DNA from: Phycisphaeraceae bacterium
GTDB lineage: Bacteria; Planctomycetota; Phycisphaerae; Phycisphaerales; UBA1924
Reading direction: 5' to 3'
Assembly: GCA_019636515.1 (NCBI GenBank)
Contig: JAHBXI010000001.1
Span: 930,001-994,000 of the forward strand
Length of the DNA: 64,000 bases
The position numbers and the translations under genes are program-made. The notes under the pieces were generated by a model. It searched no databases, had not been told where the DNA came from, and was given only the letters and a program-made list of their open reading frames with translations. Positions 1-64,000 of this stretch are shown one piece after another. The stretch's first letter is position 1, and every line of letters starts with the position of its first letter.

Positions 1-795
1 CAGGAGCGTTCGCAGATCCGCCAGGCTCAATCCATCCAGGAACTCTTCCGCGTCGGCCTGCACCAGGATCACACGCCGGCGGTGCCCGACGAACTCACGA
101 TCCGTCGCCGCCATCAGTTCCATGAACACCCACGGCGGGCAAATGCCCTCGACCACGATCGGGCGGCCGATCATCTCCGTCGCGGGAGCGACCGAAACCG
201 CCAGCGCCCGGGACTGGGATCGCTGGTCGATCAAACTCAGGCAGGAAGAAAGGCCCGTTCGCCCCGATGGACGCCGCAGCATGTTCCCGTCGTTCGCCCG
301 GTAGCATTCGATCTCGTCCACGCGGGATTCCCAAGACGGGAACACCTCGCGGCACCGAGCCGCGACCTGCGGATGGGAGTCAACGATCGCTTCGAGGTTC
401 ACCCTCGCCGAGCCAATCCGTTCGGCCGTCGTGATCCGATCCGGTGGAAGTCGCTCGATGATTTCCTTGAGGCGAGCCGCCTCCTCGATCCGGCGGGCTT
501 CGTCGGAGAGCGTTTCCAGGCATTCACCCGCGACGGTTTTCAGTCCGAGCGAGGCGAGGTTCGCCGCCGCCAGAACCACGAGCGCCGCATCCCGGGGCAT
601 CGCTTCCAGCGCGCGCGCCGCCACCGGAAGGAACTCCCACGGCTTGCCGCCGCTCCCAAGCACGAGAATGTCCTGGCGCGTGTACGTGCGTGCCTGGGAA
701 CCTGGCTTGACGGCGGGCGCCGCGACCGGAGAAGGGGGTTGTGGAATGGCTCGAATCCTCCGCCGGGCCGGCGAGTGGCTGTCCCCGCACGGCAC
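1..795 (-). CDS. Hypothetical protein, C-terminus cut by window edge
   Basis: An open frame runs off the left edge with no stop; about 265 residues are visible. No ATG precedes the conserved-looking part, so the start is taken as the GTG at 795; an in-frame stop lies about 85 bases further upstream. The visible protein has an unstructured Pro/Ala-rich N-terminus, then an Ala/Leu/Glu-rich helical segment (around ALEAMPRDAALVVLAAANLA) and a mixed region ending DAEEFLDGLSLADLRTLL. Third codon positions are GC-rich as in neighbouring genes, which supports this strand. I do not recognise the family. It is divergent from the LEPR-XLL gene at 1125. Confidence 0.55.
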   Translation of the reverse strand, partial: MPCGDSHSPARRRIRAIPQPPSPVAAPAVKPGSQARTYTRQDILVLGSGGKPWEFLPVAARALEAMPRDAALVVLAAANLASLGLKTVAGECLETLSDEARRIEEAARLKEIIERLPPDRITTAERIGSARVNLEAIVDSHPQVAARCREVFPSWESRVDEIECYRANDGNMLRRPSGRTGLSSCLSLIDQRSQSRALAVSVAPATEMIGRPIVVEGICPPWVFMELMAATDREFVGHRRRVILVQADAEEFLDGLSLADLRTLL

Positions 796-1124
796 CGAGT
801 CGGTTATCGGTCGGGCGTCGAGGCCGCTCCACGCATTCCGTGTCGATCGTCTATTGAACGGGTCAATAACCGTTCAAAATCCTAACATTCATGCGGCCGG
901 AGGCGCTCACGGCGTTGCTCTCGGCTCATTCTTAAACCCGAGCACCCTTCTCGAGCGAACGCTCGATGACGCCATCCCTCGGATCTTTTTGTTGATCTGG
1001 GCGTACCACCGATCAACTGGCAACATACGCATGGGGGATGGCAAGGCGATTGACCGGACGGAAAAGCCGCCGGACAATTCGGTCGGCTTGTGGGTCCGTT
1101 CGCCGAACGCGAGGAGATCAAACG
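796..1124. promoter_or_regulatory. Divergent intergenic region with three dyad elements
   Basis: This 329-base gap between divergent genes contains no convincing gene. It holds three inverted repeats: TTGAACGG and CCGTTCAA separated by 8 bases (854-877), CGAGCG-AA-CGCTCG (952-965), and GTTGATC and GATCAAC separated by 13 bases (991-1017). The first looks like a dimeric repressor or activator site. Function is inferred from symmetry only. Confidence 0.4.
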
Positions 1125-4100
1125 ATGGCGACCCGTCTCGGTCGGTCTGGAATCCGTGCGCGATCCCTTCGTTGGCGTTCCGGCCGCGCGGTGGAGTTCG
1201 AGTCGCTTGAGCGCCGGGTCCTGCTGGCGGCCGATCCGATCACCGCGGACAACCCGCTGTGGCCGGTCCTGCGGACGCCGCAGGCGATCACGATCGACGG
1301 CCGGCTGGATGAGTCGGCGTGGTCGGCGGCGTACGAAATCCGCCGATCCGAGCCGTTCCGGTACGACAGTTCCATTGTCATTCGAATGCTCTACGACGCG
1401 ACCGGGCTGTACGTCGCGGCCACGGTGTCGGATGACAAACTCTGGAACGACGGGAAAGGGACCAGCGGCGGAGGGGCCGCGCAGAGGTACGACATCGAGA
1501 CCGACGACTCGATCACGTTCTACTTCGACGCGAACAATTCCCGCGACGAGTACTTCCAGCCGACGGACCGGGCCTTTGGCGTGAACCTGGCCAACCCGAG
1601 CGACCAGTACACGGTCGTGAAACTCCCCGGCCAGATGCTCAAACTGGTCAAGTACATCAAGGGCGACTCGACTCCAGGCCTGGCGGTGGACGTGAACCCC
1701 GGTGGGGCGTTGCCCGCCGGGCTGACGTGGTTCACGCGGTTCCAGGGGACGCTCAACGACAACAGCGACAAGGATGTCGGCTGGGTCAGCGAATTCTTCT
1801 TTCCGTGGGCGGCGCTCAACATGACGGCCCCGGTCAACGGCCAGACGATGGGGATGAACTTCGACGTCATCTTCGACAACGACGGGGGGACGCGCAACCT
1901 CGAGGACAACCGCGACAACAACAAGAAATGGACGCACCCGGTGTTCGTGGATGACCACGTGGTCGGGGTCCACTCGAGTTACGCGGCGACGCTGGGCGGC
2001 CTGCGTGGCCCGGTGAACTACGCGGAGGTGATGTTCGTCGATCCGTCGGCGGCGTCGGTCCCGGTGGGGATCGGCAACCTGACGACGCCGCGGGTCACGG
2101 GTTACTCGGCGGATCTGCGGTTCACGTCGCCGCGCGGCGTCGACGCAACGACCGACCGCGGGCACGTCGCGGGGTACGAGATCCGGTACACGACGGGATC
2201 CCTCGCCAGCGAGGCGGACTGGATGAGCGCGACGGTCTTCGGCAACGCGTACGTGCCGCGCCTGGCGGGGCAGACCGAAACGCTGCGGCTGATCGGCCTG
2301 ACGCCCTCGACGACGTACCGCGTGGCGGTGCGCGGGATCGACCCCGCGGGGAACCTCGGGCCGATCTCCAACGTGGCGGTCATCACCACCCAGTCGGCGA
2401 CCCAGGACACCTCGGCGGGCCTGCGTGTCGTGCCGTCGCCGATGGGCCGGACGCTGGTCACCGAAGGGGGCAACGGGTTCATCATGGTGGGCGACCACCT
2501 GGGCGTGACCTGGAAGTACACGCGAACCCTCTACACGGGCGATGTCTGGAACTGGGGCAACAACACGTTCATCAATTTCAGCCAGGACGGGATCGCGTAC
2601 GAAGGCCCGGCCGGGCCTTTCCTCGACTCGCTGCAGGCCAGCGGCGTCAACACCATGCGCGTGTACATCGAACTGCTCAACAACTACGAGGGCGTGAGCA
2701 AACCCCCGCAGTACGGGTTCGAGCCCGACGGGAACCTGTGGCTGGAATGGCGCAAGATCGGCCAGCAGCCTCGGTACAACGACGACATGCGCCAGTTCAT
2801 GCTCAACGTCCTGCGCGAGGCCGACGCCCGGGGCATGTACATCATCTTCTCGACGCAGGACACGTTCTCGGCCGACGAGGCCTTCGCCACCGAGTTCCCG
2901 TGGGCGTCGGTCAAGGGCGGGCCGGTCACGAACATCAACAATTTCTTCCAGGCAAACGGCGTGCTCGAACTGGCCAAGGCCCGGCACGACGTGCTGATCG
3001 GGTGGCTCAACTCCGCGGAGTTCGCGCCCTACGCCCACCGGATGATCGGGTGGGAGCCGATGTCCGAGTGGGACAGTTACGAGTGGACCCTCAACGCCGA
3101 GGGCAATCCCGTCAATTCCAGCGTTCCCGCCAACCAGAACCTCGGGAGGGAAACCGAGTTCCGACGGCGGGCCGTCTGGATGCGCCAACTGGGCGAGTAC
3201 ATCAAGCAGCAGGATCCCGACCGGCTGCTGATCATGAGCACCATCACCATGGACCCGCGAGGCCCCACGGCCCGGCTGGTCTTCAACGACCGCACCTACG
3301 ACCTGCAGACCCCCCACTATTACACCAACGCCAACGACGAACCGATCAACAACCCCGACGCCGACCGCAGCGTCCGCGCCGCGGTCGAGCACGCCAACCT
3401 CACCGCCTACTGGATGACCAGCGATCAATCCAACCGGCCTCTGATCAACGGGGAATGGGGCATGACCCGCGCCGACTGGATCGCCTCGGGGTGGGGACTG
3501 CCACGCTACCGCTCGCAATTCACCCAGGCCGAGGACGAGGCCCTCTTCCGAACGATGATCTGGTCGGGGCTTGCCTCCGGGCAGGTCGGCACCGCCCTGC
3601 GCATCGCCACCGAGGAACTGAACTTCAGCCTCGGCGGCGGCGCGACCCAGGGCTACCTCCTGACCGACGCGATGCGAGCCAGCCAGAAGACCTTCTCCAA
3701 TTTCGTCAACAATCCCTCGGTCTTCATCGACTTCGCCAACTTTAACTTCAGGCACCTCAACAGGGACATCTCCGCCTCGTTCGCCACCGGAAAACCAGTC
3801 AAGAGTCTCCTCCACTGGGGCATCAGCGACGGGCGACAGGGCATCATGTATGTCCTGCACGACCGCAACGTCACCACCGGCACGGTCAGCGGGGCGAAAC
3901 TCGCGATCAAGGGGCTCCGCGCCGACCAGGTCATCGACGTCGAGATCTGGCCGACCGACGCCGGAGCCACCGCCCCGATCGCCGTCCGCACCGGGCTGTT
4001 CGTGGGCGACGGCTCGGTCTCCATCGAACTGCCCGATTTCGCCGCCGACGTCGCGATCAAGTTCCGCGCCCGGGATCCGATCGGCCAGACCCAGCGGATC

Positions 4101-5219
4101 GCGTCGGTCGAGTCCGGCGGTCGGCTCGTCACGTTCTACCTCGACGCGGGGATGCAGCCGATGGCTCGCATCCACAACCCCGCGAACAACACCACCGTCA
4201 CGCAGGATATCTCCGCGATCGCCATGTTCACCGGGCGGGTCAACGACATGGTCGCGTTCACCTACACCGACCCGAACCTCAATACCCAGTTCACGGACCT
4301 GGCCGTGACCGACGACCGCGGGCACCTGTGGCTCTTTGTGGGCGTGCTCTCGAACGGGACCTGGGCGGTCCGCGACCTGACCGCCGAGTTGGGCGTCCCG
4401 GGCATCACCGGCGACCTGACGTACTACACACCCAGTTGGGGCACGCTCCACATTTCCGGGATCGACGCCCGTGGGCATTCCGTGAATTACTACTACCAGC
4501 CCGGGGCGTCGAGCCAGTGGGCCTTTGCGGACCTGACCGAGGCCATCGGCGGACAGCCGTTTACCCGCGGCCTGGCGGGCTTTGTGACTCCCTGGTCGGC
4601 GATCACCGCGAACCTTCCCCCCGGCCAGCGGCTCAGCGACGCGTTGAACATCGCGGGCCTGAACGACGACGGGGAGATCATCGTGTATTACTGGGCGCCC
4701 GGGTACTCCTGGTCGTCGTTCAACATGACGACGACGTTCGGAGGATCGCGGCTGACCGGCCAGTTGGGCGCCTTCGTCACGTCATGGGGCGCGATGAACA
4801 TCGTCGGCATGACCGCCGCGGGCGCGATCTACGCCTACTGGTGGGCCCCGGCGCTGGGCGCGGGGAACTGGCAGACCGTTGACCTCTCCCAGACGGCCGG
4901 ACAGGGCCCGGTCGCCGCCGCGGTCGAGACCACCTTCTCCAAGGATGGCGGGCTCAACATGTTCGGCGTCCAGGCCAACGGGGACCTGGTCATCATCCGG
5001 TGGACCCCCACCAACCAGGTCTGGACCGCGACCAACATCCGATCCGCATCATCCGGGCCCACGGTGCGCTTCCCCGTCGCCGGATCGGCGACCGGGAACG
5101 TCCTTCAGGTCGCCGCCCAGGAAAGCGACGACGACGGCCGCAACCTGGTCCTGTTCCGCCTCAACGTGACCACGGATACCTGGACGACCGAGACCACGGC
5201 GATCTTCCCGTACCTGTGA
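1125..5219 (+). CDS. Giant exported glycoside-hydrolase-like protein with LEPR-XLL-type N-terminus
   Basis: The start is the ATG at 1125, eight bases after GAGGAG; an in-frame ATG at 1038 lacks this. The product has 1,364 residues. Residues 25-38 (FESLERRVLLAADP) match the LEPR-XLL signature common at the N-termini of large planctomycete surface proteins. Roughly 41-310 resembles a CBM9-type carbohydrate-binding domain (TIDGRLDESAW), 315-430 an FN3 domain, and 440-910 a (beta/alpha)8 cellulase-like domain. Its likely catalytic acids are Glu644 (MIGWEPMSEW, in place of the usual NEP) and Glu777 (LINGEWGM). The last ~400 residues contain beta repeats of about 65 residues ending in a YYW-x-P-type strand, suggesting a propeller. 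It probably binds and cuts polysaccharide at the cell surface. The substrate cannot be told from sequence. Confidence 0.85.
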   Translation: MATRLGRSGIRARSLRWRSGRAVEFESLERRVLLAADPITADNPLWPVLRTPQAITIDGRLDESAWSAAYEIRRSEPFRYDSSIVIRMLYDATGLYVAATVSDDKLWNDGKGTSGGGAAQRYDIETDDSITFYFDANNSRDEYFQPTDRAFGVNLANPSDQYTVVKLPGQMLKLVKYIKGDSTPGLAVDVNPGGALPAGLTWFTRFQGTLNDNSDKDVGWVSEFFFPWAALNMTAPVNGQTMGMNFDVIFDNDGGTRNLEDNRDNNKKWTHPVFVDDHVVGVHSSYAATLGGLRGPVNYAEVMFVDPSAASVPVGIGNLTTPRVTGYSADLRFTSPRGVDATTDRGHVAGYEIRYTTGSLASEADWMSATVFGNAYVPRLAGQTETLRLIGLTPSTTYRVAVRGIDPAGNLGPISNVAVITTQSATQDTSAGLRVVPSPMGRTLVTEGGNGFIMVGDHLGVTWKYTRTLYTGDVWNWGNNTFINFSQDGIAYEGPAGPFLDSLQASGVNTMRVYIELLNNYEGVSKPPQYGFEPDGNLWLEWRKIGQQPRYNDDMRQFMLNVLREADARGMYIIFSTQDTFSADEAFATEFPWASVKGGPVTNINNFFQANGVLELAKARHDVLIGWLNSAEFAPYAHRMIGWEPMSEWDSYEWTLNAEGNPVNSSVPANQNLGRETEFRRRAVWMRQLGEYIKQQDPDRLLIMSTITMDPRGPTARLVFNDRTYDLQTPHYYTNANDEPINNPDADRSVRAAVEHANLTAYWMTSDQSNRPLINGEWGMTRADWIASGWGLPRYRSQFTQAEDEALFRTMIWSGLASGQVGTALRIATEELNFSLGGGATQGYLLTDAMRASQKTFSNFVNNPSVFIDFANFNFRHLNRDISASFATGKPVKSLLHWGISDGRQGIMYVLHDRNVTTGTVSGAKLAIKGLRADQVIDVEIWPTDAGATAPIAVRTGLFVGDGSVSIELPDFAADVAIKFRARDPIGQTQRIASVESGGRLVTFYLDAGMQPMARIHNPANNTTVTQDISAIAMFTGRVNDMVAFTYTDPNLNTQFTDLAVTDDRGHLWLFVGVLSNGTWAVRDLTAELGVPGITGDLTYYTPSWGTLHISGIDARGHSVNYYYQPGASSQWAFADLTEAIGGQPFTRGLAGFVTPWSAITANLPPGQRLSDALNIAGLNDDGEIIVYYWAPGYSWSSFNMTTTFGGSRLTGQLGAFVTSWGAMNIVGMTAAGAIYAYWWAPALGAGNWQTVDLSQTAGQGPVAAAVETTFSKDGGLNMFGVQANGDLVIIRWTPTNQVWTATNIRSASSGPTVRFPVAGSATGNVLQVAAQESDDDGRNLVLFRLNVTTDTWTTETTAIFPYL

Positions 5220-5229
5220 TCGCGCCGCG

Positions 5230-6519
5230 CTAATCCACGGAAACAGGCTCACGCCCAGGAGAACGGATCTCGCCCTGGGCCAGGCGGAGCATCCGGTCGA
5301 TGGCAAGCACCGCCAGGCGACGAACCTCGGGATGCACCTGGATCCGGTTGAGGACCCTGGGCGAACCGTCCGGGCTGAACGCTCCGGCCAGGCCGTCGAG
5401 CACCCAGAGAAGATGGGGCTCGTCGATCCGGTACATCGTCGTGCACAGGCACCGGCACTCGCTGAGGATCCGGACGTGGACCCCGCGACCCGCGGCCTCT
5501 CTCGCTAGGCGGTTGACCAGGTGAAACTCCGTCCCGACCGCCCACCGGGAACCAGGCTCGGATTCTTGGATCGCCCGGATGATGAACTCGGTCGATCCCG
5601 CAAGGTCGGCCTTCTCCACAACCTCCCGGCAACACTCGGGATGAACCAGGATGCGGTGGGCACGCGGGGGCGCCATCCCGCGCTCGACCGCCTCGTCGTG
5701 CTCGGCGCGGTCGGAAGAACGGACCTGGTCGCCGTGCTCGGGTCGGAAGAGTTTGTGGACCGAGCAGTGCCCGGCCCAGAGGATCACATCGGATTCAAGC
5801 ACCTGCCGGGGGGTCGCCCCGCCAAGTTCCTCGCCCCGTTTCGAGCGCCGCGGGTCGTACAGGCACGAACGCCGCTCCACATCAATCCCGCAGGCCGCGG
5901 CGGTGTTTCGACCCAGGTGCTGATCGGGAAGAAAGAGCACCTTCACGCGGCCGCCCTTGCCATGTCCGGGGCACTCCCCCCCGGCCATCGCCCACCGGAA
6001 TACGCTCGCCGCGTTCGAACTGGTGCAGCACGCCCCGCCGCGTTCTCCGACGAACGCCTTGATCGCGGCCGATGAGTTAACGTACGTCACCGGAACAACC
6101 GTCCCGTCCCACCCGCTCGACCTAAGCGAGCCGTGGATCTCCTCCCAGGCCTGGACCGTGTCGTCGTACGCCGCCATGTCGGCCATCGAGCAGCCGGCCG
6201 ACAGGTCCGGCAAAATGACCGACACCCCGTCGGGCGTGAGCATGTCCGCCGTCTCGGCCATGAAGTGAACCCCGCAGAAAACCACCCACCGCACGGGACG
6301 CTCCCCGGATCGCTCCATCGCCAGGCCGGCCGCGGCCTGCGAGAGTTTCAGGGAATCCCCCGTGATGTCCGCGTGACGGATCACCTCGTCGGTCTGGTAG
6401 TGGTGCCCCAGGATCACCAGCGCCTCGCCAAGTTCCCTCCGGCGGGCCTCGATCCGCGGCCCGAGTTCATGGGGCAAGAGGCGGTGATATACCTCCGGGA
6501 GCGACGGCTGCCACAGCAC
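5230..6519 (-). CDS. nadA: Quinolinate synthase NadA
   Basis: NadA condenses iminoaspartate with dihydroxyacetone phosphate to quinolinate, the de novo precursor of NAD. It is an oxygen-sensitive [4Fe-4S] enzyme. The family pattern is clear: GHHYQTDEVIRHADITGDS near the N-terminus, the first cluster cysteine in FCGVHFMAETADML, a second in ILWAGHCSVH and a third in SECRCLC near the C-terminus. The start is the GTG at 6519, eight bases after AAGGAG. An upstream in-frame ATG at 6615 would overlap polX and add an Arg/Gly-rich tail. The 429-residue product is longer than the common ~350, with extra sequence in the middle. It lies 28 bases downstream of polX on the same strand, so the two are probably cotranscribed. 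NadB and NadC are not in the window. Confidence 0.95.
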   Translation of the reverse strand: MLWQPSLPEVYHRLLPHELGPRIEARRRELGEALVILGHHYQTDEVIRHADITGDSLKLSQAAAGLAMERSGERPVRWVVFCGVHFMAETADMLTPDGVSVILPDLSAGCSMADMAAYDDTVQAWEEIHGSLRSSGWDGTVVPVTYVNSSAAIKAFVGERGGACCTSSNAASVFRWAMAGGECPGHGKGGRVKVLFLPDQHLGRNTAAACGIDVERRSCLYDPRRSKRGEELGGATPRQVLESDVILWAGHCSVHKLFRPEHGDQVRSSDRAEHDEAVERGMAPPRAHRILVHPECCREVVEKADLAGSTEFIIRAIQESEPGSRWAVGTEFHLVNRLAREAAGRGVHVRILSECRCLCTTMYRIDEPHLLWVLDGLAGAFSPDGSPRVLNRIQVHPEVRRLAVLAIDRMLRLAQGEIRSPGREPVSVD

Positions 6520-6547
6520 GGAACAGACTCCTTTTTCCCCGGGTGGA

Positions 6548-8431
6548 TCATAGGGGCCGCCCGCGCGCGATCGGCCCCGCCGACGGGACGCGACGCCCGC
6601 CTCGCTTGGACCCAAGCCATTCCAACAGCCGCTCCCGCGGCCACGCGTTCACGCAGCGGTCGGCCGCCAGACCGCCTCGGCGGGCCGTCATCACGCCGTA
6701 CCGAAGGTTCTCAAAGTCGGACGCCTCATGCACGTCGCTGTTGATCGCCAGCAGGCACCCCGCCTCAACAGCGCCACGCACGTGCGTGTCACGAAGGTCC
6801 AGCCGGATCCAGTGCGTGTTGATTTCCAGCGCCACGCCGCACTCTCTGGCCGCCGCGTAGACCGCCGCCATGTCCGCCGGCAGGCCCGGACGACGGAGAA
6901 TCTGTCGCCCGGTCGGGTGGCCAAGCACGTTCACCATCGGATGGCGGATCGCCCGCACCAGGCGGCGCGTCGCGGTCTGGGGATCCTGCGAGAGCGCCGC
7001 GTGCGGGCTGGCGACCACCACGTCAAGCCACCCGAGCACGTCGTCGGGATAGTCCAGCGATCCATCCGCGAGGATGTCCACCTCCGACCCCGCCAGCACC
7101 GTGATCCCCTCGACCTTCGAAGCCACTTCGCGAACCGCCTCCACGTGCTCGACGAGCCGCTCGATCGACAGCCCACCCGCCACCGCCGAGGATCGGGAGT
7201 GATCCGTCACGGCGATCACGTGGAGACCCCGCTCCTTGGCCCGCTCGACCAGTTCGATGATGGAAAGGCGCCCGTCGCTCGCGGTTGTGTGTGCATGGAG
7301 TTCGGCTCGGATGTCCTCGATCCTGATGAGTTCGGGCGTCCCGGCCAACGCCAGTTCCCCCTGGTCCTCCCGGCATTCGGGGGGCAGGTACGCAAGACCC
7401 AGGGCCGCGAACACCTCCGATTCGGACTTCGAGGCGATCGGAACGACGCCGCGATTGTGCGGCGGCTTTTTCTTTCCGTCCGGGTCATCGTCCGGGAACA
7501 GGCCGTACTCGTTGAGCGTCATTCCCCGGGCACGCGCCCGCTCGCGCATCGCGACGTTGTGCTCTTTCGATCCCGTGAAGTACATCATCGCGGCGCCCCA
7601 GGAATCGGGCGGGACGATCTTCAGGTCCATCTGCACGCCGACCGAAGCACGCGACGGGTCGATCCCCCATCTCGAGGAGGCCTCCACGGGCGCGACCCGA
7701 ACCGAGGACCTCGTCGGACCCGACGAGATGATCCCCACCACGCCCGGCATCGAGGTGAACGCGGCGGTCAGGGCCTTGCCCTCGTCGGCGGTTCGCGGCG
7801 CGGCGAGGATGTCGATGTCCCCGATCGTCTCTTTTCCCCGGCGCAGAGAGCCCGCGAACGCGATCGTCGCCCCCGTGGCCACCGAGCCCAGGTACGAGAC
7901 CACCCGCTCGGCGATGGGCATGGCAACGCCCAGTGGCAGCCGCCCGGTCCCGTCCGCCCCCGACGCACGCTGGGAAACGTAAAACTCAACCGACTGACGG
8001 ATCTTCTCGACGCTCTTTTCTCCCAGGCGAGGCAGTCCGACAAGCGTTCCTTCCGCGAGCGCCTTGCGGAGCGACGAGAGATCCGTCACCCCCGCCGATT
8101 GCCAGATCAGGCGCAGCGTCTTTGGACCCAGGCCGGGGATGTCCATGAGTTCCGGAAGACCGGGGGGCACCCGGGAGAGGAACTCGGCATGCTCGGCGAT
8201 CGCTCCGGTCCGGACAAACTCGATGACTTTGTCGGCGGTCTTGGGGCCAAGGCCGTCGATCGCCAGAAGTCTGGCCCGATCGGCCGCCACCTCGGCCACG
8301 TCGTCCGTCATGGCCTCGACCGCGCGCGCCGCCCTGGCGTGCGCCGACGCGCGGAACGAGTCCTCCCCGAGGAGTTCCATGAGCCTCGACATCTCGAACA
8401 GCCGCCGGGACAGCGCCTCGTTCATCGACAT
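6548..8431 (-). CDS. polX: DNA polymerase X family protein with PHP domain
   Basis: Bacterial PolX couples a polymerase-beta-like core to a C-terminal PHP phosphoesterase and acts in gap-filling repair. The 627-residue product shows N-terminal helix-hairpin-helix segments (IDGLGPKTADK, IPGLGPKTLRL). The nucleotidyltransferase signature follows (GSLRRGKETIGDIDILAA), with the metal-binding Asp pair in DID. The PHP domain begins at ELHAHTTASDG and continues with VIAVTDHS. The ATG at 8431 is chosen because a TATCAT box ends six bases before it, as in many genes here; an in-frame ATG at 8476 lies upstream of that box. It is divergent from nadE and cotranscribed with nadA. Confidence 0.95.
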   Translation of the reverse strand: MSMNEALSRRLFEMSRLMELLGEDSFRASAHARAARAVEAMTDDVAEVAADRARLLAIDGLGPKTADKVIEFVRTGAIAEHAEFLSRVPPGLPELMDIPGLGPKTLRLIWQSAGVTDLSSLRKALAEGTLVGLPRLGEKSVEKIRQSVEFYVSQRASGADGTGRLPLGVAMPIAERVVSYLGSVATGATIAFAGSLRRGKETIGDIDILAAPRTADEGKALTAAFTSMPGVVGIISSGPTRSSVRVAPVEASSRWGIDPSRASVGVQMDLKIVPPDSWGAAMMYFTGSKEHNVAMRERARARGMTLNEYGLFPDDDPDGKKKPPHNRGVVPIASKSESEVFAALGLAYLPPECREDQGELALAGTPELIRIEDIRAELHAHTTASDGRLSIIELVERAKERGLHVIAVTDHSRSSAVAGGLSIERLVEHVEAVREVASKVEGITVLAGSEVDILADGSLDYPDDVLGWLDVVVASPHAALSQDPQTATRRLVRAIRHPMVNVLGHPTGRQILRRPGLPADMAAVYAAARECGVALEINTHWIRLDLRDTHVRGAVEAGCLLAINSDVHEASDFENLRYGVMTARRGGLAADRCVNAWPRERLLEWLGSKRGGRRVPSAGPIARGRPL

Positions 8432-8437
8432 GCGGCG

Positions 8438-8443
8438 ATGATA
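8438..8443 (-). promoter_or_regulatory. TATCAT -10 box of polX, leaderless-type
   Basis: TATCAT read on the minus strand ends six bases before the polX ATG. A transcript starting about seven bases after the box would begin at or next to the start codon. Confidence 0.6.
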
Positions 8444-8493
8444 GAACACGCCAGGCGGCTTGAAACTCCGGGCCACCGCCCCGAAGCGCCGAC

Positions 8494-8499
8494 TACCAT
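8494..8499 (+). promoter_or_regulatory. TACCAT -10 box of nadE, leaderless-type
   Basis: TACCAT ends six bases before the nadE GTG. No Shine-Dalgarno-like sequence lies between, so a leaderless mRNA is predicted. It faces away from the polX box within a 74-base gap. Confidence 0.6.
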
Positions 8500-8505
8500 C
8501 CGCGC

Positions 8506-10257
8506 GTGAAACTGGCCCTGGCGCAGGTCAACCCCACCATCGGCGACATCGACGGAAACGCCCGCCTCATCGAGCGATTCGTCCGGGCCGGCCATGACGC
8601 CGGGGCCGACCTGGTCGTCCTGCCCGAACTGGCCGTCTGCGGCTACCCCCCGCGTGACCTGCTGCTGCGGGAAGGGTTCATCGAGGCCTGCTCGTCCGCG
8701 GCCCGGCGGATCGGACAATCCGCCCCGGAGGGGATCACCGTGGTTCTCGGGACGCCGCTTCCCGCTCCGTCCGAATCGGGCGGGGCCGCGACGGGGCGCA
8801 TCACCAACTCCCTGGTCGCCTGGCGCGACGGGTTGCCGATCGGTCGGTACGACAAGCGCCTCCTCCCGACGTACGACGTCTTCGATGAGGACCGCTACTT
8901 CACGCCGGGTTCCTCACCTTGCATCATCGACGTCCCCGCTCTTGTCGGCGGAACAATCCGCGTGGGACTGGCGATCTGCGAGGACCTGTGGAAAGGCGAT
9001 GACGCCGGCTTCGCGTGGAGATACCAGGATTCCAGCGATCCCGTGGCCGACGCCGCCCGGCACGGGGCCAGGGTCCTGGCCGTCCCAAGCGCAAGCCCGT
9101 TCGTGCTGGGCAAAGGCGCCAGACACCGAGACATCCTCCGTTCCCATGCCCGCCGCCACGCCCTCACCGTCGCCGCGGTCAACCAGGTTGGGGGCAACGA
9201 CGACCTGCTGTTCGACGGACACTCCGCCGTCTTTGATCCCAATGGCCGACTCGTCGCCGCGGCGCCGGGGTTTGCCGAGCACCTCCTGGTCACCGACCTG
9301 GCCGGTCCGCCGGTCCCAGCCGCCTCGCCCATCGCCGAATTGCCCGACCCCCTGACCCAGGCCGCGGACGAACGCCTCCTGTACGAAGCGCTCGTGACGG
9401 GAATACGCGACTACTGCTCCAAGACCGGGTTTGCCTCCTGCGTCATCGGGCTGTCCGGCGGAATCGACTCGGCCCTGACGGCCGTGCTGGCGACCAGGGC
9501 CCTCGGAGCACCGAACGTCCTGGGTATCGCCATGCCCGGCCCGTACTCGTCGGACCACGCGATCGCCGACGCGCGTTCGCTCGCCACCTCGCTGGGAATC
9601 GCGTTCGAGACAATTTCCATCCTCGATCCGATATCGGGGTTCCGATCCGCCATCGACCCCGCGTTCGGGCGGCTGGGCCACGAGGCGCTCGGACGGTCAC
9701 TTCCCGACTTGTCCGAGGAGAACCTCCAGTCCCGTGCCCGCGGGACGGTCCTGATGGCGGTCTCAAACCGCACCGGCGCCATGGTCCTGACCACGGGGAA
9801 TAAGAGCGAGTTGGCGGTCGGATACGCCACGCTTTACGGCGACATGAACGGGGGACTGGCCGTCCTGTCCGACATCACCAAGGGGCGCGTGTACGCGCTG
9901 TCGCGATGGATCAACGCCCAGCACCACGCCGCGGGCTTCGCATCGCCCCCGATCCCTCCATCGAGCATGCAAAAGCCCCCGTCGGCGGAACTTCGCCCGA
10001 ACCAGACCGATCAGGACACGCTGCCGGCCTACGACGTGCTGGACGCCATCATCGAACGGTTCATCGAGCGGCAGGAGTCACCCGCCGGCATCGCCGACCG
10101 GACCGGCATCGACCCGGCCCTGGTCCGCCGGATCACCCGGATGATCGACCTGGCCGAGTACAAGCGCCGCCAGGCGGCCGTGGGCTTAAAGGTGACATCC
10201 GTGGCGTTTGGAGCGGGGCGGCGACAGCCGATCGCGCAGCGGTGGATCGGCCCCTGA
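8506..10257 (+). CDS. nadE: Glutamine-dependent NAD+ synthetase
   Basis: This enzyme amidates nicotinic acid adenine dinucleotide to NAD+ using glutamine, the last step of NAD synthesis. The 583-residue length fits the two-domain glutamine-dependent form. The N-terminal nitrilase-fold glutaminase has the expected Glu41 (VLPELAVCGYPP), Lys117 (YDKRLLPTYDVFDEDRYF) and Cys158 (GLAICEDLW). The C-terminal synthetase domain has the ATP pyrophosphatase P-loop GLSGGIDSALTAV near residue 320 and TTGNKSELAVGYATLYGD. The start is the GTG at 8506, positioned by the TACCAT box just upstream. With nadA across the divergent promoter it makes a small NAD-synthesis neighbourhood. Confidence 0.96.
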   Translation: MKLALAQVNPTIGDIDGNARLIERFVRAGHDAGADLVVLPELAVCGYPPRDLLLREGFIEACSSAARRIGQSAPEGITVVLGTPLPAPSESGGAATGRITNSLVAWRDGLPIGRYDKRLLPTYDVFDEDRYFTPGSSPCIIDVPALVGGTIRVGLAICEDLWKGDDAGFAWRYQDSSDPVADAARHGARVLAVPSASPFVLGKGARHRDILRSHARRHALTVAAVNQVGGNDDLLFDGHSAVFDPNGRLVAAAPGFAEHLLVTDLAGPPVPAASPIAELPDPLTQAADERLLYEALVTGIRDYCSKTGFASCVIGLSGGIDSALTAVLATRALGAPNVLGIAMPGPYSSDHAIADARSLATSLGIAFETISILDPISGFRSAIDPAFGRLGHEALGRSLPDLSEENLQSRARGTVLMAVSNRTGAMVLTTGNKSELAVGYATLYGDMNGGLAVLSDITKGRVYALSRWINAQHHAAGFASPPIPPSSMQKPPSAELRPNQTDQDTLPAYDVLDAIIERFIERQESPAGIADRTGIDPALVRRITRMIDLAEYKRRQAAVGLKVTSVAFGAGRRQPIAQRWIGP

Positions 10258-10399
10258 TGCCGCGGCGTGACAAGGGTGGTCCCCGCCCATACCATTGACT
10301 CCCCTTCGCCCGAGAGAGCGTGATCGCCGCCGAGGTGATCGGGCGGGGAGAGTCCCGGGCGCCCGCGCAGCGCCGGGTGGCACAGCCAGAAGTGAACCC

Positions 10400-11659
10400 A
10401 TGAAGTGGAAAACAAACCTGACAGCCGCGCTGGTGCTCGGCGGTGTGGTGGTTGCCGGAAGCGGGCTGGCTTGGTGGAAGATCCGCGAGATCCGCATCGC
10501 TTCGCGGCAGCCTCCGCACCCGGAAATGCCCCAGGCCGTTTCGGTCTCCAACGCCAGGCAGGTGTCGTGGAGTCCGACCGCGAAACTCTCCGGGACGGTC
10601 ATCGCCCTGCAATCCGTGGTTCTACGCAACGAAGTGGCCGGAACCATCCGCGAAGTCCGGTTTGATTCGGGATCGCTCGTCGAGGCGGGGGAAGTCCTGG
10701 TCACGCTCGACACCACGACCGAGCAAGCCGACCAGGCGGTCGCCCAGGCGGCCCACCGCGTCGCCGAGGCGGGGATCCGAACCGCCGAAGCGGACCTCTC
10801 GTGGGCCAGGTCCAATTACGATCGGATGATCCAGGCGAGCGAGGCTCGTGTCGCCGCGGTCGCCGACCTCGACCGCTCCCGGTCCGAACTGATGGGGGCT
10901 CAGGCACGGCTCGAACGCGCGATGGCCCAACTCGAGCAGGCCCAGGCCAACATACTCCAGGTTTCCACGCTCATCGACAAGAAGACGATCCGGGCGCCAT
11001 TCAAGGCCTGGGTCGGGCTTCGAAGCGTTCACCCCGGTCAGTACCTGCCGGAAGGCGCGAACATCGTCGCTCTCCAGTCGGATTCCCCACGCATCTTCCT
11101 CGACTTTGCCGTTCCGCAGGAGCAGGCCTTCCGCGTCGTGCCGGGACTGACGGTCATGGCCAAGGCCCCGGTGCTGGGAGAATCTCCCGTCGCGATCACC
11201 GTCGTCGCCCTCGACGCGGTCGCCGACGCGACGACCCGGACCATCCGAGTCCGATCCGTGGTGGACAATCCCGGCCGCGTCCTGCGACCTGGGATGTCGG
11301 TTGAGATCGCGGCCCCGGTCGGCGATGCCGTGGAGGTACTCACCATCCCCACGACGGCGGTGCGCCGGGCCTCGTACGGGGATCACGTCTTCCTGGTTGT
11401 CCCGGGAGAGCAGGCCGACTCCCTGGTCGCCCGGCAGCGGTTCGTCCGCCTGGGAGCATCGCTGGGCAACGACGTGGTCGTTCTCGAAGGGATCACCCCG
11501 GGCGACCTGGTCGCGACCGCGGGATCGTTTAAACTCCGGGACGGGGCGCTGGTGATGCCCGCCGAAGACGTTCCTTTCGCTTCCGGCACGCCCGCCGCCG
11601 CCGACCCCGCGCCCGCATCGGCCAAGGCGCCTCCCTCGGCCGCCGACCGCGGCTCCTGA
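10400..11659 (+). CDS. RND efflux periplasmic adaptor (membrane fusion protein)
   Basis: Adaptors of this family link an RND inner-membrane pump to an outer-membrane channel. The 419-residue product starts at ATG 10400 with a membrane anchor (TAALVLGGVVVAGSGLAWW) rather than a lipobox. It then has a split lipoyl domain (NEVAGTIREVRFDSGSLVEA), an Ala/Gln/Glu-rich helical hairpin (about 100-190), the second lipoyl half (KKTIRAPFKAWVGLRSVHPG) and a beta-barrel with a membrane-proximal domain. An Ala/Pro-rich tail ends the protein. The pump gene follows 53 bases downstream, so the pair is an operon. No outer-membrane TolC-like partner is in the window. Confidence 0.92.
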   Translation: MKWKTNLTAALVLGGVVVAGSGLAWWKIREIRIASRQPPHPEMPQAVSVSNARQVSWSPTAKLSGTVIALQSVVLRNEVAGTIREVRFDSGSLVEAGEVLVTLDTTTEQADQAVAQAAHRVAEAGIRTAEADLSWARSNYDRMIQASEARVAAVADLDRSRSELMGAQARLERAMAQLEQAQANILQVSTLIDKKTIRAPFKAWVGLRSVHPGQYLPEGANIVALQSDSPRIFLDFAVPQEQAFRVVPGLTVMAKAPVLGESPVAITVVALDAVADATTRTIRVRSVVDNPGRVLRPGMSVEIAAPVGDAVEVLTIPTTAVRRASYGDHVFLVVPGEQADSLVARQRFVRLGASLGNDVVVLEGITPGDLVATAGSFKLRDGALVMPAEDVPFASGTPAAADPAPASAKAPPSAADRGS

Positions 11660-11712
11660 CCCGAACCGGCCTGAACCTGGCCCGAACCCACGCCCGCGCG
11701 GGACCACACGCC

Positions 11713-14700
11713 ATGCAGAGACGTTCCTTCACCGACCTTTTCATTCGCCGCCCGGTCCTGGCGGTGGTGGTCAACCTCATCATCATCGCCGTCGGGTGGC
11801 GCTCGATCGACAGCCTCCCGGTCCGCCAGTACCCCCGGATCGAGTCGAGTTCGGTCGTCATCACCACCGCGTACATCGGCGCCAGCGCGCAGACGGTGCG
11901 AGGGTTCATCACCACGCCCATCGAGCGTGCCGTCGCCGCCATCGACGGCATCGACTACATCGAGAGCACCAGCACCGCCGGCATCAGCACGATCACCGTA
12001 CACCTTCGCCTCAACCACCCCAGCACCGACGCCCTCGCGGAGATCAGCGCCCGCCTGAACCAGGTCCGCAGCGAACTCCCCCCCGAGGCCGAGTCGCCAT
12101 CGATCGAGATCACCCGGACCGACAAGCCGTTCGCCACGTTCTACATCAGTTGCACCAGTTCCATGCTCGACCTCACGCAACTGACCGAGTATCTCTCCCG
12201 GGAGATCCAGCCTCGCCTCACCACCATCGAGGGGGTGCAACGCGTCGAGATCCTCGGCGGAAGCCAACTGGCCATGCGGGTCTGGCTCGACGCCGAACGC
12301 ATGGCCGCCCTGGACATCACCCCCCAGGAGGCCGAGCAGGCCCTCCGAAGAAACAACTTCCTCGCCTCCGTCGGGAAGTCCAAGGGACCCGACGTCCAGA
12401 CCGACCTGCTCACCGATACCGACCTGCGCTCCCCTGAGGAATTTCGTCAACTCGTCGTGCGGCAGCGCGACGGCGCCATCGTCCGCCTGGGTGACATCGC
12501 CCGCATCGAACTGGGCAGCGAAGAACGCACCACCCAGTGCGGGTTCAACGGCCAGGAGGCCGCCTATCTCTCCGTCTGGCCTCTCCCGACCGCCAACGAA
12601 CTCGAGGTCGCGGCAAGACTCCGCGCCGAACTGGCCGGCATCGCCACCACCCTCGCCGCCGGCGTCGAGATCAAACTCGCCTACGACGGCACCTACTACA
12701 TGGAAAATGCCCTTCGGGAGATCACCAAGACCCTCGCCGAGACCATCGCCATCGTCGGGCTGATCGTCTACCTCTTCATGGGCTCGCTCAGGACCGTCCT
12801 GGTCCCCATGATCGCGATGCCCATCTCCCTGATCGGGGCATGCCTGGCGATGCTCCTGTTCAACTTCAGCCTCAACCTCCTCACCATCCTCGCCATTGTC
12901 CTCTCGGTCGGCCTGGTCGTGGACGACGCGATCGTGATGGTCGAGAACGTCGAACGCCACGTCCGGGAGGGCAAGACCCGCTTCGACGCCGCGTTGCTGG
13001 GAGCCCGCGAACTCTTCAGGCCCGTCGTCTCCATGACCATTACCCTCGCGGCCGTGTACGCCCCCATCGGCTTCCAGGGCGGACTCACGGGCGTGCTCTT
13101 CCGGGAATTCGCCTTCACGCTCGCGTCCGCGGTCGTGATCTCCGGAATCGTCGCCGTCACCCTCTCCCCGGTGATGAGCGCGGCCCTCGTCGCGCCCCAC
13201 GGCCGCGAGGGACGGCTCACCCGCTTCGTGAACAACCTGTTCGAGTCCGTTCGGCATGTCTACGGGCGACTCCTCGATCAGACGCTTCAACTGCGCTGGA
13301 CGATGGCCGCGGCCGCGGTGCTCATCGCCGCCGGCGCCGCCCCGCTCTACATGATGTCCAAGAAGGAACTCGCCCCGACCGAGGACGAGGGGGGCGTTTT
13401 CTTCGTCCTGCTCGCCGCCCCCGACGCCTCCCTCGAGTACACGACCCGGGCCGCCGCCGGCCTGTCCGAATCACTCCGGCACTTCCCCGAAACCAAGAAC
13501 GTCTGGCAGGTCCTGTTCGTCAATAACGGCTTCGGAGGACTCCAGGCCGTCGAGTGGAACAAGCGCTCCGTCACCTCCCAGGAACTCCAGGGCCGGGCCT
13601 TCGGGGCGGTCGCGGGAATCCCCGGGCTCCAGATCATCCCCGTTCTGCCAAAGCCCCTCCCCGGGGCCGGGAACTTCGACGTCGAACTGGTCCTCACCTC
13701 CGCCGACGACCCCGAGCAGATGGCCCAGATCGCCGAGCAACTCGTCGGCGAGTGCTTCGAGAGCGGCCTGTTCATGTACGCCGATACCGACCTCAAGATC
13801 GACCTCCCACAGTCCCGCATCAACATCGACAAGCAGAAAGTCGCCGACCTGGGGCTCGACCTGGCCTCCGTCGGACGGGACCTCTCGGTTCTCCTGTCGG
13901 GCAACTACGTCAACCGCTTCAACTACGACGGCCGCAGTTACAAGGTCATCCCGCAGATCGAGGGACCGGCCAGGACCAACCCCGAGCAGATACTCCAACT
14001 CAAGATCAGGGCCGGTGACGGCGGGCTTGTCTCCATCTCCTCCTTTGTCACTCTCGAGACCATCAGCGCCCCCCGATCGCTCAACCGCTTCCAGCAGCGC
14101 AACAGCGTCAAGATCCAGGGCGTCGTGCGCCCGGGCGTGACCAAGGGCGAGGCCCTCGACTGGGTCGAGGCCAGGGCGCGTGAACTCATGCCGCCGGGGT
14201 ACGCCGCCGACTTCGCCGGTGAGAGCCGGCAGTTGCGCACCGAAGGCTCTTCCCTGGCCGTCACGCTGGGGTTTGCCCTCGGCCTGATCTACCTGGTCCT
14301 GGCCGCGCAGTTCGCCAGTTTCCGCGACCCCCTCATCGTCCTGCTGGGCTCCGTGCCGCTGGCCATCTCCGGCGCGCTCGTCTTCACCTTCATCAACCTC
14401 ACCACCATCAACATCTACTCCCAGGTCGGACTCATCACGCTCGTCGGCCTGGTCGCCAAGAACGGCATCCTCATCGTGGAGTTCGCCAACAAACTCCAGG
14501 AAATGGGACTCACCAAGTTCGGCGCCGTGCGAGAGGCCGCGATCACCCGCCTGCGCCCCATCCTCATGACCTCCGCCGCCACCGCCTTCGGCCATTTCCC
14601 CCTGGTCCTGGTCACCGGGCCTGGCGCCGAGGCACGCAACAGCATCGGCATCGTGCTCGTCTCGGGCATGGTCGTGAGCACCATCTTCACGCTCTTCTTC

Positions 14701-14841
14701 GTGCCGTCGGTCTACCTGCTCATCGCCCGCGAGCACTCACGCGTCCGACGCCCTGAGTCGAGATTGCTGGACCCCGAGCATGGCGGCGTTCTGCCAGGCG
14801 CCGTGCCCGCCGCCGCCGCGGCCCCGGCCGCCACCGCCTGA
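11713..14841 (+). CDS. RND multidrug efflux pump, AcrB/MexB-like
   Basis: A proton-driven trimeric exporter of hydrophobic compounds. The 1,042-residue length and layout match the HAE-1 type: one N-terminal membrane helix (VVVNLIIIAVGWRSI), a large periplasmic loop, a block of helices beginning IVGLIVYLFMGSLRTVLVP, and a second repeat of the same arrangement. The proton-relay pair is Asp404 and Asp405 in GLVVDDAIVMVENVERH, matching D407/D408 of AcrB. The second-half motif GLVAKNGILIVEFAN is also present. An Ala/Pro-rich C-terminal tail is unremarkable. Substrates cannot be predicted. It is cotranscribed with the adaptor gene upstream. Confidence 0.95.
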   Translation: MQRRSFTDLFIRRPVLAVVVNLIIIAVGWRSIDSLPVRQYPRIESSSVVITTAYIGASAQTVRGFITTPIERAVAAIDGIDYIESTSTAGISTITVHLRLNHPSTDALAEISARLNQVRSELPPEAESPSIEITRTDKPFATFYISCTSSMLDLTQLTEYLSREIQPRLTTIEGVQRVEILGGSQLAMRVWLDAERMAALDITPQEAEQALRRNNFLASVGKSKGPDVQTDLLTDTDLRSPEEFRQLVVRQRDGAIVRLGDIARIELGSEERTTQCGFNGQEAAYLSVWPLPTANELEVAARLRAELAGIATTLAAGVEIKLAYDGTYYMENALREITKTLAETIAIVGLIVYLFMGSLRTVLVPMIAMPISLIGACLAMLLFNFSLNLLTILAIVLSVGLVVDDAIVMVENVERHVREGKTRFDAALLGARELFRPVVSMTITLAAVYAPIGFQGGLTGVLFREFAFTLASAVVISGIVAVTLSPVMSAALVAPHGREGRLTRFVNNLFESVRHVYGRLLDQTLQLRWTMAAAAVLIAAGAAPLYMMSKKELAPTEDEGGVFFVLLAAPDASLEYTTRAAAGLSESLRHFPETKNVWQVLFVNNGFGGLQAVEWNKRSVTSQELQGRAFGAVAGIPGLQIIPVLPKPLPGAGNFDVELVLTSADDPEQMAQIAEQLVGECFESGLFMYADTDLKIDLPQSRINIDKQKVADLGLDLASVGRDLSVLLSGNYVNRFNYDGRSYKVIPQIEGPARTNPEQILQLKIRAGDGGLVSISSFVTLETISAPRSLNRFQQRNSVKIQGVVRPGVTKGEALDWVEARARELMPPGYAADFAGESRQLRTEGSSLAVTLGFALGLIYLVLAAQFASFRDPLIVLLGSVPLAISGALVFTFINLTTINIYSQVGLITLVGLVAKNGILIVEFANKLQEMGLTKFGAVREAAITRLRPILMTSAATAFGHFPLVLVTGPGAEARNSIGIVLVSGMVVSTIFTLFFVPSVYLLIAREHSRVRRPESRLLDPEHGGVLPGAVPAAAAAPAATA

Positions 14842-14913
14842 CGCGCTCGTCGCACCACCGGGGGCGCGGTTTTTCCGCCTACGCCGACGGGGCGCTCCAA
14901 CGTCAAGCCCACG

Positions 14914-14919
14914 TACGAT
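14914..14919 (+). promoter_or_regulatory. TACGAT -10 box, leaderless-type
   Basis: TACGAT ends six bases before the GTG of the alpha/beta hydrolase gene at 14926; no ribosome binding site fits in between. Confidence 0.55.
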
Positions 14920-14925
14920 CCGCAC

Positions 14926-15738
14926 GTGATCATCCCGGTTGATGATTCAACGGACCTTTCGTGCGACGTGCGCGGCCACGGGCGTCCCGTGGTGTTCGTG
15001 CATGGCTTCCCCCTTCGCGGGCTGATGTGGGCACGTACGGCCGCCATGCGGCCCGCGAACCGACGCGCCATTGTCCCCGACCTGAGAGGCCACGGGGCCA
15101 GCCCGCCCGCTCGATCGCTCCGAATCGAGCGGATGGCCGACGACCTGGTCGAAATCCTCGACGCCCTGGGCATCGCCGGTCCCGCCGACTTCGTCGGCCT
15201 CTCGATGGGTGGAATCATCGCCCTCGACCTGTGGCGGCGTCACCCCGCTCGCGTCTCGTCGTTGGTGCTGTGCTGCACGCGAGCCGACGCCGAATCACCC
15301 GAAGGAGCCGCCCTGCGTCGATCCGTCGCCGACCGGGCGCTCCGCGAAGGTTCCGCCCCCGTGATCGACGCGATGCTCCCGAGAGTCCTGGGCTCCGGCG
15401 TTGATCCGGCGGTTCGCGGCCTGTGGCGCGGCCTGATGGCCAAGACCAGCCCCGCCACGATCGCCGCCGCGTCGATCGCCCTGGCGAAACGGCGGGACTC
15501 CACCGGCCTGCTCGGAACCATCTCCTGCCCAACGCTCGTCGTGGCTGGCGAGCACGATGTCATCACGCCTCCGGCTTCGATGGAGCGGATTCGCGATGCG
15601 ATCCCCGGCTCCCGCTACGCCATGATCGCCGCGTCGGGCCACATTCCTCCGGTCGAACAGCCCACCGCATTCTCTGAAGCGCTCAATGATTTCCTGACCG
15701 AGATCGACCCGGTAACCCCGCTTGACCGGCGGGCCTGA
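14926..15738 (+). CDS. Alpha/beta hydrolase
   Basis: A 270-residue alpha/beta-fold hydrolase of the small esterase/lactonase type. The oxyanion HG motif is VVFVHGFPLRG and the nucleophile elbow is GLSMGGIIALDLW, with Ser as nucleophile. The acid is likely the Asp in VAGEHDVITPP, and the catalytic His lies in ASGHIPPVEQP. The fold resembles 3-oxoadipate enol-lactonase and non-haem chloroperoxidase relatives, but the substrate is not recognisable. The GTG start follows a TACGAT box by six bases. The gene stands alone after the RND operon and is followed closely by a small unknown frame. Confidence 0.9.
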   Translation: MIIPVDDSTDLSCDVRGHGRPVVFVHGFPLRGLMWARTAAMRPANRRAIVPDLRGHGASPPARSLRIERMADDLVEILDALGIAGPADFVGLSMGGIIALDLWRRHPARVSSLVLCCTRADAESPEGAALRRSVADRALREGSAPVIDAMLPRVLGSGVDPAVRGLWRGLMAKTSPATIAAASIALAKRRDSTGLLGTISCPTLVVAGEHDVITPPASMERIRDAIPGSRYAMIAASGHIPPVEQPTAFSEALNDFLTEIDPVTPLDRRA

Positions 15739-15750
15739 CCTCGATGGATT

Positions 15751-15990
15751 ATGCCATCTCGATTCACATGCTCCGCATGGACGTGGACAAGCGCGTGGGA
15801 CGCTTGCATCAAGGCGCGAATCGAGGCGCCAGACGCCTCGGGTCGTCGGATCGTCTTGGGGAAGGGCAGCGCCCGGGTCATCACGCCCATCGACGGCGTC
15901 CCGTGTCACGTGCTCGCGGGGACACTCCGGCGGATCTCGCTCGCGAAGTTCATCGGCCATTGCGAACACACGCTCGGCCTCACGCCGTGA
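15751..15990 (+). CDS. Small hypothetical protein (79 aa)
   Basis: This short frame starts 12 bases after the hydrolase stop. Its C-terminal two thirds have a natural amino-acid mix and GC-rich third codon positions (SGRRIVLGKGSARVITPIDG, HVLAGTLRRISLAKFIGHCE). The first 16 residues, rich in Trp, Ser and Thr, look less natural, so the true start may be internal or the gene may be a remnant. No family is recognised, and no strong ribosome binding site precedes the ATG. Confidence 0.4.
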   Translation: MPSRFTCSAWTWTSAWDACIKARIEAPDASGRRIVLGKGSARVITPIDGVPCHVLAGTLRRISLAKFIGHCEHTLGLTP

Positions 15991-16053
15991 AATCCGCGAG
16001 GAAGACCCTCGCAAACAGGCCATCATCAGTATGCACGGCCGCGTGGCCGTCGG

Positions 16054-17295
16054 TCAGAGGTCGATCACGAACCGTCGCTGCGCCCATAGCCGCTCGACCA
16101 TCGGCCGCACCGGCGCCGAAGCGCCAAGCCCGCGCCCGCACGCCACGAGCAGGTCGATGAGACCCTCGTAGTCCGAAAGAGCGATGAACTCGCGGCGGAT
16201 GGTCGGACGATCCGTGTTGACACCGGCCTGCACCGCGTCCAGGTCGGACATGTTGTGATAGTTGCCCAGCGGCAGGCACACACAGGTCGCCTCGTACCCC
16301 GCATCGCAGAAGACCGAAGCCTCGCACGCACCGCCCGCCATCAGTTTTCGCTGCCACTTCCACCCCGGCCGCGCCGAGTTCTTCTGCGTCGCGGCCACCG
16401 CGGCCGGTCCGCCCGCGACCTCCTCGGCACGGCGGGAAACCGCGCCCGTCAGCGAAGCCGAGAACACGCTCAGCCGGTCCCCCACCCGCACGATCGGACC
16501 CCCTCCGACCGGAGAGTCCGCGAACGCCCGCGAGTTTTCCAGCGCGATCACGCGGGCCCCGGAAGGGATCGTCCGGTCCCGGCACGCCGCGATCGCGCCG
16601 ATGAAACCGATTTCCTCCGACCTGGTGAACAGGAGCCGCACTTCCGCCGCCCCGGGTGTCGGCTCATGTGCCAGCGTATCCAGGGCGCCAAGCGCCGCCG
16701 CGACCGCCGCCAGGTCGTCGCACGCCGGGGAATGGACCACGCCGTCGATCACCTCCGCCGAGGGCAGGTCCCAGGTGGCCACGTCCCCCAGTGTCAACGC
16801 CGACGCGTCGGCGCCCGCCTCAAGTTCCGCGAGGTAGTGCCCAAACGGGCTTGGCCGAGCCTCCCCACCACCGATCACCGGGGACTCGACCTTCTCAATC
16901 ACGGCGGCCCCCACCCGCGATCCCGACTCCCCGTGGATCGTCACGCGAGCCCTCGAAAAATAGTCCTCCATCACGCCGCCCCGGAAGGACAGTTCCACGA
17001 CCGACGGCGAGATCACCCGTTCAACCACGAACGCCGGGTGATCCATGTGCGCGGTCAGGTAGAGCGGGGCAAGCCCGCAACCCGCGCACGCCGCCAACGA
17101 CCGTGACTCGATCGTCATGTTCCCGGCCGCGTCGCGCCGGACCGAAAAGCCCGGCCGCGCCGAAACCCACCGATCAATCCACGCCATCACGCGATGCTCT
17201 CGCCCCGCGGCCGTCGGTATCGACGAAACGTCCAACAGCCATTGAAGGTACTCCGCTCCGCGGTCTGGCTTCACAAGGCGCTCGACGTCCGTCAT
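16054..17295 (-). CDS. M42 family aminopeptidase-like metallopeptidase
   Basis: A cytoplasmic dinuclear-metal peptidase of the M42/M20 fold, 413 residues. Metal and catalytic motifs are visible in order: TAHMDHPAF (first His and Asp), SPACDDLAAVAAAL (bridging Asp) and TRSEEIGFIGA (catalytic Glu pair). Further candidate ligands are Asp in DLDAVQAG and the His of NYHNMSD. M42 enzymes trim N-terminal residues from peptides; the specificity here is unknown. The ATG at 17295 lies five bases after a TATCAT box. It is divergent from the OsmC gene. Confidence 0.85.
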   Translation of the reverse strand: MTDVERLVKPDRGAEYLQWLLDVSSIPTAAGREHRVMAWIDRWVSARPGFSVRRDAAGNMTIESRSLAACAGCGLAPLYLTAHMDHPAFVVERVISPSVVELSFRGGVMEDYFSRARVTIHGESGSRVGAAVIEKVESPVIGGGEARPSPFGHYLAELEAGADASALTLGDVATWDLPSAEVIDGVVHSPACDDLAAVAAALGALDTLAHEPTPGAAEVRLLFTRSEEIGFIGAIAACRDRTIPSGARVIALENSRAFADSPVGGGPIVRVGDRLSVFSASLTGAVSRRAEEVAGGPAAVAATQKNSARPGWKWQRKLMAGGACEASVFCDAGYEATCVCLPLGNYHNMSDLDAVQAGVNTDRPTIRREFIALSDYEGLIDLLVACGRGLGASAPVRPMVERLWAQRRFVIDL

Positions 17296-17300
17296 GGCGG

Positions 17301-17306
17301 ATGATA
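17301..17306 (-). promoter_or_regulatory. TATCAT -10 box of M42 peptidase, leaderless-type
   Basis: TATCAT on the minus strand ends five bases before the ATG at 17295, predicting a leaderless transcript. Confidence 0.6.
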
Positions 17307-17361
17307 CGACCCCCCGGCCGTAGCACGTGCGAAAGCCGGTTCGAGACCGATGCCCGCGCGC

Positions 17362-17367
17362 TAGACT
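17362..17367 (+). promoter_or_regulatory. TAGACT -10 box of OsmC gene, leaderless-type
   Basis: TAGACT ends five bases before the ATG at 17373. It is divergent from the TATCAT box 55 bases away, so both genes of this pair appear to be leaderless. Confidence 0.6.
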
Positions 17368-17372
17368 CGGCC

Positions 17373-17780
17373 ATGCTTGAGATCTCCGCCAGGTACGCGG
17401 GCAACAAGAAGTGCGACCTTACCCACCCCCAGGGCGCGGTTCTCCGCACCGATGCCCCCAAGGACATCGGCGGGGATGCCACGGGGTTCTCCCCGACGGA
17501 CATGGTCGCCGCGGGTCTGGCCGCATGCATCCTCACCACCATGGCCATGTTCGCCGAACGGCACGGCCTCGACCTGGCGGGATCGACCGCGACCGTCCAG
17601 AAGCACATGACCCAACCACCCACGCCACGCCGCCTGGCACGGCTGCCGGTGGTCGTCACCCTGCCCGCCTCGGTCCCCGACGAGATGCGCGAACGCATCG
17701 AACGCGCCGGCCGATCGTGCCCCGTTCACGCCAGCCTCCACCCCGAGGTCGACGCCCCGATCGAGTTCCGGTACGCCTGA
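17373..17780 (+). CDS. OsmC family peroxiredoxin-like protein
   Basis: OsmC/Ohr proteins reduce organic hydroperoxides with a pair of cysteines. The 135-residue product has the two expected cysteine sites: one in GLAACILTTMAMFAERHG on the central helix and one in GRSCPVHASL. The segment FSPTDMVAAGLAAC is typical of the OsmC/YhfA branch. The ATG at 17373 is five bases downstream of a TAGACT box, and no ribosome binding site is visible. It is a single-gene unit, convergent with mlaE. Confidence 0.9.
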   Translation: MLEISARYAGNKKCDLTHPQGAVLRTDAPKDIGGDATGFSPTDMVAAGLAACILTTMAMFAERHGLDLAGSTATVQKHMTQPPTPRRLARLPVVVTLPASVPDEMRERIERAGRSCPVHASLHPEVDAPIEFRYA

Positions 17781-17804
17781 ACTCCGGCGAGCCCCGCCGG
17801 TCCA

Positions 17805-18647
17805 TCACACCAGTTTCAGGGCATAGAAGATCGCCGTGAAGATCAGGTCCGCGATGATGATCGCGACCACGCACTGCACGACCGTTCCCGTCGTGGCCTT
17901 CCCGACACCCGCCGCCCCGCCCGACACGCGGAGCCCGTTGCCGCAGGCGATCACCCCGATCAGCGTCCCGAAGAGCGTCGCCTTGCCGATCCCCGTGAGG
18001 AAATCGACCAGTTTGGCCTGGTCGAGCATGTTCGAGACGAACGTTGAGTACGGGATGTCCAGGACCGTCACCCCCACCACCAGCGCGGCCAGCACCGCGA
18101 CCACGTCGGAGATCACCGCCAGCGCGGTCATGCTCACCATGGCCGCCGCCACGCGGGGCACCACGAGGAACCGCACCGGGTTGAGCGCGTGAGCCTCGAG
18201 CGCCTCCACCTCCTCGCTGACCACCATCGTCCCGATCTCCGCCGCGATCGAAGCACCGGCAAAGCCCGTCAGGACAATCGCCCCGATCAGCGGCCCAAGT
18301 TCTCGAAGGACCGCCACCGCGATGATGTTCGCCACCAGGTCCTTGCGCCCAAACTCCTCCAGGGGCGGCGCCAGTTGAAACGCCAGGATGAACCCGACGG
18401 CCCCGGAGACCACCGAGACGATGCCGATCGACCGCACCCCGACCCGGACGATCTGGGACACGATCGCCTGGTACCCGATCCGATTTCGCTTCCCGGCCAC
18501 CCCGCGCAACAGCCACCCGGCGGCCTCGATGAACAGCAGCGTGAGGGACCCGATGTGATCCGCCAGCGAGATCGCGCGACCGCCCACGTACTCGACGGGT
18601 ACCAGCACGGGGCGCGTCGGCCTGCCTGTCGGACGTGGGTCGGTCAT
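17805..18647 (-). CDS. mlaE: MlaE-type ABC transporter permease
   Basis: The permease of the Mla/Mce-type lipid ABC transporter, which moves phospholipids across the envelope. The 280-residue product has the family core: a juxtamembrane helix, then about five membrane helices. Diagnostic segments are GAVGFILAFQLAPPLEEFGR, LRELGPLIGAIVLTGFAGAS and AAEIGTMVVSEEVEALEAH, the last being the conserved EQ/EE loop that contacts the ATPase. The usual neighbours (MlaF ATPase, MlaD substrate-binding protein) are absent here. Instead it follows a STAS gene by 83 bases; MlaE complexes in other bacteria contain a STAS partner, MlaB. That link is inference. Confidence 0.9.
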   Translation of the reverse strand: MTDPRPTGRPTRPVLVPVEYVGGRAISLADHIGSLTLLFIEAAGWLLRGVAGKRNRIGYQAIVSQIVRVGVRSIGIVSVVSGAVGFILAFQLAPPLEEFGRKDLVANIIAVAVLRELGPLIGAIVLTGFAGASIAAEIGTMVVSEEVEALEAHALNPVRFLVVPRVAAAMVSMTALAVISDVVAVLAALVVGVTVLDIPYSTFVSNMLDQAKLVDFLTGIGKATLFGTLIGVIACGNGLRVSGGAAGVGKATTGTVVQCVVAIIIADLIFTAIFYALKLV

Positions 18648-18730
18648 GGTGCGGCCAGGGGGAGATCCGAGGCGATCAGGGGCCAGGGACGATCAGGTAC
18701 GGACGGGCGAGGGCACCGGCTTGAACAGAC

Positions 18731-19075
18731 TCAGGCAAGGGCATCCTCTCGCGTCTGGACGATCTCGAACACCGTGTTCAGCCGCGCGACCTCGAACACC
18801 GAGCGCACATTGGTGTTCATCCCCGCGAGGACCAGCCGGTACTTGTTCTTTTTCGCGCTCTGAAGGGCTTCCACCAGCGTGGCCACCCCGGGCGTGTTCA
18901 TGTACTCAATCCCGGTCAGGTCCACCACGATCCGCTCGGGCGACGCATCGTGGGCCTTGCGCATCCACTGACGGAACTGGGTCGCCTCGGTGTAGGCGAT
19001 CTCGCCCTCCGGCGTCACCACCACCGCCTGGCCGACCTGCTCCATCCGAACATTCAATCCTGGCTGATCCGCCAT
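18731..19075 (-). CDS. STAS-domain protein (anti-sigma antagonist or MlaB-like)
   Basis: A 114-residue single STAS domain. The start is the ATG at 19075 after AGAGGGGAAGG; an upstream in-frame ATG at 19183 would add an unrelated-looking 36-residue tail. The phosphorylation loop, DSSG in SpoIIAA, reads YMNTPGVATL here. Thr61 therefore replaces the regulatory Ser58 and Asn60 replaces the preceding Asp. Thr can still be phosphorylated. It lies 104 bases downstream of an anti-sigma-type kinase, which favours a partner-switching role. It also lies 83 bases upstream of mlaE, which leaves open an MlaB-like structural role. Confidence 0.85.
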   Translation of the reverse strand: MADQPGLNVRMEQVGQAVVVTPEGEIAYTEATQFRQWMRKAHDASPERIVVDLTGIEYMNTPGVATLVEALQSAKKNKYRLVLAGMNTNVRSVFEVARLNTVFEIVQTREDALA

Positions 19076-19179
19076 GGCCTTCCCCTCTCCCGATCCGGCT
19101 GTTTCGAATCGACTGTGAATCGACAAATCCCGGATCACGCGACGCAAACTCGCCTCGCCCGTCACGAGCACCCGCTCCC

Positions 19180-19683
19180 TCACGCCCCGACCGCGGCGGG
19201 TTCGACGCCCGGCGAGGGTCGATCATACTTCACCAGCGTCAGCCGCATCCCGACCGGCGAACGCATTTCGTACTCCGCCACGTCCATGACCTCTCGGATG
19301 ATGTGAACCCCCAGGCCGCCGGGGCGCACGTCCGCAAGGTCACGTCCGCGTATTTTCGACGGGTCCACCTGCTCGGCCTCATCCTCGATCACGATCCGCA
19401 GCCCCGCCCCGACCCCTTCGTCCGCCAGCACCCACACCATCACCCAGATCGGAGCGTCGGACCGCTTCTTGTAACCGTGGCGGATCACGTTGCACAACGC
19501 CTCGTCGATCGCCAACGCCACCTGCGCGCACGACGTGGACGAGAGCCCGATCTTCTCCGCGACCGACGCGATCAGACCGCGCGCGCCCGTGAGAAAACGC
19601 GGATCGCTCCGCATGTTCAGTGTCAGGTCCGGTCCGTGGAGGGGGCCTCGCCGCATCGCCTCTCGACGCTCCGATTCGTTCAT
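19180..19683 (-). CDS. Anti-sigma regulatory factor (RsbW/SpoIIAB-like ATPase)
   Basis: A GHKL-type ATPase domain of 167 residues, as in serine kinases that bind sigma factors or phosphorylate STAS antagonists. The N box is visible as [14 protein letters not shown] (Glu61, Asn65), and the G2 box as [15 protein letters not shown] (residues 120-133). The G1 region reads [12 protein letters not shown], without the usual DxGxG glycines, which is common in this subfamily but could lower ATP binding. Its start overlaps the stop of the upstream lipoprotein gene as ATGA, so translation is probably coupled. Its likely partner is the STAS protein encoded next. Confidence 0.88.
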
Positions 19684-20075
19684 GGCGACACCCCGGATAC
19701 ATCCCCGGATACACCCCCGGTTACATCATCCAAAGCCGAAGGGGCGTACCGCTCCGACACCCAGCGCTCCCAACGCTCCGCCGCCGCCCGGCGCTCGGGC
19801 TCATCCGCCGAGTGGTCGTAGCCGAGCGTCTGACCCGTGATCCGCTCCAGCGATCGGATCGCAACCATGCGCACGGCCGGATCGTCGCTCTCAAGCAGCG
19901 GGACGATCCCCGGAACCGCCGAGGCGTCCTGGTGCTCCGCCGCACGCACCGCCGCCTCCATCCGCTGCTGCGGCAGCGGCGAGTCGAGCCCCCGCGGGGC
20001 CCTGGGCGCGCACGCCCCCGGCCACGACCCCGCCAGGCACACCGCCATCAACCGCGTCCACGTTCCCGCGTTCAT
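19680..20075 (-). CDS. Small exported HEAT-repeat protein, possible lipoprotein
   Basis: A 131-residue protein starting at ATG 20075, six bases after a TACGAT box. The N-terminus ([18 protein letters not shown]) is a signal peptide ending in an atypical lipobox-like PGAC. The body has one to two HEAT-type helical repeats ([20 protein letters not shown]) and an acidic, Arg-rich C-terminus. It is the first gene of a run with the anti-sigma kinase, STAS and mlaE genes, overlapping the kinase gene by four bases. An envelope-sensing role is possible but not shown by sequence. Confidence 0.65.
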
Positions 20076-20081
20076 CCGGGC

Positions 20082-20087
20082 ATCGTA
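20082..20087 (-). promoter_or_regulatory. TACGAT -10 box of the HEAT/anti-sigma/STAS/mlaE run
   Basis: TACGAT on the minus strand ends six bases before the ATG at 20075, predicting a leaderless first cistron. Confidence 0.55.
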
Positions 20088-20170
20088 TCGCACCGCCCGG
20101 CCCGCCGCGAACCGATGACTCACCCGCCCGCCTTCGCCATGAACCAAAGGACGGCCACGGGCGCGCGGCC

Positions 20171-20176
20171 TAGACT
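20171..20176 (+). promoter_or_regulatory. TAGACT -10 box of guaA
   Basis: TAGACT lies 82 bases before the guaA ATG, so this promoter would give a leader of about 75 bases. No purine riboswitch-like fold is obvious in it. Confidence 0.45.
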
Positions 20177-20258
20177 CGCTGTTTCGCGGCCGGGAGTACA
20201 TACCCGTCGGGACGGGCCTCGCCGGGCCGCCGGTCGCTCGCCCGCCCGGGTTCCACGC

Positions 20259-21824
20259 ATGTCCACGATCCACGACGAAGTTGTCCCCGTAGTCGACTTC
20301 GGCGGCCAGACCGCGCAACTCATCTGCCGGCGCGTGCGAGAAGCGGGCGTCTTTTCCATGCTCGTCTCACCCAGGGTCTCCCCGGGCGAGATCGCCGCCA
20401 TGCGCCCCAAGGGAATCATCCTCTCGGGAGGTCCCAGGAGCGTCTACGAACAGGGCGCGCCCACCATCGACCCCGCCATCTTCGACCTGCGCGTTCCCGT
20501 GCTGGGTGTCTGCTACGGCATGCAACTGGCCTGCCACATGCTCGGGGCATCGGTCATCCCGGGCGAAGCCCGCGAATTCGGCCGCGCCAACCTGTCCATC
20601 GCGGATCGGAAAGATCCCCTCTTCACCGCCATCCCCGACCGGACCACCGTCTGGATGTCCCACGGCGACCAGGTCGCCGACGACCCCGCGAACGCGATGG
20701 TCGAGCCGATCGCCTCCACGCCCACCTGCCCCGTCGCCGCCGCCCGGATCACCGCCGGGGGACGCCGGATCTACGGCGTTCAGTTCCACCCCGAGGTCAC
20801 CCACACTCCCCACGGATCCGACCTGCTGCGCAACTTTGTCCACGAGGTCTGCGGATGCCGAGGCCTGTGGCGCATGGCCGATTACGCCCAGGAGACCGCC
20901 GAATCCATCCGCCGGACCGTCGGCTCGGGGCATGTCATCTGCGGGCTTTCCGGCGGCGTTGATTCCGCCGTCACCGCCGCCCTGGTCCACCGGGCCGTCG
21001 GGGAGCAACTCACCTGCGTGTTCGTCGACACCGGGCTGCTCCGAAACGCCGAGCGAGACCTGGTCGAGCAGACGTTCCGCGACCACTTCCACATCGACCT
21101 TCGCATCGCCGACGCCGCCGATCTCTTCCTCGACGACCTCCGTGGCATCACCGACCCGCAGGAAAAACGCCGCCGCATCGGCCACCGCTTCATCGACGTC
21201 TTCAAGCACCAGGCCGCCACCATCCCCGGGGCCGCCTTCCTGGCCCAGGGAACTCTCTACCCCGACGTGATCGAGTCCGGCCACGGCCACGCCGGGGAAT
21301 CCGCCAACATCAAACTCCATCACAACGTCGGCGGGCTCCCCGCCGACCTTGGCTTCCAACTCGTCGAGCCACTCCGCGAACTCTTCAAGGACGAGGCACG
21401 CAAACTCGGCGAGGTCCTCGGCCTGCCCGAGTCGCTCATCTGGCGGCACCCCTTCCCAGGCCCCGGCCTGGCCGTCCGCGTCCTGGGAGAAGTCACCCGA
21501 CCCAGGCTCGAAATCCTCCGAGAGTGCGACGAAATCCTCCTCGAGGAGATCGTCGCCGCCAGCCTCTACCGCTCCACCAGCCAGGTCTTCGCCGTGCTAC
21601 TCCCCATCCAATCCGTCGGCGTCATGGGCGATGGCCGAACCTACGACTCGGTCGTCGCCATCCGCGCCGTCGAGTCCCAGGACTTCATGAGCGCGGACTG
21701 GTGCCGCCTTCCGTACGACGTGCTCGCGCGGGTCTCTTCACGAATCATCAACGAGGTCCGCGGCGTCAACCGCGTCGTCTACGACATCTCCAGCAAGCCT
21801 CCCGCCACGATCGAGTGGGAGTAA
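20259..21824 (+). CDS. guaA: GMP synthase (glutamine-hydrolysing)
   Basis: GuaA aminates XMP to GMP. The 521-residue length is standard. The class I glutaminase domain has Cys85 ([12 protein letters not shown]) with His177 and Glu179 ([11 protein letters not shown]). The ATP pyrophosphatase P-loop is [15 protein letters not shown] (231 onward). The C-terminal dimerisation domain ends in the family-typical [20 protein letters not shown] followed by EWE. The ATG at 20259 is chosen because the glutaminase domain begins immediately after it; longer in-frame starts would add low-complexity Arg/Pro sequence. It is divergent from the HEAT/anti-sigma run. Confidence 0.97.
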
Positions 21825-21853
21825 GCGCCCTCCCCAACGCTCGGCCCGCGAAC

Positions 21854-21889
21854 AAAAAGCAACGGACGCCCCCGCCGGGAGGCGCCCGT
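21854..21889 (-). terminator. Rho-independent terminator of the 21909-23720 gene
   Basis: A nine-base stem (positions 21862-21870 with 21881-21889, one G-T pair) and a ten-base loop is followed on the minus strand by a T-rich stretch (complement of the A run 21854-21858). It lies just past the stop of the minus-strand PEP-CTERM gene. Confidence 0.7.
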
Positions 21890-21908
21890 CGCGGCATGGC
21901 TGATTCCA

Positions 21909-23720
21909 TCACCGGCGACGCCGCGGGCACGCCACCGCTCCGAGCAGACCCAGCGCGACCGCGCCGGGCGCTGGAACCTGTGGCGTCATGCCGGTCTGGA
22001 AGCCCCGGTCGATCTCGTCAAACCCGTACGACTGGATCGTCCAGAACCCCTCGATCAGGTACGTCTCCATCTCGTCCTCGTCAAAGCCGACCACGTCCAT
22101 CGATCGCATCAGCAGGTCGAACTGAGACAAGTCCAACCGCGTCCGGATATCAACCTCCAGCGTGCTCTGGAGGTCCTCCTCCCCGCGCGTGAACGCGGAG
22201 AGCCCGTCCCCGCTCACGAGCGAGAATTCCCACCCGCCCAGGCCCAGCAGCGAGTTGCCCATCCCGTCGATCGACATCCCGTCCGTCGGGTCGATGAACG
22301 ACGCCGACCACAGCCCTCCCTCGCTGTCCGAGAAAACCGCGCCGTCGATCGACGCGTCGTACACCGCGGACGTGTTGACCGAGCACAACTGGATCCGGTC
22401 AACCGGCATCGTGCCGATCGAGACGAGTTCGATCCGGGTCTTCACCCCGGCGGCGTCGGCAACGGCACCCAGGGCGTTGAACCCCGCCGGCATGAGCACG
22501 TCAAACTCCGTCAACAGCGTGTTGGTGTACCGCCCCTTGTCCGTGATCGTGCGATCAAAGTCGTCGCTCCCGATCACCTTCACCGCCTTGTCGGGAGAGG
22601 AATTATCGACCTTGAACGCCCCGTAGTACTGGTTGAAGTTCGTCGGGTCCGACGCCGCCTTGGCCCGACCGGGGATCGGCACGTCCTTGTCCGCCGCCGC
22701 GTACTTGCGGTTCGTCACGTTCTGGTCTTCGCCCTTGCCGAGCACCACCGTCGGTCCACCCGCGCCGATGACATCCTGGGTCGTGACCTTGCCCTTGTCA
22801 TCGAGATGCAGGTACGTGAACTTGTTGCCGTCCTTCGGGTCGCTCACCTCCGCGCCCGTCACCGGGTCCACGAACGTGTACCTCTTTACGAAGTCCGCCT
22901 CCCCTCGCTTGGTCGCCTCGAACACCCACCCCCCGTCGCCGCTGTCGGCGCTGGCCGAACTGCCGACCTGGTACCCGGTCTTGGCCGACCGATTCCCCTT
23001 GTTCGAGTCCGGGTCCGCGAAGTACATCTCACCGGTCTTGCCGTCGAACCCCACCCCCGTCACCGCGTGGTAGTTTCCCCACCACACCGTGTCGTCGTAC
23101 GTCTTTCCCGCATCCTGCCCGATCAGCACCGTGACACTCGCCTCGTTCAGCAGCATCCGCTTGTACACGTCGAACGCGCTGACCACCTTGAATCCGCCCA
23201 TCCCGTCGGGCTGCTGGATCTTCTTCCCGCTGGGGGTCTGCACCGTGCCCGTGGCGCCGTCGATCGAGTACTGGTTGAACAGCAACTGGCGCTTCCAGCC
23301 GTTGGCCGTCTTGCGATCATCGAGGTAACCCTGCATATTCGCGCCCGCCGCGCTCACGTCCTCGATGGTCTTGCGGTACGCCGTCCGCCACGTATCCTTC
23401 TCCAGCGTCCCCGCCGACGTCGCCCCCGCGTACCCGTACGGCTCCCACGACGCCAGCCCGTTGGCCAGCGCCGTCTGGTAGCAGACCCCCGCCACCACCC
23501 CCCATGTCGGGTAGGTCGTCTTGTCCGGGTAACTCGTCTGCCACGAATCGGCGATGTCCCCCACGTAGTACTGGTGCTGGTAGAAATCCGGGATACGCTG
23601 CTGGAACCCCCGATCCGCGGCCCCCTGGTACCACTTGTGCTGAGCATGAGCACTCTGGCCAGCCGCCGTGCATACCGCCGCGAACACCAACGAACCGACC
23701 GTCAACGTGTGAACCGACAT
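21909..23720 (-). CDS. Exported cysteine-peptidase-like protein with PEP-CTERM-type tail
   Basis: A 603-residue exported protein. The ATG at 23720 follows GGAGAAG at good spacing, and the first 26 residues form a signal peptide ending SAHA. Residues 73-240 carry a papain-like layout: Cys80 in GVVAGVCYQTALANG, His218 in WWGNYHAVTGVGFDGKTG and Asp236 in MYFADPDS. This resembles the C39-like/IdeS-type superfamily. A long beta-rich region follows. The tail is VPAPGAVALGLLGAVAC plus four Arg, a variant of the PEP-CTERM signal recognised by exosortase. It is probably a secreted or surface-sorted protease, or an inactive relative. Substrate unknown; it stands alone with its own terminator. Confidence 0.75.
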   Translation of the reverse strand: MSVHTLTVGSLVFAAVCTAAGQSAHAQHKWYQGAADRGFQQRIPDFYQHQYYVGDIADSWQTSYPDKTTYPTWGVVAGVCYQTALANGLASWEPYGYAGATSAGTLEKDTWRTAYRKTIEDVSAAGANMQGYLDDRKTANGWKRQLLFNQYSIDGATGTVQTPSGKKIQQPDGMGGFKVVSAFDVYKRMLLNEASVTVLIGQDAGKTYDDTVWWGNYHAVTGVGFDGKTGEMYFADPDSNKGNRSAKTGYQVGSSASADSGDGGWVFEATKRGEADFVKRYTFVDPVTGAEVSDPKDGNKFTYLHLDDKGKVTTQDVIGAGGPTVVLGKGEDQNVTNRKYAAADKDVPIPGRAKAASDPTNFNQYYGAFKVDNSSPDKAVKVIGSDDFDRTITDKGRYTNTLLTEFDVLMPAGFNALGAVADAAGVKTRIELVSIGTMPVDRIQLCSVNTSAVYDASIDGAVFSDSEGGLWSASFIDPTDGMSIDGMGNSLLGLGGWEFSLVSGDGLSAFTRGEEDLQSTLEVDIRTRLDLSQFDLLMRSMDVVGFDEDEMETYLIEGFWTIQSYGFDEIDRGFQTGMTPQVPAPGAVALGLLGAVACPRRRR

Positions 23721-23898
23721 GAACTTCTCCTTTCCTTCTGGATTGGCCATCCCGACACCATCTCGATCCCGCGCCGGCGGATCGTCCGCCTCCCATGAGT
23801 GGTCAAACGACGCCGCCGACAACTCCTCACGCCAATCCACGCCACGGCCCGGACCACCGCCCGAACAGCCGCGCGAACTCCGCCACGCCGCGCGGACG

Positions 23899-23904
23899 TA
23901 GAAT
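23899..23904 (+). promoter_or_regulatory. TAGAAT -10 box, leaderless-type
   Basis: TAGAAT ends six bases before the ATG of the site-2 protease gene at 23911. Confidence 0.6.
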
Positions 23905-23910
23905 CACGCG

Positions 23911-24582
23911 ATGAACTGGTGGGCATCTTCTCTCTGGCACCAAAGCCCCGCCCTGTTCGCCTCCTGGGCGTTCTGGGTCATTTTTTCGATCGTCATGCAC
24001 GAACTGGCCCACGGCTGGGCCGCCCTCCGATCCGGCGACGACACCCCGCGCGCCGCCGGCCATATGACCTGGAACCCCATGGTCCACATGGGGCCGATGA
24101 GCCTCCTGGTGTTCGCCATCATCGGGATCGCCTGGGGGGCCATGCCCGTCAATCCGTCGAACTTCCGCGGACGCCACGATGAGGCGATCGTCGCCGGCGC
24201 CGGGCCCGCCATGAACCTGGGGCTGGGCCTGGTCGCCTGCCTCCTGGGCGCCGCGTGGATCCTCGCCGCCCCCGGCTCCCTCGCCCCTCACCTGAGCGAC
24301 AACATCCGCGTTTTCTTCTTCGTCGGGGCGGCGGTCAACATCGCCCTCATGCTCCTCAACCTCCTGCCCATCCCGCCGCTCGACGGGTCGAGGATCCTGG
24401 CCCACTACGCCGACGGATACCGACGGCTCATCCACGGGGAGCACGGGACCATGATCGCCCTGTTCGGCCTGGTCGTGATCTTCTACGCCGTGGGCGGACG
24501 GGTCTTTGAACTGGCCTTCAGCGCGGCGGGGTCGATCATCCGGGGGATCGTCGGGGCCTTTTCCGTCGCCCCGGTGACCTGA
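23911..24582 (+). CDS. Site-2 protease family (M50) membrane metallopeptidase
   Basis: A 223-residue intramembrane zinc protease homologue of the short rhomboid-free S2P type. Zinc ligands are His30 and His34 in VMHELAHGW, with Glu31 as catalytic base. The third ligand is the Asp of [14 protein letters not shown]. About five membrane segments surround these motifs. There is no PDZ or CBS domain. Short M50 proteins process membrane-bound regulators or signal remnants in other bacteria; the target here is unknown. The ATG follows a TAGAAT box by six bases, so the mRNA is probably leaderless. It is divergent from the PEP-CTERM gene. Confidence 0.92.
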
Positions 24583-24639
24583 TCCATGCCCTTGCGGGCC
24601 CGGCCCGGTTGACCCGTCGCCGCGAACGCCCCGGCCACC

Positions 24640-24645
24640 TAAACT
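24640..24645 (+). promoter_or_regulatory. TAAACT -10 box of metK
   Basis: TAAACT lies 40 bases before the metK ATG, leaving a leader of about 33 bases that is too short for a SAM riboswitch. Confidence 0.5.
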
Positions 24646-24685
24646 CCCGTCCTTCCACCGACCCGTACCCACGAGGAATCACGAC

Positions 24686-25858
24686 ATGGCTCGCACGCAA
24701 CTGTTCACGTCCGAATCCGTCTCGATGGGCCACCCCGACAAGGTGTCCGACCAGATCTCCGACGCCGTGCTCGACGCCATGCTTTCCGACGACCCATTCA
24801 GCCGCGTCGCCTGCGAGACGCTCTGCGCAACCGGCCTGGTCGTCGTCGCCGGGGAAGTCACCACTCGCACCTACGTCGATATCCCGGAACTCGTCCGCCG
24901 CACCGTGCGGGATATCGGCTACACCTCCGGCGACATGCGCTTCGACGCCGACAGTTGCGCCGTGCTCGTCGCCCTCAACAAGCAGAGCCCCGACATCGCC
25001 ATGGGAGTCGACCGCGAGGGCGCCGGCGACCAGGGCATGATGTTCGGCTACGCCTGCCGCGACACGCCCGAATTGATGCCCCTGCCCATCCAACTCGCCC
25101 ATCAACTCGTCGAACTCCAGGCACACGCCCGCCGTGAGAGCAAGATCCCGGGCCTGCGCCCCGACGCCAAGAGCCAGGTCACCGTCGAATACCAGGACGG
25201 ACGACCCGTGCGAGTCGATACCGTGGTCCTCTCCACCCAGCACGATCCGCAGTGGAACGAACGCCAGGACGACCTCAAGAAACTGATCATCGATCACGTC
25301 ATCAAGCCCGTTCTCAAGGAGTGGTGGAACCCGGCCATCACCGTCCACGTCAACCCCACCGGCCGCTTCGAGGTGGGCGGACCGCACGGCGACACCGGGC
25401 TCACCGGACGCAAGATCATCGTCGATACCTACGGCGGCATGGGACGCCACGGCGGCGGGGCCTTCTCGGGCAAGGACCCCACCAAGGTTGATCGCTCCGC
25501 CGCCTACATGGCGCGTTACATCGCCAAGAACGTCGTCGCCGCCGGGTTGGCCGACCGCTGCGAAATCCAACTCTCCTACGCCATCGGCGTCGCCGAGCCA
25601 ACCAGCGTCTATGTCGATTGCTTCGGCACTCACAAGGCCGACGAGGAAAAAATCTCCACCGTCGTCCGCGACGTCTTCGCGCTGACCCCGCGCAGAATCA
25701 TCGAGACCCTCGACCTCCGAAAGCCCATCTTCTCACCCACGGCCAGGCACGGGCATTTCGGGCGCGCCCCCGGCCAGGTCACCTACAACGGCAAAAAATA
25801 CGACACCTTCACCTGGGAACGCACCGACAAGGCCGAGGCGCTCAAGGCCGGGGTGTAA
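24686..25858 (+). CDS. metK: S-adenosylmethionine synthetase
   Basis: MetK makes SAM from methionine and ATP. The 390-residue product has the usual three-fold repeated architecture. Signature segments are [17 protein letters not shown] near the N-terminus, [12 protein letters not shown] in the centre, and [20 protein letters not shown], the phosphate loop. The C-terminus ends in a motif binding the methionine tail (GHFGR). The ATG at 24686 directly precedes the conserved [18 protein letters not shown]. It appears to be a single-gene unit. Confidence 0.97.
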
Positions 25859-26080
25859 CCACGCCCGAGCCCCGGCGACACACCCGACCCGGCGGTATTC
25901 CCGGCACGCCGATTCCCCGTTGATTCCATCGCGATCCGATCGGCTTGGCGCCATCTCGATCGCGACACCAGGGCCGATTCCATGTTCCCAAACGAACTCC
26001 ACCGTGGTGGATCGCTTCTCCATGCAGAAGGGGTCATGGACAAGCCGAACACGGCCACGCGCCGGCGCCACCGGGCACTG

Positions 26081-26086
26081 TATGAT
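26081..26086 (+). promoter_or_regulatory. TATGAT -10 box of the cytochrome/propeller operon
   Basis: TATGAT lies 39 bases upstream of the ATG at 26126, with GGAGG between box and start. The preceding 220 bases after metK show no gene. Confidence 0.45.
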
Positions 26087-26125
26087 GGCAGACGATTCAC
26101 CCAAGCCACGGAGGCCTCTCACGTG

Positions 26126-29100
26126 ATGTCGTTGCGCTCACGGACGCTGACCCCCCGACGGGGAGCCGATCTCCTCATCCTCCTCGCCTGCCTGGCCGCC
26201 CCGATGGTCGCCAGCCTCCCCGCGGGATGCGAACGCAAGGAGGCATCCTCCGGAAAAGCCGGATCCACTCCAACCGCGGAGGATGGCCCGTCATCGGCCT
26301 CAGCGCCAGACACCTCCTCCGAGTCTTCTCGATCTCCGGCACCCTCGCCGGCCGCGCCCTCGTCGGGCACTGGCACCGCCTCAACTCCGCTCCTGGCCCC
26401 CGCGTCGGCCACCCTCCCACCCGGCTGGGCCGCCGTCTACACCGGACCCGGCAACAACGGCCCCACGGAGGTCCGCACCCACTCCGCCCACGCCGCCTTC
26501 GCCCTCGGCCACGAACAGACGATCGATCCCTCGCTCACACCGACCGGCTGGACCGCCGCCTACTCCGGCGTCATCGATATCGAAGAGCCGGGCCGCTACC
26601 GGTTCACCATTGAGTCCGAAGGGGGGCGGGCCACGCTCGGCGTTTCCGAATCCGCCACAAAGGAACTCGGCCGGGCACAGCCCGCGGGACCCGGCCTCGC
26701 GCGAACCGACTGGATCAGACTCCCCGCCGCGCCGGTACAGGTCACCGTCCGCTTCGTGCAGGGGGCCGACGGTGCCGCCCCCGTCGTCTCCGCTCGCGGG
26801 GCTCGCTTGCGCACCCTCTGGGAAATGGAACGATCCGGGACCGGAAGCGGATTCCACCCCGAGCCGATCCCGGCATCGCTCGTATCCGCACCCAGGTTCG
26901 CCGCCGCCGCCACCGCCGCGGGGTACGCCCAGCACCTCGGAAGATCTCTCCTGGGAGAACTCGGCTGCGTCAACTGCCACGCCGCCCCGGATCGATCAAG
27001 CCACGCCATCCTTGATCGCCGCGGACCGAACCTCGGCGAGATCGGCCTGCGAGCCGACCCAAACTGGCTCCTCCGATGGATCACCGATCCGCGGTCCATA
27101 CGCCCGGCAACGCCCATGCCCGATTCCATCGGCGACACCGAGAAGGACATGGCCGATGCCAAGGCCATCGTGCATTTCCTGGTCGCCCCGCGTCACGATC
27201 CCGCGGCCTGGAACGTCTCGGTCGCGACCGAGCACGCCGTCCTGGCCCGTGGACGCGAGGTGTACCACGCCGTCGGGTGCATCTCCTGTCACGGGGCGTT
27301 CGAGTCACCACGCGCCGCCTTCGCAGAAGACGGGCTGCCAGACCGCGTACCGACCGTCAAGGTCCCATTCGACCACGGCGATATCGGCGGCAAGTGGCAT
27401 CCCGCCGAACTCGCCGCCTTCCTGAAAGACCCGCTCAAGGCACGCCCCGACGGACGCATGCCCTCGATGCTCCTCACCGACGAGCAAGCCGACCTGGTCG
27501 CGACGTACCTGCTCTCGGTGTGGAAGAAGCCCCAGCCGACAGACCACCCCGAGTTCACGGTCGATCCCGCGAAGGTCGAGATCGGTAAGGCCGCCTTCGC
27601 GGCTCGCGGGTGCGGGGCGTGCCACTCGATGGGCGACAACCGGCCCGAGGTGCCTTCCACGCTCAACCCGCGACCGCTGGCGTCCCTCACCGGCGCCGCC
27701 GCCTCGCGCGGGTGCCTCGACCCCTCGAACACCTCCACGCCGCGCTACGGCCTGGGCGAGCCCGAGCAGACGCTCCTACGCGCCGGCATCGAGTCATCCC
27801 TGCGAGCCACCGGCTTCCCAGCCCCCATCGACCACGAGTCGCTCACCGTCTCCGCGTTCAACTGCCGCTCATGCCACGCCAAGGATGGAATCGGCGGCGT
27901 CGCGCCGGCGATGCGCCACTACCTCCGCACCGTCGTGGAAACCGACCTGGGCGATGAAGGGCGCGTCCCGCCCCACCTCAACCTCGTGGGATGGAAACTC
28001 AACACCACCTGGCTGCGCGATGTCCTCGCGCAAGCCGGTCGCGCCAGGCCCTACATGGCCACGCGCATGCCGCAGTTCGGGGAACGCAACCTCTCCACCC
28101 TCGCCGCCGACTTTGCCAGCGTGGCCGGGGTCTGGCCCGACGCCCCCGAGAACGAGCCCGTCACCTCCGACGAGTTCCTCGTCGCGGGTCGCCAACTCAT
28201 CGGAGACGGCGGCCTGAACTGCATCTCCTGCCACACCCTTGGAAAGTACCCGCCCGCCGGAGCGCCAGGACCCGACATCACCCAGTTCGCCTCCCGCCTT
28301 CGCCATGACTGGTGGACCAACTACGCCCTCGGACCCGCCCGCCACAAGCCCGGCACCCGCATGCCCGCTTTCTTCGCCACCGGGAAAAGCACCAGGACCG
28401 ACATCCTCTCGGGAGACCCGATGCGTCAGATCGACGCCATGTGGGCCTACTTCAACCTCGGATCAACCGCCCCACCGCCGTCGGGCGTTCAAACCGGCAA
28501 AGGCATGGCCCTCTCCGTCGGCGACAGACCACGTGTCTTCCGCACCTTCATGAAGGACGCCGGCAGCAGGGGCATCGCCGTCGGCTTCCCGGTCGGAACG
28601 CACTTTGGCTTCGACGCCGCCCGCGTCAGGCTCGCCGACGCGTGGAAGGGCGATTTCATCGACGCCACCGGCGCGTGGGCCAACCGCGGCGGCATGGTCT
28701 CCTCGGGGCAGGGGCAGACCGTCTGGACCGCTCCGCCCGGGCCGGCCCTGGTTCTCGCCAAGACGCTCCCCGATCCCTGGCCGACAAGCCCCCCCGAAGA
28801 CCAGACGCACGTCTTCGGCGGTTACACCCTCGATCCAAAGGGCGTCCCGACGTTCCGTTACAGGATCGGGACGGCGGAGGTGCTTGAAACGTTCACCCCG
28901 GCACAGGGCGGAATCCGCAGAGACTTTGTGATCACGGGGGTTGAACCCGCCATGTCCGTGTTCTTCAACGCCGGGCCAGGCGCCCAGACACCCTCCCCCG
29001 GCGAACCCGACGCCTCCGTACACGGCGAACCCGGCTCACCAATCATCGCCTCCCCGTCGAAAGGACTCCAGAACCCGATCCGACTCGGGGCCACGATCGT

Positions 29101-29131
29101 GTCCCCCGCGCCAGCCAACACCGCACGCTGA
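26126..29131 (+). CDS. Exported pentahaem c-type cytochrome lipoprotein with PA14-like domain
   Basis: A 1,001-residue exported protein. GGAGG precedes either the GTG at 26123 or the ATG at 26126. The signal peptide ends in a lipobox (SLPAGC, Cys35), followed by a Ser/Pro/Ala-rich spacer. A PA14-like beta-sandwich spans about 95-250. Five CxxCH haem sites follow, with first cysteines at 281, 385, 496, 580 and 699, in cytochrome c class I-like modules. The C-terminal ~250 residues form a beta-rich domain (ATGAWANRGGMVSSGQGQTV) typical of large planctomycete cytochromes. It probably works outside the cytoplasmic membrane as an electron carrier or oxidase subunit. The downstream propeller gene begins 73 bases later. 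No cytochrome maturation gene is nearby. Confidence 0.88.
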   Translation: MSLRSRTLTPRRGADLLILLACLAAPMVASLPAGCERKEASSGKAGSTPTAEDGPSSASAPDTSSESSRSPAPSPAAPSSGTGTASTPLLAPASATLPPGWAAVYTGPGNNGPTEVRTHSAHAAFALGHEQTIDPSLTPTGWTAAYSGVIDIEEPGRYRFTIESEGGRATLGVSESATKELGRAQPAGPGLARTDWIRLPAAPVQVTVRFVQGADGAAPVVSARGARLRTLWEMERSGTGSGFHPEPIPASLVSAPRFAAAATAAGYAQHLGRSLLGELGCVNCHAAPDRSSHAILDRRGPNLGEIGLRADPNWLLRWITDPRSIRPATPMPDSIGDTEKDMADAKAIVHFLVAPRHDPAAWNVSVATEHAVLARGREVYHAVGCISCHGAFESPRAAFAEDGLPDRVPTVKVPFDHGDIGGKWHPAELAAFLKDPLKARPDGRMPSMLLTDEQADLVATYLLSVWKKPQPTDHPEFTVDPAKVEIGKAAFAARGCGACHSMGDNRPEVPSTLNPRPLASLTGAAASRGCLDPSNTSTPRYGLGEPEQTLLRAGIESSLRATGFPAPIDHESLTVSAFNCRSCHAKDGIGGVAPAMRHYLRTVVETDLGDEGRVPPHLNLVGWKLNTTWLRDVLAQAGRARPYMATRMPQFGERNLSTLAADFASVAGVWPDAPENEPVTSDEFLVAGRQLIGDGGLNCISCHTLGKYPPAGAPGPDITQFASRLRHDWWTNYALGPARHKPGTRMPAFFATGKSTRTDILSGDPMRQIDAMWAYFNLGSTAPPPSGVQTGKGMALSVGDRPRVFRTFMKDAGSRGIAVGFPVGTHFGFDAARVRLADAWKGDFIDATGAWANRGGMVSSGQGQTVWTAPPGPALVLAKTLPDPWPTSPPEDQTHVFGGYTLDPKGVPTFRYRIGTAEVLETFTPAQGGIRRDFVITGVEPAMSVFFNAGPGAQTPSPGEPDASVHGEPGSPIIASPSKGLQNPIRLGATIVSPAPANTAR

Positions 29132-29204
29132 TTCAAGGATCGAGCCCATGCTCCCCGCTCGCGCGGACCAGCACATGGCGCGACCCGAACCCAAGGATGG
29201 CTCA

Positions 29205-31415
29205 ATGTTCCGACCCGCTCTCCGTCGGCCCGCGATGTTCACCGCCGCGCTCCTGACGATCGCCACGTCCATGCCCCCATCGGCCCACGCCCAGACCGCC
29301 GGATCATCCCATGTCCGCGACGGCAAGATCGTGATCCTCGGTGTTCCTTACGAGAAACTCGCCACGCGCGACCAGACCGAGCAGCGCATCCTCCAGGCCG
29401 TTCAGCCATCAAGCGTCGTCTGGGGAGATTGGCACGTCATCACGCCGTTCCGCTTCGCCAAGCCGGGTGAACTCTCACTCCACGCGCCACCGGAAGACGA
29501 TCTCCCCCGGATGACCGCCCGCGGGCCGGGGCCGGACCTGTCCGTCCCGCTCGCCGGACGCGACGGCCAGCCCGTTTCCTGGCGCAACATCGGGAAAATA
29601 CACGACGCCAAACTCGACCTCAACCAGTTCCAGGAGGGCGGCTTTGCCTCCTGGGTGGCAAGTTACCTCTACACCACCGTCACGGCCCAGGACGACACCA
29701 CCGTCACCGTCCGCCTCGGGTCCGACGACGGCCTTCGATTCTGGGTCAACGGAAAAATCCTCGTGGACGCCGACGAGCAGCGCGGACTCGATCCCGAAGC
29801 CCACGCCGTCCGCATCGACTTCAAGAAGGGAATCAACCACGTCCTGGCCAAGGTCAGCCAGGGACCCGCCAACTTTGACTTCCAGATCACGACCCGCCGA
29901 CCGCTCGACCCCTACTCCCAGGCGCTGCTCGACTACGCCCTCGAAGCCGACTTTCCCTCCACCGACGAGGCCGAGTACTACAAGGTCAATTCCATCCTCG
30001 TCCCCAACGACATCGTCCTCGAGGTCGGCGGACTCGCCACCCTCCCCGACGGCCGGCCCATCGTCGCCACACGCCGCGGCGACGTCTACATCATCGATGG
30101 GGCCTACGACGATCCGCCTTTCTCGTGCCGATTCACACGCTTTGCCCAGGGCCTCCACGAGCCGCTCGGGCTGGCCTGCCGTGTCGAGAAGGAGCCTTCG
30201 GGACGCGAGGTCGTCGCCGTCTACGCCGTCCAGCGCGCCGAACTCACCCGCCTGACCGACACCGACGGAGACTGGATCGCCGACGAGTACCGCACCTTCA
30301 GCGACGGATGGGGCGTCAGCGGCAACTACCACGAGTTCGCCTTTGGGCCCAAACTCGACCTCAACGGAGATTTCTGGGTCACCCTCAACGTCGGGTTCTG
30401 CGGCTCGCTGGGAAAGTCCGTCGTCCCCTGGCGGGGCTGGGCCTTGCGCATCGACCAGGCCGGCCGCGTCCACCCCGTCTGCGGCGGGCTCCGCTCTCCC
30501 AACGGCATCGGCGCGTTCACCGACGGCCAGATGTTCTATGTCGATAACCAGGGCGATTACGTCGGAACCAATCGACTTCAACCACTCGTCCAGGGTGCCT
30601 ACATGGGACACCCCTCCGGACTGCGATGGCAGCAAGGGCGTACCGACGCCGACCCCATCCCCCCCGTTCAACCCGCCGCCGTCTGGTTCCCATACCCCCA
30701 GACCGGCCAGTCCGCCGCGGACTTTCTCACCTACGCCCAGGGTGGACCGGGGCTGCCCCCCGACTGGCATCCCGACGGCGCGTCCTTCGGGCCATTTGCA
30801 GGCCAGATCTTCGTCGGAGACCAGACCCTCTGCTACGTCAACCGTGTCTTCCTTGAAAAAGCCACGAACGCACCCGCCGGACAGGTCATCTACCAGGGCG
30901 CGGTCTTCCCCTTCCGCCGCGGACTTCAGTGCGGCGTCAACCGCCTCGCCTGGGGCTCGGACGGGTCCATGTTCGTCGGGCAGACCGACCGCGGATGGGG
31001 ATCCATCGGACGACAACGCTACGGCCTCGAACGCATCGTCTGGACCGGAAACACGCCCCTGGAAATCCTCACCATGAGCGCCCGCCACGACGGCTTTGAA
31101 CTTACCTTCACCCAGGACCTCGACCCCGCCACCGCCGCCGATCCCGCCTCCTACGCCATGCAGAGTTATACCTACAACTACCACGCCGAGTACGGCTCAC
31201 CGGAGGTCCAGACCCGGCGCCTGGACATCACCGCCGCCCAACGTACAGGGCCGCGCGCCGTTCACCTCCGCGTCGCCGGCCTCCGAGATGGGGGCATGGG
31301 CTACGTCCATGAACTCACCGCCGCCGGGGTCCGCTCCACCCACGGACGCCCGCTCCTGCACCACAAGGCCTACTACACCCTCCAGCGCCTGCCCTCCCCG
31401 ACCCCGGAACGCTGA
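29205..31415 (+). CDS. Exported beta-propeller protein, sugar-dehydrogenase-like
   Basis: A 736-residue secreted protein. The ATG at 29205 gives a clean 29-residue signal peptide (MFTAALLTIATSMPPSAHA at its end); an in-frame ATG at 29148 with similar upstream purines is possible. Residues about 45-250 form a PA14-like or jelly-roll region (VRLGSDDGLRFWVNGKIL). From about 270 a six-bladed propeller of the glucose/sorbosone dehydrogenase type begins (EVGGLATLPDGRPIVATRRG), with LHEPLGLAC and RSPNGIGAFTDGQMFYVDNQ blades. A terminal beta domain with calcium-like DLDPATAADPAS follows. It carries no haem motif, so it may pass electrons to the upstream pentahaem protein. This is inference from adjacency. 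Confidence 0.8.
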   Translation: MFRPALRRPAMFTAALLTIATSMPPSAHAQTAGSSHVRDGKIVILGVPYEKLATRDQTEQRILQAVQPSSVVWGDWHVITPFRFAKPGELSLHAPPEDDLPRMTARGPGPDLSVPLAGRDGQPVSWRNIGKIHDAKLDLNQFQEGGFASWVASYLYTTVTAQDDTTVTVRLGSDDGLRFWVNGKILVDADEQRGLDPEAHAVRIDFKKGINHVLAKVSQGPANFDFQITTRRPLDPYSQALLDYALEADFPSTDEAEYYKVNSILVPNDIVLEVGGLATLPDGRPIVATRRGDVYIIDGAYDDPPFSCRFTRFAQGLHEPLGLACRVEKEPSGREVVAVYAVQRAELTRLTDTDGDWIADEYRTFSDGWGVSGNYHEFAFGPKLDLNGDFWVTLNVGFCGSLGKSVVPWRGWALRIDQAGRVHPVCGGLRSPNGIGAFTDGQMFYVDNQGDYVGTNRLQPLVQGAYMGHPSGLRWQQGRTDADPIPPVQPAAVWFPYPQTGQSAADFLTYAQGGPGLPPDWHPDGASFGPFAGQIFVGDQTLCYVNRVFLEKATNAPAGQVIYQGAVFPFRRGLQCGVNRLAWGSDGSMFVGQTDRGWGSIGRQRYGLERIVWTGNTPLEILTMSARHDGFELTFTQDLDPATAADPASYAMQSYTYNYHAEYGSPEVQTRRLDITAAQRTGPRAVHLRVAGLRDGGMGYVHELTAAGVRSTHGRPLLHHKAYYTLQRLPSPTPER

Positions 31416-31621
31416 TTTTCTCGGACCCGATACCGACACCGGATCGTTCCCATAGCGCCTTCACGCCGGGCTCGATTTTTCGCGAAATTCTCACGATTAG
31501 GCTTATCACCCCCGGCCGCGCCGTCGATGTTCACTCACACGCAGGGAGCATGTCCCACGGAGGGAATGACCGCTGCCGGAGACACGCACGCGCAAGCGGG
31601 GCACAAAGAGAGGACATTGTC

Positions 31622-31894
31622 ATGCAGGATCATCGCCACCGACCATCGGTGAAACTGTCCACGCGCCGACACCACGAACTCGACGCCGCGAGGCGATTCC
31701 TGCTCGCCGGCGTCACCGATGCCCAACTCGCCGAATCGGCCTCGGCCGATCGGCTCGCAAGGCACGCCCAACGCTCACTCAACGCCACCACAAACACACC
31801 AACCATCCGCATCCTCTGCCCAGGGATGGATGATGACCCGCTCGCAGGCCAGGACGTGCCCGCGAACCAGGAATCTCAGCCGCTGACGGTCTGA
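31622..31894 (+). CDS. Small hypothetical protein (90 aa)
   Basis: A short frame starting at ATG 31622, which follows AGAGAGGA by seven bases. The N-terminal half is basic and helical (LDAARRFLLAGVTDAQLAES, ADRLARHAQRSL); the C-terminal half is polar and disordered. No signal peptide, membrane segment or known domain is seen. An earlier in-frame ATG at 31550 has no ribosome binding site. It lies alone between the propeller gene and the surface-protein locus. Confidence 0.4.
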   Translation: MQDHRHRPSVKLSTRRHHELDAARRFLLAGVTDAQLAESASADRLARHAQRSLNATTNTPTIRILCPGMDDDPLAGQDVPANQESQPLTV

Positions 31895-32298
31895 AGCAAC
31901 CCACCCGCTCGCGGCCCCCACGGCTCGCCCGACCGCGATCAACCTTCTCTCTCCGACACCGACTCCCCGCCGTGCCCAGGGCCACCACCATGCACCGGAG
32001 GACCAGGCAGCCTCGTGCGCGCACGAGGTCCGGCCCCCCGCCACGCCCCCCGCCCCACCCCCTCCAAACCACATTTGTGTGAAGTTCTCGGCCCGACCGG
32101 GGATTTTGCTTGCACAACCCCCACGCGTGTGGCAGAGTGAAGAGGCAGCGCCTTCGCACCGGAGCCGGGCCCTCGATGGCCCAAAATCCCCGATGGCCCG
32201 AATCCAAACCGCACGGGGCGGTTCGGCCGGTGAAAAGGAACTTGCCATTTCACGGGGCGCGGGGGCTGTCCGAGCCCGAGCGTCCGGGGAGATCAATC
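31895..32298. other. Long leader region before the poly-G gene, with 18-base palindrome
   Basis: This 404-base stretch shows no convincing gene. It contains a perfect 18-base palindrome (32011-32028, CCTCGTGCG followed by its reverse complement), several runs of C, and a possible -35-like TTGCAC at 32110-32115 without a good -10. GGGGAG lies just before the GTG at 32299. Confidence 0.4.
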
Positions 32299-33818
32299 GT
32301 GAAGCATCGAAACCGGATCGTCCTGCTCGCGGGTTGTGCCATTTCCTCCTTCGCCGTGCTCGCGTCGCCCGCCCGCGCGGTCGGTGGTGGGGGGGGGGGG
32401 TAACGCACTATTCGGAGGATGAACCCGTGCAGCCCGCGTGCCAGGTCCCCGCCTTCATGTGTTCCCAGGTCCCGTACCTTCAACCCAACCAGACGTGGAT
32501 CCCCGGGGTGCTGAACTGGGCTCCCAACCGCATGCCCGCCGCGTGGATCAACCTGTGGCCGAAAAAATACTGCTCAATGGGCTCGCCGGATATTCGGGGC
32601 AACTACCGCGGCCTTCAATCCTGGTGGTACGCCGAGGATGATGATCCGTCGTACGACGGATCGGGTGATCCGGCGGATTCGGCTTTCGCCACGCTGGAAC
32701 TCAAACTGACCCAGGCGTACAACCACGGGTTCCGGCGGATCATCCTGAACCTGCCGGCGGGCATGGTGTACGAGCAGAACATGTCCAGCGCTCACTGGTG
32801 GTCGATGCCCGCGTGGAAGCGGGCTCGCCTGGCCTGCCTGATCCAGAACTGGCTGATTTCGAAGCCCGACACGCAGTTCGAGATCTACGGGGCGTTCGAG
32901 ATCAACGATTCGACGTCGCTGTGCATGAAATCAAACATATACGCGGTGCGAACGATTGCCAGCGGTCTTGGCTGCAACGCCACCGGGCACGGCTACATGT
33001 ACTATCCGTGTCTTGGCGCTGCGACCGCATACCCACCCTCCGCGTTCGTACAACCGGACGCCTGCGAGTTCCACGACAATATCAACCCGTGGCAGCAACT
33101 CGGGATCAGCCGATACTGGCTGGATTACGCGAACCATCATTGGGATGCGTACGTGGAGTTCCCGTATTCTCCGCTGTACGCGCCGGCGATGGGGGAGCAC
33201 CATTTCCTGGGTGCGGAATCGGTGCCGAACATCCATCACGGCGGGACCGATTACTCGATCGATATTGGTAGAATCATATATTCGCCTGCCATCGCTATCA
33301 ACACCATGCCCACGGTGAACAAGTACAAGACGTGGGATATTCATGCATATAGCGCGCAGACGGAAGTGGTGGTAGTCCTCGATCACTCTGATGATGAATA
33401 TTGGAACATCAACCACATGTTTGATGTGCTCGCCTGGTCACAGAAGGGCTTCGTGGTCGCGGTTCAGGGCGTGGCCGTCATCGGCATGCCCGCCGTGCCG
33501 GCCACCGAGATCATCGAGTTCGTCAAGCGCGTCTACGACTTCGGCCCTCTCGCCGACGCCAACGACTTCAACGGCGATGGTCTCGTGGATGAGCATGATG
33601 TGACGGATTTCAACGCGATGTACGCCATCTACTTCGGCCGCACCAACTGCAACTGGGTCCACGGGGATGTGAACCAGGACAACACCGTCACGCTCGCGGA
33701 CCTCCTGGCGTTCAACTCGCGCCGGATGATCGCCGGCACGCCGGGAACACCCGGGTACACGCCGATCCCGATCAACCTCGGCGCGGCCGATCCCTACGAC
33801 GCCCTGACTCGCCCTTGA
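32299..33818 (+). CDS. Exported dockerin-bearing protein split by a poly-G frameshift
   Basis: The GTG at 32299 (after GGGGAG) begins a textbook signal peptide, KHRNRIVLLAG to SPARA, of 27 residues. This frame enters a run of 12 G and stops at TAA 32401, giving a 34-residue peptide. The mature part (VTHYSEDEPVQPAC onward) continues in another frame to 33818. One extra G, or two fewer, joins the frames into 506 residues. The central region (LQSWWYAEDDDPSYDGSG, KLTQAYNHGFRRIILNLPAG) is not a family I recognise. The C-terminus has two dockerin-type calcium loops (DFNGDGLVDEHD, DVNQDNTVTLAD). Base composition is more AT-rich in the middle. Phase variation, transcriptional slippage or an assembly error could each explain the split. 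Confidence 0.75.
32389..32400. repeat. Run of 12 G at a frame junction
   Basis: Twelve consecutive G follow GGTGGT directly after the signal-peptide coding sequence. In the + frame they read as four Gly codons and then TAA. Lengths of 10 or 13 would restore the frame. Confidence 0.95.
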
Positions 33819-33865
33819 CTCTGGCGCCATTCCGTTCAGACACGCTCCTTTCTTGAGGATATCAC

Positions 33866-34570
33866 ATGACTTTGATTGAATCGACCTTGTGCGTGAGCCA
33901 TCGAGCCGCCGCCGGTCTGGTGTTCCTCGGCGTGTCCGTGCATGCCGCGACCACGCTCGCGGCGGTGATTGTTCACGACAACTCGGCCCGTGAATTCGTG
34001 TGGACAATTGGCCTGCGCTTTACCGACCACTCCGAGTTGCCGGGCAACTTCCTGGACATCACGCAGCCGCCCTCGCAGTCGGGTGAACGACTCCCGGGGA
34101 CGTTCTCGTACTGGATTCGGCCGAGTTACACGAGTTCCGATCCAGGTATACTTTTTTTTCAGGGCGAGCCCGGCGCGCAGACGGCAAGAACATCGGATTG
34201 GGTAGAACTATTATGGAATAATATGATGATTGGCGTAAAGCCTACGCGAGAGTATTTCTACGGCGAGCACGTGATGCAACCGGATAACTGGCTTTCCGTT
34301 AGCACCTATTATTACTTGCTGCCTCATTCCTTCAGTCTCGCGGGCGGCACCCCCGCGATCAGCGAGGCCGCCTACCTCGGCGTGCGCACCCAGATCGCCG
34401 GACGCTGGCACTACGGCTGGATCCTGTTCACCGAGTACTTGACGCCGGCGATGTGGGCCTACGAGACCACGCCCGACACCCCCATCGAGATCCCCATCCC
34501 CGCCCCGGGCGCGGCGTGCATCCTGCTGGCGGGGTCGATGCTCATCACCCGCCGCCGACGGGGTGGGTAG
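33866..34570 (+). CDS. PEP-CTERM-type exported protein, paralogue A
   Basis: A 234-residue exported protein; the ATG at 33866 follows TTGAGGA at good spacing. The signal peptide runs to about residue 31. The beta-rich body contains LDITQPPSQSGE and GRWHYGWILFTEY. The tail is IPIPAPGAACILLAG followed by a cluster of Arg, a variant PEP-CTERM sorting signal. It is 48 bases downstream of the dockerin protein and probably cotranscribed. Its paralogue at 34980 has the same length. The coding sequence holds eight T in a row (34154-34161), unusual for this genome. No known function. Confidence 0.8.
   Translation: MTLIESTLCVSHRAAAGLVFLGVSVHAATTLAAVIVHDNSAREFVWTIGLRFTDHSELPGNFLDITQPPSQSGERLPGTFSYWIRPSYTSSDPGILFFQGEPGAQTARTSDWVELLWNNMMIGVKPTREYFYGEHVMQPDNWLSVSTYYYLLPHSFSLAGGTPAISEAAYLGVRTQIAGRWHYGWILFTEYLTPAMWAYETTPDTPIEIPIPAPGAACILLAGSMLITRRRRGG
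34346..34511 (+). repeat. Near-identical 166-base block, copy A
   Basis: Matches 35457-35622 with 11 mismatches by eye (93%); the last 68 bases are identical. It encodes the end of the beta domain and the start of the sorting tail. The upstream halves of the two genes are much less alike. Confidence 0.85.
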
Positions 34571-34650
34571 AAAGAGGGGGAAATCGATTCCATGAAGCGC
34601 GTCTACGACAGAAAGAGGGGGAAACCGATTCCATGAAGCGCGTCTACGAC
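34569..34650 (+). repeat. 41-base tandem repeat containing RBS and start codon
   Basis: Two 41-base units (34569-34609 and 34610-34650) differ at one base. Each contains AAAGAGGGGG, an ATG and the first codons MKRVYD. The repeat sits at the junction of the larger 1,111-base duplication and begins inside the stop region of paralogue A. Confidence 0.95.
34592..34636 (+). CDS. Possible 14-residue leader peptide made by the 41-base repeat
   Basis: The first repeat unit's ATG opens a frame MKRVYDRKRGKPIP. Its TGA overlaps the ATG of the dockerin gene as ATGA. The arrangement would permit translational coupling, but it may simply be a by-product of the duplication. Confidence 0.3.
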   Translation: MKRVYDRKRGKPIP

Positions 34651-34905
34651 TTCGGCCCTCTCGCCGATGCCCGTGACTTCAACGGCGATGGGGACGTCAA
34701 CCAGCAGGATGTGGACGACTTCATGCTCGTCTACAACCTGTATCTCGGCCGCACCAACTGCAACTGGGTCCACGGGGACGTCAACGGCGACAACGTGGTC
34801 AACGTGGCCGATTACCTGCTCTTCCGCGCCCGCTCGATGATGACCTCGGCCGTCCCCATCAACCTCGGCACGGCCGAGCCGTACGACGCCCTCACCAAGC
34901 CATGA
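34633..34905 (+). CDS. Stand-alone dockerin-type module (90 aa) without signal peptide
   Basis: This gene encodes only a dockerin-like pair of calcium loops (DFNGDGDVNQQD and DVNGDNVVNVAD) and the ending INLGTAEPYDALTKP. It corresponds to the last ~98 residues of the split dockerin protein (KRVYDFGPLADA... PYDALTRP). Its ATG at 34633 and its AAAGAGGGGG ribosome binding site come from the 41-base tandem repeat. The product begins directly at the module and lacks an export signal, which is odd for a dockerin. It may be an expressed remnant, or may depend on an alternative route out. It is the second-copy equivalent of the dockerin in the 1,111-base duplication. Confidence 0.65.
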   Translation: MKRVYDFGPLADARDFNGDGDVNQQDVDDFMLVYNLYLGRTNCNWVHGDVNGDNVVNVADYLLFRARSMMTSAVPINLGTAEPYDALTKP

Positions 34906-34979
34906 TGGTTCATTGTGGTGGTGATCGCCAACGGCTCTTCACGGCAATCCGGAGTTCGCGGAACAACGAGGACAAACCC

Positions 34980-35684
34980 ATGAAACTTCAAACGGATTTT
35001 CATCCCAGTGTACTGCTTCATATTATGGGCTTCATCGGCGCCACGTGCGTGATGGTGGCCTCGGCGCGCGCGGCCGTGGTTGTGTACGACAACAGGGATG
35101 GGGAGTTTTTTTGGGAATTGAGCGTCATATATACAGATTCTTCAGAATACCCGGCTAATTTTCTCGACATCACTCAGCCGCCCAGCCAGTCCGGTGAGCG
35201 CCGGCCCGGGACCATCGGGAAGTGGTACCGTCCAAATATCACCAGTTCGGGTTGGGGGACCCGGTTCCTGAGAGGAGAATCCGGAGTTGAAACAGCCAAA
35301 ACAAGCGACTGGGTGGTAATCAACTGGAATGGGAACGACTATCTTCAGCAACCGACACGCGAATATGCCGGCGGCGAGCGGGTGCAATCGTCCGACCACT
35401 GGAATATCGTGAGTACTTATTTCTACCACCTGCCCTGGACGTGGGACCTTACAAAGGGCACGCCCGCGATCAGCCAGGCGGCGTACCTCGGCGTGCGCAC
35501 GCAGATCTCCGGTCGCTGGCACTACGGCTGGATCCTGTTCACCGAGTACAAGTGGCCGGCGATGTGGGCCTACGAGACCACGCCCGACACCCCCATCGAG
35601 ATCCCCATCCCCGCCCCGGGCGTGCTCCCCCTCGCCGCGTGCCTTGGCATCCTGACCGCGTCACGGAGGCGATCGCTCCGCTGA
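34980..35684 (+). CDS. PEP-CTERM-type exported protein, paralogue B
   Basis: A 234-residue paralogue of the 33866 gene, clearly homologous along its length. The ATG at 34980 follows CGAGGA. The signal peptide ends near VASARA (about residue 31). Shared segments are LDITQPPSQSGE and GVRTQISGRWHYGWILFTEY. The tail is IPIPAPGVLPLAACLG then an Arg-rich end. Its 5' half is AT-richer and diverged, with a run of seven T (35106-35112), while its 3' 166 bases are 93% identical to paralogue A. A FIST gene begins 15 bases later under its own TACACT box. Confidence 0.8.
   Translation: MKLQTDFHPSVLLHIMGFIGATCVMVASARAAVVVYDNRDGEFFWELSVIYTDSSEYPANFLDITQPPSQSGERRPGTIGKWYRPNITSSGWGTRFLRGESGVETAKTSDWVVINWNGNDYLQQPTREYAGGERVQSSDHWNIVSTYFYHLPWTWDLTKGTPAISQAAYLGVRTQISGRWHYGWILFTEYKWPAMWAYETTPDTPIEIPIPAPGVLPLAACLGILTASRRRSLR
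35457..35622 (+). repeat. Near-identical 166-base block, copy B
   Basis: Partner of 34346-34511 at a 1,111-base offset; see that entry for identity. Confidence 0.85.
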
Positions 35685-35687
35685 ACC

Positions 35688-35693
35688 TACACT
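35688..35693 (+). promoter_or_regulatory. TACACT -10 box of FIST gene, leaderless-type
   Basis: TACACT ends five bases before the GTG at 35699 and starts three bases after the stop of the preceding gene. Confidence 0.6.
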
Positions 35694-35698
35694 GCGAC

Positions 35699-37054
35699 GT
35701 GCCAGGATCGAAAAAGCCAGGATCGGGATCCGATCGTCCCGGGGCGTCTGGTCCCGCGCCGACCGACCGCGCCCGCCTCCGCGTCGGGGCGGGCCTCTCC
35801 TCGGATGCCGACCACGCCGCCTCCGCGCGAGCCGTCGTCGCCTCGTGCGCGGAGGGGATGGCCGGGCACAACGCCGACCTGGCCCTCCTGTTCATCTCCC
35901 CTCACCACGCCGACCACGCCTCGGAGATCGCCGACACCGTGCGCTCGGGCCTGGGCGCCGGCGTCCTGCTGGGCGTGAGCGCCTCGGGCGTGCTGGGCGG
36001 GGCGATCGAACTCGAGGACTCCCCCGGCATCTCGGCGATCGCGTTGCGCATGCCCGGCGTGCAGGTCACGCCTTTTTCCTCCGACCAGTTCATGCCGGTC
36101 GACGACACCGACGACGGGATCGACCGCCTCGGGGCCACCATCGGCGTCCCGGACGGCCCCGGCCCGCTCCGCTCGCTTTTCCTGTTCGCCGACCCGTACA
36201 CGACGCCGATGATCAAACTCCTCCCCGCGCTCAACCGCGCGCTGGCTCGCGGGCACGGTTTCTCCAGCGCGTTTCCCAGGACTCCCATCATCGGCGGCAT
36301 CGCCTCCGCCGGCCGTGCCGCGGGAGGCAACACCCTCATCCTCGACGGCCGGGTGCTGCGGTCGGGCGCGGCGGGTGTCTCGATCCGCGGGCCGGTCCGC
36401 GTCGACACCGTCGTCTCCCAGGGGTGCGCCCCGTTCGGCACGACGATGCTGGTCACCAAGGCCCGCGGCAACATCATCTTCCAACTCGGCGGGCGTCCGG
36501 CTCTCCAGGCCGTCCAGGAGGCCATCGAGTCCCTCGACGACCAGCGCCGGCCCCTGCTCGAGCAGGGCCTCTACGTCGGAAGGGTCATCAGCGAGTACAA
36601 GGAGAGGTTCGGACGCGACGACTTCCTGATCCGAAACGTCATGGGCGCCGACCAGAACTCGGGCGCCATCGCCGTGGGCGACATGATCCGCGTCGGCCAG
36701 ACGATCCAACTCCACGTGCGAGACGCGAACACCGCCCACGAGGACCTTGAACTCCTCCTCGACGCCCAGAAACTCCACGAAAAGCCACACGGCGCGGTCC
36801 TGATTACCTGCAACGGCCGCGGTTCACGGCTCTTTTCCGCCCCGCACCACGACGCCTCGTCCCTGGCCCGCGCCTTCCAGGGACCCGTATCCGGGGAGCA
36901 CAAGGCCAAGCCCGGCGTCGAGATCGACTCGTCCTCCCGGCAGGTCCCCATCGCCGGGTTCTTCGCGGCCGGCGAGATCGGCCCGCTTGGGATGGAAAGC
37001 CACCTCCACGGGCAGACCGCGTGCGCCGCCCTCTTCCGCTCGCCGACAATCTGA
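35699..37054 (+). CDS. FIST N/C domain sensory protein
   Basis: A 451-residue cytoplasmic protein with FIST-N followed by FIST-C domains, a pair proposed to sense small ligands such as amino acids. Visible FIST-N segments are LGAGVLLGVSASGVLGGAIE, GPLRSLFLFADPYTTPMIKL and TPIIGGIASAGRAAGGNTLI. FIST-C shows FGRDDFLIRNVMGADQNSGA and LITCNGRGSRLF, and ends with PIAGFFAAGEIGPLGMESHL, as is typical. No kinase, GGDEF or receptor domain is fused, so it would need a partner protein. The GTG start is placed by the TACACT box five bases upstream. Confidence 0.92.
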   Translation: MPGSKKPGSGSDRPGASGPAPTDRARLRVGAGLSSDADHAASARAVVASCAEGMAGHNADLALLFISPHHADHASEIADTVRSGLGAGVLLGVSASGVLGGAIELEDSPGISAIALRMPGVQVTPFSSDQFMPVDDTDDGIDRLGATIGVPDGPGPLRSLFLFADPYTTPMIKLLPALNRALARGHGFSSAFPRTPIIGGIASAGRAAGGNTLILDGRVLRSGAAGVSIRGPVRVDTVVSQGCAPFGTTMLVTKARGNIIFQLGGRPALQAVQEAIESLDDQRRPLLEQGLYVGRVISEYKERFGRDDFLIRNVMGADQNSGAIAVGDMIRVGQTIQLHVRDANTAHEDLELLLDAQKLHEKPHGAVLITCNGRGSRLFSAPHHDASSLARAFQGPVSGEHKAKPGVEIDSSSRQVPIAGFFAAGEIGPLGMESHLHGQTACAALFRSPTI

Positions 37055-37061
37055 CGATCCC

Positions 37062-38177
37062 TCACCCCCGCGTGAGGTCCTCCACCTCAACGACCCGCCC
37101 TTCCCGCGCCGAACGACCCACCGCGTCCATCACGCAGAACGTCCGGATTCCCTCCTCGAGGTCGGGGCTGTTGGGATTGCCATCGAGGATGGCACGGGCG
37201 AAGGCCTCCGCGTAGTTGGCGAACTCACCGTAGTGCATCCCATGCACCTCGCTGTTGAAGTAGTAGTGACGCCCCGCGTACAGGTGGTCCTCGGTGATTT
37301 CCGTCCCGTCCGGGGCCGTGTACCGGTAGCGCATGTCGTGGTACTGGGCCTGGCTTGTCGATGTTGTCCCGTACAGGACCAGTTCAATGCCGTTGCGTGC
37401 CGATGGCAACTCCCGGCAACCGTAATGCCCCATGACCCGGCCGATCCGCCCCGACTCGGCCATCGCGTTGACGATGTACACATCCGGGCCAGCCACCTGG
37501 TAACGGCCGCCCAGTTGCGACCTTGCCCCGAACGCGTGTACCCGCGCGATCGGACCCAGGTACCAGCACAGAAGGTCGATCGGGTGCGAGAGACCCAGAA
37601 AAACCCAGTCCGTCCCCGTGGCCGCCCACGGACTTTTCTCGTAGTACCAGTCCATGCGGTGGATGTAGTGCGCCTCGAGCAGTTCAACCTCTCCCAGGTC
37701 GCCCCGTTCGTACGCCCGCCGCTGGCGCACGAACGGCTCGAAGAACCGCGTCGATTGCCCGACCATGAGGCGCCGGCCCGTCCGGCGGCCCGCCTCCAGC
37801 ACGCGGCGGGCGTCCCGGAGCGAGTTCACCAGCGGCTTGGTGCAGATCACGTCCTTGCCCGCCTCGAAGGCCGCGACCACGTGGTCGGCGTGCATCGGGT
37901 CGGGGGTGTAGATCGCGACGATCCGCACGTCCTCCATCGCGAGCATCTCCCGGTAGTCCGGCGTGTAGAACAGGTCCGGTTTCTCCGACCGGCAGGCCTC
38001 GACCTTCTCCGCGCTGACATCGCACCCCGCCACGGCGTGGACGCTCGACACGCGGTCGAGCGCCAGCAGCAGCGTCCTCCCCTCGTGCAGCCCGAGCACC
38101 CCAAGCCCCAGCGACCGGGGGTCCCGCTCCGGGATCACGACCGGGTTGGTTCCGGGGATGTGCGTGATGAAGCCCAT
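37062..38177 (-). CDS. Gfo/Idh/MocA family oxidoreductase
   Basis: A 371-residue NAD(P)-dependent dehydrogenase-like protein, usually acting on sugars or inositols. It has an atypical N-terminus (GVLGLHEGRTLLLALDRVSS) where the dinucleotide-binding glycine motif lies. The conserved segments VRIVAIYTPDPMHADHVVAA and ICTKPLVNSLRDARRVL follow, the second containing a Thr-Lys-Pro in place of the usual Glu-Lys-Pro. The C-terminal half is the alpha/beta substrate domain. The ATG at 38177 follows GGAGTCAGGA; longer frames add low-complexity sequence. It lies 28 bases after a flavin reductase gene on the same strand. Substrate unknown. Confidence 0.88.
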   Translation of the reverse strand: MGFITHIPGTNPVVIPERDPRSLGLGVLGLHEGRTLLLALDRVSSVHAVAGCDVSAEKVEACRSEKPDLFYTPDYREMLAMEDVRIVAIYTPDPMHADHVVAAFEAGKDVICTKPLVNSLRDARRVLEAGRRTGRRLMVGQSTRFFEPFVRQRRAYERGDLGEVELLEAHYIHRMDWYYEKSPWAATGTDWVFLGLSHPIDLLCWYLGPIARVHAFGARSQLGGRYQVAGPDVYIVNAMAESGRIGRVMGHYGCRELPSARNGIELVLYGTTSTSQAQYHDMRYRYTAPDGTEITEDHLYAGRHYYFNSEVHGMHYGEFANYAEAFARAILDGNPNSPDLEEGIRTFCVMDAVGRSAREGRVVEVEDLTRG

Positions 38178-38205
38178 TGGTCCTGACTCCCGCCGTGCCG
38201 CCCGA

Positions 38206-38856
38206 TCACTCCGGCCGACAATCCAGCGCGGCACGCCCCATCGGCATCTCGAACCGATGGCGCGTCGTGCAGTACTGCAGCCCGCCCATGCGGCCGACCG
38301 CGTCAATCAACGCGGGATCGGCCCGAAAACGGTCGTCGAGTATCCCGTCGCGCACGCGCACATGAACCACCAGGCCGATCACCACGTTACCGCCGGCGGG
38401 ACGACCGGGGTTCGTCCGGATGACACGATCCGTCCGGCACTCGAAGCAGACCGCCGCCTCCGCCACGCGAGGGGCAACAACCACGCGGCTTGGCTCGGCC
38501 GTCAGCCCCGACAGCGAGAACTCCGACTCCCCGTGGCCAAGCGGCTCGGCGCACGCCGCCATCCGCTCGGCCAGCGGCCGCCCCACGATGTTCACCACGA
38601 ACTCCCCGACGCCACCTTCCGCCTCCGGCGCGGCGTTTCGGAGCGTGTCCTTCTCCCCTCCGTCCGGCTTGTTGGCCGGGCAGAACAGCAGCATCATCGG
38701 GTCCGACCCCACGCCGTTGAAGAACGAGAACGGCGCCGCGTTCAGGGCCCCCGCACGCGAGACCGTCGAGACCAGCGCGATCGGACGCGGAACCACGCAC
38801 CCGATCAGCAGTTTGTACCGATCGGCCTGGCAGAGCATGTCGGGCGAAAGTTCCAT
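38206..38856 (-). CDS. Flavin reductase family protein
   Basis: A 216-residue FMN-binding split-barrel protein of the flavin reductase/DIM6-NTAB type. Typical segments are CVVPRPIALVSTVSRAGALN and AAPFSFFNGVGSDPMMLLFC, which form the FMN pocket, and GEFVVNIVG. Such proteins reduce flavin for a partner oxygenase or act on small electrophiles. The ATG is eight bases after a TACGAT box. Transcription probably continues into the Gfo/Idh/MocA gene downstream. Confidence 0.88.
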   Translation of the reverse strand: MELSPDMLCQADRYKLLIGCVVPRPIALVSTVSRAGALNAAPFSFFNGVGSDPMMLLFCPANKPDGGEKDTLRNAAPEAEGGVGEFVVNIVGRPLAERMAACAEPLGHGESEFSLSGLTAEPSRVVVAPRVAEAAVCFECRTDRVIRTNPGRPAGGNVVIGLVVHVRVRDGILDDRFRADPALIDAVGRMGGLQYCTTRHRFEMPMGRAALDCRPE

Positions 38857-38864
38857 CGGAGCGG

Positions 38865-38870
38865 ATCGTA
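38865..38870 (-). promoter_or_regulatory. TACGAT -10 box of flavin reductase gene, leaderless-type
   Basis: TACGAT on the minus strand ends eight bases before the ATG at 38856. Confidence 0.55.
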
Positions 38871-38908
38871 GATCCCGACCCCGCCGACGACCCCACGCCC
38901 CCGGGCAC

Positions 38909-38914
38909 TACCAT
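38909..38914 (+). promoter_or_regulatory. TACCAT -10 box, leaderless-type
   Basis: TACCAT ends eight bases before the GTG at 38923 and faces away from the flavin reductase promoter. Confidence 0.55.
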
Positions 38915-38922
38915 CCGCCCGC

Positions 38923-39741
38923 GTGAACGCGCCCGGACCGGACGACCTTCAGAGTGCCACGTGGGCCGCCCTCCTGGCCCGCTGGACACAGTTCGCGCAG
39001 GCCTCGGTCGCACTCCCCCCCCAGGGCCCGATGGCCAGGTGGAAGCAGGCCGTCACCGACATCATCTCCCTCCAGGCCGTGACGTGCGCCCTGGGCGAAG
39101 CCGACCGGATGAACCACCCAGGAGAGCGAGCCGTCGCCCTCGACCTGGCCGAAATCCGTATCCGAGAGTCCACCGAACGCCTGCACCGCCTCTGGGCCGC
39201 AGAGCCGCTCCCCGGCCCCCTTGTCGAACTCATCGCCGACGCCCGGACCGCGCTGCGATCCGCCCGTTCCGCCGGGCTTGAATGGACCGTCGCCGCCGAT
39301 CGCCTCGTGGCCGAGCATCCCGCGCTCCTGGTCGAAGAACTCCTCGCCGCGGGGTTTGACGGCCTGCTTCTCGTCCCCGCGCCGGGAATTCCTCTTTTCC
39401 GCGGTTCCCCCGCCGTGTTCCTCGCTCACCAGACCGGGCACGCCCCCGACCAACGCTTCCGCTCGATCATCGAATCGTTCGGTTCGTTCTCCGGGGCACT
39501 TTCGGCCTGGTCTCGCTCCGCGGCGGGGCCGCGTCAGGTCTACCGGCAGTTTGACTTTGGCATCGGACGCGCCGTGCGAGACCTGGTGATCCCACTCGAT
39601 GGGGGCCTGCCCGGGGGACAGCCGCTCCTGGTCATCGCCATCGAGAAGGGCCGGGAACACCCCGTCGCGCTCCCGCCGCGACGGCCCGTTGACCAGCCGC
39701 CCCTGCCGATCGTGTTCGCCGATTCGCTCGACGAGCCCTGA
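38923..39741 (+). CDS. Hypothetical cytoplasmic protein (272 aa)
   Basis: A complete 272-residue frame with no signal peptide or membrane segment. The first half is helical (VTDIISLQAVTCALGEADRM, RIRESTERLHRLWAA). The middle contains a Gly/Pro-rich region ending GSPAVFLAHQTGH. The C-terminal third is beta-rich (DLVIPLDGGLPGGQPLLVIA). No known catalytic motif is visible and I do not recognise the family. Codon use fits the genome. The GTG start is placed by the TACCAT box. The lipase-like gene downstream has its own promoter. Confidence 0.7.
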   Translation: MNAPGPDDLQSATWAALLARWTQFAQASVALPPQGPMARWKQAVTDIISLQAVTCALGEADRMNHPGERAVALDLAEIRIRESTERLHRLWAAEPLPGPLVELIADARTALRSARSAGLEWTVAADRLVAEHPALLVEELLAAGFDGLLLVPAPGIPLFRGSPAVFLAHQTGHAPDQRFRSIIESFGSFSGALSAWSRSAAGPRQVYRQFDFGIGRAVRDLVIPLDGGLPGGQPLLVIAIEKGREHPVALPPRRPVDQPPLPIVFADSLDEP

Positions 39742-39774
39742 CCGCATCTCTCGCACCGCCACCTTCGGTTCGCA

Positions 39775-39780
39775 TACCCT
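39775..39780 (+). promoter_or_regulatory. TACCCT -10 box, leaderless-type
   Basis: TACCCT ends five bases before the GTG at 39786. Confidence 0.5.
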
Positions 39781-39785
39781 CGCGC

Positions 39786-40628
39786 GTGACCAACGAAGTC
39801 ACCGTCATCAACCTGCCCAGCCACCGTTTGTTGCTTCGCCGGGAATCGCACCGTATGACGGTGGCCCCCATTCCGCTCGTCCGACCCGTCGTGGTGCTGG
39901 GCGGGTGGCGCTCCCCGCGCCTCATGGCCAACGCGCTCGCACGGCGACTCGCCCCGCTCACCAGCGGTTCCATCGACGACTTCCTCCGCGTGTCGTACCC
40001 CCTGGCCTCGTCCATCGAGAGCGCGGCGTCCATCGCCCGCCACGCCATCGAGAACCACCCGGCACACGCGACGACCCCGCGTGCGGCACCGCGCGAGTTC
40101 GACATCGTCGCGATCTCCATGGGCGGCCTGATCGCCCGGTTCCTCGCCTCGGGCCTGGCCTGGGGCGACTCACCGCCGACATTCCGTGTTCGCAGGATCT
40201 TCTCGATCTCGACGCCTCACCGCGGGGCGTCGCTGGCGCGATGGATCCGGCCGGACTCCGCCGCCCGAGCCATGCGCCCGGGATCGGCCTTTCTCTCCAA
40301 TCTCGACGGCTCGACAACCGACCCCGGCTCCGCGGCCGGTGAAACGCCCCGATACCCAATCGAATCACCCGAACTGATCTGCTACGTCCAGCGCCTCGAC
40401 TGGTGGGTCGGAACGTGGAACACCGCCCCACGCCTGCATCCACTTCGCTGCGCCAGAGCCGGCGGACCGATCCGTGCCGCCCTCAGTCACTTTACGGCAC
40501 ACGCGAACCCCGCCATCGTCATCGACGTGGCTCGACACCTGCGCGGTGAGCCCGGGCTTGACGCGGGCCTTGACGGCCCGGCCGGTCACCCCCCCACGCC
40601 CACGCCCCCGCCCACGCCCAGCACGTGA
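39786..40628 (+). CDS. Lipase/esterase-like alpha/beta hydrolase
   Basis: A 280-residue alpha/beta-fold protein related to PGAP1-like or triacylglycerol lipases. The motif PVVVLGGWRSPRLMAN opens the fold. The nucleophile elbow is FDIVAISMGGLIARFLASG, with Ser in ISMGG. SISTPHRGASLARWI follows, as in these lipases. The catalytic His is probably in the segment around ALSHFTAHANPA. The C-terminus ends in a Pro/Thr-rich tail. No signal peptide is seen, so it is probably cytoplasmic. The GTG start follows a TACCCT box by five bases. Confidence 0.8.
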   Translation: MTNEVTVINLPSHRLLLRRESHRMTVAPIPLVRPVVVLGGWRSPRLMANALARRLAPLTSGSIDDFLRVSYPLASSIESAASIARHAIENHPAHATTPRAAPREFDIVAISMGGLIARFLASGLAWGDSPPTFRVRRIFSISTPHRGASLARWIRPDSAARAMRPGSAFLSNLDGSTTDPGSAAGETPRYPIESPELICYVQRLDWWVGTWNTAPRLHPLRCARAGGPIRAALSHFTAHANPAIVIDVARHLRGEPGLDAGLDGPAGHPPTPTPPPTPST

Positions 40629-40649
40629 CGACTTCGTCGGCCGAACGCC

Positions 40650-41195
40650 CTATTCGTCCCGAGAGGGGCCGCCGTCCCGGAGAGTTCGCGGGGATTGCGG
40701 AGTCTCGCCCGATCCGTCCGAGCCGGGAAGTTCCCCGGCCAGGCGTTCGACAAGTCGCGTGATCTCTCGCACCGCCGACGATCCGGGCTTGGTTTCCATT
40801 TCGGCGGCAACGGCCCGGCGAAGCACCGTGGTACTGAGAAGCAGCGACACCGGCGGCATGCCGCCGTCGATGTGTCCCGCCAGGCGTACGACCACCGCCC
40901 GCTGGGCCGACCCAAGCCCGAGCCGGTCGGCGACCGATCGAAACGCGCGGTCGCACGCGTCCGTCGATCGGCGGCGATCGCCAAGCCAAACCCAAAGACA
41001 CAGCGCCGACAGGGTAAGCAGCACGCCCGTTCCCACCAGGCACACCACCGAGAGAACCTCCCACCACGCGGAAAAAAGCGGTTCGGTTGGCACGATCAGC
41101 CGGACAGGGATCGCCGCGAGCACATCCGGCTGGCGGCCCGGCAGGCCACCCAGCAGTCCCAGGTACGAAGATGCAACGACGCTCTCGATCATCAT
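40650..41195 (-). CDS. Hypothetical membrane protein (181 aa)
   Basis: The ATG at 41195 overlaps the stop of the upstream HEAT gene as ATGA, so translation is likely coupled. The product has an N-terminal hydrophobic region (ESVVASSYLGLLGGLPG) and a clear membrane helix (VLSVVCLVGTGVLLTLSALC). A cytoplasmic domain with Arg-rich helices and a polar tail follows. The topology resembles a small MotA/TolQ-like or anchor protein, but no motif confirms this. Its coupling to the HEAT protein suggests a complex. Confidence 0.65.
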   Translation of the reverse strand: MMIESVVASSYLGLLGGLPGRQPDVLAAIPVRLIVPTEPLFSAWWEVLSVVCLVGTGVLLTLSALCLWVWLGDRRRSTDACDRAFRSVADRLGLGSAQRAVVVRLAGHIDGGMPPVSLLLSTTVLRRAVAAEMETKPGSSAVREITRLVERLAGELPGSDGSGETPQSPRTLRDGGPSRDE

Positions 41196-43321
41196 GGTGT
41201 ACCCGCTTGCCCGTACGAGAAGTCGGCAGAGCCGACGCGGTGACACGTCCTTCGGGCACGCTCGGCGATCCGAGGATCATGCTCCGACCTTGCCATCTCC
41301 CGCAACCGCTGGATCACCGTCACCACCGACGTCCGGGCCGGCGGACGCGAAGCCAGCCACCTCTCGCACAGCCACGCGCCCGCCAGCCGGTGAACCGGGC
41401 GATAGTCCGTGATCATCCCCATCAGGAGCCCGCATGGGTCCTCCGTGCCACCCGTGCCGCGCTCGGCCATCCACACCAGCCCACGCAACGCCCCGGCGCG
41501 AACCCGGTGATTCCCGTCGCCCTTCAACTCAATCAGAACCTCCCGGGCCGCCGCTTCATCCGATCCACGCCGGCCATCCCTCGCCAACCCATCCACCGCG
41601 TTGGATCGCACCCGGTGGTCACGATCGCCCCTCGCCCGCCCGAGAACCTCCCGGCACGCCGCGGATCGTTCCGAGGGGGATACCCCCGCCAGCGTCGAGA
41701 CGATCGTCGCCGCCACCCGGTCCGTGTCGGCCGTGAAGAGCGTCAATTCGTCCCGGTCGTCGGTCGATCGGTCGAGGCGACCGAACCGCTCCGCCAGCGG
41801 ATCCTGCATCATCCCCGCCATCCCGGTCCGGCGGATCACCAGCACCGCGCGAGAAACCCGCTCCATGTCCGCCGAGGACAACTCGGCCACGACCCACGCC
41901 GCGAACCCGGCGGGATCGGGACACGCGGCCATCGCCGCCGAGACCGACGACCGCTCGGATTCCGACGCCCGAACCGGGTCAATCAGGCACAGGTCTTCCA
42001 TCGCCATGCGGCGGACCATCCCGTGCGGTGAACACGCCAGACGCTCGAGCGCTCCCCGGCGAGCCACCGCGTCCGAGGGCGTCCGTCCACCGACCCCGCG
42101 GCCAGAACCCGACCCGACCACCGACCAGGAGGTCATCGCCGTTCCCGCCACGGCAACGTCCGCGTCGCCGCACGACTCCTCGAGGTCTGCCTGGGACGCG
42201 GTCCGAACCGCCGAGAGACGAACGCCCGGGGAAGGATCACTCAGCAGCGGTCGCACCACGGATCGGCGCACTCGCACGCTCGCTCCGATCACCCCGATCC
42301 ACCTCGTCAACCCCCACTTGGCTCGCGAGGAGAGATCACCCATGGTCTTTGAATCGGGGATCGCGCCGCCGCCTCCGCTCCCCTCCTGAACACGCCAACG
42401 AGCGGCACGCCCGCCAGCCCCCAGTGCCAGCCCACTCGACGCGCCGATCATCCGCGCCGCCGCGGCACGGGCAGGGTTGATCGACAGGTGCATCGACTCG
42501 AGTACGGGGCCGTGCTCCTCGAACTCCGGCTCGCGGCAAAGACGGTCCACGCACGCCTCGGCGACGCTGGGCCTGCTCAACCACTCCCAAGCCCGCGCTC
42601 GTGACAGGCCATGGCGCGACCCTCGTATCACGCCCCGCAACGACTCGACGTCCGGACCAGGGTCCCCGATCCACGACGCCAGGCTCGCGTCAAACCCAAG
42701 GCTCCCCGGGGAAAGCCGGCCCGGTGATCCGTACACGATCACGGAGGTCAGGACGCCACGCAGGCGATCGTCCGACGCCGCGCGTATCGCCGCCACGATC
42801 GTTCGCCCCGTGCCTGGGTTCGTACCCCCCCCACCCTGGTGACTCTCCTCTGTAAACCGCTCAATCAGCGCCAGGAACGCTCGATCCGCCGCTCCCGCGA
42901 CCGACGCCACCGGATCCGACAGAAACGGGACCATCGCATCGATCGCCCAGGCCGTTCCCGCGTCGTGCAGAGCCAGCACGCACGCCCTTCGAGCCGCGAC
43001 CCCGGCGGTCGGGCGAGCCATCGAAACCAGGCCGATCAGGTCAAACGAACTGTCCGCGATCAGGTATCGACGCTCGCTTTCATCCAGCAGGTCCCACACC
43101 CCGATCAGCGCGACACTCGGATCCGCGGGCCGCACGAAGCGCCTGGCCCCAAGGCCACGCCCGATCGCTCGGACCAGTGATTCAACCCTCTCCCGGAGAG
43201 TCGGCGGCTCCGTCACGACATCGATCAATTGACGAACGAATACCCCCTGCTCATGCCCGCAGGCCGCCCGCGCGGTCGCCGCCAACGCGTAGGCCCGGGC
43301 CGATCGGTCCAGGCTCTTCAT
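41192..43321 (-). CDS. HEAT-repeat protein (709 aa)
   Basis: A large helical repeat protein without signal peptide. The ATG at 43321 gives KSLDRSARAYALAATARAAC; an upstream in-frame ATG at 43384 has no supporting site. Repeats with a conserved pattern of V/I-R-x-x-A-V/L are spread along the length, for example DHRVRSNAVDGLARDGRRGS, NHRVRAGALRGLVWMAERG and SPGVRLSAVRTASQADLEES. HEAT proteins are scaffolds. The downstream overlapping gene encodes a membrane protein, so the pair may form a membrane-tethered scaffold. Confidence 0.75.
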   Translation of the reverse strand: MKSLDRSARAYALAATARAACGHEQGVFVRQLIDVVTEPPTLRERVESLVRAIGRGLGARRFVRPADPSVALIGVWDLLDESERRYLIADSSFDLIGLVSMARPTAGVAARRACVLALHDAGTAWAIDAMVPFLSDPVASVAGAADRAFLALIERFTEESHQGGGGTNPGTGRTIVAAIRAASDDRLRGVLTSVIVYGSPGRLSPGSLGFDASLASWIGDPGPDVESLRGVIRGSRHGLSRARAWEWLSRPSVAEACVDRLCREPEFEEHGPVLESMHLSINPARAAAARMIGASSGLALGAGGRAARWRVQEGSGGGGAIPDSKTMGDLSSRAKWGLTRWIGVIGASVRVRRSVVRPLLSDPSPGVRLSAVRTASQADLEESCGDADVAVAGTAMTSWSVVGSGSGRGVGGRTPSDAVARRGALERLACSPHGMVRRMAMEDLCLIDPVRASESERSSVSAAMAACPDPAGFAAWVVAELSSADMERVSRAVLVIRRTGMAGMMQDPLAERFGRLDRSTDDRDELTLFTADTDRVAATIVSTLAGVSPSERSAACREVLGRARGDRDHRVRSNAVDGLARDGRRGSDEAAAREVLIELKGDGNHRVRAGALRGLVWMAERGTGGTEDPCGLLMGMITDYRPVHRLAGAWLCERWLASRPPARTSVVTVIQRLREMARSEHDPRIAERARRTCHRVGSADFSYGQAGTP

Positions 43322-44008
43322 CGCGGTTCGGATCTTGTCTGAGGGCCGCTTCAACGGATGTACTCGACCGACCGATCGAAACACGAACTTTTCCAGGCAA
43401 CAATCAGGTCAACTACCTATTGTGTTTTCCCGAGTTCTCGGTTCATCTATCGTACCAAAGGTGACTCGAGACACCGAATCGCGTCACAATGGGAAGGTCC
43501 CGATTGGTGGTTTTTTTATTATTCGGAACAAGTTGTGATTGATTGAAGTTCAATACGCGGTAACTTTAAAGTGGTGTTTGCGAAAAATACCGATCAATTT
43601 ACAAACAAAAGACGTGCGGGATAGCCCTCCTTTCAATCGATAGGGAAAAAATAGGGTGAGCAAAACGACGATCGGATAATGTAAGGGTTTTGTGATTTCG
43701 GCCTGGAATATGTTTGGTTTTTGCAAGGACATCGGGCTTCGCGCCGTAGAAATCGGCATCGGCCGCTGGGTAACGGCCGGTAGAGTTTGCGAAGCCGCTG
43801 TGAGATTCCTTGCTTTGGCGTAGGTCGCGTCGGGGAGTCGCGCGACGGGGTTTGGGGCGTTGGCAGGGAGGGCGGCCGCCTGGCGGTGTCCGCCGTAGGG
43901 ACGGGAACACCCGTCCGAGACGCCCACATCCGAGCAATTGGCACGCGAGGCACGGCGGTGGGCCGTGGCACTCTCGCGGTTCCGCCATCGGCGGACCAGA
44001 GGGCATGC
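43322..44008. other. AT-rich gene-free island
   Basis: Between divergent genes lie 687 bases without a convincing gene. From about 43385 to 43760 base composition drops to roughly half AT, in sharp contrast to the surroundings, with runs such as T7 (43510-43516) and A6. A perfect TCCGCC-ATC-GGCGGA hairpin (43981-43995) lies just before the ribosome binding site of the 44009 gene. No tRNA-like or transposase remnant is seen. Confidence 0.5.
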
Positions 44009-44548
44009 ATGAACACGACAGCAAAGACCGCGAACCTTCAGTCCTACCAGGTGCTGCTTTACGATCGCGCCCTGCATCCGAAACTCTTCTCTCTCAAGGG
44101 GCGCCAGGTTCTCCGAAACGGGGGATACGAGGTCGAAGCATGGGCGATGAACGGCAGCCATCTCCTGCGCTTCGAGTACAAGACTCTCTGTTGTTGCGAA
44201 CTGGTCACCGACATCGAGCGCAACCCGACCCAGGGCGTCGTCACGTCCTGCCTGTGCGCGGGCGAGCACGAGTTCGAGCACCGCTTCGCCCGGGACCATG
44301 TCAACTACATGTCTTCCATACAGACCGAAACGCTCTCCGAGAACCTGTTTGCCGCCGAGCACGAGGAACTGCTCGACCTGGGACGGCAGATGAACGCGCT
44401 CATCCACCGCTGGCAGGACGACGCGGGAGAGTGCCTCACCGTCCTGGCCGTGCAGGCCCTCAGTGCCGAAGCGCATATCCAGGCGTATCACCTCATCGCC
44501 AACGGCGGACTCGTCCTGCGTTCGCAGACGATCTTCGAACTCGAGTGA
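44009..44548 (+). CDS. Conserved hypothetical protein, possibly DUF2617
   Basis: A 179-residue protein. The ATG at 44009 follows AGAGGG; a much longer in-frame start would add Gly/Arg-rich sequence of non-coding character. Segments such as YDRALHPKLFSLKGRQVLRN and YEVEAWAMNGSHLLRFEY recall the DUF2617 family of planctomycetes and actinobacteria. This is from memory and unverified. There are four cysteines in the middle (TLCCCELVTD, SCLCAGE), worth noting as a possible metal or redox site. No signal peptide or membrane segment. Confidence 0.7.
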   Translation: MNTTAKTANLQSYQVLLYDRALHPKLFSLKGRQVLRNGGYEVEAWAMNGSHLLRFEYKTLCCCELVTDIERNPTQGVVTSCLCAGEHEFEHRFARDHVNYMSSIQTETLSENLFAAEHEELLDLGRQMNALIHRWQDDAGECLTVLAVQALSAEAHIQAYHLIANGGLVLRSQTIFELE

Positions 44549-44691
44549 TCAGGACGTGATCCCCTTCGACGGATCGTGGCTCGCCCGATAGCCCGACCCG
44601 GGTCCCCTCGCGGCAATTCCCTCGCCCCGGGAATCGACGGACCGTGCCGCGAGGTCGCGCGGCGGCTTGTCTCACGTGGCTGACCACCGGC

Positions 44692-46290
44692 TCACGCGCG
44701 AGGCCCGGCCGAGCGAACCGATTCGGGCATGTCAAACTGCTTGTCGTTGTCGCGGAACGCCGCCGCCAGTCGCCGCGCCTGATCGTCGTACGCGGCCCCG
44801 TCCTTCCACGTCCCCCGTGGACGCAGCACGTCCGCCGGAACACCGGGCACCGACGACGGGATCGCAAGACCGAAGATCGGGTCCGCTTCGCACGGCACGC
44901 CGCGCAGCGACCCGTCGAGAATCGACGTCACCATCGCCCGCGTGTACCCGAGTTTGAACCGCTCGCCCTTTCCGTACGGTCCGCCCGTCCATCCCGTGTT
45001 CAAAAGCCACACCTGCGAGCCGTGACGCTTCAGACGCTCGACGAGTTGGCCCGCGTAACTCGCGGGGGGGCGTGGCAGGAACGGACCCCCGAAGCACGGC
45101 GAGAAGTTCGGCTGCGGCTCGGTCACCCCCGCCTCGGTCCCCGCGAGTTTGGACGTGTACCCGTTGATGAAGTAGTACATCGCCTGGTCGTGTGTCAGTT
45201 TGCTGACCGGAGGGAGCACGCCGTACGCATCGGCGGTCAGGAAGACCACGTTCCCGGGGTGCCCACCGATGCCCGGGATCACCGCCCCGGCGATGTAATC
45301 GACCGGATAGGTGACCCGCGTGTTCTCCGTCCATCGGGGCGTGAAGTAATCCGGCTCGCGCGTCAAGGGGTCGATCGGCGTGTTCTCAAGCACCGACCCA
45401 AAGCGGATGGCCGCGTAAATCTCCGGCTCGCCTTCCTTCGTCAGTTTGATGCACTTGGCATAACACCCGCCCTCGAAGTTGAAGACCCCGTCCGGACCCC
45501 ACCCGTGCTCATCGTCGCCGATCAGCGCTCGGCCCGGATCGGCCGAGAGCGTCGTCTTCCCCGTTCCCGAGAGGCCGAAGAAAAGCGCGACGTTGGACGG
45601 ATCGTTCCGGGCCACGTTGGCCGAGCAGTGCATCGGGAAGACGCCCTGGTCCGGCATGTCGTAATTCATCGCGTAGAAGATGCTCTTCTTCATCTCGCCC
45701 GCGTACTCGGTCCCCAGGATCACCACCGTCCGCCGCTCAAGGGACTGGAGGATCATCACGGGGTTGTCAACCCCGAGAGCCTGCTGCTCATCGGGCGTGA
45801 GCCGGCGCTTGCCCGCGTTGAGGATCGTCCAGTCCGCCTGGAACGCCCCTCCCGAGGCATCACCCGCCGCCTTGCTTCCCTGGGGGATGAACAGCGTCCG
45901 GGCGAACAGCGAATGCCACGCCTGCTCGGTCACGACCCGCACGCCCAGGCGGTGGCGGCGATCGGCGCCGGCGAACCCCTCGAAAACGAACAACCTCGGA
46001 CGCGCGTTGAGGTGATCGACGGCGATGTTCATCGCCCGCTCGAAGGCCTCCGGCGCGACGGGACGATTGACCTTTCCCCACCAGATCTTGCCGTGGATCC
46101 CGGGGGTGTCTTCCAGGAACTTCTGGTTCGGGGAGCGCCCCGTCCGATCCCCCGTCGTACACATGATCGCCCCGTTGCTCGCCAGCATCCCCTCACCGGC
46201 AACAATCGCCTGCTCGATAAGGGCCGCCGCCGAGAGATTGTGCTGCGCGTGTTTGGGGGAAAGATCGAGCCGGTCGATGGGGCTTGCCAT
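44692..46290 (-). CDS. pckA: Phosphoenolpyruvate carboxykinase (ATP)
   Basis: PckA interconverts oxaloacetate and PEP using ATP, the entry to gluconeogenesis. The 532-residue product carries the kinase P-loop FFGLSGTGKTTLSADP, the metal-site segment LIGDDEHGWGPDGVFNFEGG, and the substrate motif TGDRTGRSPNQKF near the N-terminus. The adenine-binding region is RTLDGSLRGV-like near the C-terminus (SILDGSLRGVPCEADP). The ATG at 46290 follows GGAGGAG by nine bases. An upstream in-frame ATG at 46326 is not needed. It is divergent from the tRNA-His gene. Confidence 0.96.
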   Translation of the reverse strand: MASPIDRLDLSPKHAQHNLSAAALIEQAIVAGEGMLASNGAIMCTTGDRTGRSPNQKFLEDTPGIHGKIWWGKVNRPVAPEAFERAMNIAVDHLNARPRLFVFEGFAGADRRHRLGVRVVTEQAWHSLFARTLFIPQGSKAAGDASGGAFQADWTILNAGKRRLTPDEQQALGVDNPVMILQSLERRTVVILGTEYAGEMKKSIFYAMNYDMPDQGVFPMHCSANVARNDPSNVALFFGLSGTGKTTLSADPGRALIGDDEHGWGPDGVFNFEGGCYAKCIKLTKEGEPEIYAAIRFGSVLENTPIDPLTREPDYFTPRWTENTRVTYPVDYIAGAVIPGIGGHPGNVVFLTADAYGVLPPVSKLTHDQAMYYFINGYTSKLAGTEAGVTEPQPNFSPCFGGPFLPRPPASYAGQLVERLKRHGSQVWLLNTGWTGGPYGKGERFKLGYTRAMVTSILDGSLRGVPCEADPIFGLAIPSSVPGVPADVLRPRGTWKDGAAYDDQARRLAAAFRDNDKQFDMPESVRSAGPRA

Positions 46291-46585
46291 GTGTCTTGTC
46301 TCCTCCGAGACCGCGAGCGCTGACAAATCAACACGGGGCGGTCCAGATTGCGCGGTAAGGGAAGCCTAGCCAGCACCATTCGACCCGGGCCACTCCAATA
46401 GGCGGAAAGCAGCCGATCGTTTGTGGTCTGATAGGAATCCCGGCCCATCGCTGCCGCGACGGGGGACCTGGACCCCCGCGGTCGGCGGGTCCCCGCGTCT
46501 CTCCCCGACTCGCCATCGCCCTGCAACCGACGTATTGTGAATGCCCCGGCCGGGAAAGAACCGATCGTTCCCCGGGTCGGGCCAT

Positions 46586-46660
46586 GGTGTCTGTAGCTCA
46601 GTTGGTTAGAGCACGAGGTTGTGATCCTCGGGGTCGCGGGTTCGAGTCCCGTCAGACACC
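46586..46660 (+). tRNA. tRNA-His (anticodon GTG)
   Basis: A complete cloverleaf: acceptor GTGTCTG pairs with CAGACAC; D arm GCTCAGTTGGTTAGAGC; anticodon loop TTGTGAT flanked by CGAGG and CCTCG; T arm GGTTCGAGTCCC. The extra 5' G at 46586 (G-1) opposite the terminal C at 46660 is diagnostic of tRNA-His. The 3' CCA is not encoded. A TATTGT box at 46533-46538 is a candidate promoter. Confidence 0.97.
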
Positions 46661-46743
46661 CTTTTCCCCCTTTCGCCATTTCATGCCAAGACCGTCCGGC
46701 GTGGTTTGCGCCGGGCTGGTCAGGTTGTTCTCGCCCCCATGAT

Positions 46744-47649
46744 TCATGCCGGCGGCTTGACGGCCAGAATGGCGCAGTGGGTGTCCCGCAGAACACGCTC
46801 GGCGGTGCTGCCCAGCACCATATCTCGAAGGTTGGTCGCCCCCCGCGTCCCCACGACCACCAGGTCGGCGTCGGCCTCGCGCGCGGCCTGGGCGATTGCC
46901 CGGCCGTGGAAGTTTGACTCGATCGTGCGCTGTACCGGGACCGGCCCCGGGCCGGGTTCGCCGAGCACGGTCGAAACAAAATCCGCCAGACGCTTTTCCT
47001 CTTGCTCCTCCAGCCCGGCTATCGCCTCGGCCCATTGCGTGATCACGCCCGTCAGAAACGGGAAGAGGCTCGCCGGACCTCGGTAGACGTGCAGAACGTG
47101 GAGTTCCGCCGCATCGCGAGCCGCCGCCGACGACGCCCGACGCAGCGCCAACGACGACGTCTCGGAGTAATCGACACCGACAAGGATGCGGCGAAATGGA
47201 CCAGGGTGATTCTCCCGGACAAGCAGCACATCGCATGGAGACTCGCCCACGCATCCGGTCGCGACCGTACCAACCCCGATGTCGGGCGTCGAATCACCCG
47301 CCGCGCCCAGCACCAGCAGGCTCGCCCCAACCTCCCGGCACGCCCGCACAAGGCCTTCGACACGCCCGGCGAACTCGACCCGCAGATCCACGGCCGGGGA
47401 AAGCGGCGGGTTCATGGCCGACGCCAGATGCCGCCACGCCGCGATCGCGTCCCGTGTCAGTTCACCTCTCAGATCCGGCCGGACCGGGCCTAACGCCTGC
47501 TCGATCCCGCCCAGGATGTCAAGGGGTATGACATGGACGGGCAACAGGCTTGACCCTGTCGCGCCGGCGATGCGGGCCGCTTCGGCAACGGCGGGGGCCG
47601 AACACGGCGAGAAGTCCGTGCCGACGCAGATCGTGCCATGTGAGTCCAT
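46744..47649 (-). CDS. Universal stress protein with two Usp domains
   Basis: A 301-residue tandem UspA protein. Each half begins with a typical strand (ICVGTDFSPCSAPAVAEAAR; ILVGVDYSETSSLALRRA). The second domain ends with the ATP-binding motif GTRGATNLRDMVLGSTAERV, matching G-x2-G-x9-G-S/T. The first domain has a weaker version (LGAAGDSTPDIGVGTVATG). Such proteins accumulate under stress and may bind ATP. The ATG at 47649 is five bases after a TAGAAT box. It lies downstream of sdhB but has its own promoter. Confidence 0.92.
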   Translation of the reverse strand: MDSHGTICVGTDFSPCSAPAVAEAARIAGATGSSLLPVHVIPLDILGGIEQALGPVRPDLRGELTRDAIAAWRHLASAMNPPLSPAVDLRVEFAGRVEGLVRACREVGASLLVLGAAGDSTPDIGVGTVATGCVGESPCDVLLVRENHPGPFRRILVGVDYSETSSLALRRASSAAARDAAELHVLHVYRGPASLFPFLTGVITQWAEAIAGLEEQEEKRLADFVSTVLGEPGPGPVPVQRTIESNFHGRAIAQAAREADADLVVVGTRGATNLRDMVLGSTAERVLRDTHCAILAVKPPA

Positions 47650-47654
47650 GCTCG

Positions 47655-47660
47655 ATTCTA
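47655..47660 (-). promoter_or_regulatory. TAGAAT -10 box of Usp gene, leaderless-type
   Basis: TAGAAT on the minus strand ends five bases before the ATG at 47649. Confidence 0.6.
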
Positions 47661-47709
47661 CGGATCCGCGGCGACGGCGGCCCACGGACCATCGGCATCC
47701 CCGAGTGGA

Positions 47710-48537
47710 TCATCCGCGGGCAAACCACGACGCGATGGCATGGACCGTGCTCTGCCGTCCGATCGCGGCGATTGATTCGGTCAACGGGATGTGCTTGGGA
47801 CACACCTTGACGCAGTTCTGCGCATTGCCGCAGTCGTTCACGCCGCCGGGTCCCGCCAGTGCCTCCAGCCGCTCGCCCGCCAGTTGACGCCCCGTCGGGT
47901 GCATGTTGAAAAGCCTGGCCTGGCTGATCGCGTGCGCCCCGATGAAGGAAGTGTCCCACGCCGAGGCGTCGGGCTCGACGTTGTACTGCGGACAGGCCTC
48001 AAGGCAGCAGCCGCACGACATGCACTCCGACAGCACGTACCGCGTGGCCTGCGCGTCGGGCGATTCCCGCGGCCCGTGGCCCAGGTGGTACGTCCCGTCG
48101 ATCGGCACCCACGCCTTCACCCGCCTGAGCGCGTGGAACAGCCGCGAACGGTCAACCCAAAGGTCGCGCACGACCGGGAACTTGCTCATGGGCTCGAGCG
48201 TGATCTGGTCCCCTTCGCCCGGTGCATACTCGTCGACCAGGCACGAGCACGACTGGCGGACCTTGCCGTTGATGACCATCGTGCATGCCCCGCAGACTTC
48301 TTCCAGGCAGCCCGAGTCCCAGACCACCGGCGTCGTCGCCCGCCCGTCCGCCGTCACGGGGTTGGCCGCGACCTGCTGCAGGCAGGAGATGATGTTGGCG
48401 CCCGACTCGACCTTGATGGAAAACGTCTCCCATCGCGACGGCTTCCCCGGACCGTCGCACCGGAGAATACGAAGGCGGATCGTCCGGCCTGGAACGGGGC
48501 GTCGGGCGGAGGATTGACGGGCCTGGGTGGTGGTCAT
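47710..48537 (-). CDS. sdhB: Succinate dehydrogenase/fumarate reductase iron-sulfur subunit
   Basis: The electron-transfer subunit between flavin and quinone. The 275-residue product has the [2Fe-2S] ligands in WDSGCLEEVCGACTMVINGK with a later Cys in VRQSCSCL. The [4Fe-4S]/[3Fe-4S] ligands are in SECMSCGCCLEACPQYN and GNAQNCVKVCPKHIP. It is third in the sdhC-sdhA-sdhB order on the minus strand, 111 bases after sdhA. That gap is long for an operon but shows no clear promoter or terminator. Confidence 0.96.
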   Translation of the reverse strand: MTTTQARQSSARRPVPGRTIRLRILRCDGPGKPSRWETFSIKVESGANIISCLQQVAANPVTADGRATTPVVWDSGCLEEVCGACTMVINGKVRQSCSCLVDEYAPGEGDQITLEPMSKFPVVRDLWVDRSRLFHALRRVKAWVPIDGTYHLGHGPRESPDAQATRYVLSECMSCGCCLEACPQYNVEPDASAWDTSFIGAHAISQARLFNMHPTGRQLAGERLEALAGPGGVNDCGNAQNCVKVCPKHIPLTESIAAIGRQSTVHAIASWFARG

Positions 48538-48648
48538 GGCGTGGTGCGCTTGGTGCGGGGCGGGATGGGAGCCGCGTGGCTGGGAGGTGCGAGGCGGGTG
48601 GTCCGGAGGTGGGTGTGGAGTCTGGTTCGACCATGCTCGGCCGACCGA

Positions 48649-50622
48649 TCACGTCGCGCCGACGGCCTGGGCTTGCTTCTTTGGATCCGCGGCGGACTCC
48701 TTCTTGCCGTACGTCCGCGCCCGAGGAACAACCAGGGACGCATCGATCGGGATGAACTCGAGTACGGTCCGACCCGAGGCCGCATCGTACTTGGCCAGCG
48801 ACGTCTTCATGAAACCGGCGTCGTCCCGCTCGGGATAGTCCGTCCGGTAATGGGCACCACGGCTCTCCCGGCGCTCGATCGCCCCCATCGCCAGCGCCTC
48901 GGCGAGGATGAGCATGTCGCCCACCGCCCGCGTGAACGCAAGCGATTGGTTCGTCCACGCCGCGAGGTCGCCCAGGCGGACCCGGGAGTAGCGGTCCCGC
49001 AGCGATGCGATGGTCGCCAGGCATTGCCTCAGGCGGCCTTCCTCGCGGACCACCGTACACGCGGCCGTCATTTCGACGCCCAGTTCCTTGTGGATGATGT
49101 ACGGGTTCGTGCGCTCGTCGGCGGGCTGGCCGGTGGTTCCCAGCAGACGCTTGAGTGTCCGCTCCTCCTGCTCGGCGGCCCGGCGGAAGACCGCCTCGTC
49201 CAATTCCCCCGCCGGAGACTTGGAAGGCGAGCCGTCGCGCAGGTAGTTCACGACGCCCACGCCGCAGAAAAGCCCGTCGAAAATGCACGAGAGCAGGGCG
49301 TTGGCGCCGAGGCGGTTGGCGCCGTGGTACGCGAAACTGACCTCCCCGAAGGCATACAGGCCCTCGATGTTGGTCCTGGCGTTCTCGATCGCCCCGGGCT
49401 GAAGGCCCATGCCGATCTCCGACCCGATCGGGGCTCGCGTCCCGGAGACATGGCCCGGAGCCGGCGCGGCGGGCGTGTAACTCCCCGGCGTGAACGAGGT
49501 CCAAAGACCGCCCATCGAGTAATGCACCGCCGGGAAGATCTTCATCGGCGTGTGCCGAGGATCGTCGCCCACGAACTTCTCGTAGATCTCGAGGATGCCG
49601 CCGAGTTTGCGGGTCAGGTAGTCGGGATCCTTGTGCGTCAGGTCGAGGTAGACGCTGTTCTCCCCCCCCACGCCCATGCCCTGGTTCACGCACACGTCAA
49701 AGATCTCTCGAGTCGCGATGTCCCGCGGCACGATGTTGCCGTACTTGGGGTACTTCTCCTCGAGAAAATACCAACGCTCGCCCTCGGGAATCTCACGCGG
49801 CGGCCGGCGGTCATCCGCCCGCCTGGGAACCCAGATGCGCCCGCCCTCGCCGCGGGCCGATTCGCTCATCAGGCGGAGTTTGTCGGCCCCGGGGATCGCC
49901 GTCGGGTGGACCTGGATCATCTCCGGGTTGGCGTACCACGCCCCGGCCTGGTAGCAGCGTGAGGCCGCCGCCCCCGTACACATGATCGAATTGGTGCTCT
50001 TGCCGAAGATCAGCCCGGGACCGCCCGTGGCGATCACCACCGCGTCGGCCCGAAACGCCCGGACCTGCATCGTCCGAAGGTCCTGCGCGACGATCCCCAC
50101 GCAGCGCGGTCCACACACGCCCTCGTGTACCACCGGACGCAGGAACTCCCAGTACTCGTACTTCACGACCGAGCCCTGGGACTCGTACCGGCGAACCTGC
50201 TCGTCGAGCGCGTACAGCAGTTGCTGCCCGGTCGTCGCCCCGGCAAAGTGCGTCCGCTTGAACAAGGACCCTCCGAACAGCCGCAGGTCGCGGAACCCCT
50301 CGCTGGTTCGGTTGAACGGCACGCCCATGCGGTCCAGCAGGTCGATGATCCGCGGCGCCCAGTTCGCCATCTCGAGCACCGGGTGCTGATCGGCCAGGAA
50401 GTCCCCTCCGTAGATCGTCTCGTCGAAGTGCTCGTACTCGCTGTATCCCTGCTGGCGGGCCACCTCGTTGCACGCGTTGATCCCGCCCTGCGCGCACACC
50501 GAATGCGACCGCTTGACCGGAACCAGCGAGAAGAGGTCGACCGACAGGCCCGCCTCGGCGATTCGAACCGCCGCCGCCAGGCCCGCCAGACCCCCGCCAA
50601 CAACGATCACCCGCTGCGTCAT
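48649..50622 (-). CDS. sdhA: Succinate dehydrogenase/fumarate reductase flavoprotein subunit
   Basis: The catalytic FAD subunit oxidising succinate to fumarate, 657 residues, of the Bacillus/Wolinella-type group. The N-terminal dinucleotide fold is VIVVGGGLAGLAAAVRIAEA. The covalent-FAD region is RSHSVCAQGGINA. The active-site segment is MIQVHPTAIPGADKLRLMSE, and the C-terminal helical domain contains GANRLGANALLSCIFDG. The ATG at 50622 follows GAGGGCGAGG. It is 100 bases downstream of sdhC. Confidence 0.96.
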   Translation of the reverse strand: MTQRVIVVGGGLAGLAAAVRIAEAGLSVDLFSLVPVKRSHSVCAQGGINACNEVARQQGYSEYEHFDETIYGGDFLADQHPVLEMANWAPRIIDLLDRMGVPFNRTSEGFRDLRLFGGSLFKRTHFAGATTGQQLLYALDEQVRRYESQGSVVKYEYWEFLRPVVHEGVCGPRCVGIVAQDLRTMQVRAFRADAVVIATGGPGLIFGKSTNSIMCTGAAASRCYQAGAWYANPEMIQVHPTAIPGADKLRLMSESARGEGGRIWVPRRADDRRPPREIPEGERWYFLEEKYPKYGNIVPRDIATREIFDVCVNQGMGVGGENSVYLDLTHKDPDYLTRKLGGILEIYEKFVGDDPRHTPMKIFPAVHYSMGGLWTSFTPGSYTPAAPAPGHVSGTRAPIGSEIGMGLQPGAIENARTNIEGLYAFGEVSFAYHGANRLGANALLSCIFDGLFCGVGVVNYLRDGSPSKSPAGELDEAVFRRAAEQEERTLKRLLGTTGQPADERTNPYIIHKELGVEMTAACTVVREEGRLRQCLATIASLRDRYSRVRLGDLAAWTNQSLAFTRAVGDMLILAEALAMGAIERRESRGAHYRTDYPERDDAGFMKTSLAKYDAASGRTVLEFIPIDASLVVPRARTYGKKESAADPKKQAQAVGAT

Positions 50623-50722
50623 GACTTGCTGCCTCGCCCTCGTGGGTTTGTCCCGCGGGAATTCGACCCACGGATCCCGACGGTTTCAATACCGATCACC
50701 AACGCACGGCTTGCCCGGCGAA

Positions 50723-51601
50723 TCACATCCCTTCACTCTCCCTGGCAACGCCCGCTTCTCGCCGGCCTTCCAGCGACGCCTTTTCTGCCGCTCCGGTCTG
50801 GTGCCCCGGATCGAGCGACATCTCCACGACCCTGGCCCGCTTGGGGTCGAGCATCACGTACCCGATGACCGATCCCCACCCCATCGCCAGCAGCCCAGCC
50901 CCCAGCACCGCGCACGCGTACCCCCACCGCTTCTGCGCGGATACCGAGACCGTCAGGCCCCACGTGATCGCCGCCGTCCACAGGCCGTTGGCGAAGTGGA
51001 ACACCAAGAGCCCGACCGCCGCGAAATAAAACAACGACACCGCCACCCCCCCCACCGTGATGCCATCCATCGACCCGCGCAGCGCCGCCGCCAATGTCGA
51101 GGCCGCGAACGGGTACGACCACTCCGTCCCGCCCGGCACCAGGAACGTCCATCCCCACCGCAGCGTCCCGACGTGATACAGGATGAAGGCGACGCCGACG
51201 TACCCGCTGATTCGCTGCAGACGGTATCTCCAGTTGCCTTGATACCGGTAGCGATCGGTGTTCGACCGCCCGGTCGTCGCGTAGTACACGCCCAGCACGG
51301 AATGAAACAGGATCGAGACCCACAGGGTTGTCTCGATGAGCAGCAGGTGCGGCACCTGCTCGTTGATCCAGCGGACCTCCCGGACAAAGTACGCCACTCC
51401 CGCATCGGTCATCCCGCCCCCGGCGTGGTGCCGCTCGGCCACCCCTCCCCAGAGGATCGACGAGTTCGTGAGCAGGTGAACGACCAGGAAGACCCCGATG
51501 GGGACGATCCCGGTCAGGGAATGAAGCCGCCTCAACAGGAAGTAATGACGATCAAGAAAAGACCCGCGGGGGGCCGCCGCCTGGGAATCCTGCGTGGTCA
51601 A
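50723..51601 (-). CDS. sdhC: Succinate dehydrogenase cytochrome b558 subunit
   Basis: The five-helix, dihaem-type membrane anchor of B-type succinate:quinone reductases. The 292-residue product has helices at about 27-48, 90-112, 135-160, 185-210 and 220-245. Likely haem His residues are in RRLHSLTGIVPIG, ILFHSVLGVYY, FILYHVGTLRWG and LVFHFANGLWTA. The start is TTG at 51601, eight bases after GGAGG; no ATG fits. A TATCAT box lies 34 bases upstream. It is the first gene of sdhCAB. The polar C-terminal tail is longer than usual. Confidence 0.93.
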   Translation of the reverse strand: MTTQDSQAAAPRGSFLDRHYFLLRRLHSLTGIVPIGVFLVVHLLTNSSILWGGVAERHHAGGGMTDAGVAYFVREVRWINEQVPHLLLIETTLWVSILFHSVLGVYYATTGRSNTDRYRYQGNWRYRLQRISGYVGVAFILYHVGTLRWGWTFLVPGGTEWSYPFAASTLAAALRGSMDGITVGGVAVSLFYFAAVGLLVFHFANGLWTAAITWGLTVSVSAQKRWGYACAVLGAGLLAMGWGSVIGYVMLDPKRARVVEMSLDPGHQTGAAEKASLEGRREAGVARESEGM

Positions 51602-51635
51602 CGGTCAACCTCCGACGCGCATGACGCGCGGTCGG

Positions 51636-51641
51636 ATGATA
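51636..51641 (-). promoter_or_regulatory. TATCAT -10 box of sdhCAB
   Basis: TATCAT on the minus strand lies 34 bases before the TTG start, leaving a short leader that carries GGAGG. Confidence 0.5.
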
Positions 51642-51862
51642 GCGGGGTGGCGCGAACACGCCCCGCGGATGGCCGGCCGAAGCATCTCCATGCCCCAATC
51701 GCCGCCTCGGGTCAACCACCGCGGCCCAGGCACTCCGCGAAAAATCGCCGACGCGGATCCGACGCCGTCACCCCGGGGTCGCCGAGCCGTTCCAGGCCAC
51801 CCGTCGCCCCCGCGGGAACCACGGCATCCGCCGCCCGCGCAAGGCGGTCAACCAGCCGCTTC

Positions 51863-52441
51863 CTACAGCGCCCCTTGGCTCGCCTTGCCTCTTGATTCCA
51901 TGGCTCTTGGTTCGCGTCCGGTGTGTCGATGCATCGGCGGATCCGCATGCTGCTTCAACCTCTGGAGTCCTCTGAATTTCCAGTTGTTGAGCGTGGAGAC
52001 CTTGACGTCCAGCGACCTGGCTGCGCTCTCGTAACTCAGCCCCTCGCAGACCACCAGCCGCACCGCGTCGGACTCACCCCCCGGGAGCGAGCCCATCACG
52101 CGGTCGCACGTGCCATCCAGGTCGCGTTGGTTTTCCTCTCCATGCTCGCCGGTCATGGCTCGCAAGACGCCGCTCCGTGTCGGCTCGCTCGCCAGAATCG
52201 CCTCGAACCGCCTCATCCGCCGGTGCCGGCGCTTGATGAGATTGTCCGCGATCTTGATCAGATAACTCACGCTGATCGAACGGCTTTCAAGATTTCCGAT
52301 GTTCATCAGGCGCACGAACACCTCCTGCGCCACGTCCTCGGCGCTGGAAGCGTCGAGCGAGCGGCGGACGAAGCAGTAGACACGCTCGTAGTACCTCTCG
52401 AACAGGAGAAGAACCGATCCGTTGGATGTCGTGACGGACAT
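51863..52441 (-). CDS. ECF-type RNA polymerase sigma factor
   Basis: A 192-residue sigma-70 family protein with only regions 2 and 4. Region 2 is LLFERYYERVYCFVRRSLDA followed by SSAEDVAQEVFVRLM. Region 4 is DAVRLVVCEGLSYESAARSL and DVKVSTLNNWKFRGLQRLKQ. The helix-turn-helix has an unusual STLNNWKFRG where most ECF factors have TVKSRLHRAR-like sequence. The ATG at 52441 follows GGGAGG by eight bases. A small hairpin (52460-52472) lies just upstream. No anti-sigma gene adjoins it; a candidate anti-sigma kinase is encoded 32 kb away. Confidence 0.88.
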   Translation of the reverse strand: MSVTTSNGSVLLLFERYYERVYCFVRRSLDASSAEDVAQEVFVRLMNIGNLESRSISVSYLIKIADNLIKRRHRRMRRFEAILASEPTRSGVLRAMTGEHGEENQRDLDGTCDRVMGSLPGGESDAVRLVVCEGLSYESAARSLDVKVSTLNNWKFRGLQRLKQHADPPMHRHTGREPRAMESRGKASQGAL

Positions 52442-53023
52442 TCGCGATGCCTCCCTGTACCGGTTCCACCGGCCCCCGATCACGAACGGGGCCACCTACC
52501 GCTCGCCAGGCCGACCCTCCTTTCGGCCAACAATGGCGACGGCGACTCTCAGCACGATGTCGGTGATCCACCCGGGAACACGCACGGGGCACGCGCCTTA
52601 CGAACCCACCCTGACGGCGCGCTGGGGCGAAGAACAAAAGCCCGGATCAGTGCCCTGACAATCCTTGTGAAAATACTGTCATTCGTCGAGAGGAATTGAC
52701 CCCCGAGCCGTCAAAACCACTTGCTCGACCATGACTTGCAAAACCGCCATCGAAAAACCCCGCCTGTGGATAACTCCGCGCCGCACCGCCCGCGCTCGGC
52801 GCCGGAGCCTCCGACATAATCGCAATGTCTTTAAGATTCTAAACTTATGATGATTCGACGCCACACGGGCACCAGTACCCGGCACGGCTCGGGTCACCGC
52901 CGGCATGGTCTTGTTCGCCCCCCCGATAAACCCCCGCCGCGCGCCAAGAGGGGGCATGAACCCCAGCCGTCCACCATCCCAATTCAGGAAATCACCCGAG
53001 GTCGTGGGCCGAAACCAGTGCGA
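52442..53023. other. Gene-poor gap containing one perfect DnaA box
   Basis: These 582 bases hold no convincing gene. A perfect match to the DnaA box (TGTGGATAA, reverse of TTATCCACA) lies at 52765-52773. An AT-rich patch occurs at 52815-52860. No cluster of boxes or replication gene is nearby, so it is not called an origin. Confidence 0.4.
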
Positions 53024-54061
53024 TTACCGCGAGGGAACCGCCGGTGTTTCCGCTGGCCTCTCCTGGTCGTTCGCACCACTCTCCGGCCGATCAAGACCCG
53101 CCAGGCTCGCGCTCAGTGACGGCAGGTAGTCCTCCCGATACCAGCGCCACCACCGCGGGCCGTCGAACCCAAGCCCATCGGTCGGATACCCCCACGCCTC
53201 GGTGGTCATTCGCACGAGCACGGTCTGGACGATGGTGCGGTGCGTGGTCACCACCGCGTCCTGGATCCGCAGGATCGTCCCCGTCGTCAGCGTGCTGAGC
53301 GTCGGGTCAAACGCCACCGCGCTGTCGCTCACGATCGGCGTCAGGTCGCTGACGAACGCCGTCTGGGTTCCCACCACGATGTACGCCAGGTCACCGCGAG
53401 GCTCGGCCTGACCGCGGCCCGACGACCCGGGCCCTCCGAACTGCGCGGTGATGAGCCAGGGGATCGCGTCGAAGAACTTCAGCGACTGGGCCAGTTCCGC
53501 CGACCCGTTCACCTTTGTCTCCGACCCGGAACGCAGCCCCCGGTAAATCATGGCTCGCACCCCGGCCGGGATGTCCCCAACCGCCTCGATACGGCGGCCC
53601 AGACGGTCCAGCGCTTCCGCCCGGACGACCTCATCGCGATCAAAGGCGGCCACCCACGCGAGCGCCACATCGGCCTTCTCGCTCTCTTGCTCGAGCAGCA
53701 TATCCAGAATCGCGGTCCGTACGTCGTGGCGCTCACGCTCGAAGATCGTGATCAGCGACGGATAGATGACCGGATCGGTGTACTCACGCAGCCGGAGTAT
53801 TCCCTCCTGGCGGATCTCCGCGCGGCGGATCGATCCGAAGTGCTTGACACGGATTTTCCGGAGTTCCTGCTCCATGCGGGCGAGGCTCGCCCGCTCCGCG
53901 CGCAACGCCTCGGCGGGATCGGACGCCTGGTCACGCTCGCCGGCCGATGGGGCCACACGCGGCGCGGGCGCTGCGTCCTGGGCAACGCACACCCCGGCGA
54001 ATCCAGAGAACGTCAATGAAGATGCCAGCCAGGCGCGGCAAACGGCCCGAGATGAGAGCAT
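53024..54061 (-). CDS. Exported HEAT-like protein (345 aa)
   Basis: A secreted protein with signal peptide ending SGFAGVCVAQ (about residue 28). A Pro/Ala-rich linker and a charged coiled segment follow (LRAERASLARMEQELRKIRV). A helical repeat region resembling HEAT repeats spans about 85-200 (VRTAILDMLLEQESEKADVA, VVRAEALDRLGRRIEAVGD). The C-terminal 140 residues are beta-rich and include ITAQFGGPGSSGRGQ and TTEAWGYPTDGLGF. Similar proteins are frequent in planctomycetes, but the function is unknown. A TATCAT box at 54219-54224 is a possible distant promoter. Confidence 0.75.
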   Translation of the reverse strand: MLSSRAVCRAWLASSLTFSGFAGVCVAQDAAPAPRVAPSAGERDQASDPAEALRAERASLARMEQELRKIRVKHFGSIRRAEIRQEGILRLREYTDPVIYPSLITIFERERHDVRTAILDMLLEQESEKADVALAWVAAFDRDEVVRAEALDRLGRRIEAVGDIPAGVRAMIYRGLRSGSETKVNGSAELAQSLKFFDAIPWLITAQFGGPGSSGRGQAEPRGDLAYIVVGTQTAFVSDLTPIVSDSAVAFDPTLSTLTTGTILRIQDAVVTTHRTIVQTVLVRMTTEAWGYPTDGLGFDGPRWWRWYREDYLPSLSASLAGLDRPESGANDQERPAETPAVPSR

Positions 54062-54338
54062 GGCAACTTTGCCTTTCCGGATCCGAGGCGACCGTGGCGT
54101 CCGTGGCGTCCCGGCCCCGACCCTTCCCTCGACTCGCGCTGCGGGTCGATCGTGGACACCGGATCGTGTCTCGGTCGTCGCGGGGCGGCACCGGCGGCCC
54201 GCCCGATCCGTTCATCCCATGATACTCGGCACGGCCTCGGGCGTTCCGATTTTTCCCGTTCAATTGAGCCGGACCGGCAACGTCAATTTCCCACCTTCAG
54301 GCCGTCACCAGACCGGGCCAAAGTCCCGACCTCGCCTC

Positions 54339-55292
54339 TCAGGAATCAGACACGATGATCGAACCGGGGAACGATGATCTGACCCGTTCGGCATCGACTC
54401 GGGAGGTGAACCGGCCGACCCGTACCGCATGAAGAACCTTTCCCGAACGGACAATCGGGACGATTTTGGGCGTCCCCAGAGCCATGCGGTCGGCCTGGGA
54501 TCGAACCTTGACCACGTGCTGCTCGGCAAAGTGCGAGTTGCTGAAGGCCCCCAGTTGCAGCGTGAACGGCGGCTGCATGGAGTTCGCGGGCGAGGAACCC
54601 TGTCCCTGGGCATACCCGATCACCGTTCCGCCGCGAGCGGGGGTTTTCCCCTCCAGTCTTCCGGCGATCTCCTCGCGAAGCACCGCGTCGTTCCGCGCGG
54701 ATTCCGACGCCCGGCGATAGCACGCCAGCGCGTTGGACTCCTGGCCGAGCGAGCGGTAGGCATCGCCCGCGAAAAGCCCGCAACGGGCCGCCTCGTCCCC
54801 GACGAGCGTGCCCGAGGCGTCATCAAGGAGTTCGGCCCCGCGAGCGGTGTTTCCATCCTCCAGCGCCATCAGGCCGAGCGTGGCGCGTGCCTTTCCCCGC
54901 ACGAGAGGATCTTGGCTTCCCGAAACCTTGTGGAGCCAGGCTCCCGCCTGCGAATTGTTCTTCATGGCGTGCGCGGCCTGCCCGGCGATGAGCATGGCGT
55001 GCTCCCGGGACGCGCTGGAAGTCCGCGAATCCTGCGCCGCCGCCGCGGCGGAGGCGTACGCGGAGGCATAATCCCCGGCGGTGTAGTCCTCGATGTACCG
55101 AGGCCGGGAAGAATCGTTTGAACTCCCGCTCGACGAGGATGAACACCCGGCCGCCGGGATCGCCGCGAACGCGAACAAGATCGCGAGCACGCCCGCCACG
55201 CGGCGATACCGCCGATACGGGATCGCGGGCGTCCTCTCCGGTGAGTCGGACATCGCCGGTCGGGGTGTCCTTGATCGTTGAGCATCTGGCAT
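54339..55292 (-). CDS. Lipoprotein with helical repeats and C-terminal SPOR domain
   Basis: A 317-residue envelope lipoprotein. The ATG at 55292 follows GGAGG by eight bases. The signal anchor ends in a lipobox (AIPAAGC), followed by a Ser-rich linker. TPR-like helices span about 65-215 (AMLIAGQAAHAMKNNSQAGA, LFAGDAYRSLGQESNALACY). The last ~75 residues form a SPOR domain (FTLQLGAFSNSHFAEQHVVK, HAVRVGRFTSRVDAERVRS), which in other bacteria binds denuded septal peptidoglycan. This suggests a role in cell-wall or division-site function. A TATCCT box at 55342-55347 is its probable promoter. Confidence 0.88.
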   Translation of the reverse strand: MPDAQRSRTPRPAMSDSPERTPAIPYRRYRRVAGVLAILFAFAAIPAAGCSSSSSGSSNDSSRPRYIEDYTAGDYASAYASAAAAAQDSRTSSASREHAMLIAGQAAHAMKNNSQAGAWLHKVSGSQDPLVRGKARATLGLMALEDGNTARGAELLDDASGTLVGDEAARCGLFAGDAYRSLGQESNALACYRRASESARNDAVLREEIAGRLEGKTPARGGTVIGYAQGQGSSPANSMQPPFTLQLGAFSNSHFAEQHVVKVRSQADRMALGTPKIVPIVRSGKVLHAVRVGRFTSRVDAERVRSSFPGSIIVSDS

Positions 55293-55341
55293 GTGGATGT
55301 CCTCCGTGGTCGTCCGGGCCGATCGTGCCCGGCTTTCCGAT

Positions 55342-55347
55342 AGGATA
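55342..55347 (-). promoter_or_regulatory. TATCCT -10 box of SPOR lipoprotein gene
   Basis: TATCCT on the minus strand lies 49 bases before the ATG at 55292, leaving a leader that carries GGAGG. Confidence 0.45.
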
Positions 55348-55371
55348 TCGACGGGTCGGGGGCCTTTCGCT

Positions 55372-55377
55372 TAGAGT
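55372..55377 (+). promoter_or_regulatory. TAGAGT -10 box of acyl-CoA ligase gene
   Basis: TAGAGT lies 69 bases before the GTG at 55447; the leader contains GGAAGGAG. It is divergent from the SPOR gene promoter 25 bases away. Confidence 0.45.
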
Positions 55378-55446
55378 TCCGGCTCCGATAGGGAGTACGT
55401 CCGGTTCATCCCCGGCAAAATCAGGGAAGGAGATCCGATCGTTCGC

Positions 55447-56910
55447 GTGAGCATCCACTGGCCCATCATCCGCAGCATGCTCTCCTCACCGCGCCGCGTC
55501 GCGGTGATCGACGAGCGGCGGTCGTACCGATCGGCGGAAATCCTGGTCGCCGCCCTGCACGTGGCCTCGGCGATCGCCCGCGTGAGCGAATCGCGGTGCG
55601 TCGGGGTGATGGTCCCGACCAGCGGGGCGTTCCCGATCGCCGCGCTGGCGGGGTGGATCCTCGGCCGGGTCGTCGTCCCCCTGAATTATCTCCTCAAACC
55701 CGAGGAACTCGCGTACGTGATCGGCGATTGCGGGTGCGACACGATCGTGACGGCGACGCCGCTGATCGACTTCATGGGTTACGAGCCCCGAGTCGATCAC
55801 CTCCTGCGGCTGGACCGCCTGTCGTTCTCCGGCGTGCCCGAAGCCCGCTGGCCCGCCGCCGCCGACGCCCAGGACCTGGGCGTGCTGCTCTACACGTCGG
55901 GGACCAGCGGGCGCCCCAAGGGGGTGATGCTCTCCCACGGGAACATCTCGTCCAACATGCGCCAGATCGTGGACTGGGTGGACTTTGGCCCGTCGGACAC
56001 GATGCTCGGCGTCCTGCCCCAGTTCCACAGTTTCGGGATGACCGTCCTGACGCTCCTGCCGCTGTGGGCGGGGATCCGCGTGATCTTCGCCCCGCGTTTC
56101 GTGCCCGGACGCATCATCAAACTCCTCCGCGAACACCGACCGACCGTGCTGGTGGCGATCCCCTCCATGTACGGCGCGCTCCTGCAGGCCAAGGACGCGG
56201 GACCGGACGACTTCGCGTCGTTGCGCTACGTGGTCTCGGGGGGCGAGCCGCTTCCCGCGGCGGTCTTCGAGAGGTTCCGAGAGCGGTTCGGCGTGACGAT
56301 CAACGAGGGCTACGGCCTCACGGAGACGTCCCCGGTCACGAACTGGTGCCGCCCCGGAGAGTGGCGGCCGCACTCGGTCGGTCGGCCGATTCCCCGTGTC
56401 ATTCAGCGGATCGTGGACATCAACACCGGCCGCGACCTTCCCCCGGGGAAGGACGGGGAGGTCTGGATCGGCGGTCCAAACGTGATGAAGGGGTATTACA
56501 AACTTCCCGAGGAGACGGCGCGAACTCTCACGCCCGAGGGGTTCCTCCGCACCGGCGACATGGGACGCTTCGACGACGACGGGCACCTGTACATCACCGG
56601 GCGGATCAAGGAAATGCTCATCATCGCCGGCGAGAACGTATTCCCGCGAGAGATCGAAGAGGTTCTCAACCTGCACCCGGCGGTCAAGGACTCGGGAGTG
56701 GTCGGTCGGGCCGATCACCTGCGGGGCGAGATCCCCGTGGCGTTCGTGGAATTGAACGAGGGGGCGGGATTCAACGAGAAGGAATTGATCGCCTGGTGCC
56801 GCGGAAAACTCGCCGGGTACAAGGTCCCCGACCAGATCCGCCACCTCGAGGCACTGCCACGAAACCCCACGGGAAAGGTCGTTCGAAGGGAACTCAAAGC
56901 CCTGGCGTGA
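55447..56910 (+). CDS. AMP-dependent acyl-CoA synthetase/ligase
   Basis: An adenylate-forming enzyme, probably a medium- or long-chain fatty acyl-CoA ligase, 487 residues. The ATP loop is LLYTSGTSGRPKGVMLSH at about 149. The second motif is NEGYGLTETSPVTNW. The hinge is RTGDMGRFDDDGHLYITGR, and the C-terminal catalytic Lys lies in NPTGKVVRREL. The N-terminal domain is shorter than in the classic ~560-residue FadD. The GTG start at 55447 follows GGAAGGAG with some extra spacing. The transaldolase gene 87 bases downstream has its own TACACT box. Confidence 0.93.
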   Translation: MSIHWPIIRSMLSSPRRVAVIDERRSYRSAEILVAALHVASAIARVSESRCVGVMVPTSGAFPIAALAGWILGRVVVPLNYLLKPEELAYVIGDCGCDTIVTATPLIDFMGYEPRVDHLLRLDRLSFSGVPEARWPAAADAQDLGVLLYTSGTSGRPKGVMLSHGNISSNMRQIVDWVDFGPSDTMLGVLPQFHSFGMTVLTLLPLWAGIRVIFAPRFVPGRIIKLLREHRPTVLVAIPSMYGALLQAKDAGPDDFASLRYVVSGGEPLPAAVFERFRERFGVTINEGYGLTETSPVTNWCRPGEWRPHSVGRPIPRVIQRIVDINTGRDLPPGKDGEVWIGGPNVMKGYYKLPEETARTLTPEGFLRTGDMGRFDDDGHLYITGRIKEMLIIAGENVFPREIEEVLNLHPAVKDSGVVGRADHLRGEIPVAFVELNEGAGFNEKELIAWCRGKLAGYKVPDQIRHLEALPRNPTGKVVRRELKALA

Positions 56911-56949
56911 TGACGGACGTTGCCTCGCCGACCTCGCTCGCCCGGCCGC

Positions 56950-56955
56950 TACACT
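56950..56955 (+). promoter_or_regulatory. TACACT -10 box of the transaldolase-like gene
   Basis: TACACT lies 42 bases before the ATG at 56998; a CCCGGAG ribosome-binding-like sequence sits in the leader. Confidence 0.5.
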
Positions 56956-56997
56956 GCCCCGAGCACCACCGGACGCGGAACCTCCCGGAGCCCGATC

Positions 56998-57645
56998 ATG
57001 GAACTGTACATCGACACCGCCAACATCGACGAAATCAAGCAGGCCGCCGACCTGGGCGTCCTGGACGGCGTGACGACCAACCCCTCCCTGATCGCCAAGG
57101 AGAAGGTGGACTACGGCCAGCGCCTGGCGGAGATCTGCCGGGTCGTCCCGGGGCCGGTCTCGGCCGAGGTCATCGCCCTGGACTACGACGGCATGGTCAA
57201 GGAAGGAACCGAGCGCTCGAAGATCGCGCCCAACATCATCGTCAAACTCCCCTGCACGATGGACGGGCTCAAGGCCTGCAAGGCGCTCTCCGACGCGGGC
57301 ATCCGCACGAACATGACGCTGTGCTTCCAGCCCATGCAGGCGATGATGGTCGCCAAGGCCGGGGCCTTCCTGGTCAGCCCCTTCATCGGCCGCCTCGACG
57401 ACATCGGCCAGGAGGGCATGGACCTCATCCACCAGATCCGCGCCGTCTACGACAACTACGGATTCAAGACCAAGGTCCTCGCCGCGTCGATCCGTCACAC
57501 CGAGCACATGCTCCGCTGCGCCCTGGCCGGGGCCGACGTCGCCACCGTCCCCTTCAAGGTCATCATGGACTGCATGAAGCACCCGCTCACCGACATCGGT
57601 GTCGAGAAGTTTCTGGCCGACTACCACAAGGCCTTCGGACGCTGA
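56998..57645 (+). CDS. fsa: Small transaldolase / fructose-6-phosphate aldolase
   Basis: A 215-residue member of the short transaldolase family, which includes FSA and TalC. The Schiff-base Lys83 lies in APNIIVKLPCTMDGLKA. Other family segments are MELYIDTANIDEIKQAADLG and GVTTNPSLIAKEK at the N-terminus, FLVSPFIGRLDDIGQEGM in the middle, and the C-terminal GVEKFLADYHKAF. Sequence alone does not separate aldolase from transaldolase activity. It serves central sugar-phosphate metabolism. Confidence 0.94.
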   Translation: MELYIDTANIDEIKQAADLGVLDGVTTNPSLIAKEKVDYGQRLAEICRVVPGPVSAEVIALDYDGMVKEGTERSKIAPNIIVKLPCTMDGLKACKALSDAGIRTNMTLCFQPMQAMMVAKAGAFLVSPFIGRLDDIGQEGMDLIHQIRAVYDNYGFKTKVLAASIRHTEHMLRCALAGADVATVPFKVIMDCMKHPLTDIGVEKFLADYHKAFGR

Positions 57646-57697
57646 GGCTCTCCGCCGCGAGATTCCATCCCCGCGCCGGCATCAGCCTCGTACGCCG

Positions 57698-58186
57698 TCA
57701 ATCCCGGTACTTGAACATGATCGGCCGCTGGTGCTGCGTGTTGGCAAGCACGACCAGCCCCCTGGTAAACCGGACGTTGAGGTCGATCCCCGTCGCCGGC
57801 CCGCTCGTGCTGCTGTAGTGCCCAAGGTACCGCGTCGGCTCCCGGATGTTGGGATCGTCCGAGTCGTAGAACTCGATCCAGTCCCCCGCATTGACCACCA
57901 CGCCGCCCAGGGTCCCGGGCCCCGACACCATCAGCACCCACTGACCCCCCGTCGGGTTCGCCGGGATCAGCGACCACGTGCATGCCGAGCACGGGCTCAC
58001 GGCCGTCAGCGCCAGGTACACCTCATCGAGCGTGCGCATCGTCGGGGAGATCGGACCAGGCGGCGGGTTGAGGTCGCCGCCTCCCGGGGCCCATGATGTC
58101 GCCGCCCCCGCGACCACGACCACGACCAGCGCGACAACCACCACGACGGCAAAGAATGCACGAGCCGGTGAACGATTCCATTTCAT
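57698..58186 (-). CDS. Hypothetical membrane-anchored protein (162 aa)
   Basis: The ATG at 58186 follows GGAGG by seven bases. An N-terminal helix (AFFAVVVVVALVVVVVAGAA) anchors the protein, which is otherwise extracytoplasmic. The domain is beta-rich and carries a CSAC pair (AVSPCSACTWSLIPAN), then GQWVLMVSGPGTLGGVVVNA and WIEFYDSDDPNIREPTRY. Two cysteines three apart outside the membrane could form a disulfide or bind a metal. The family is not recognised. It is divergent from ruvB. Confidence 0.7.
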   Translation of the reverse strand: MKWNRSPARAFFAVVVVVALVVVVVAGAATSWAPGGGDLNPPPGPISPTMRTLDEVYLALTAVSPCSACTWSLIPANPTGGQWVLMVSGPGTLGGVVVNAGDWIEFYDSDDPNIREPTRYLGHYSSTSGPATGIDLNVRFTRGLVVLANTQHQRPIMFKYRD

Positions 58187-58275
58187 CTGCTGCCCTCCGA
58201 AACAGGGCCGCCCCCGGCCCCGGTTGCCACGGAGCATACCCGCGGCCCGCCATCCACACAAACCCCGCCCACGGC

Positions 58276-58281
58276 TAGACT
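58276..58281 (+). promoter_or_regulatory. TAGACT -10 box of ruvB, near-leaderless
   Basis: TAGACT ends nine bases before the ruvB ATG, allowing at most a leader of a few bases. Confidence 0.55.
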
Positions 58282-58290
58282 CCCCCACGA

Positions 58291-59325
58291 ATGGCCACCG
58301 AGCGTCTCCTCTCACCCCAGCCTGGCACCCCCGATGAGGACGAGGCGAATTACGCCCTCCGCCCCGGTCGCATGGAGGAGTACATCGGCCAGCGCGACCT
58401 GGTCGAGCGGGTCTCGATCGCCGTCGCCGCCGCCCGTTCACGATCCGACCCGATGGAGCACGTCCTGCTCCACGGACCCCCGGGGCTTGGCAAGACAACC
58501 CTCGCCCACGTCATCGCCAGGGAAATGAACTCCCGCATCACCGTGACCAGCGGGCCGGCCCTGGCGCGGGGGACGGACCTGGTCTCCGCGCTGCAGCGCC
58601 TCGGGCACGGCGACGTCCTGTTCATCGACGAGATCCACCGACTCCCCGTGGCCGTCGAGGAGTTCGTCTACCCCGCCATGGAGGACTTCCGCATCGACGT
58701 CACGGTCGACAGCGGCCTCAACGCCCGGACGATCCAACTGCGCTGCAAGCCCTTCACCCTCATCGGGGCCACCACCCGGGCCGGGCTGCTCAGTTCCCCG
58801 CTTCGCTCGAGGTTCGGGCAGACCTTCCACCTCCAGTACTACACGGTCGCGGAACTGGCGACCATCCTCCGACGCAGTTGCTCGCTCCTGAACGTCCGGG
58901 ACGCGGACGAACCGGCCCTGCTCCGCATCGCCGAGCGGTCCCGCGGAACCCCCCGCATCGCCAACCGCCTGCTCCGACGCGTGCGTGATTTCTCGCACGT
59001 GCGGGCCGGGAACACCTTCACCCCCGCCGTCGTCGACGATGCCCTGGCCCTCGAAGGCGTCGACCCGCTGGGCCTGGACGAACTCGACCGCTCCTACCTC
59101 CGCACGATCGGCAACGTCTACGCCTGCGGACCCGTCGGCCTCGAGACCGTCGCCGCCACCATGAACGAAGACGCCGGAACGCTCGAGGACGTCGTTGAGC
59201 CGTACCTGCTCCAGATCGGGTTCCTTGCTCGAACTCGACGCGGAAGGGCCCTCACAAGGGCCGCGTGCGAGCACCTGGGGATCCCGTTCAAGACCTCCGA
59301 CTCCGACGAGTCGTCGCTTTTCTGA
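58291..59325 (+). CDS. ruvB: Holliday junction branch migration helicase RuvB
   Basis: RuvB is the AAA+ ring motor that drives branch migration with RuvA during recombinational repair. The 344-residue product has LRPGRMEEYIGQRDLVERV, Walker A GPPGLGKTTLAH, Walker B VLFIDEIHRLP, sensor LIGATTRAGLLSSPLRSRFG with the arginine finger, and the C-terminal winged-helix domain (PYLLQIGFLARTRRGRALTR). RuvA and RuvC are not in the window. It is a single gene with its own promoter. Confidence 0.97.
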   Translation: MATERLLSPQPGTPDEDEANYALRPGRMEEYIGQRDLVERVSIAVAAARSRSDPMEHVLLHGPPGLGKTTLAHVIAREMNSRITVTSGPALARGTDLVSALQRLGHGDVLFIDEIHRLPVAVEEFVYPAMEDFRIDVTVDSGLNARTIQLRCKPFTLIGATTRAGLLSSPLRSRFGQTFHLQYYTVAELATILRRSCSLLNVRDADEPALLRIAERSRGTPRIANRLLRRVRDFSHVRAGNTFTPAVVDDALALEGVDPLGLDELDRSYLRTIGNVYACGPVGLETVAATMNEDAGTLEDVVEPYLLQIGFLARTRRGRALTRAACEHLGIPFKTSDSDESSLF

Positions 59326-59389
59326 CCCGGCGAGTCGATGGCCACCGCCCGCCCGGGCGCTGGTTCGATCGCCGCGCCCGGGCCGCCAA

Positions 59390-59416
59390 CAAAAAACCCC
59401 GGCCGATGGGCCGGGG
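59390..59416 (-). terminator. Rho-independent terminator of PEP-CTERM gene 59450-60280
   Basis: A perfect eight-base stem (59397-59404 with 59409-59416) and four-base loop is followed on the minus strand by TTTTTTGTT. It lies 34 bases past the stop. Confidence 0.85.
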
Positions 59417-59449
59417 TCGGGTATTCAAGCACACGCCTTGCGGATTCGA

Positions 59450-60280
59450 TCAGCGCCGGCGACGGGCCGCGGCCAGGCCGGCCAGGCCGACCAGCGCGAG
59501 CGAGCCGGGAGCCGGGATCGTCGTGGTGACCAGGGCCACGTGCAGACCGAACCAGTCGCCGAACGTCTCGATCGCGATCGTCTCGCTCACGCCGTTGTTC
59601 ACGACGGGCGAACTGATCATCGATGCGTACGGACCCAGGTTGTTGTCGATCGGTCCGCCGACCTGGACGCCGTTGTACCAGATCTTCTCGCCGGTCGTGT
59701 TGGTGTCATCCGCCTGGGTGACGATCTGGAAGTACGCCGGGCCGGGGGCCGCGCCGGTCAGGTTGAAGGAGTAGAAATCGTACGTGTGGCCTTCGCCCAC
59801 GTGCTCCGCGCCCTCGTACGTGTGGACCGAACCGGCCGGGAGGCTCGGGTGGCTGTAGACCACGTGCAGCGACGCCATGTAGATCTGGCTTCCGCCCGAG
59901 ATGTCGAAGGAATAGAACCCGTTGCCGCCGATCTGGCTCGTCACGTCCCAGCGGTAATCGAACAGATCGCCAGACCCCGACAACGCCGATTCGTACGCCG
60001 TCAACGAGCCCATCCCGTTGCCGTTGAAAATCAGGTTGTGCGCCGAGCCGCCGTTGAACCAGTCATTGGAGTGAACGTACGCCGCGAGGATCGTCGAGCC
60101 CGCCGGCATGCCGCCGACAAAGAAATTTCCCGTCGCGTTCGAAACCGACGGGAACGCCACGGCCGTCAACTGGCCCCCGACGTTTCCGAAATAGTTCCCG
60201 GTGTTGTTGATCGCCGCGCCGGCGACGCCGCACAGGCCCGACAACGCCACCACGACCGCCGCTCGATTGAAAGACCTCAT
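59450..60280 (-). CDS. PEP-CTERM-type exported protein (276 aa)
   Basis: The ATG at 60280 follows GAGGAG. The signal peptide ends SGLCGVAGA (about residue 22). The body is a beta-rich, Gly/Asn/Ser-rich extracellular domain (AYVHSNDWFNGGSAHNLIFN, SFDISGGSQIYMASLHVVYS) of unknown family. The tail is IPAPGSLALVGLAGLAAA plus four Arg, the clearest PEP-CTERM-like sorting signal in the window. An AT-rich promoter region lies upstream and a strong terminator downstream, so it is a single-gene unit. Confidence 0.85.
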   Translation of the reverse strand: MRSFNRAAVVVALSGLCGVAGAAINNTGNYFGNVGGQLTAVAFPSVSNATGNFFVGGMPAGSTILAAYVHSNDWFNGGSAHNLIFNGNGMGSLTAYESALSGSGDLFDYRWDVTSQIGGNGFYSFDISGGSQIYMASLHVVYSHPSLPAGSVHTYEGAEHVGEGHTYDFYSFNLTGAAPGPAYFQIVTQADDTNTTGEKIWYNGVQVGGPIDNNLGPYASMISSPVVNNGVSETIAIETFGDWFGLHVALVTTTIPAPGSLALVGLAGLAAARRRR

Positions 60281-60359
60281 TGCAATCTCCTCTCTCTGTT
60301 CTGACACCTTCGCCCCGGCGGACATTCCACCTGGACGAGGCATACACACATACGCATCC

Positions 60360-60365
60360 AGTATA
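60360..60365 (-). promoter_or_regulatory. TATACT -10 candidate in AT-rich leader of PEP-CTERM gene
   Basis: TATACT on the minus strand lies 79 bases before the ATG at 60280. The stretch 60340-60515 is AT-rich and holds a second TATACT at 60406-60411, so the true start site is uncertain. Confidence 0.4.
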
Positions 60366-60481
60366 GGTTTGGCTGCGGTAAAAACCCCATATTTTCGTGC
60401 CCAAAAGTATAAAATCGATGATTCAAATACGAAAAATGCATGAACCAGTATGGTTTGCAACCAAGCAGGCATCGACGCCGA

Positions 60482-60997
60482 TTATGCCAAATATCCAAAC
60501 AAATTACAAACTTTGAGTACGCCCAGGGCATACGCGCCGGCGACCAGATCATCAAGCAGGATCCCCCACCCGCCCGGCACGCGCTGGATCTGGCGGGCGG
60601 GCCAGGGCTTCACGATGTCGAGAATCCGAAAGACCACGAACGCGAGCACCAGCGTTCCTGTAACCCGCGCGGGGGAGTCGGCCACGGCAAGCGGGAGCAT
60701 CATCAACGCCAGCGACTGCCCCGCCACCTCGTCGGCGACCACCACCGATGGGTCCTTGCCGTGGACCACCTCGGCCCGGCTTCCTTGAAGGACGCAGGCG
60801 GCGGAAAAAACCAGGGCGACACCGGCCAGCGTGCCGTTGTAGAGCCACGGCGCCTGAGCCGGGCCAAGTCCGCCGGCAATCAAGGCCCCGGCGAGCACGA
60901 CCGGGGGAATCGAGCCCCACGAGCCCGACGCGGGCCGAAGGTAGCCGATGCCCCAGACGGTCAGCCACGGGAATGAATCACGGGCCGGGTACTTCAT
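60482..60997 (-). CDS. pgpA: Phosphatidylglycerophosphatase A
   Basis: PgpA dephosphorylates phosphatidylglycerol phosphate to phosphatidylglycerol in the inner membrane. The 171-residue product has YLRPASGSWGSIPPVVLA near the N-terminus, the acidic metal-binding motifs HGKDPSVVVADEVAGQS and GWGILLDDLVAGAYALG, and four hydrophobic helices. Its ATG at 60997 overlaps the pgsA stop as ATGA, so the two consecutive steps of phosphatidylglycerol synthesis are translationally coupled. Confidence 0.95.
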   Translation of the reverse strand: MKYPARDSFPWLTVWGIGYLRPASGSWGSIPPVVLAGALIAGGLGPAQAPWLYNGTLAGVALVFSAACVLQGSRAEVVHGKDPSVVVADEVAGQSLALMMLPLAVADSPARVTGTLVLAFVVFRILDIVKPWPARQIQRVPGGWGILLDDLVAGAYALGVLKVCNLFGYLA

Positions 60998-61734
60998 GGC
61001 GAATCACCCGAGGCGTCGTGGCCTTCTCTCCCTCGGTCGTGGCGTGCTTCGCGAACGGATCGCGTGATGTACGGGATCGCGGAGGCCAGGGTGACGGCCA
61101 CCATGAACCAGACCAGCCCGTCAATCAGCATCCGGACGCCCGGCCCGGGCGCGGCGTTGGTCATGGCCAGGAGGATGAGAATCGTGGGGATGGTCGCCGA
61201 CTGGACGACCATCTTGAGTTTCCCGGAGAACGAAGCGGAAAAATCGGTCCCACGGGACTCGAACCATCCCCGGATGGAGGTCACGAGAAGTTCCCTCGCC
61301 AGGACCGTCACCGCCATCCAGGGCGCCACCCCTGTCAATTGCTCGTGCGTCCCATCGGGGTACGTGACCTGAAACTTCGGCCCGCACAGGCAGATGAACG
61401 CCCCGACGACCAGCACCTTGTCGGCAAAGGGGTCCATGATGCGCCCGAAGACCGTGACCGAATTCCATCGCCGCGCGAGGTGGCCATCCAGCGCATCGGT
61501 GAGGGCCGCGACGATGAAAATCCCGGCCGTCAGGCCCAGGAGCACACGGGTGCTGAGCGGGACGATGGCCCCGTGGTCAAGACCCGAGGAAATGCGAACC
61601 GAGCCGATGCCCAGGAAGATGAAGAACGCCGCCGCGAGCAGGATCCGGAACATCGTCAGCGCATTTGGCAATGCCCGGCGCATCGATCGCGACGAGGGAT
61701 TGGTTCCGGGAATGTCGCCGGGGGTGGGATTCAC
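60994..61734 (-). CDS. pgsA: CDP-diacylglycerol-glycerol-3-phosphate 3-phosphatidyltransferase
   Basis: PgsA makes phosphatidylglycerol phosphate from CDP-diacylglycerol and glycerol 3-phosphate. The CDP-alcohol signature is complete: DALDGHLARRW then VFGRIMDPFADK, with Asp83, Gly84, Ala87, Arg88, Gly97, Asp101 and Asp105 counted from the GTG at 61734. Six membrane segments are seen. That GTG is six bases after a TACGCT box and adds 17 residues ahead of an alternative ATG at 61683. The box pattern favours the GTG, but the ATG cannot be excluded. Confidence 0.93.
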   Translation of the reverse strand: MNPTPGDIPGTNPSSRSMRRALPNALTMFRILLAAAFFIFLGIGSVRISSGLDHGAIVPLSTRVLLGLTAGIFIVAALTDALDGHLARRWNSVTVFGRIMDPFADKVLVVGAFICLCGPKFQVTYPDGTHEQLTGVAPWMAVTVLARELLVTSIRGWFESRGTDFSASFSGKLKMVVQSATIPTILILLAMTNAAPGPGVRMLIDGLVWFMVAVTLASAIPYITRSVREARHDRGREGHDASGDSP

Positions 61735-61740
61735 TCGACG

Positions 61741-61746
61741 AGCGTA
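61741..61746 (-). promoter_or_regulatory. TACGCT -10 box of pgsA-pgpA, leaderless-type
   Basis: TACGCT on the minus strand ends six bases before the GTG at 61734. Confidence 0.45.
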
Positions 61747-61882
61747 CCCCGCGACGGATCGACGCCGCGGAACGGAACCGGCATGATAGCGTGAGGGGCA
61801 TCGCCGGCGCCGCCAGAAGGCGAGCGAACCCCCGATCGGCGCCGTGCGTTGAGTCCGTCGCGGACGGCTCGGTTGAACCCGT

Positions 61883-62977
61883 ATGACCGACACTCTATCC
61901 TCTGGACCCGCCCAGACGCCGCGAGCGGCGCGGGGGAGTCGCCTGATCGCGGGGCGGTTGGATCGGTCGGTCCGTGCGCCGTCGGGAACGAGCGAGTTGG
62001 AAGCATTCATTTCTCCCTTTGTCCTGTACCTCGCCATCGCGATCGGCGCCGCGGGCGTTTTTCTCGCGCTGCCGCGCCGGACCAGGGGAGTGCAGGCGAT
62101 CGGCGGGCTCATCGCCGCCGTGGGGGGCGGGCTGGCGATCCTGGGAATGACCGCGGCCAACATCGCCGACCGTCCCAATGTCTATTTCTACATCTTCGCG
62201 TTCGTGGCCCTGGGGGGAGGCCTCCGCGTGATCACGCATCAACGGCCGGTGTACGCCGCGCTCTACTTCATTCTGACGATCCTCGCCACCGCCGGGCTGT
62301 TCCTCATCCTCTCGGCCGAGTTCATGGCCTTCGCGTTGATCATCGTCTACGCCGGGGCGATCCTCATCACCTACCTGTTCGTCATCATGCTCGCCACGCA
62401 GACCCCGATGAACGACGACGTGGAGAGCCTGGCGGATTACGACCTCGAAGCCCGGGAGCCACTGGCGGCCACCGCCGTCGGGTTCGTTCTTCTCGCCGCG
62501 CTGACCACGATGATGTTCCGCGGGGTGCCTCAGGTCGAGCCGGCCGCGGATGCCACCGCCGCGAACGCCATCATCGAGGTCATGCCCGGCCGGGTCGAGA
62601 CCGTGCTGCGCCGCGGGGGGCTCCTCCAGCCCGGCGAACGCATCGCCACCGACCCGACCACCGGCCGGCCCCTGATCAACGCGGGTGAGAGAACCGTGAC
62701 GCTGTCCAGCGGTCGCGACGCGCGGCGGACGATTGCCTGGCCGGAGGGCCTGGGCGCGCGGAACATCGAGGGCGTGGGCATGACCCTGATCGGCCGCCAC
62801 CCCGGGACAATCGAGATCGCCGGCGTGATCCTGCTGATGGCGATGCTCGGGGCGGTGGTGCTCAGCCGCAAGCAGGTGCAACTCGACGATGCGGAGAAAA
62901 GCCGGCAGGCCCGGACCCTCGCCGGGTCGATCGGCGAGCCGTCCGCCTCGACGCCCGGACCGGAGAGGACCGCGTGA
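61883..62977 (+). CDS. nuoJ: NADH-quinone oxidoreductase subunit J
   Basis: A membrane subunit of complex I. The core is recognisable in VYAALYFILTILATAGLFLI, LSAEFMAFALIIVYAGAIL and ITYLFVIMLATQTP. The 364-residue product is about twice the usual length. It has ~45 extra N-terminal residues and a soluble insert of about 110 residues (around 210-320) between the core and the last helix (IAGVILLMAMLGAVVLSRKQ). The ATG at 61883 gives the longest plausible form; a start nearer the first helix is possible. It overlaps nuoK by four bases. Confidence 0.92.
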   Translation: MTDTLSSGPAQTPRAARGSRLIAGRLDRSVRAPSGTSELEAFISPFVLYLAIAIGAAGVFLALPRRTRGVQAIGGLIAAVGGGLAILGMTAANIADRPNVYFYIFAFVALGGGLRVITHQRPVYAALYFILTILATAGLFLILSAEFMAFALIIVYAGAILITYLFVIMLATQTPMNDDVESLADYDLEAREPLAATAVGFVLLAALTTMMFRGVPQVEPAADATAANAIIEVMPGRVETVLRRGGLLQPGERIATDPTTGRPLINAGERTVTLSSGRDARRTIAWPEGLGARNIEGVGMTLIGRHPGTIEIAGVILLMAMLGAVVLSRKQVQLDDAEKSRQARTLAGSIGEPSASTPGPERTA

Positions 62978-63348
62978 CCAGTGCCTGGCTCATGATGACG
63001 TCATCCGCCCTGCTTGCCCAGACAGGGGCGCCCGCCGCCATGGCCGGGCCGACGCTGGCCCATTACCTCTTCGTGTCAGCCGCGATGTTCGCGCTGGGGC
63101 TGATCGGGTTCCTGACTCGCCGGAACCTCATCATCATGTTCCTGTCCACGGAATTGATGTTCCAGGCGGCGGGGATCGCCCTGATCGCGTTCAGCCGTTT
63201 CCACCTGAACCATACGGGGGAGACGTTCGTGATCTTCGTCCTGACGATCGCGGCGGCGGAAGCCGCGATGGCCCTGGCGCTGGTGGTGCTGCTGTTCCGT
63301 CGGCGAGAATCACTCGACGCCCAGCAGTGGGACGAGATGAGCGGCTGA
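62974..63348 (+). CDS. nuoK: NADH-quinone oxidoreductase subunit K
   Basis: The small three-helix proton-channel subunit of complex I, 124 residues. Family segments are LAHYLFVSAAMFALGLIGFL, RRNLIIMFLSTELMFQAAGI (with the conserved membrane Glu) and VIFVLTIAAAEAAMALALVV (second Glu). The GTG start at 62974 overlaps the nuoJ stop as GTGA. The N-terminus is about 20 residues longer than usual. nuoL follows 57 bases downstream. Confidence 0.95.
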   Translation: MTSAWLMMTSSALLAQTGAPAAMAGPTLAHYLFVSAAMFALGLIGFLTRRNLIIMFLSTELMFQAAGIALIAFSRFHLNHTGETFVIFVLTIAAAEAAMALALVVLLFRRRESLDAQQWDEMSG

Positions 63349-63405
63349 CCGTGGCCGACGGGCGAGAATGTTCGTTTGACGCGAGGAGTCGCGTCCCGAG
63401 GATGC

Positions 63406-64000
63406 ATGCAGGTGACGCTGATTGATCTGGCGACAAGTTCGGTGGCGGCGGCCCTGGCCGCCGAAACACCCGCCGCGGCGGCTTCGGGGACGCCCGGGGC
63501 GGGGGCTCGCCTCATGCTCATCGTTCCCGTGCTGACGCTGCTGGGCACCGTGCTGTGCGGGTTGTGCGCGGCGCTCAGGGTCAAGTCAAAACTCCCGGCG
63601 TGGACGACCGTGGCCCTCCTGGCCGGGTCCTTCGCGGCGGTGGCGGCGACGTTCTCACGCGGCGAGGGCGTCCTCTCGCCGGTGATCGCCCACGGCTTCG
63701 AGTGGATCAGCATCGCCTGGGGTGGGTGGGGCTCGGGGGGGCTGGGGCACGGGATCACGGCGAATTTCTCGTTCTACGTGGACTCGCTGACGCTGCTGTG
63801 GATGCTCTTTGTGACCGGGTTGGCGACGCTGATCGCGCTGTACGCCAGCGAGTACATGTCCCACGATGCGGGGACCGGGTACTGCCGGTTCTTCGCGGGG
63901 TTCAACCTGTTCGTGTTCAGCATGTCGTGCCTGGTGATGGCCGATAACCTGGTCCTGCTGTACCTGGGGTGGGAGGGCGTGGGGCTGTGCTCGTACCTGC
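63406..64000 (+). CDS. nuoL: NADH-quinone oxidoreductase subunit L, cut by window edge
   Basis: The antiporter-like subunit of complex I; 198 residues are visible. The ATG at 63406 follows CGAGGA closely, and another ATG four bases earlier stops at once. Recognisable parts are FYVDSLTLLWMLFVTGLATL, YASEYMSHDAGTGYCRFFAG and FNLFVFSMSCLVMADNLVLL, followed by YLGWEGVGLCSYL, the conserved start of the proton-channel core. The first ~35 residues are Ala-rich and atypical. The order nuoJ-nuoK-nuoL is the usual one, so nuoM and nuoN probably follow beyond the window. Confidence 0.94.
   Translation, partial: MQVTLIDLATSSVAAALAAETPAAAASGTPGAGARLMLIVPVLTLLGTVLCGLCAALRVKSKLPAWTTVALLAGSFAAVAATFSRGEGVLSPVIAHGFEWISIAWGGWGSGGLGHGITANFSFYVDSLTLLWMLFVTGLATLIALYASEYMSHDAGTGYCRFFAGFNLFVFSMSCLVMADNLVLLYLGWEGVGLCSYL

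Follow-up and report, generated by a model that had tools for sequence, protein, structure and literature searches.

Simple-repeat contingency loci have mostly been described in host-adapted pathogens and commensals, for which immune escape is the usual explanation, and work by van der Ende from 2000 is said to describe both a promoter tract and a coding tract for porA. In the porA, fetA and opc switches homopolymers located between -10 and -35 change expression (PMC5320596; PMC2791445). The open-licence literature searched contained no description of a planctomycete with homopolymer phase variation, which agrees with the sequence-only reading of the locus presented here, where no described planctomycete case had been known. 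The mechanism class is well known, and it is the phylum and the apparent scale that seem to be new. The locus is located in a window of 64,000 nucleotides, the whole stretch of DNA that was analysed, from a Phycisphaeraceae genome of 3.39 Mb in 7 contigs. With a probability of roughly 0.77 we take a G tract in this window to be a contingency (phase-variation) switch acting on the translation of a dockerin-like protein that is predicted to be exported.

The proposed switch is a tract of exactly 12 G at 32389-32400 on the forward strand. The frame leading into it starts with GTG at 32299 and encodes a predicted signal peptide (VKHRNRIVLLAGCAISSFAVLASPARA, 32299-32379, forward strand) with n, h and c regions and an AxA cleavage site recognised by eye; three codons past the signal peptide (GTC GGT GGT, VGG...) it enters the tract and ends, in the assembled (off) state, at TAA 32401-32403. 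The mature frame (VTHYSEDEPV...DALTRP) is open over 472 codons (32400-33815, stop codon 33816-33818) in a phase different from that of the signal peptide, and the sequence of the predicted exported mature protein (32400-33818, forward strand) begins with VTHYSEDEPVQPAC and ends with ...YDALTRP. According to frame arithmetic a tract length of 1 mod 3, that is 10 or 13 G, is the only one that fuses both parts. Re-reading the sequence reproduced exactly what had been described before, namely a signal peptide running from GTG 32299 through 12 G into TAA 32401, and it also bore out a mature sequence continuing in another frame, with 472 open codons under purifying selection, as well as 10 or 13 G as the joining lengths. 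The signal peptide, its cleavage site and the promoters described below are predictions from sequence; export of the product is suggested by the signal-peptide features seen by eye and by homologous signal peptides (MKHR...) in a sister species. An internal promoter with the window tract as spacer was also considered and rejected by eye, as no -35-like hexamer is present at the right distance.

Two full paralogues of the gene are present in the same genome; they are 65-67% identical, and each has the same leader and, at the corresponding junction, a long G tract. One tract has 11 G (C1:505632-505642), and the other, on contig C3, is composite, with (GGT)n(AGT)2(TG)n followed by 12 G (109635-109646); tract length thus varies between paralogues in the assembled sequence (G12, G11, composite plus G12). 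Frame arithmetic by script puts all three loci out of frame, with 10 or 13 G as the lengths that join each of them. In line with contingency loci, for which a homopolymer of at least about 8 in the 5' coding region is characteristic, the tracts of G12, G11 and G12 lie within the first 45 codons, tract length sets the frame in which the gene body follows the start at all three loci, and the downstream frame is intact and under selection though out of phase. The mature frames are open over 464-472 codons in the three copies with a pairwise dS of 0.78-0.84 and a dN/dS of 0.24-0.33, showing that all three 'off' mature sequences are under purifying selection and maintained. As there is no decay at such dN/dS values, we infer that some cells, or cells at certain times, must produce the protein. 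Among the 48 G/C tracts of at least 9 in this genome only six reach at least 11, and three of these six, including both 12-mers, are found at the signal-peptide/mature junction of the three paralogues, which is more than chance. The leader (~370 nt) is 97-100% identical across the three loci over most of its length and the mature part is a mosaic of blocks with 59-100% identity; because the leader is near-identical and homogenised, the three tracts count as one origin and not as three independent ones. The alternating conserved and divergent blocks had prompted us to consider diversifying selection, which we rejected overall in view of a dN/dS <0.35. Two further tracts of this genome are located at sites unexpected for unstable sequence, namely where the N-termini of trpB (C11, C4:85604) and clpX (C10, C1:759623) are encoded, both in frame.

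The shared leader cassette, comprising promoter, 5' UTR and signal peptide, extends over 32020-32388 on the forward strand and is also found, 98-99% identical, at the two paralogous loci and partly at two further loci. A leader free of the G tract occurs at C3:538508-538815 ahead of a gene for an FG-GAP-like exported protein and a companion gene, and the promoter part of the leader is also present ahead of a lone companion gene in the same genome; judged from these positions the leader seems to behave like a portable cassette. Its predicted core promoter is TTGCTT-N18-TGGCAG (AGTGAAGAG, 32106-32135, forward strand), which aligns with TTGCAA-Gn-TRGCGTA promoters of the sister species and looks homologous to them but without the G run. 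The spacer of the window gene (GCACAACCCCCACGCGTG) carries no G tract, and the window gene itself does not have the porA/fetA arrangement. Upstream of the promoter an 18-bp perfect palindrome (CCTCGTGCGCGCACGAGG, 32011-32028) was found, the left half of which (CTCGTGCGCAC/CTCGTGC) is also present upstream of the promoters of the sister species in an alignment of both upstream regions; the palindrome is a candidate regulator site. Downstream of the gene follow, all on the forward strand, a companion exported protein (33866-34570, ~234 aa, beta-rich, ending in a proline-rich motif, a TM segment and RRRR), a partial copy of the dockerin-like C-terminus (MKRVYDFG..., 34633-34905, a 91-residue frame) and a second companion exported protein (34980-35684), which is a paralogue of the first. 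The companion fold was predicted as beta-rich with a pLDDT of 76 and gave no convincing PDB match; its C-terminus resembles PEP-CTERM, with no NCBIfam PEP-CTERM model matching at E<=1. A T8 run inside the first companion gene (34152-34159), present also in a paralogue at C3:430418, is a possible second slippage site, and a 41-bp tandem duplication (AGAAAGAGGGGGAAA[T/C]CGATTCCATGAAGCGCGTCTACGAC, 34568-34649) is located between the companion genes at the start of the partial dockerin copy.

The mature protein had been called a dockerin protein, a label that is weak for the window copy alone (16.7 bits against PF00404, with a cutoff of 22.9); in the family as a whole 11 of 11 members match PF00404 at E<=1 with a best E of 1.6e-5. 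The dockerin-type-I-like repeats are C-terminal; an alpha/beta (TIM-like) domain is possible at low confidence, and no Pfam or NCBIfam family matched the N-terminal domain. The fold prediction for the mature protein was poor (pLDDT 47) and its PDB matches were weak and mostly TIM barrels (best E 0.009), and we excluded these matches from the evidence. A contig scan with the single window protein gave no match, and a scan with the family alignment gave loci of the sister species only.

This sister species, the MAG Phycisphaerales bacterium SJ192 (JADLBU01), belongs to the same genus and has ~10 homologues of the window gene and 15 companion genes. Its signal peptides, which begin with MKHR... 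in those copies that are closest, are continued in frame by the mature domain, with no poly-G in between. A signal-peptide frame that is not conserved in homologues, or a fixed 13 G in relatives, had been named beforehand as speaking against phase variation. The frame is conserved, as the MKHR... copies continue unbroken into the same mature domain, and a fixed 13 G was not seen in relatives, the two paralogues having 11 and 12. In SJ192 the tract is instead located in the promoters of the operons, which read TTGCAA/TTGAAA - CC...Gn... - T(A/G)GCGTA. Ten distinct promoters carry G7-G16 between -35 and -10, and most or all of them are located ahead of operons of the window family. Nine have spacers of 17, 17, 17, 17, 18, 18, 18, 19 and 20 with tracts of 10-16, and the G7 copy has a spacer of 14. 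Tract and flank length are negatively correlated (r = -0.88, permutation p = 0.002, nine promoters with the G7 copy left out), so the spacer stays near 17 despite changes of the tract because the flank compensates. The promoter pattern gave 11 matches and none in the reversed control; as the regular expression used for collecting requires both hexamers, the compensation and not the presence of the hexamers is the evidence. The homologous operons of SJ192 show what is seen in porA, fetA and opc, a tract between -35 and -10 with a total spacer near 17. Poly-G is also present exactly at contig ends in SJ192 (C66:1-24, C70:1-20) and in the genomes G094 and G091, which may be a two-colour sequencing artefact, so that raw counts of G12 per genome overstate the real tracts.

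In order to cover a wider range, 150 relatives were searched with the generic pattern TTGA-N3-9-G10-N2-10-TANNNT, and the reversed pattern served as control. Thirty of them matched with ~67 listed sites, some of which overlap, compared to 3 in the reversed control. Among the 90 genomes of family f1 27 matched, and 3 of the 60 genomes of other families. The -35 bases left free in the query were C in 56/60 and A in 41/60 distinct sites, and flank length again offsets tract length (r = -0.41, p = 0.0004). Genes starting within 120 nt downstream encode prepilin-like N-termini in 7/33 cases compared to 2/100 crude controls (p = 8e-4) and any export feature in 24/33 compared to 48/100 (p = 0.011); Pfam assigned PF07963 to six of these genes and dockerin to another. 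The G tracts read in genomes from the order's other families (G102, G117, G110, G115) look mostly intergenic and outside a promoter or signal-peptide context, and we therefore limit the claim to family f1. Possible spacers of the same kind are present in the genome of the window, a C11 noticed by eye (C3:296307-296317, TTGACT-..-TACCGT) and a G10 (C2:268986-269011, TTGACA-..-TAGGCT), each ahead of a prepilin-like gene; these two genes are related to each other. G038, which is a one-contig genome from another genus, has MRPRSLVTACTLAATLAAFASAPHERITG followed by G19 and a 540-residue mature part whose frame differs from that of the signal peptide. The protein is unrelated to the window protein and BNR-like at E 0.015 only, and by its sequence arrangement we regard this junction as an independent case of the same type. 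The same genome has, beside TTGACA, a G/C-alternating stretch whose runs measure 26 and 24 (C1 near 1854933) and a C27 between TTGACA and TAGACT (C1 near 1285190); these would be either assembly artefacts or extreme expansions. At C1 near 421764 of G038, G14 is located between a TAGACT box and the start GTG of a prepilin-like gene, which gives a third position for a tract, the ribosome-binding site.

An assembly error, by which true in-frame tracts (e.g. 13 G) were undercalled as 12, 11 and 12 and the genes are in fact always on, is the likeliest of the alternatives but improbable in our view. Several platforms have difficulty with homopolymers of 12, the 7-contig assembly may be long-read based, and three of three copies are off, which speaks against phase variation, as it has a chance of ~0.3 if the loci are independent and a systematic undercall would give the same result. 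Against general homopolymer miscalling argue ~10 other genes, clpX and trpB among them, that have G/C runs of 9-11 in their coding sequence and are intact in frame as judged by frame and codon-position composition (the doubtful others, all but one, looked like gene ends or intergenic sequence). Long G tracts were moreover found at the same gene family in the separately assembled MAG of SJ192 and in the one-contig genome of another genus, and an undercall shifts the phase of a tract but neither its presence nor its recurrence. Since 12 is harder than 10, some chance of such an error remains. Long homopolymers can also slip during transcription, and the conserved mature frames need no switching of the DNA, so one might think of RNA polymerase slippage or ribosomal frameshifting on the G run, with a steady in-frame fraction and the tract as an expression damper instead of a heritable switch. 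This would be useless in a promoter spacer, where SJ192 and many relatives carry the tract and where a change in DNA length is useful, and we consider it quite unlikely.

Two further explanations have very little probability. If the upstream part were a leader peptide and translation restarted inside the gene, a deliberately signal-less protein would be made; GGAGG is indeed located 8 nt before an in-frame GTG in copies A and B and an ATGA overlap is found in copy C, the candidate sequence of the window being at 32400-32435 and those of the paralogues just past the tract. These sites differ among the copies, however, the SJ192 homologues make one continuous exported protein, and a dockerin-type protein that is not exported makes little sense. 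That the copies are dead or decaying and the repeat is neutral seems just as improbable: all three copies are out of frame and broken family copies exist in SJ192, but the mature frames of 464-472 codons have no stops at a dN/dS of 0.24-0.33 and the leader is kept at 97-100% identity. Taken together, the recurrence of the tract, purifying selection on three 'off' frames, the ~10 unbroken genes with comparable tracts and the porA-like spacers of the sister species favour phase variation, as had been proposed from the window.

The most economical reading of these sequences would be phase variation through slipped-strand mispairing, which would act on translation in the window gene and the two paralogues and on transcription in the sister species. 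Tract position, frame logic, recurrence, maintained frames and promoter anatomy are read from the sequence itself, and from there we infer replication slippage, on/off expression and a surface role. In each generation slipped-strand mispairing would alter the length of the tract in a small share of the cells. At 10 or 13 G the exported protein would be made in full and have a few additional glycines behind the cleavage site, and at other lengths a signal-peptide-sized fragment of ~34-44 residues would result. With near-identical promoter and leader at three paralogues each locus would flip independently, so that the related secreted proteins would be presented by a population in varying combinations. 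The sister species would switch this operon family one step earlier, by the poly-G between -35 and -10. It also seems more likely than not that a family of Phycisphaerales possesses an extensive poly-G contingency system, in which dozens of exported, prepilin-like and dockerin-like proteins would be switched stochastically. In most cases the poly-G would be located in the core-promoter spacer and in some species at the junction of signal peptide and mature part, and the cassette of promoter and signal peptide would be homogenised between loci.

If true, this poly-G system would, within the open-licence literature searched, be the first repertoire of phase variation to be described for Planctomycetota. 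A comparable system in environmental planctomycetes, acting on secreted dockerin-like and pilin-like proteins, would indicate other selective pressures, for instance from phages, from predators or from a patchy supply of substrates. Genome annotations will list genes of this kind as absent or truncated. One gene family with a frame switch in one species and a promoter-spacing switch in its sister would also allow a direct comparison of both modes.

The window locus resembles the homopolymer contingency loci of Neisseria and other host-associated bacteria in that an early homopolymer in a gene for a (here predicted) exported protein sets the frame, the downstream frame is intact and several paralogues carry the tract (PMC5320596; PMC2831843). 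It differs from them in belonging to a planctomycete, in the position of the tract directly behind the signal-peptide cleavage site, in length variation known from assembled paralogues alone, and in a tract that is part of a leader cassette common to divergent mature domains. Its C-terminal DFNGDG...HGDVNQDN repeats are like those of dockerin type I (PF00404), although the window copy is below the Pfam cut-off. Compared to porA, fetA and opc of Neisseria, the tract of the window gene is located in the coding region and its own promoter spacer has no G run, whereas SJ192 and many relatives have, like these switches, poly-G between the -35 (TTGCAA/TTGACA) and the -10 of surface-protein genes.
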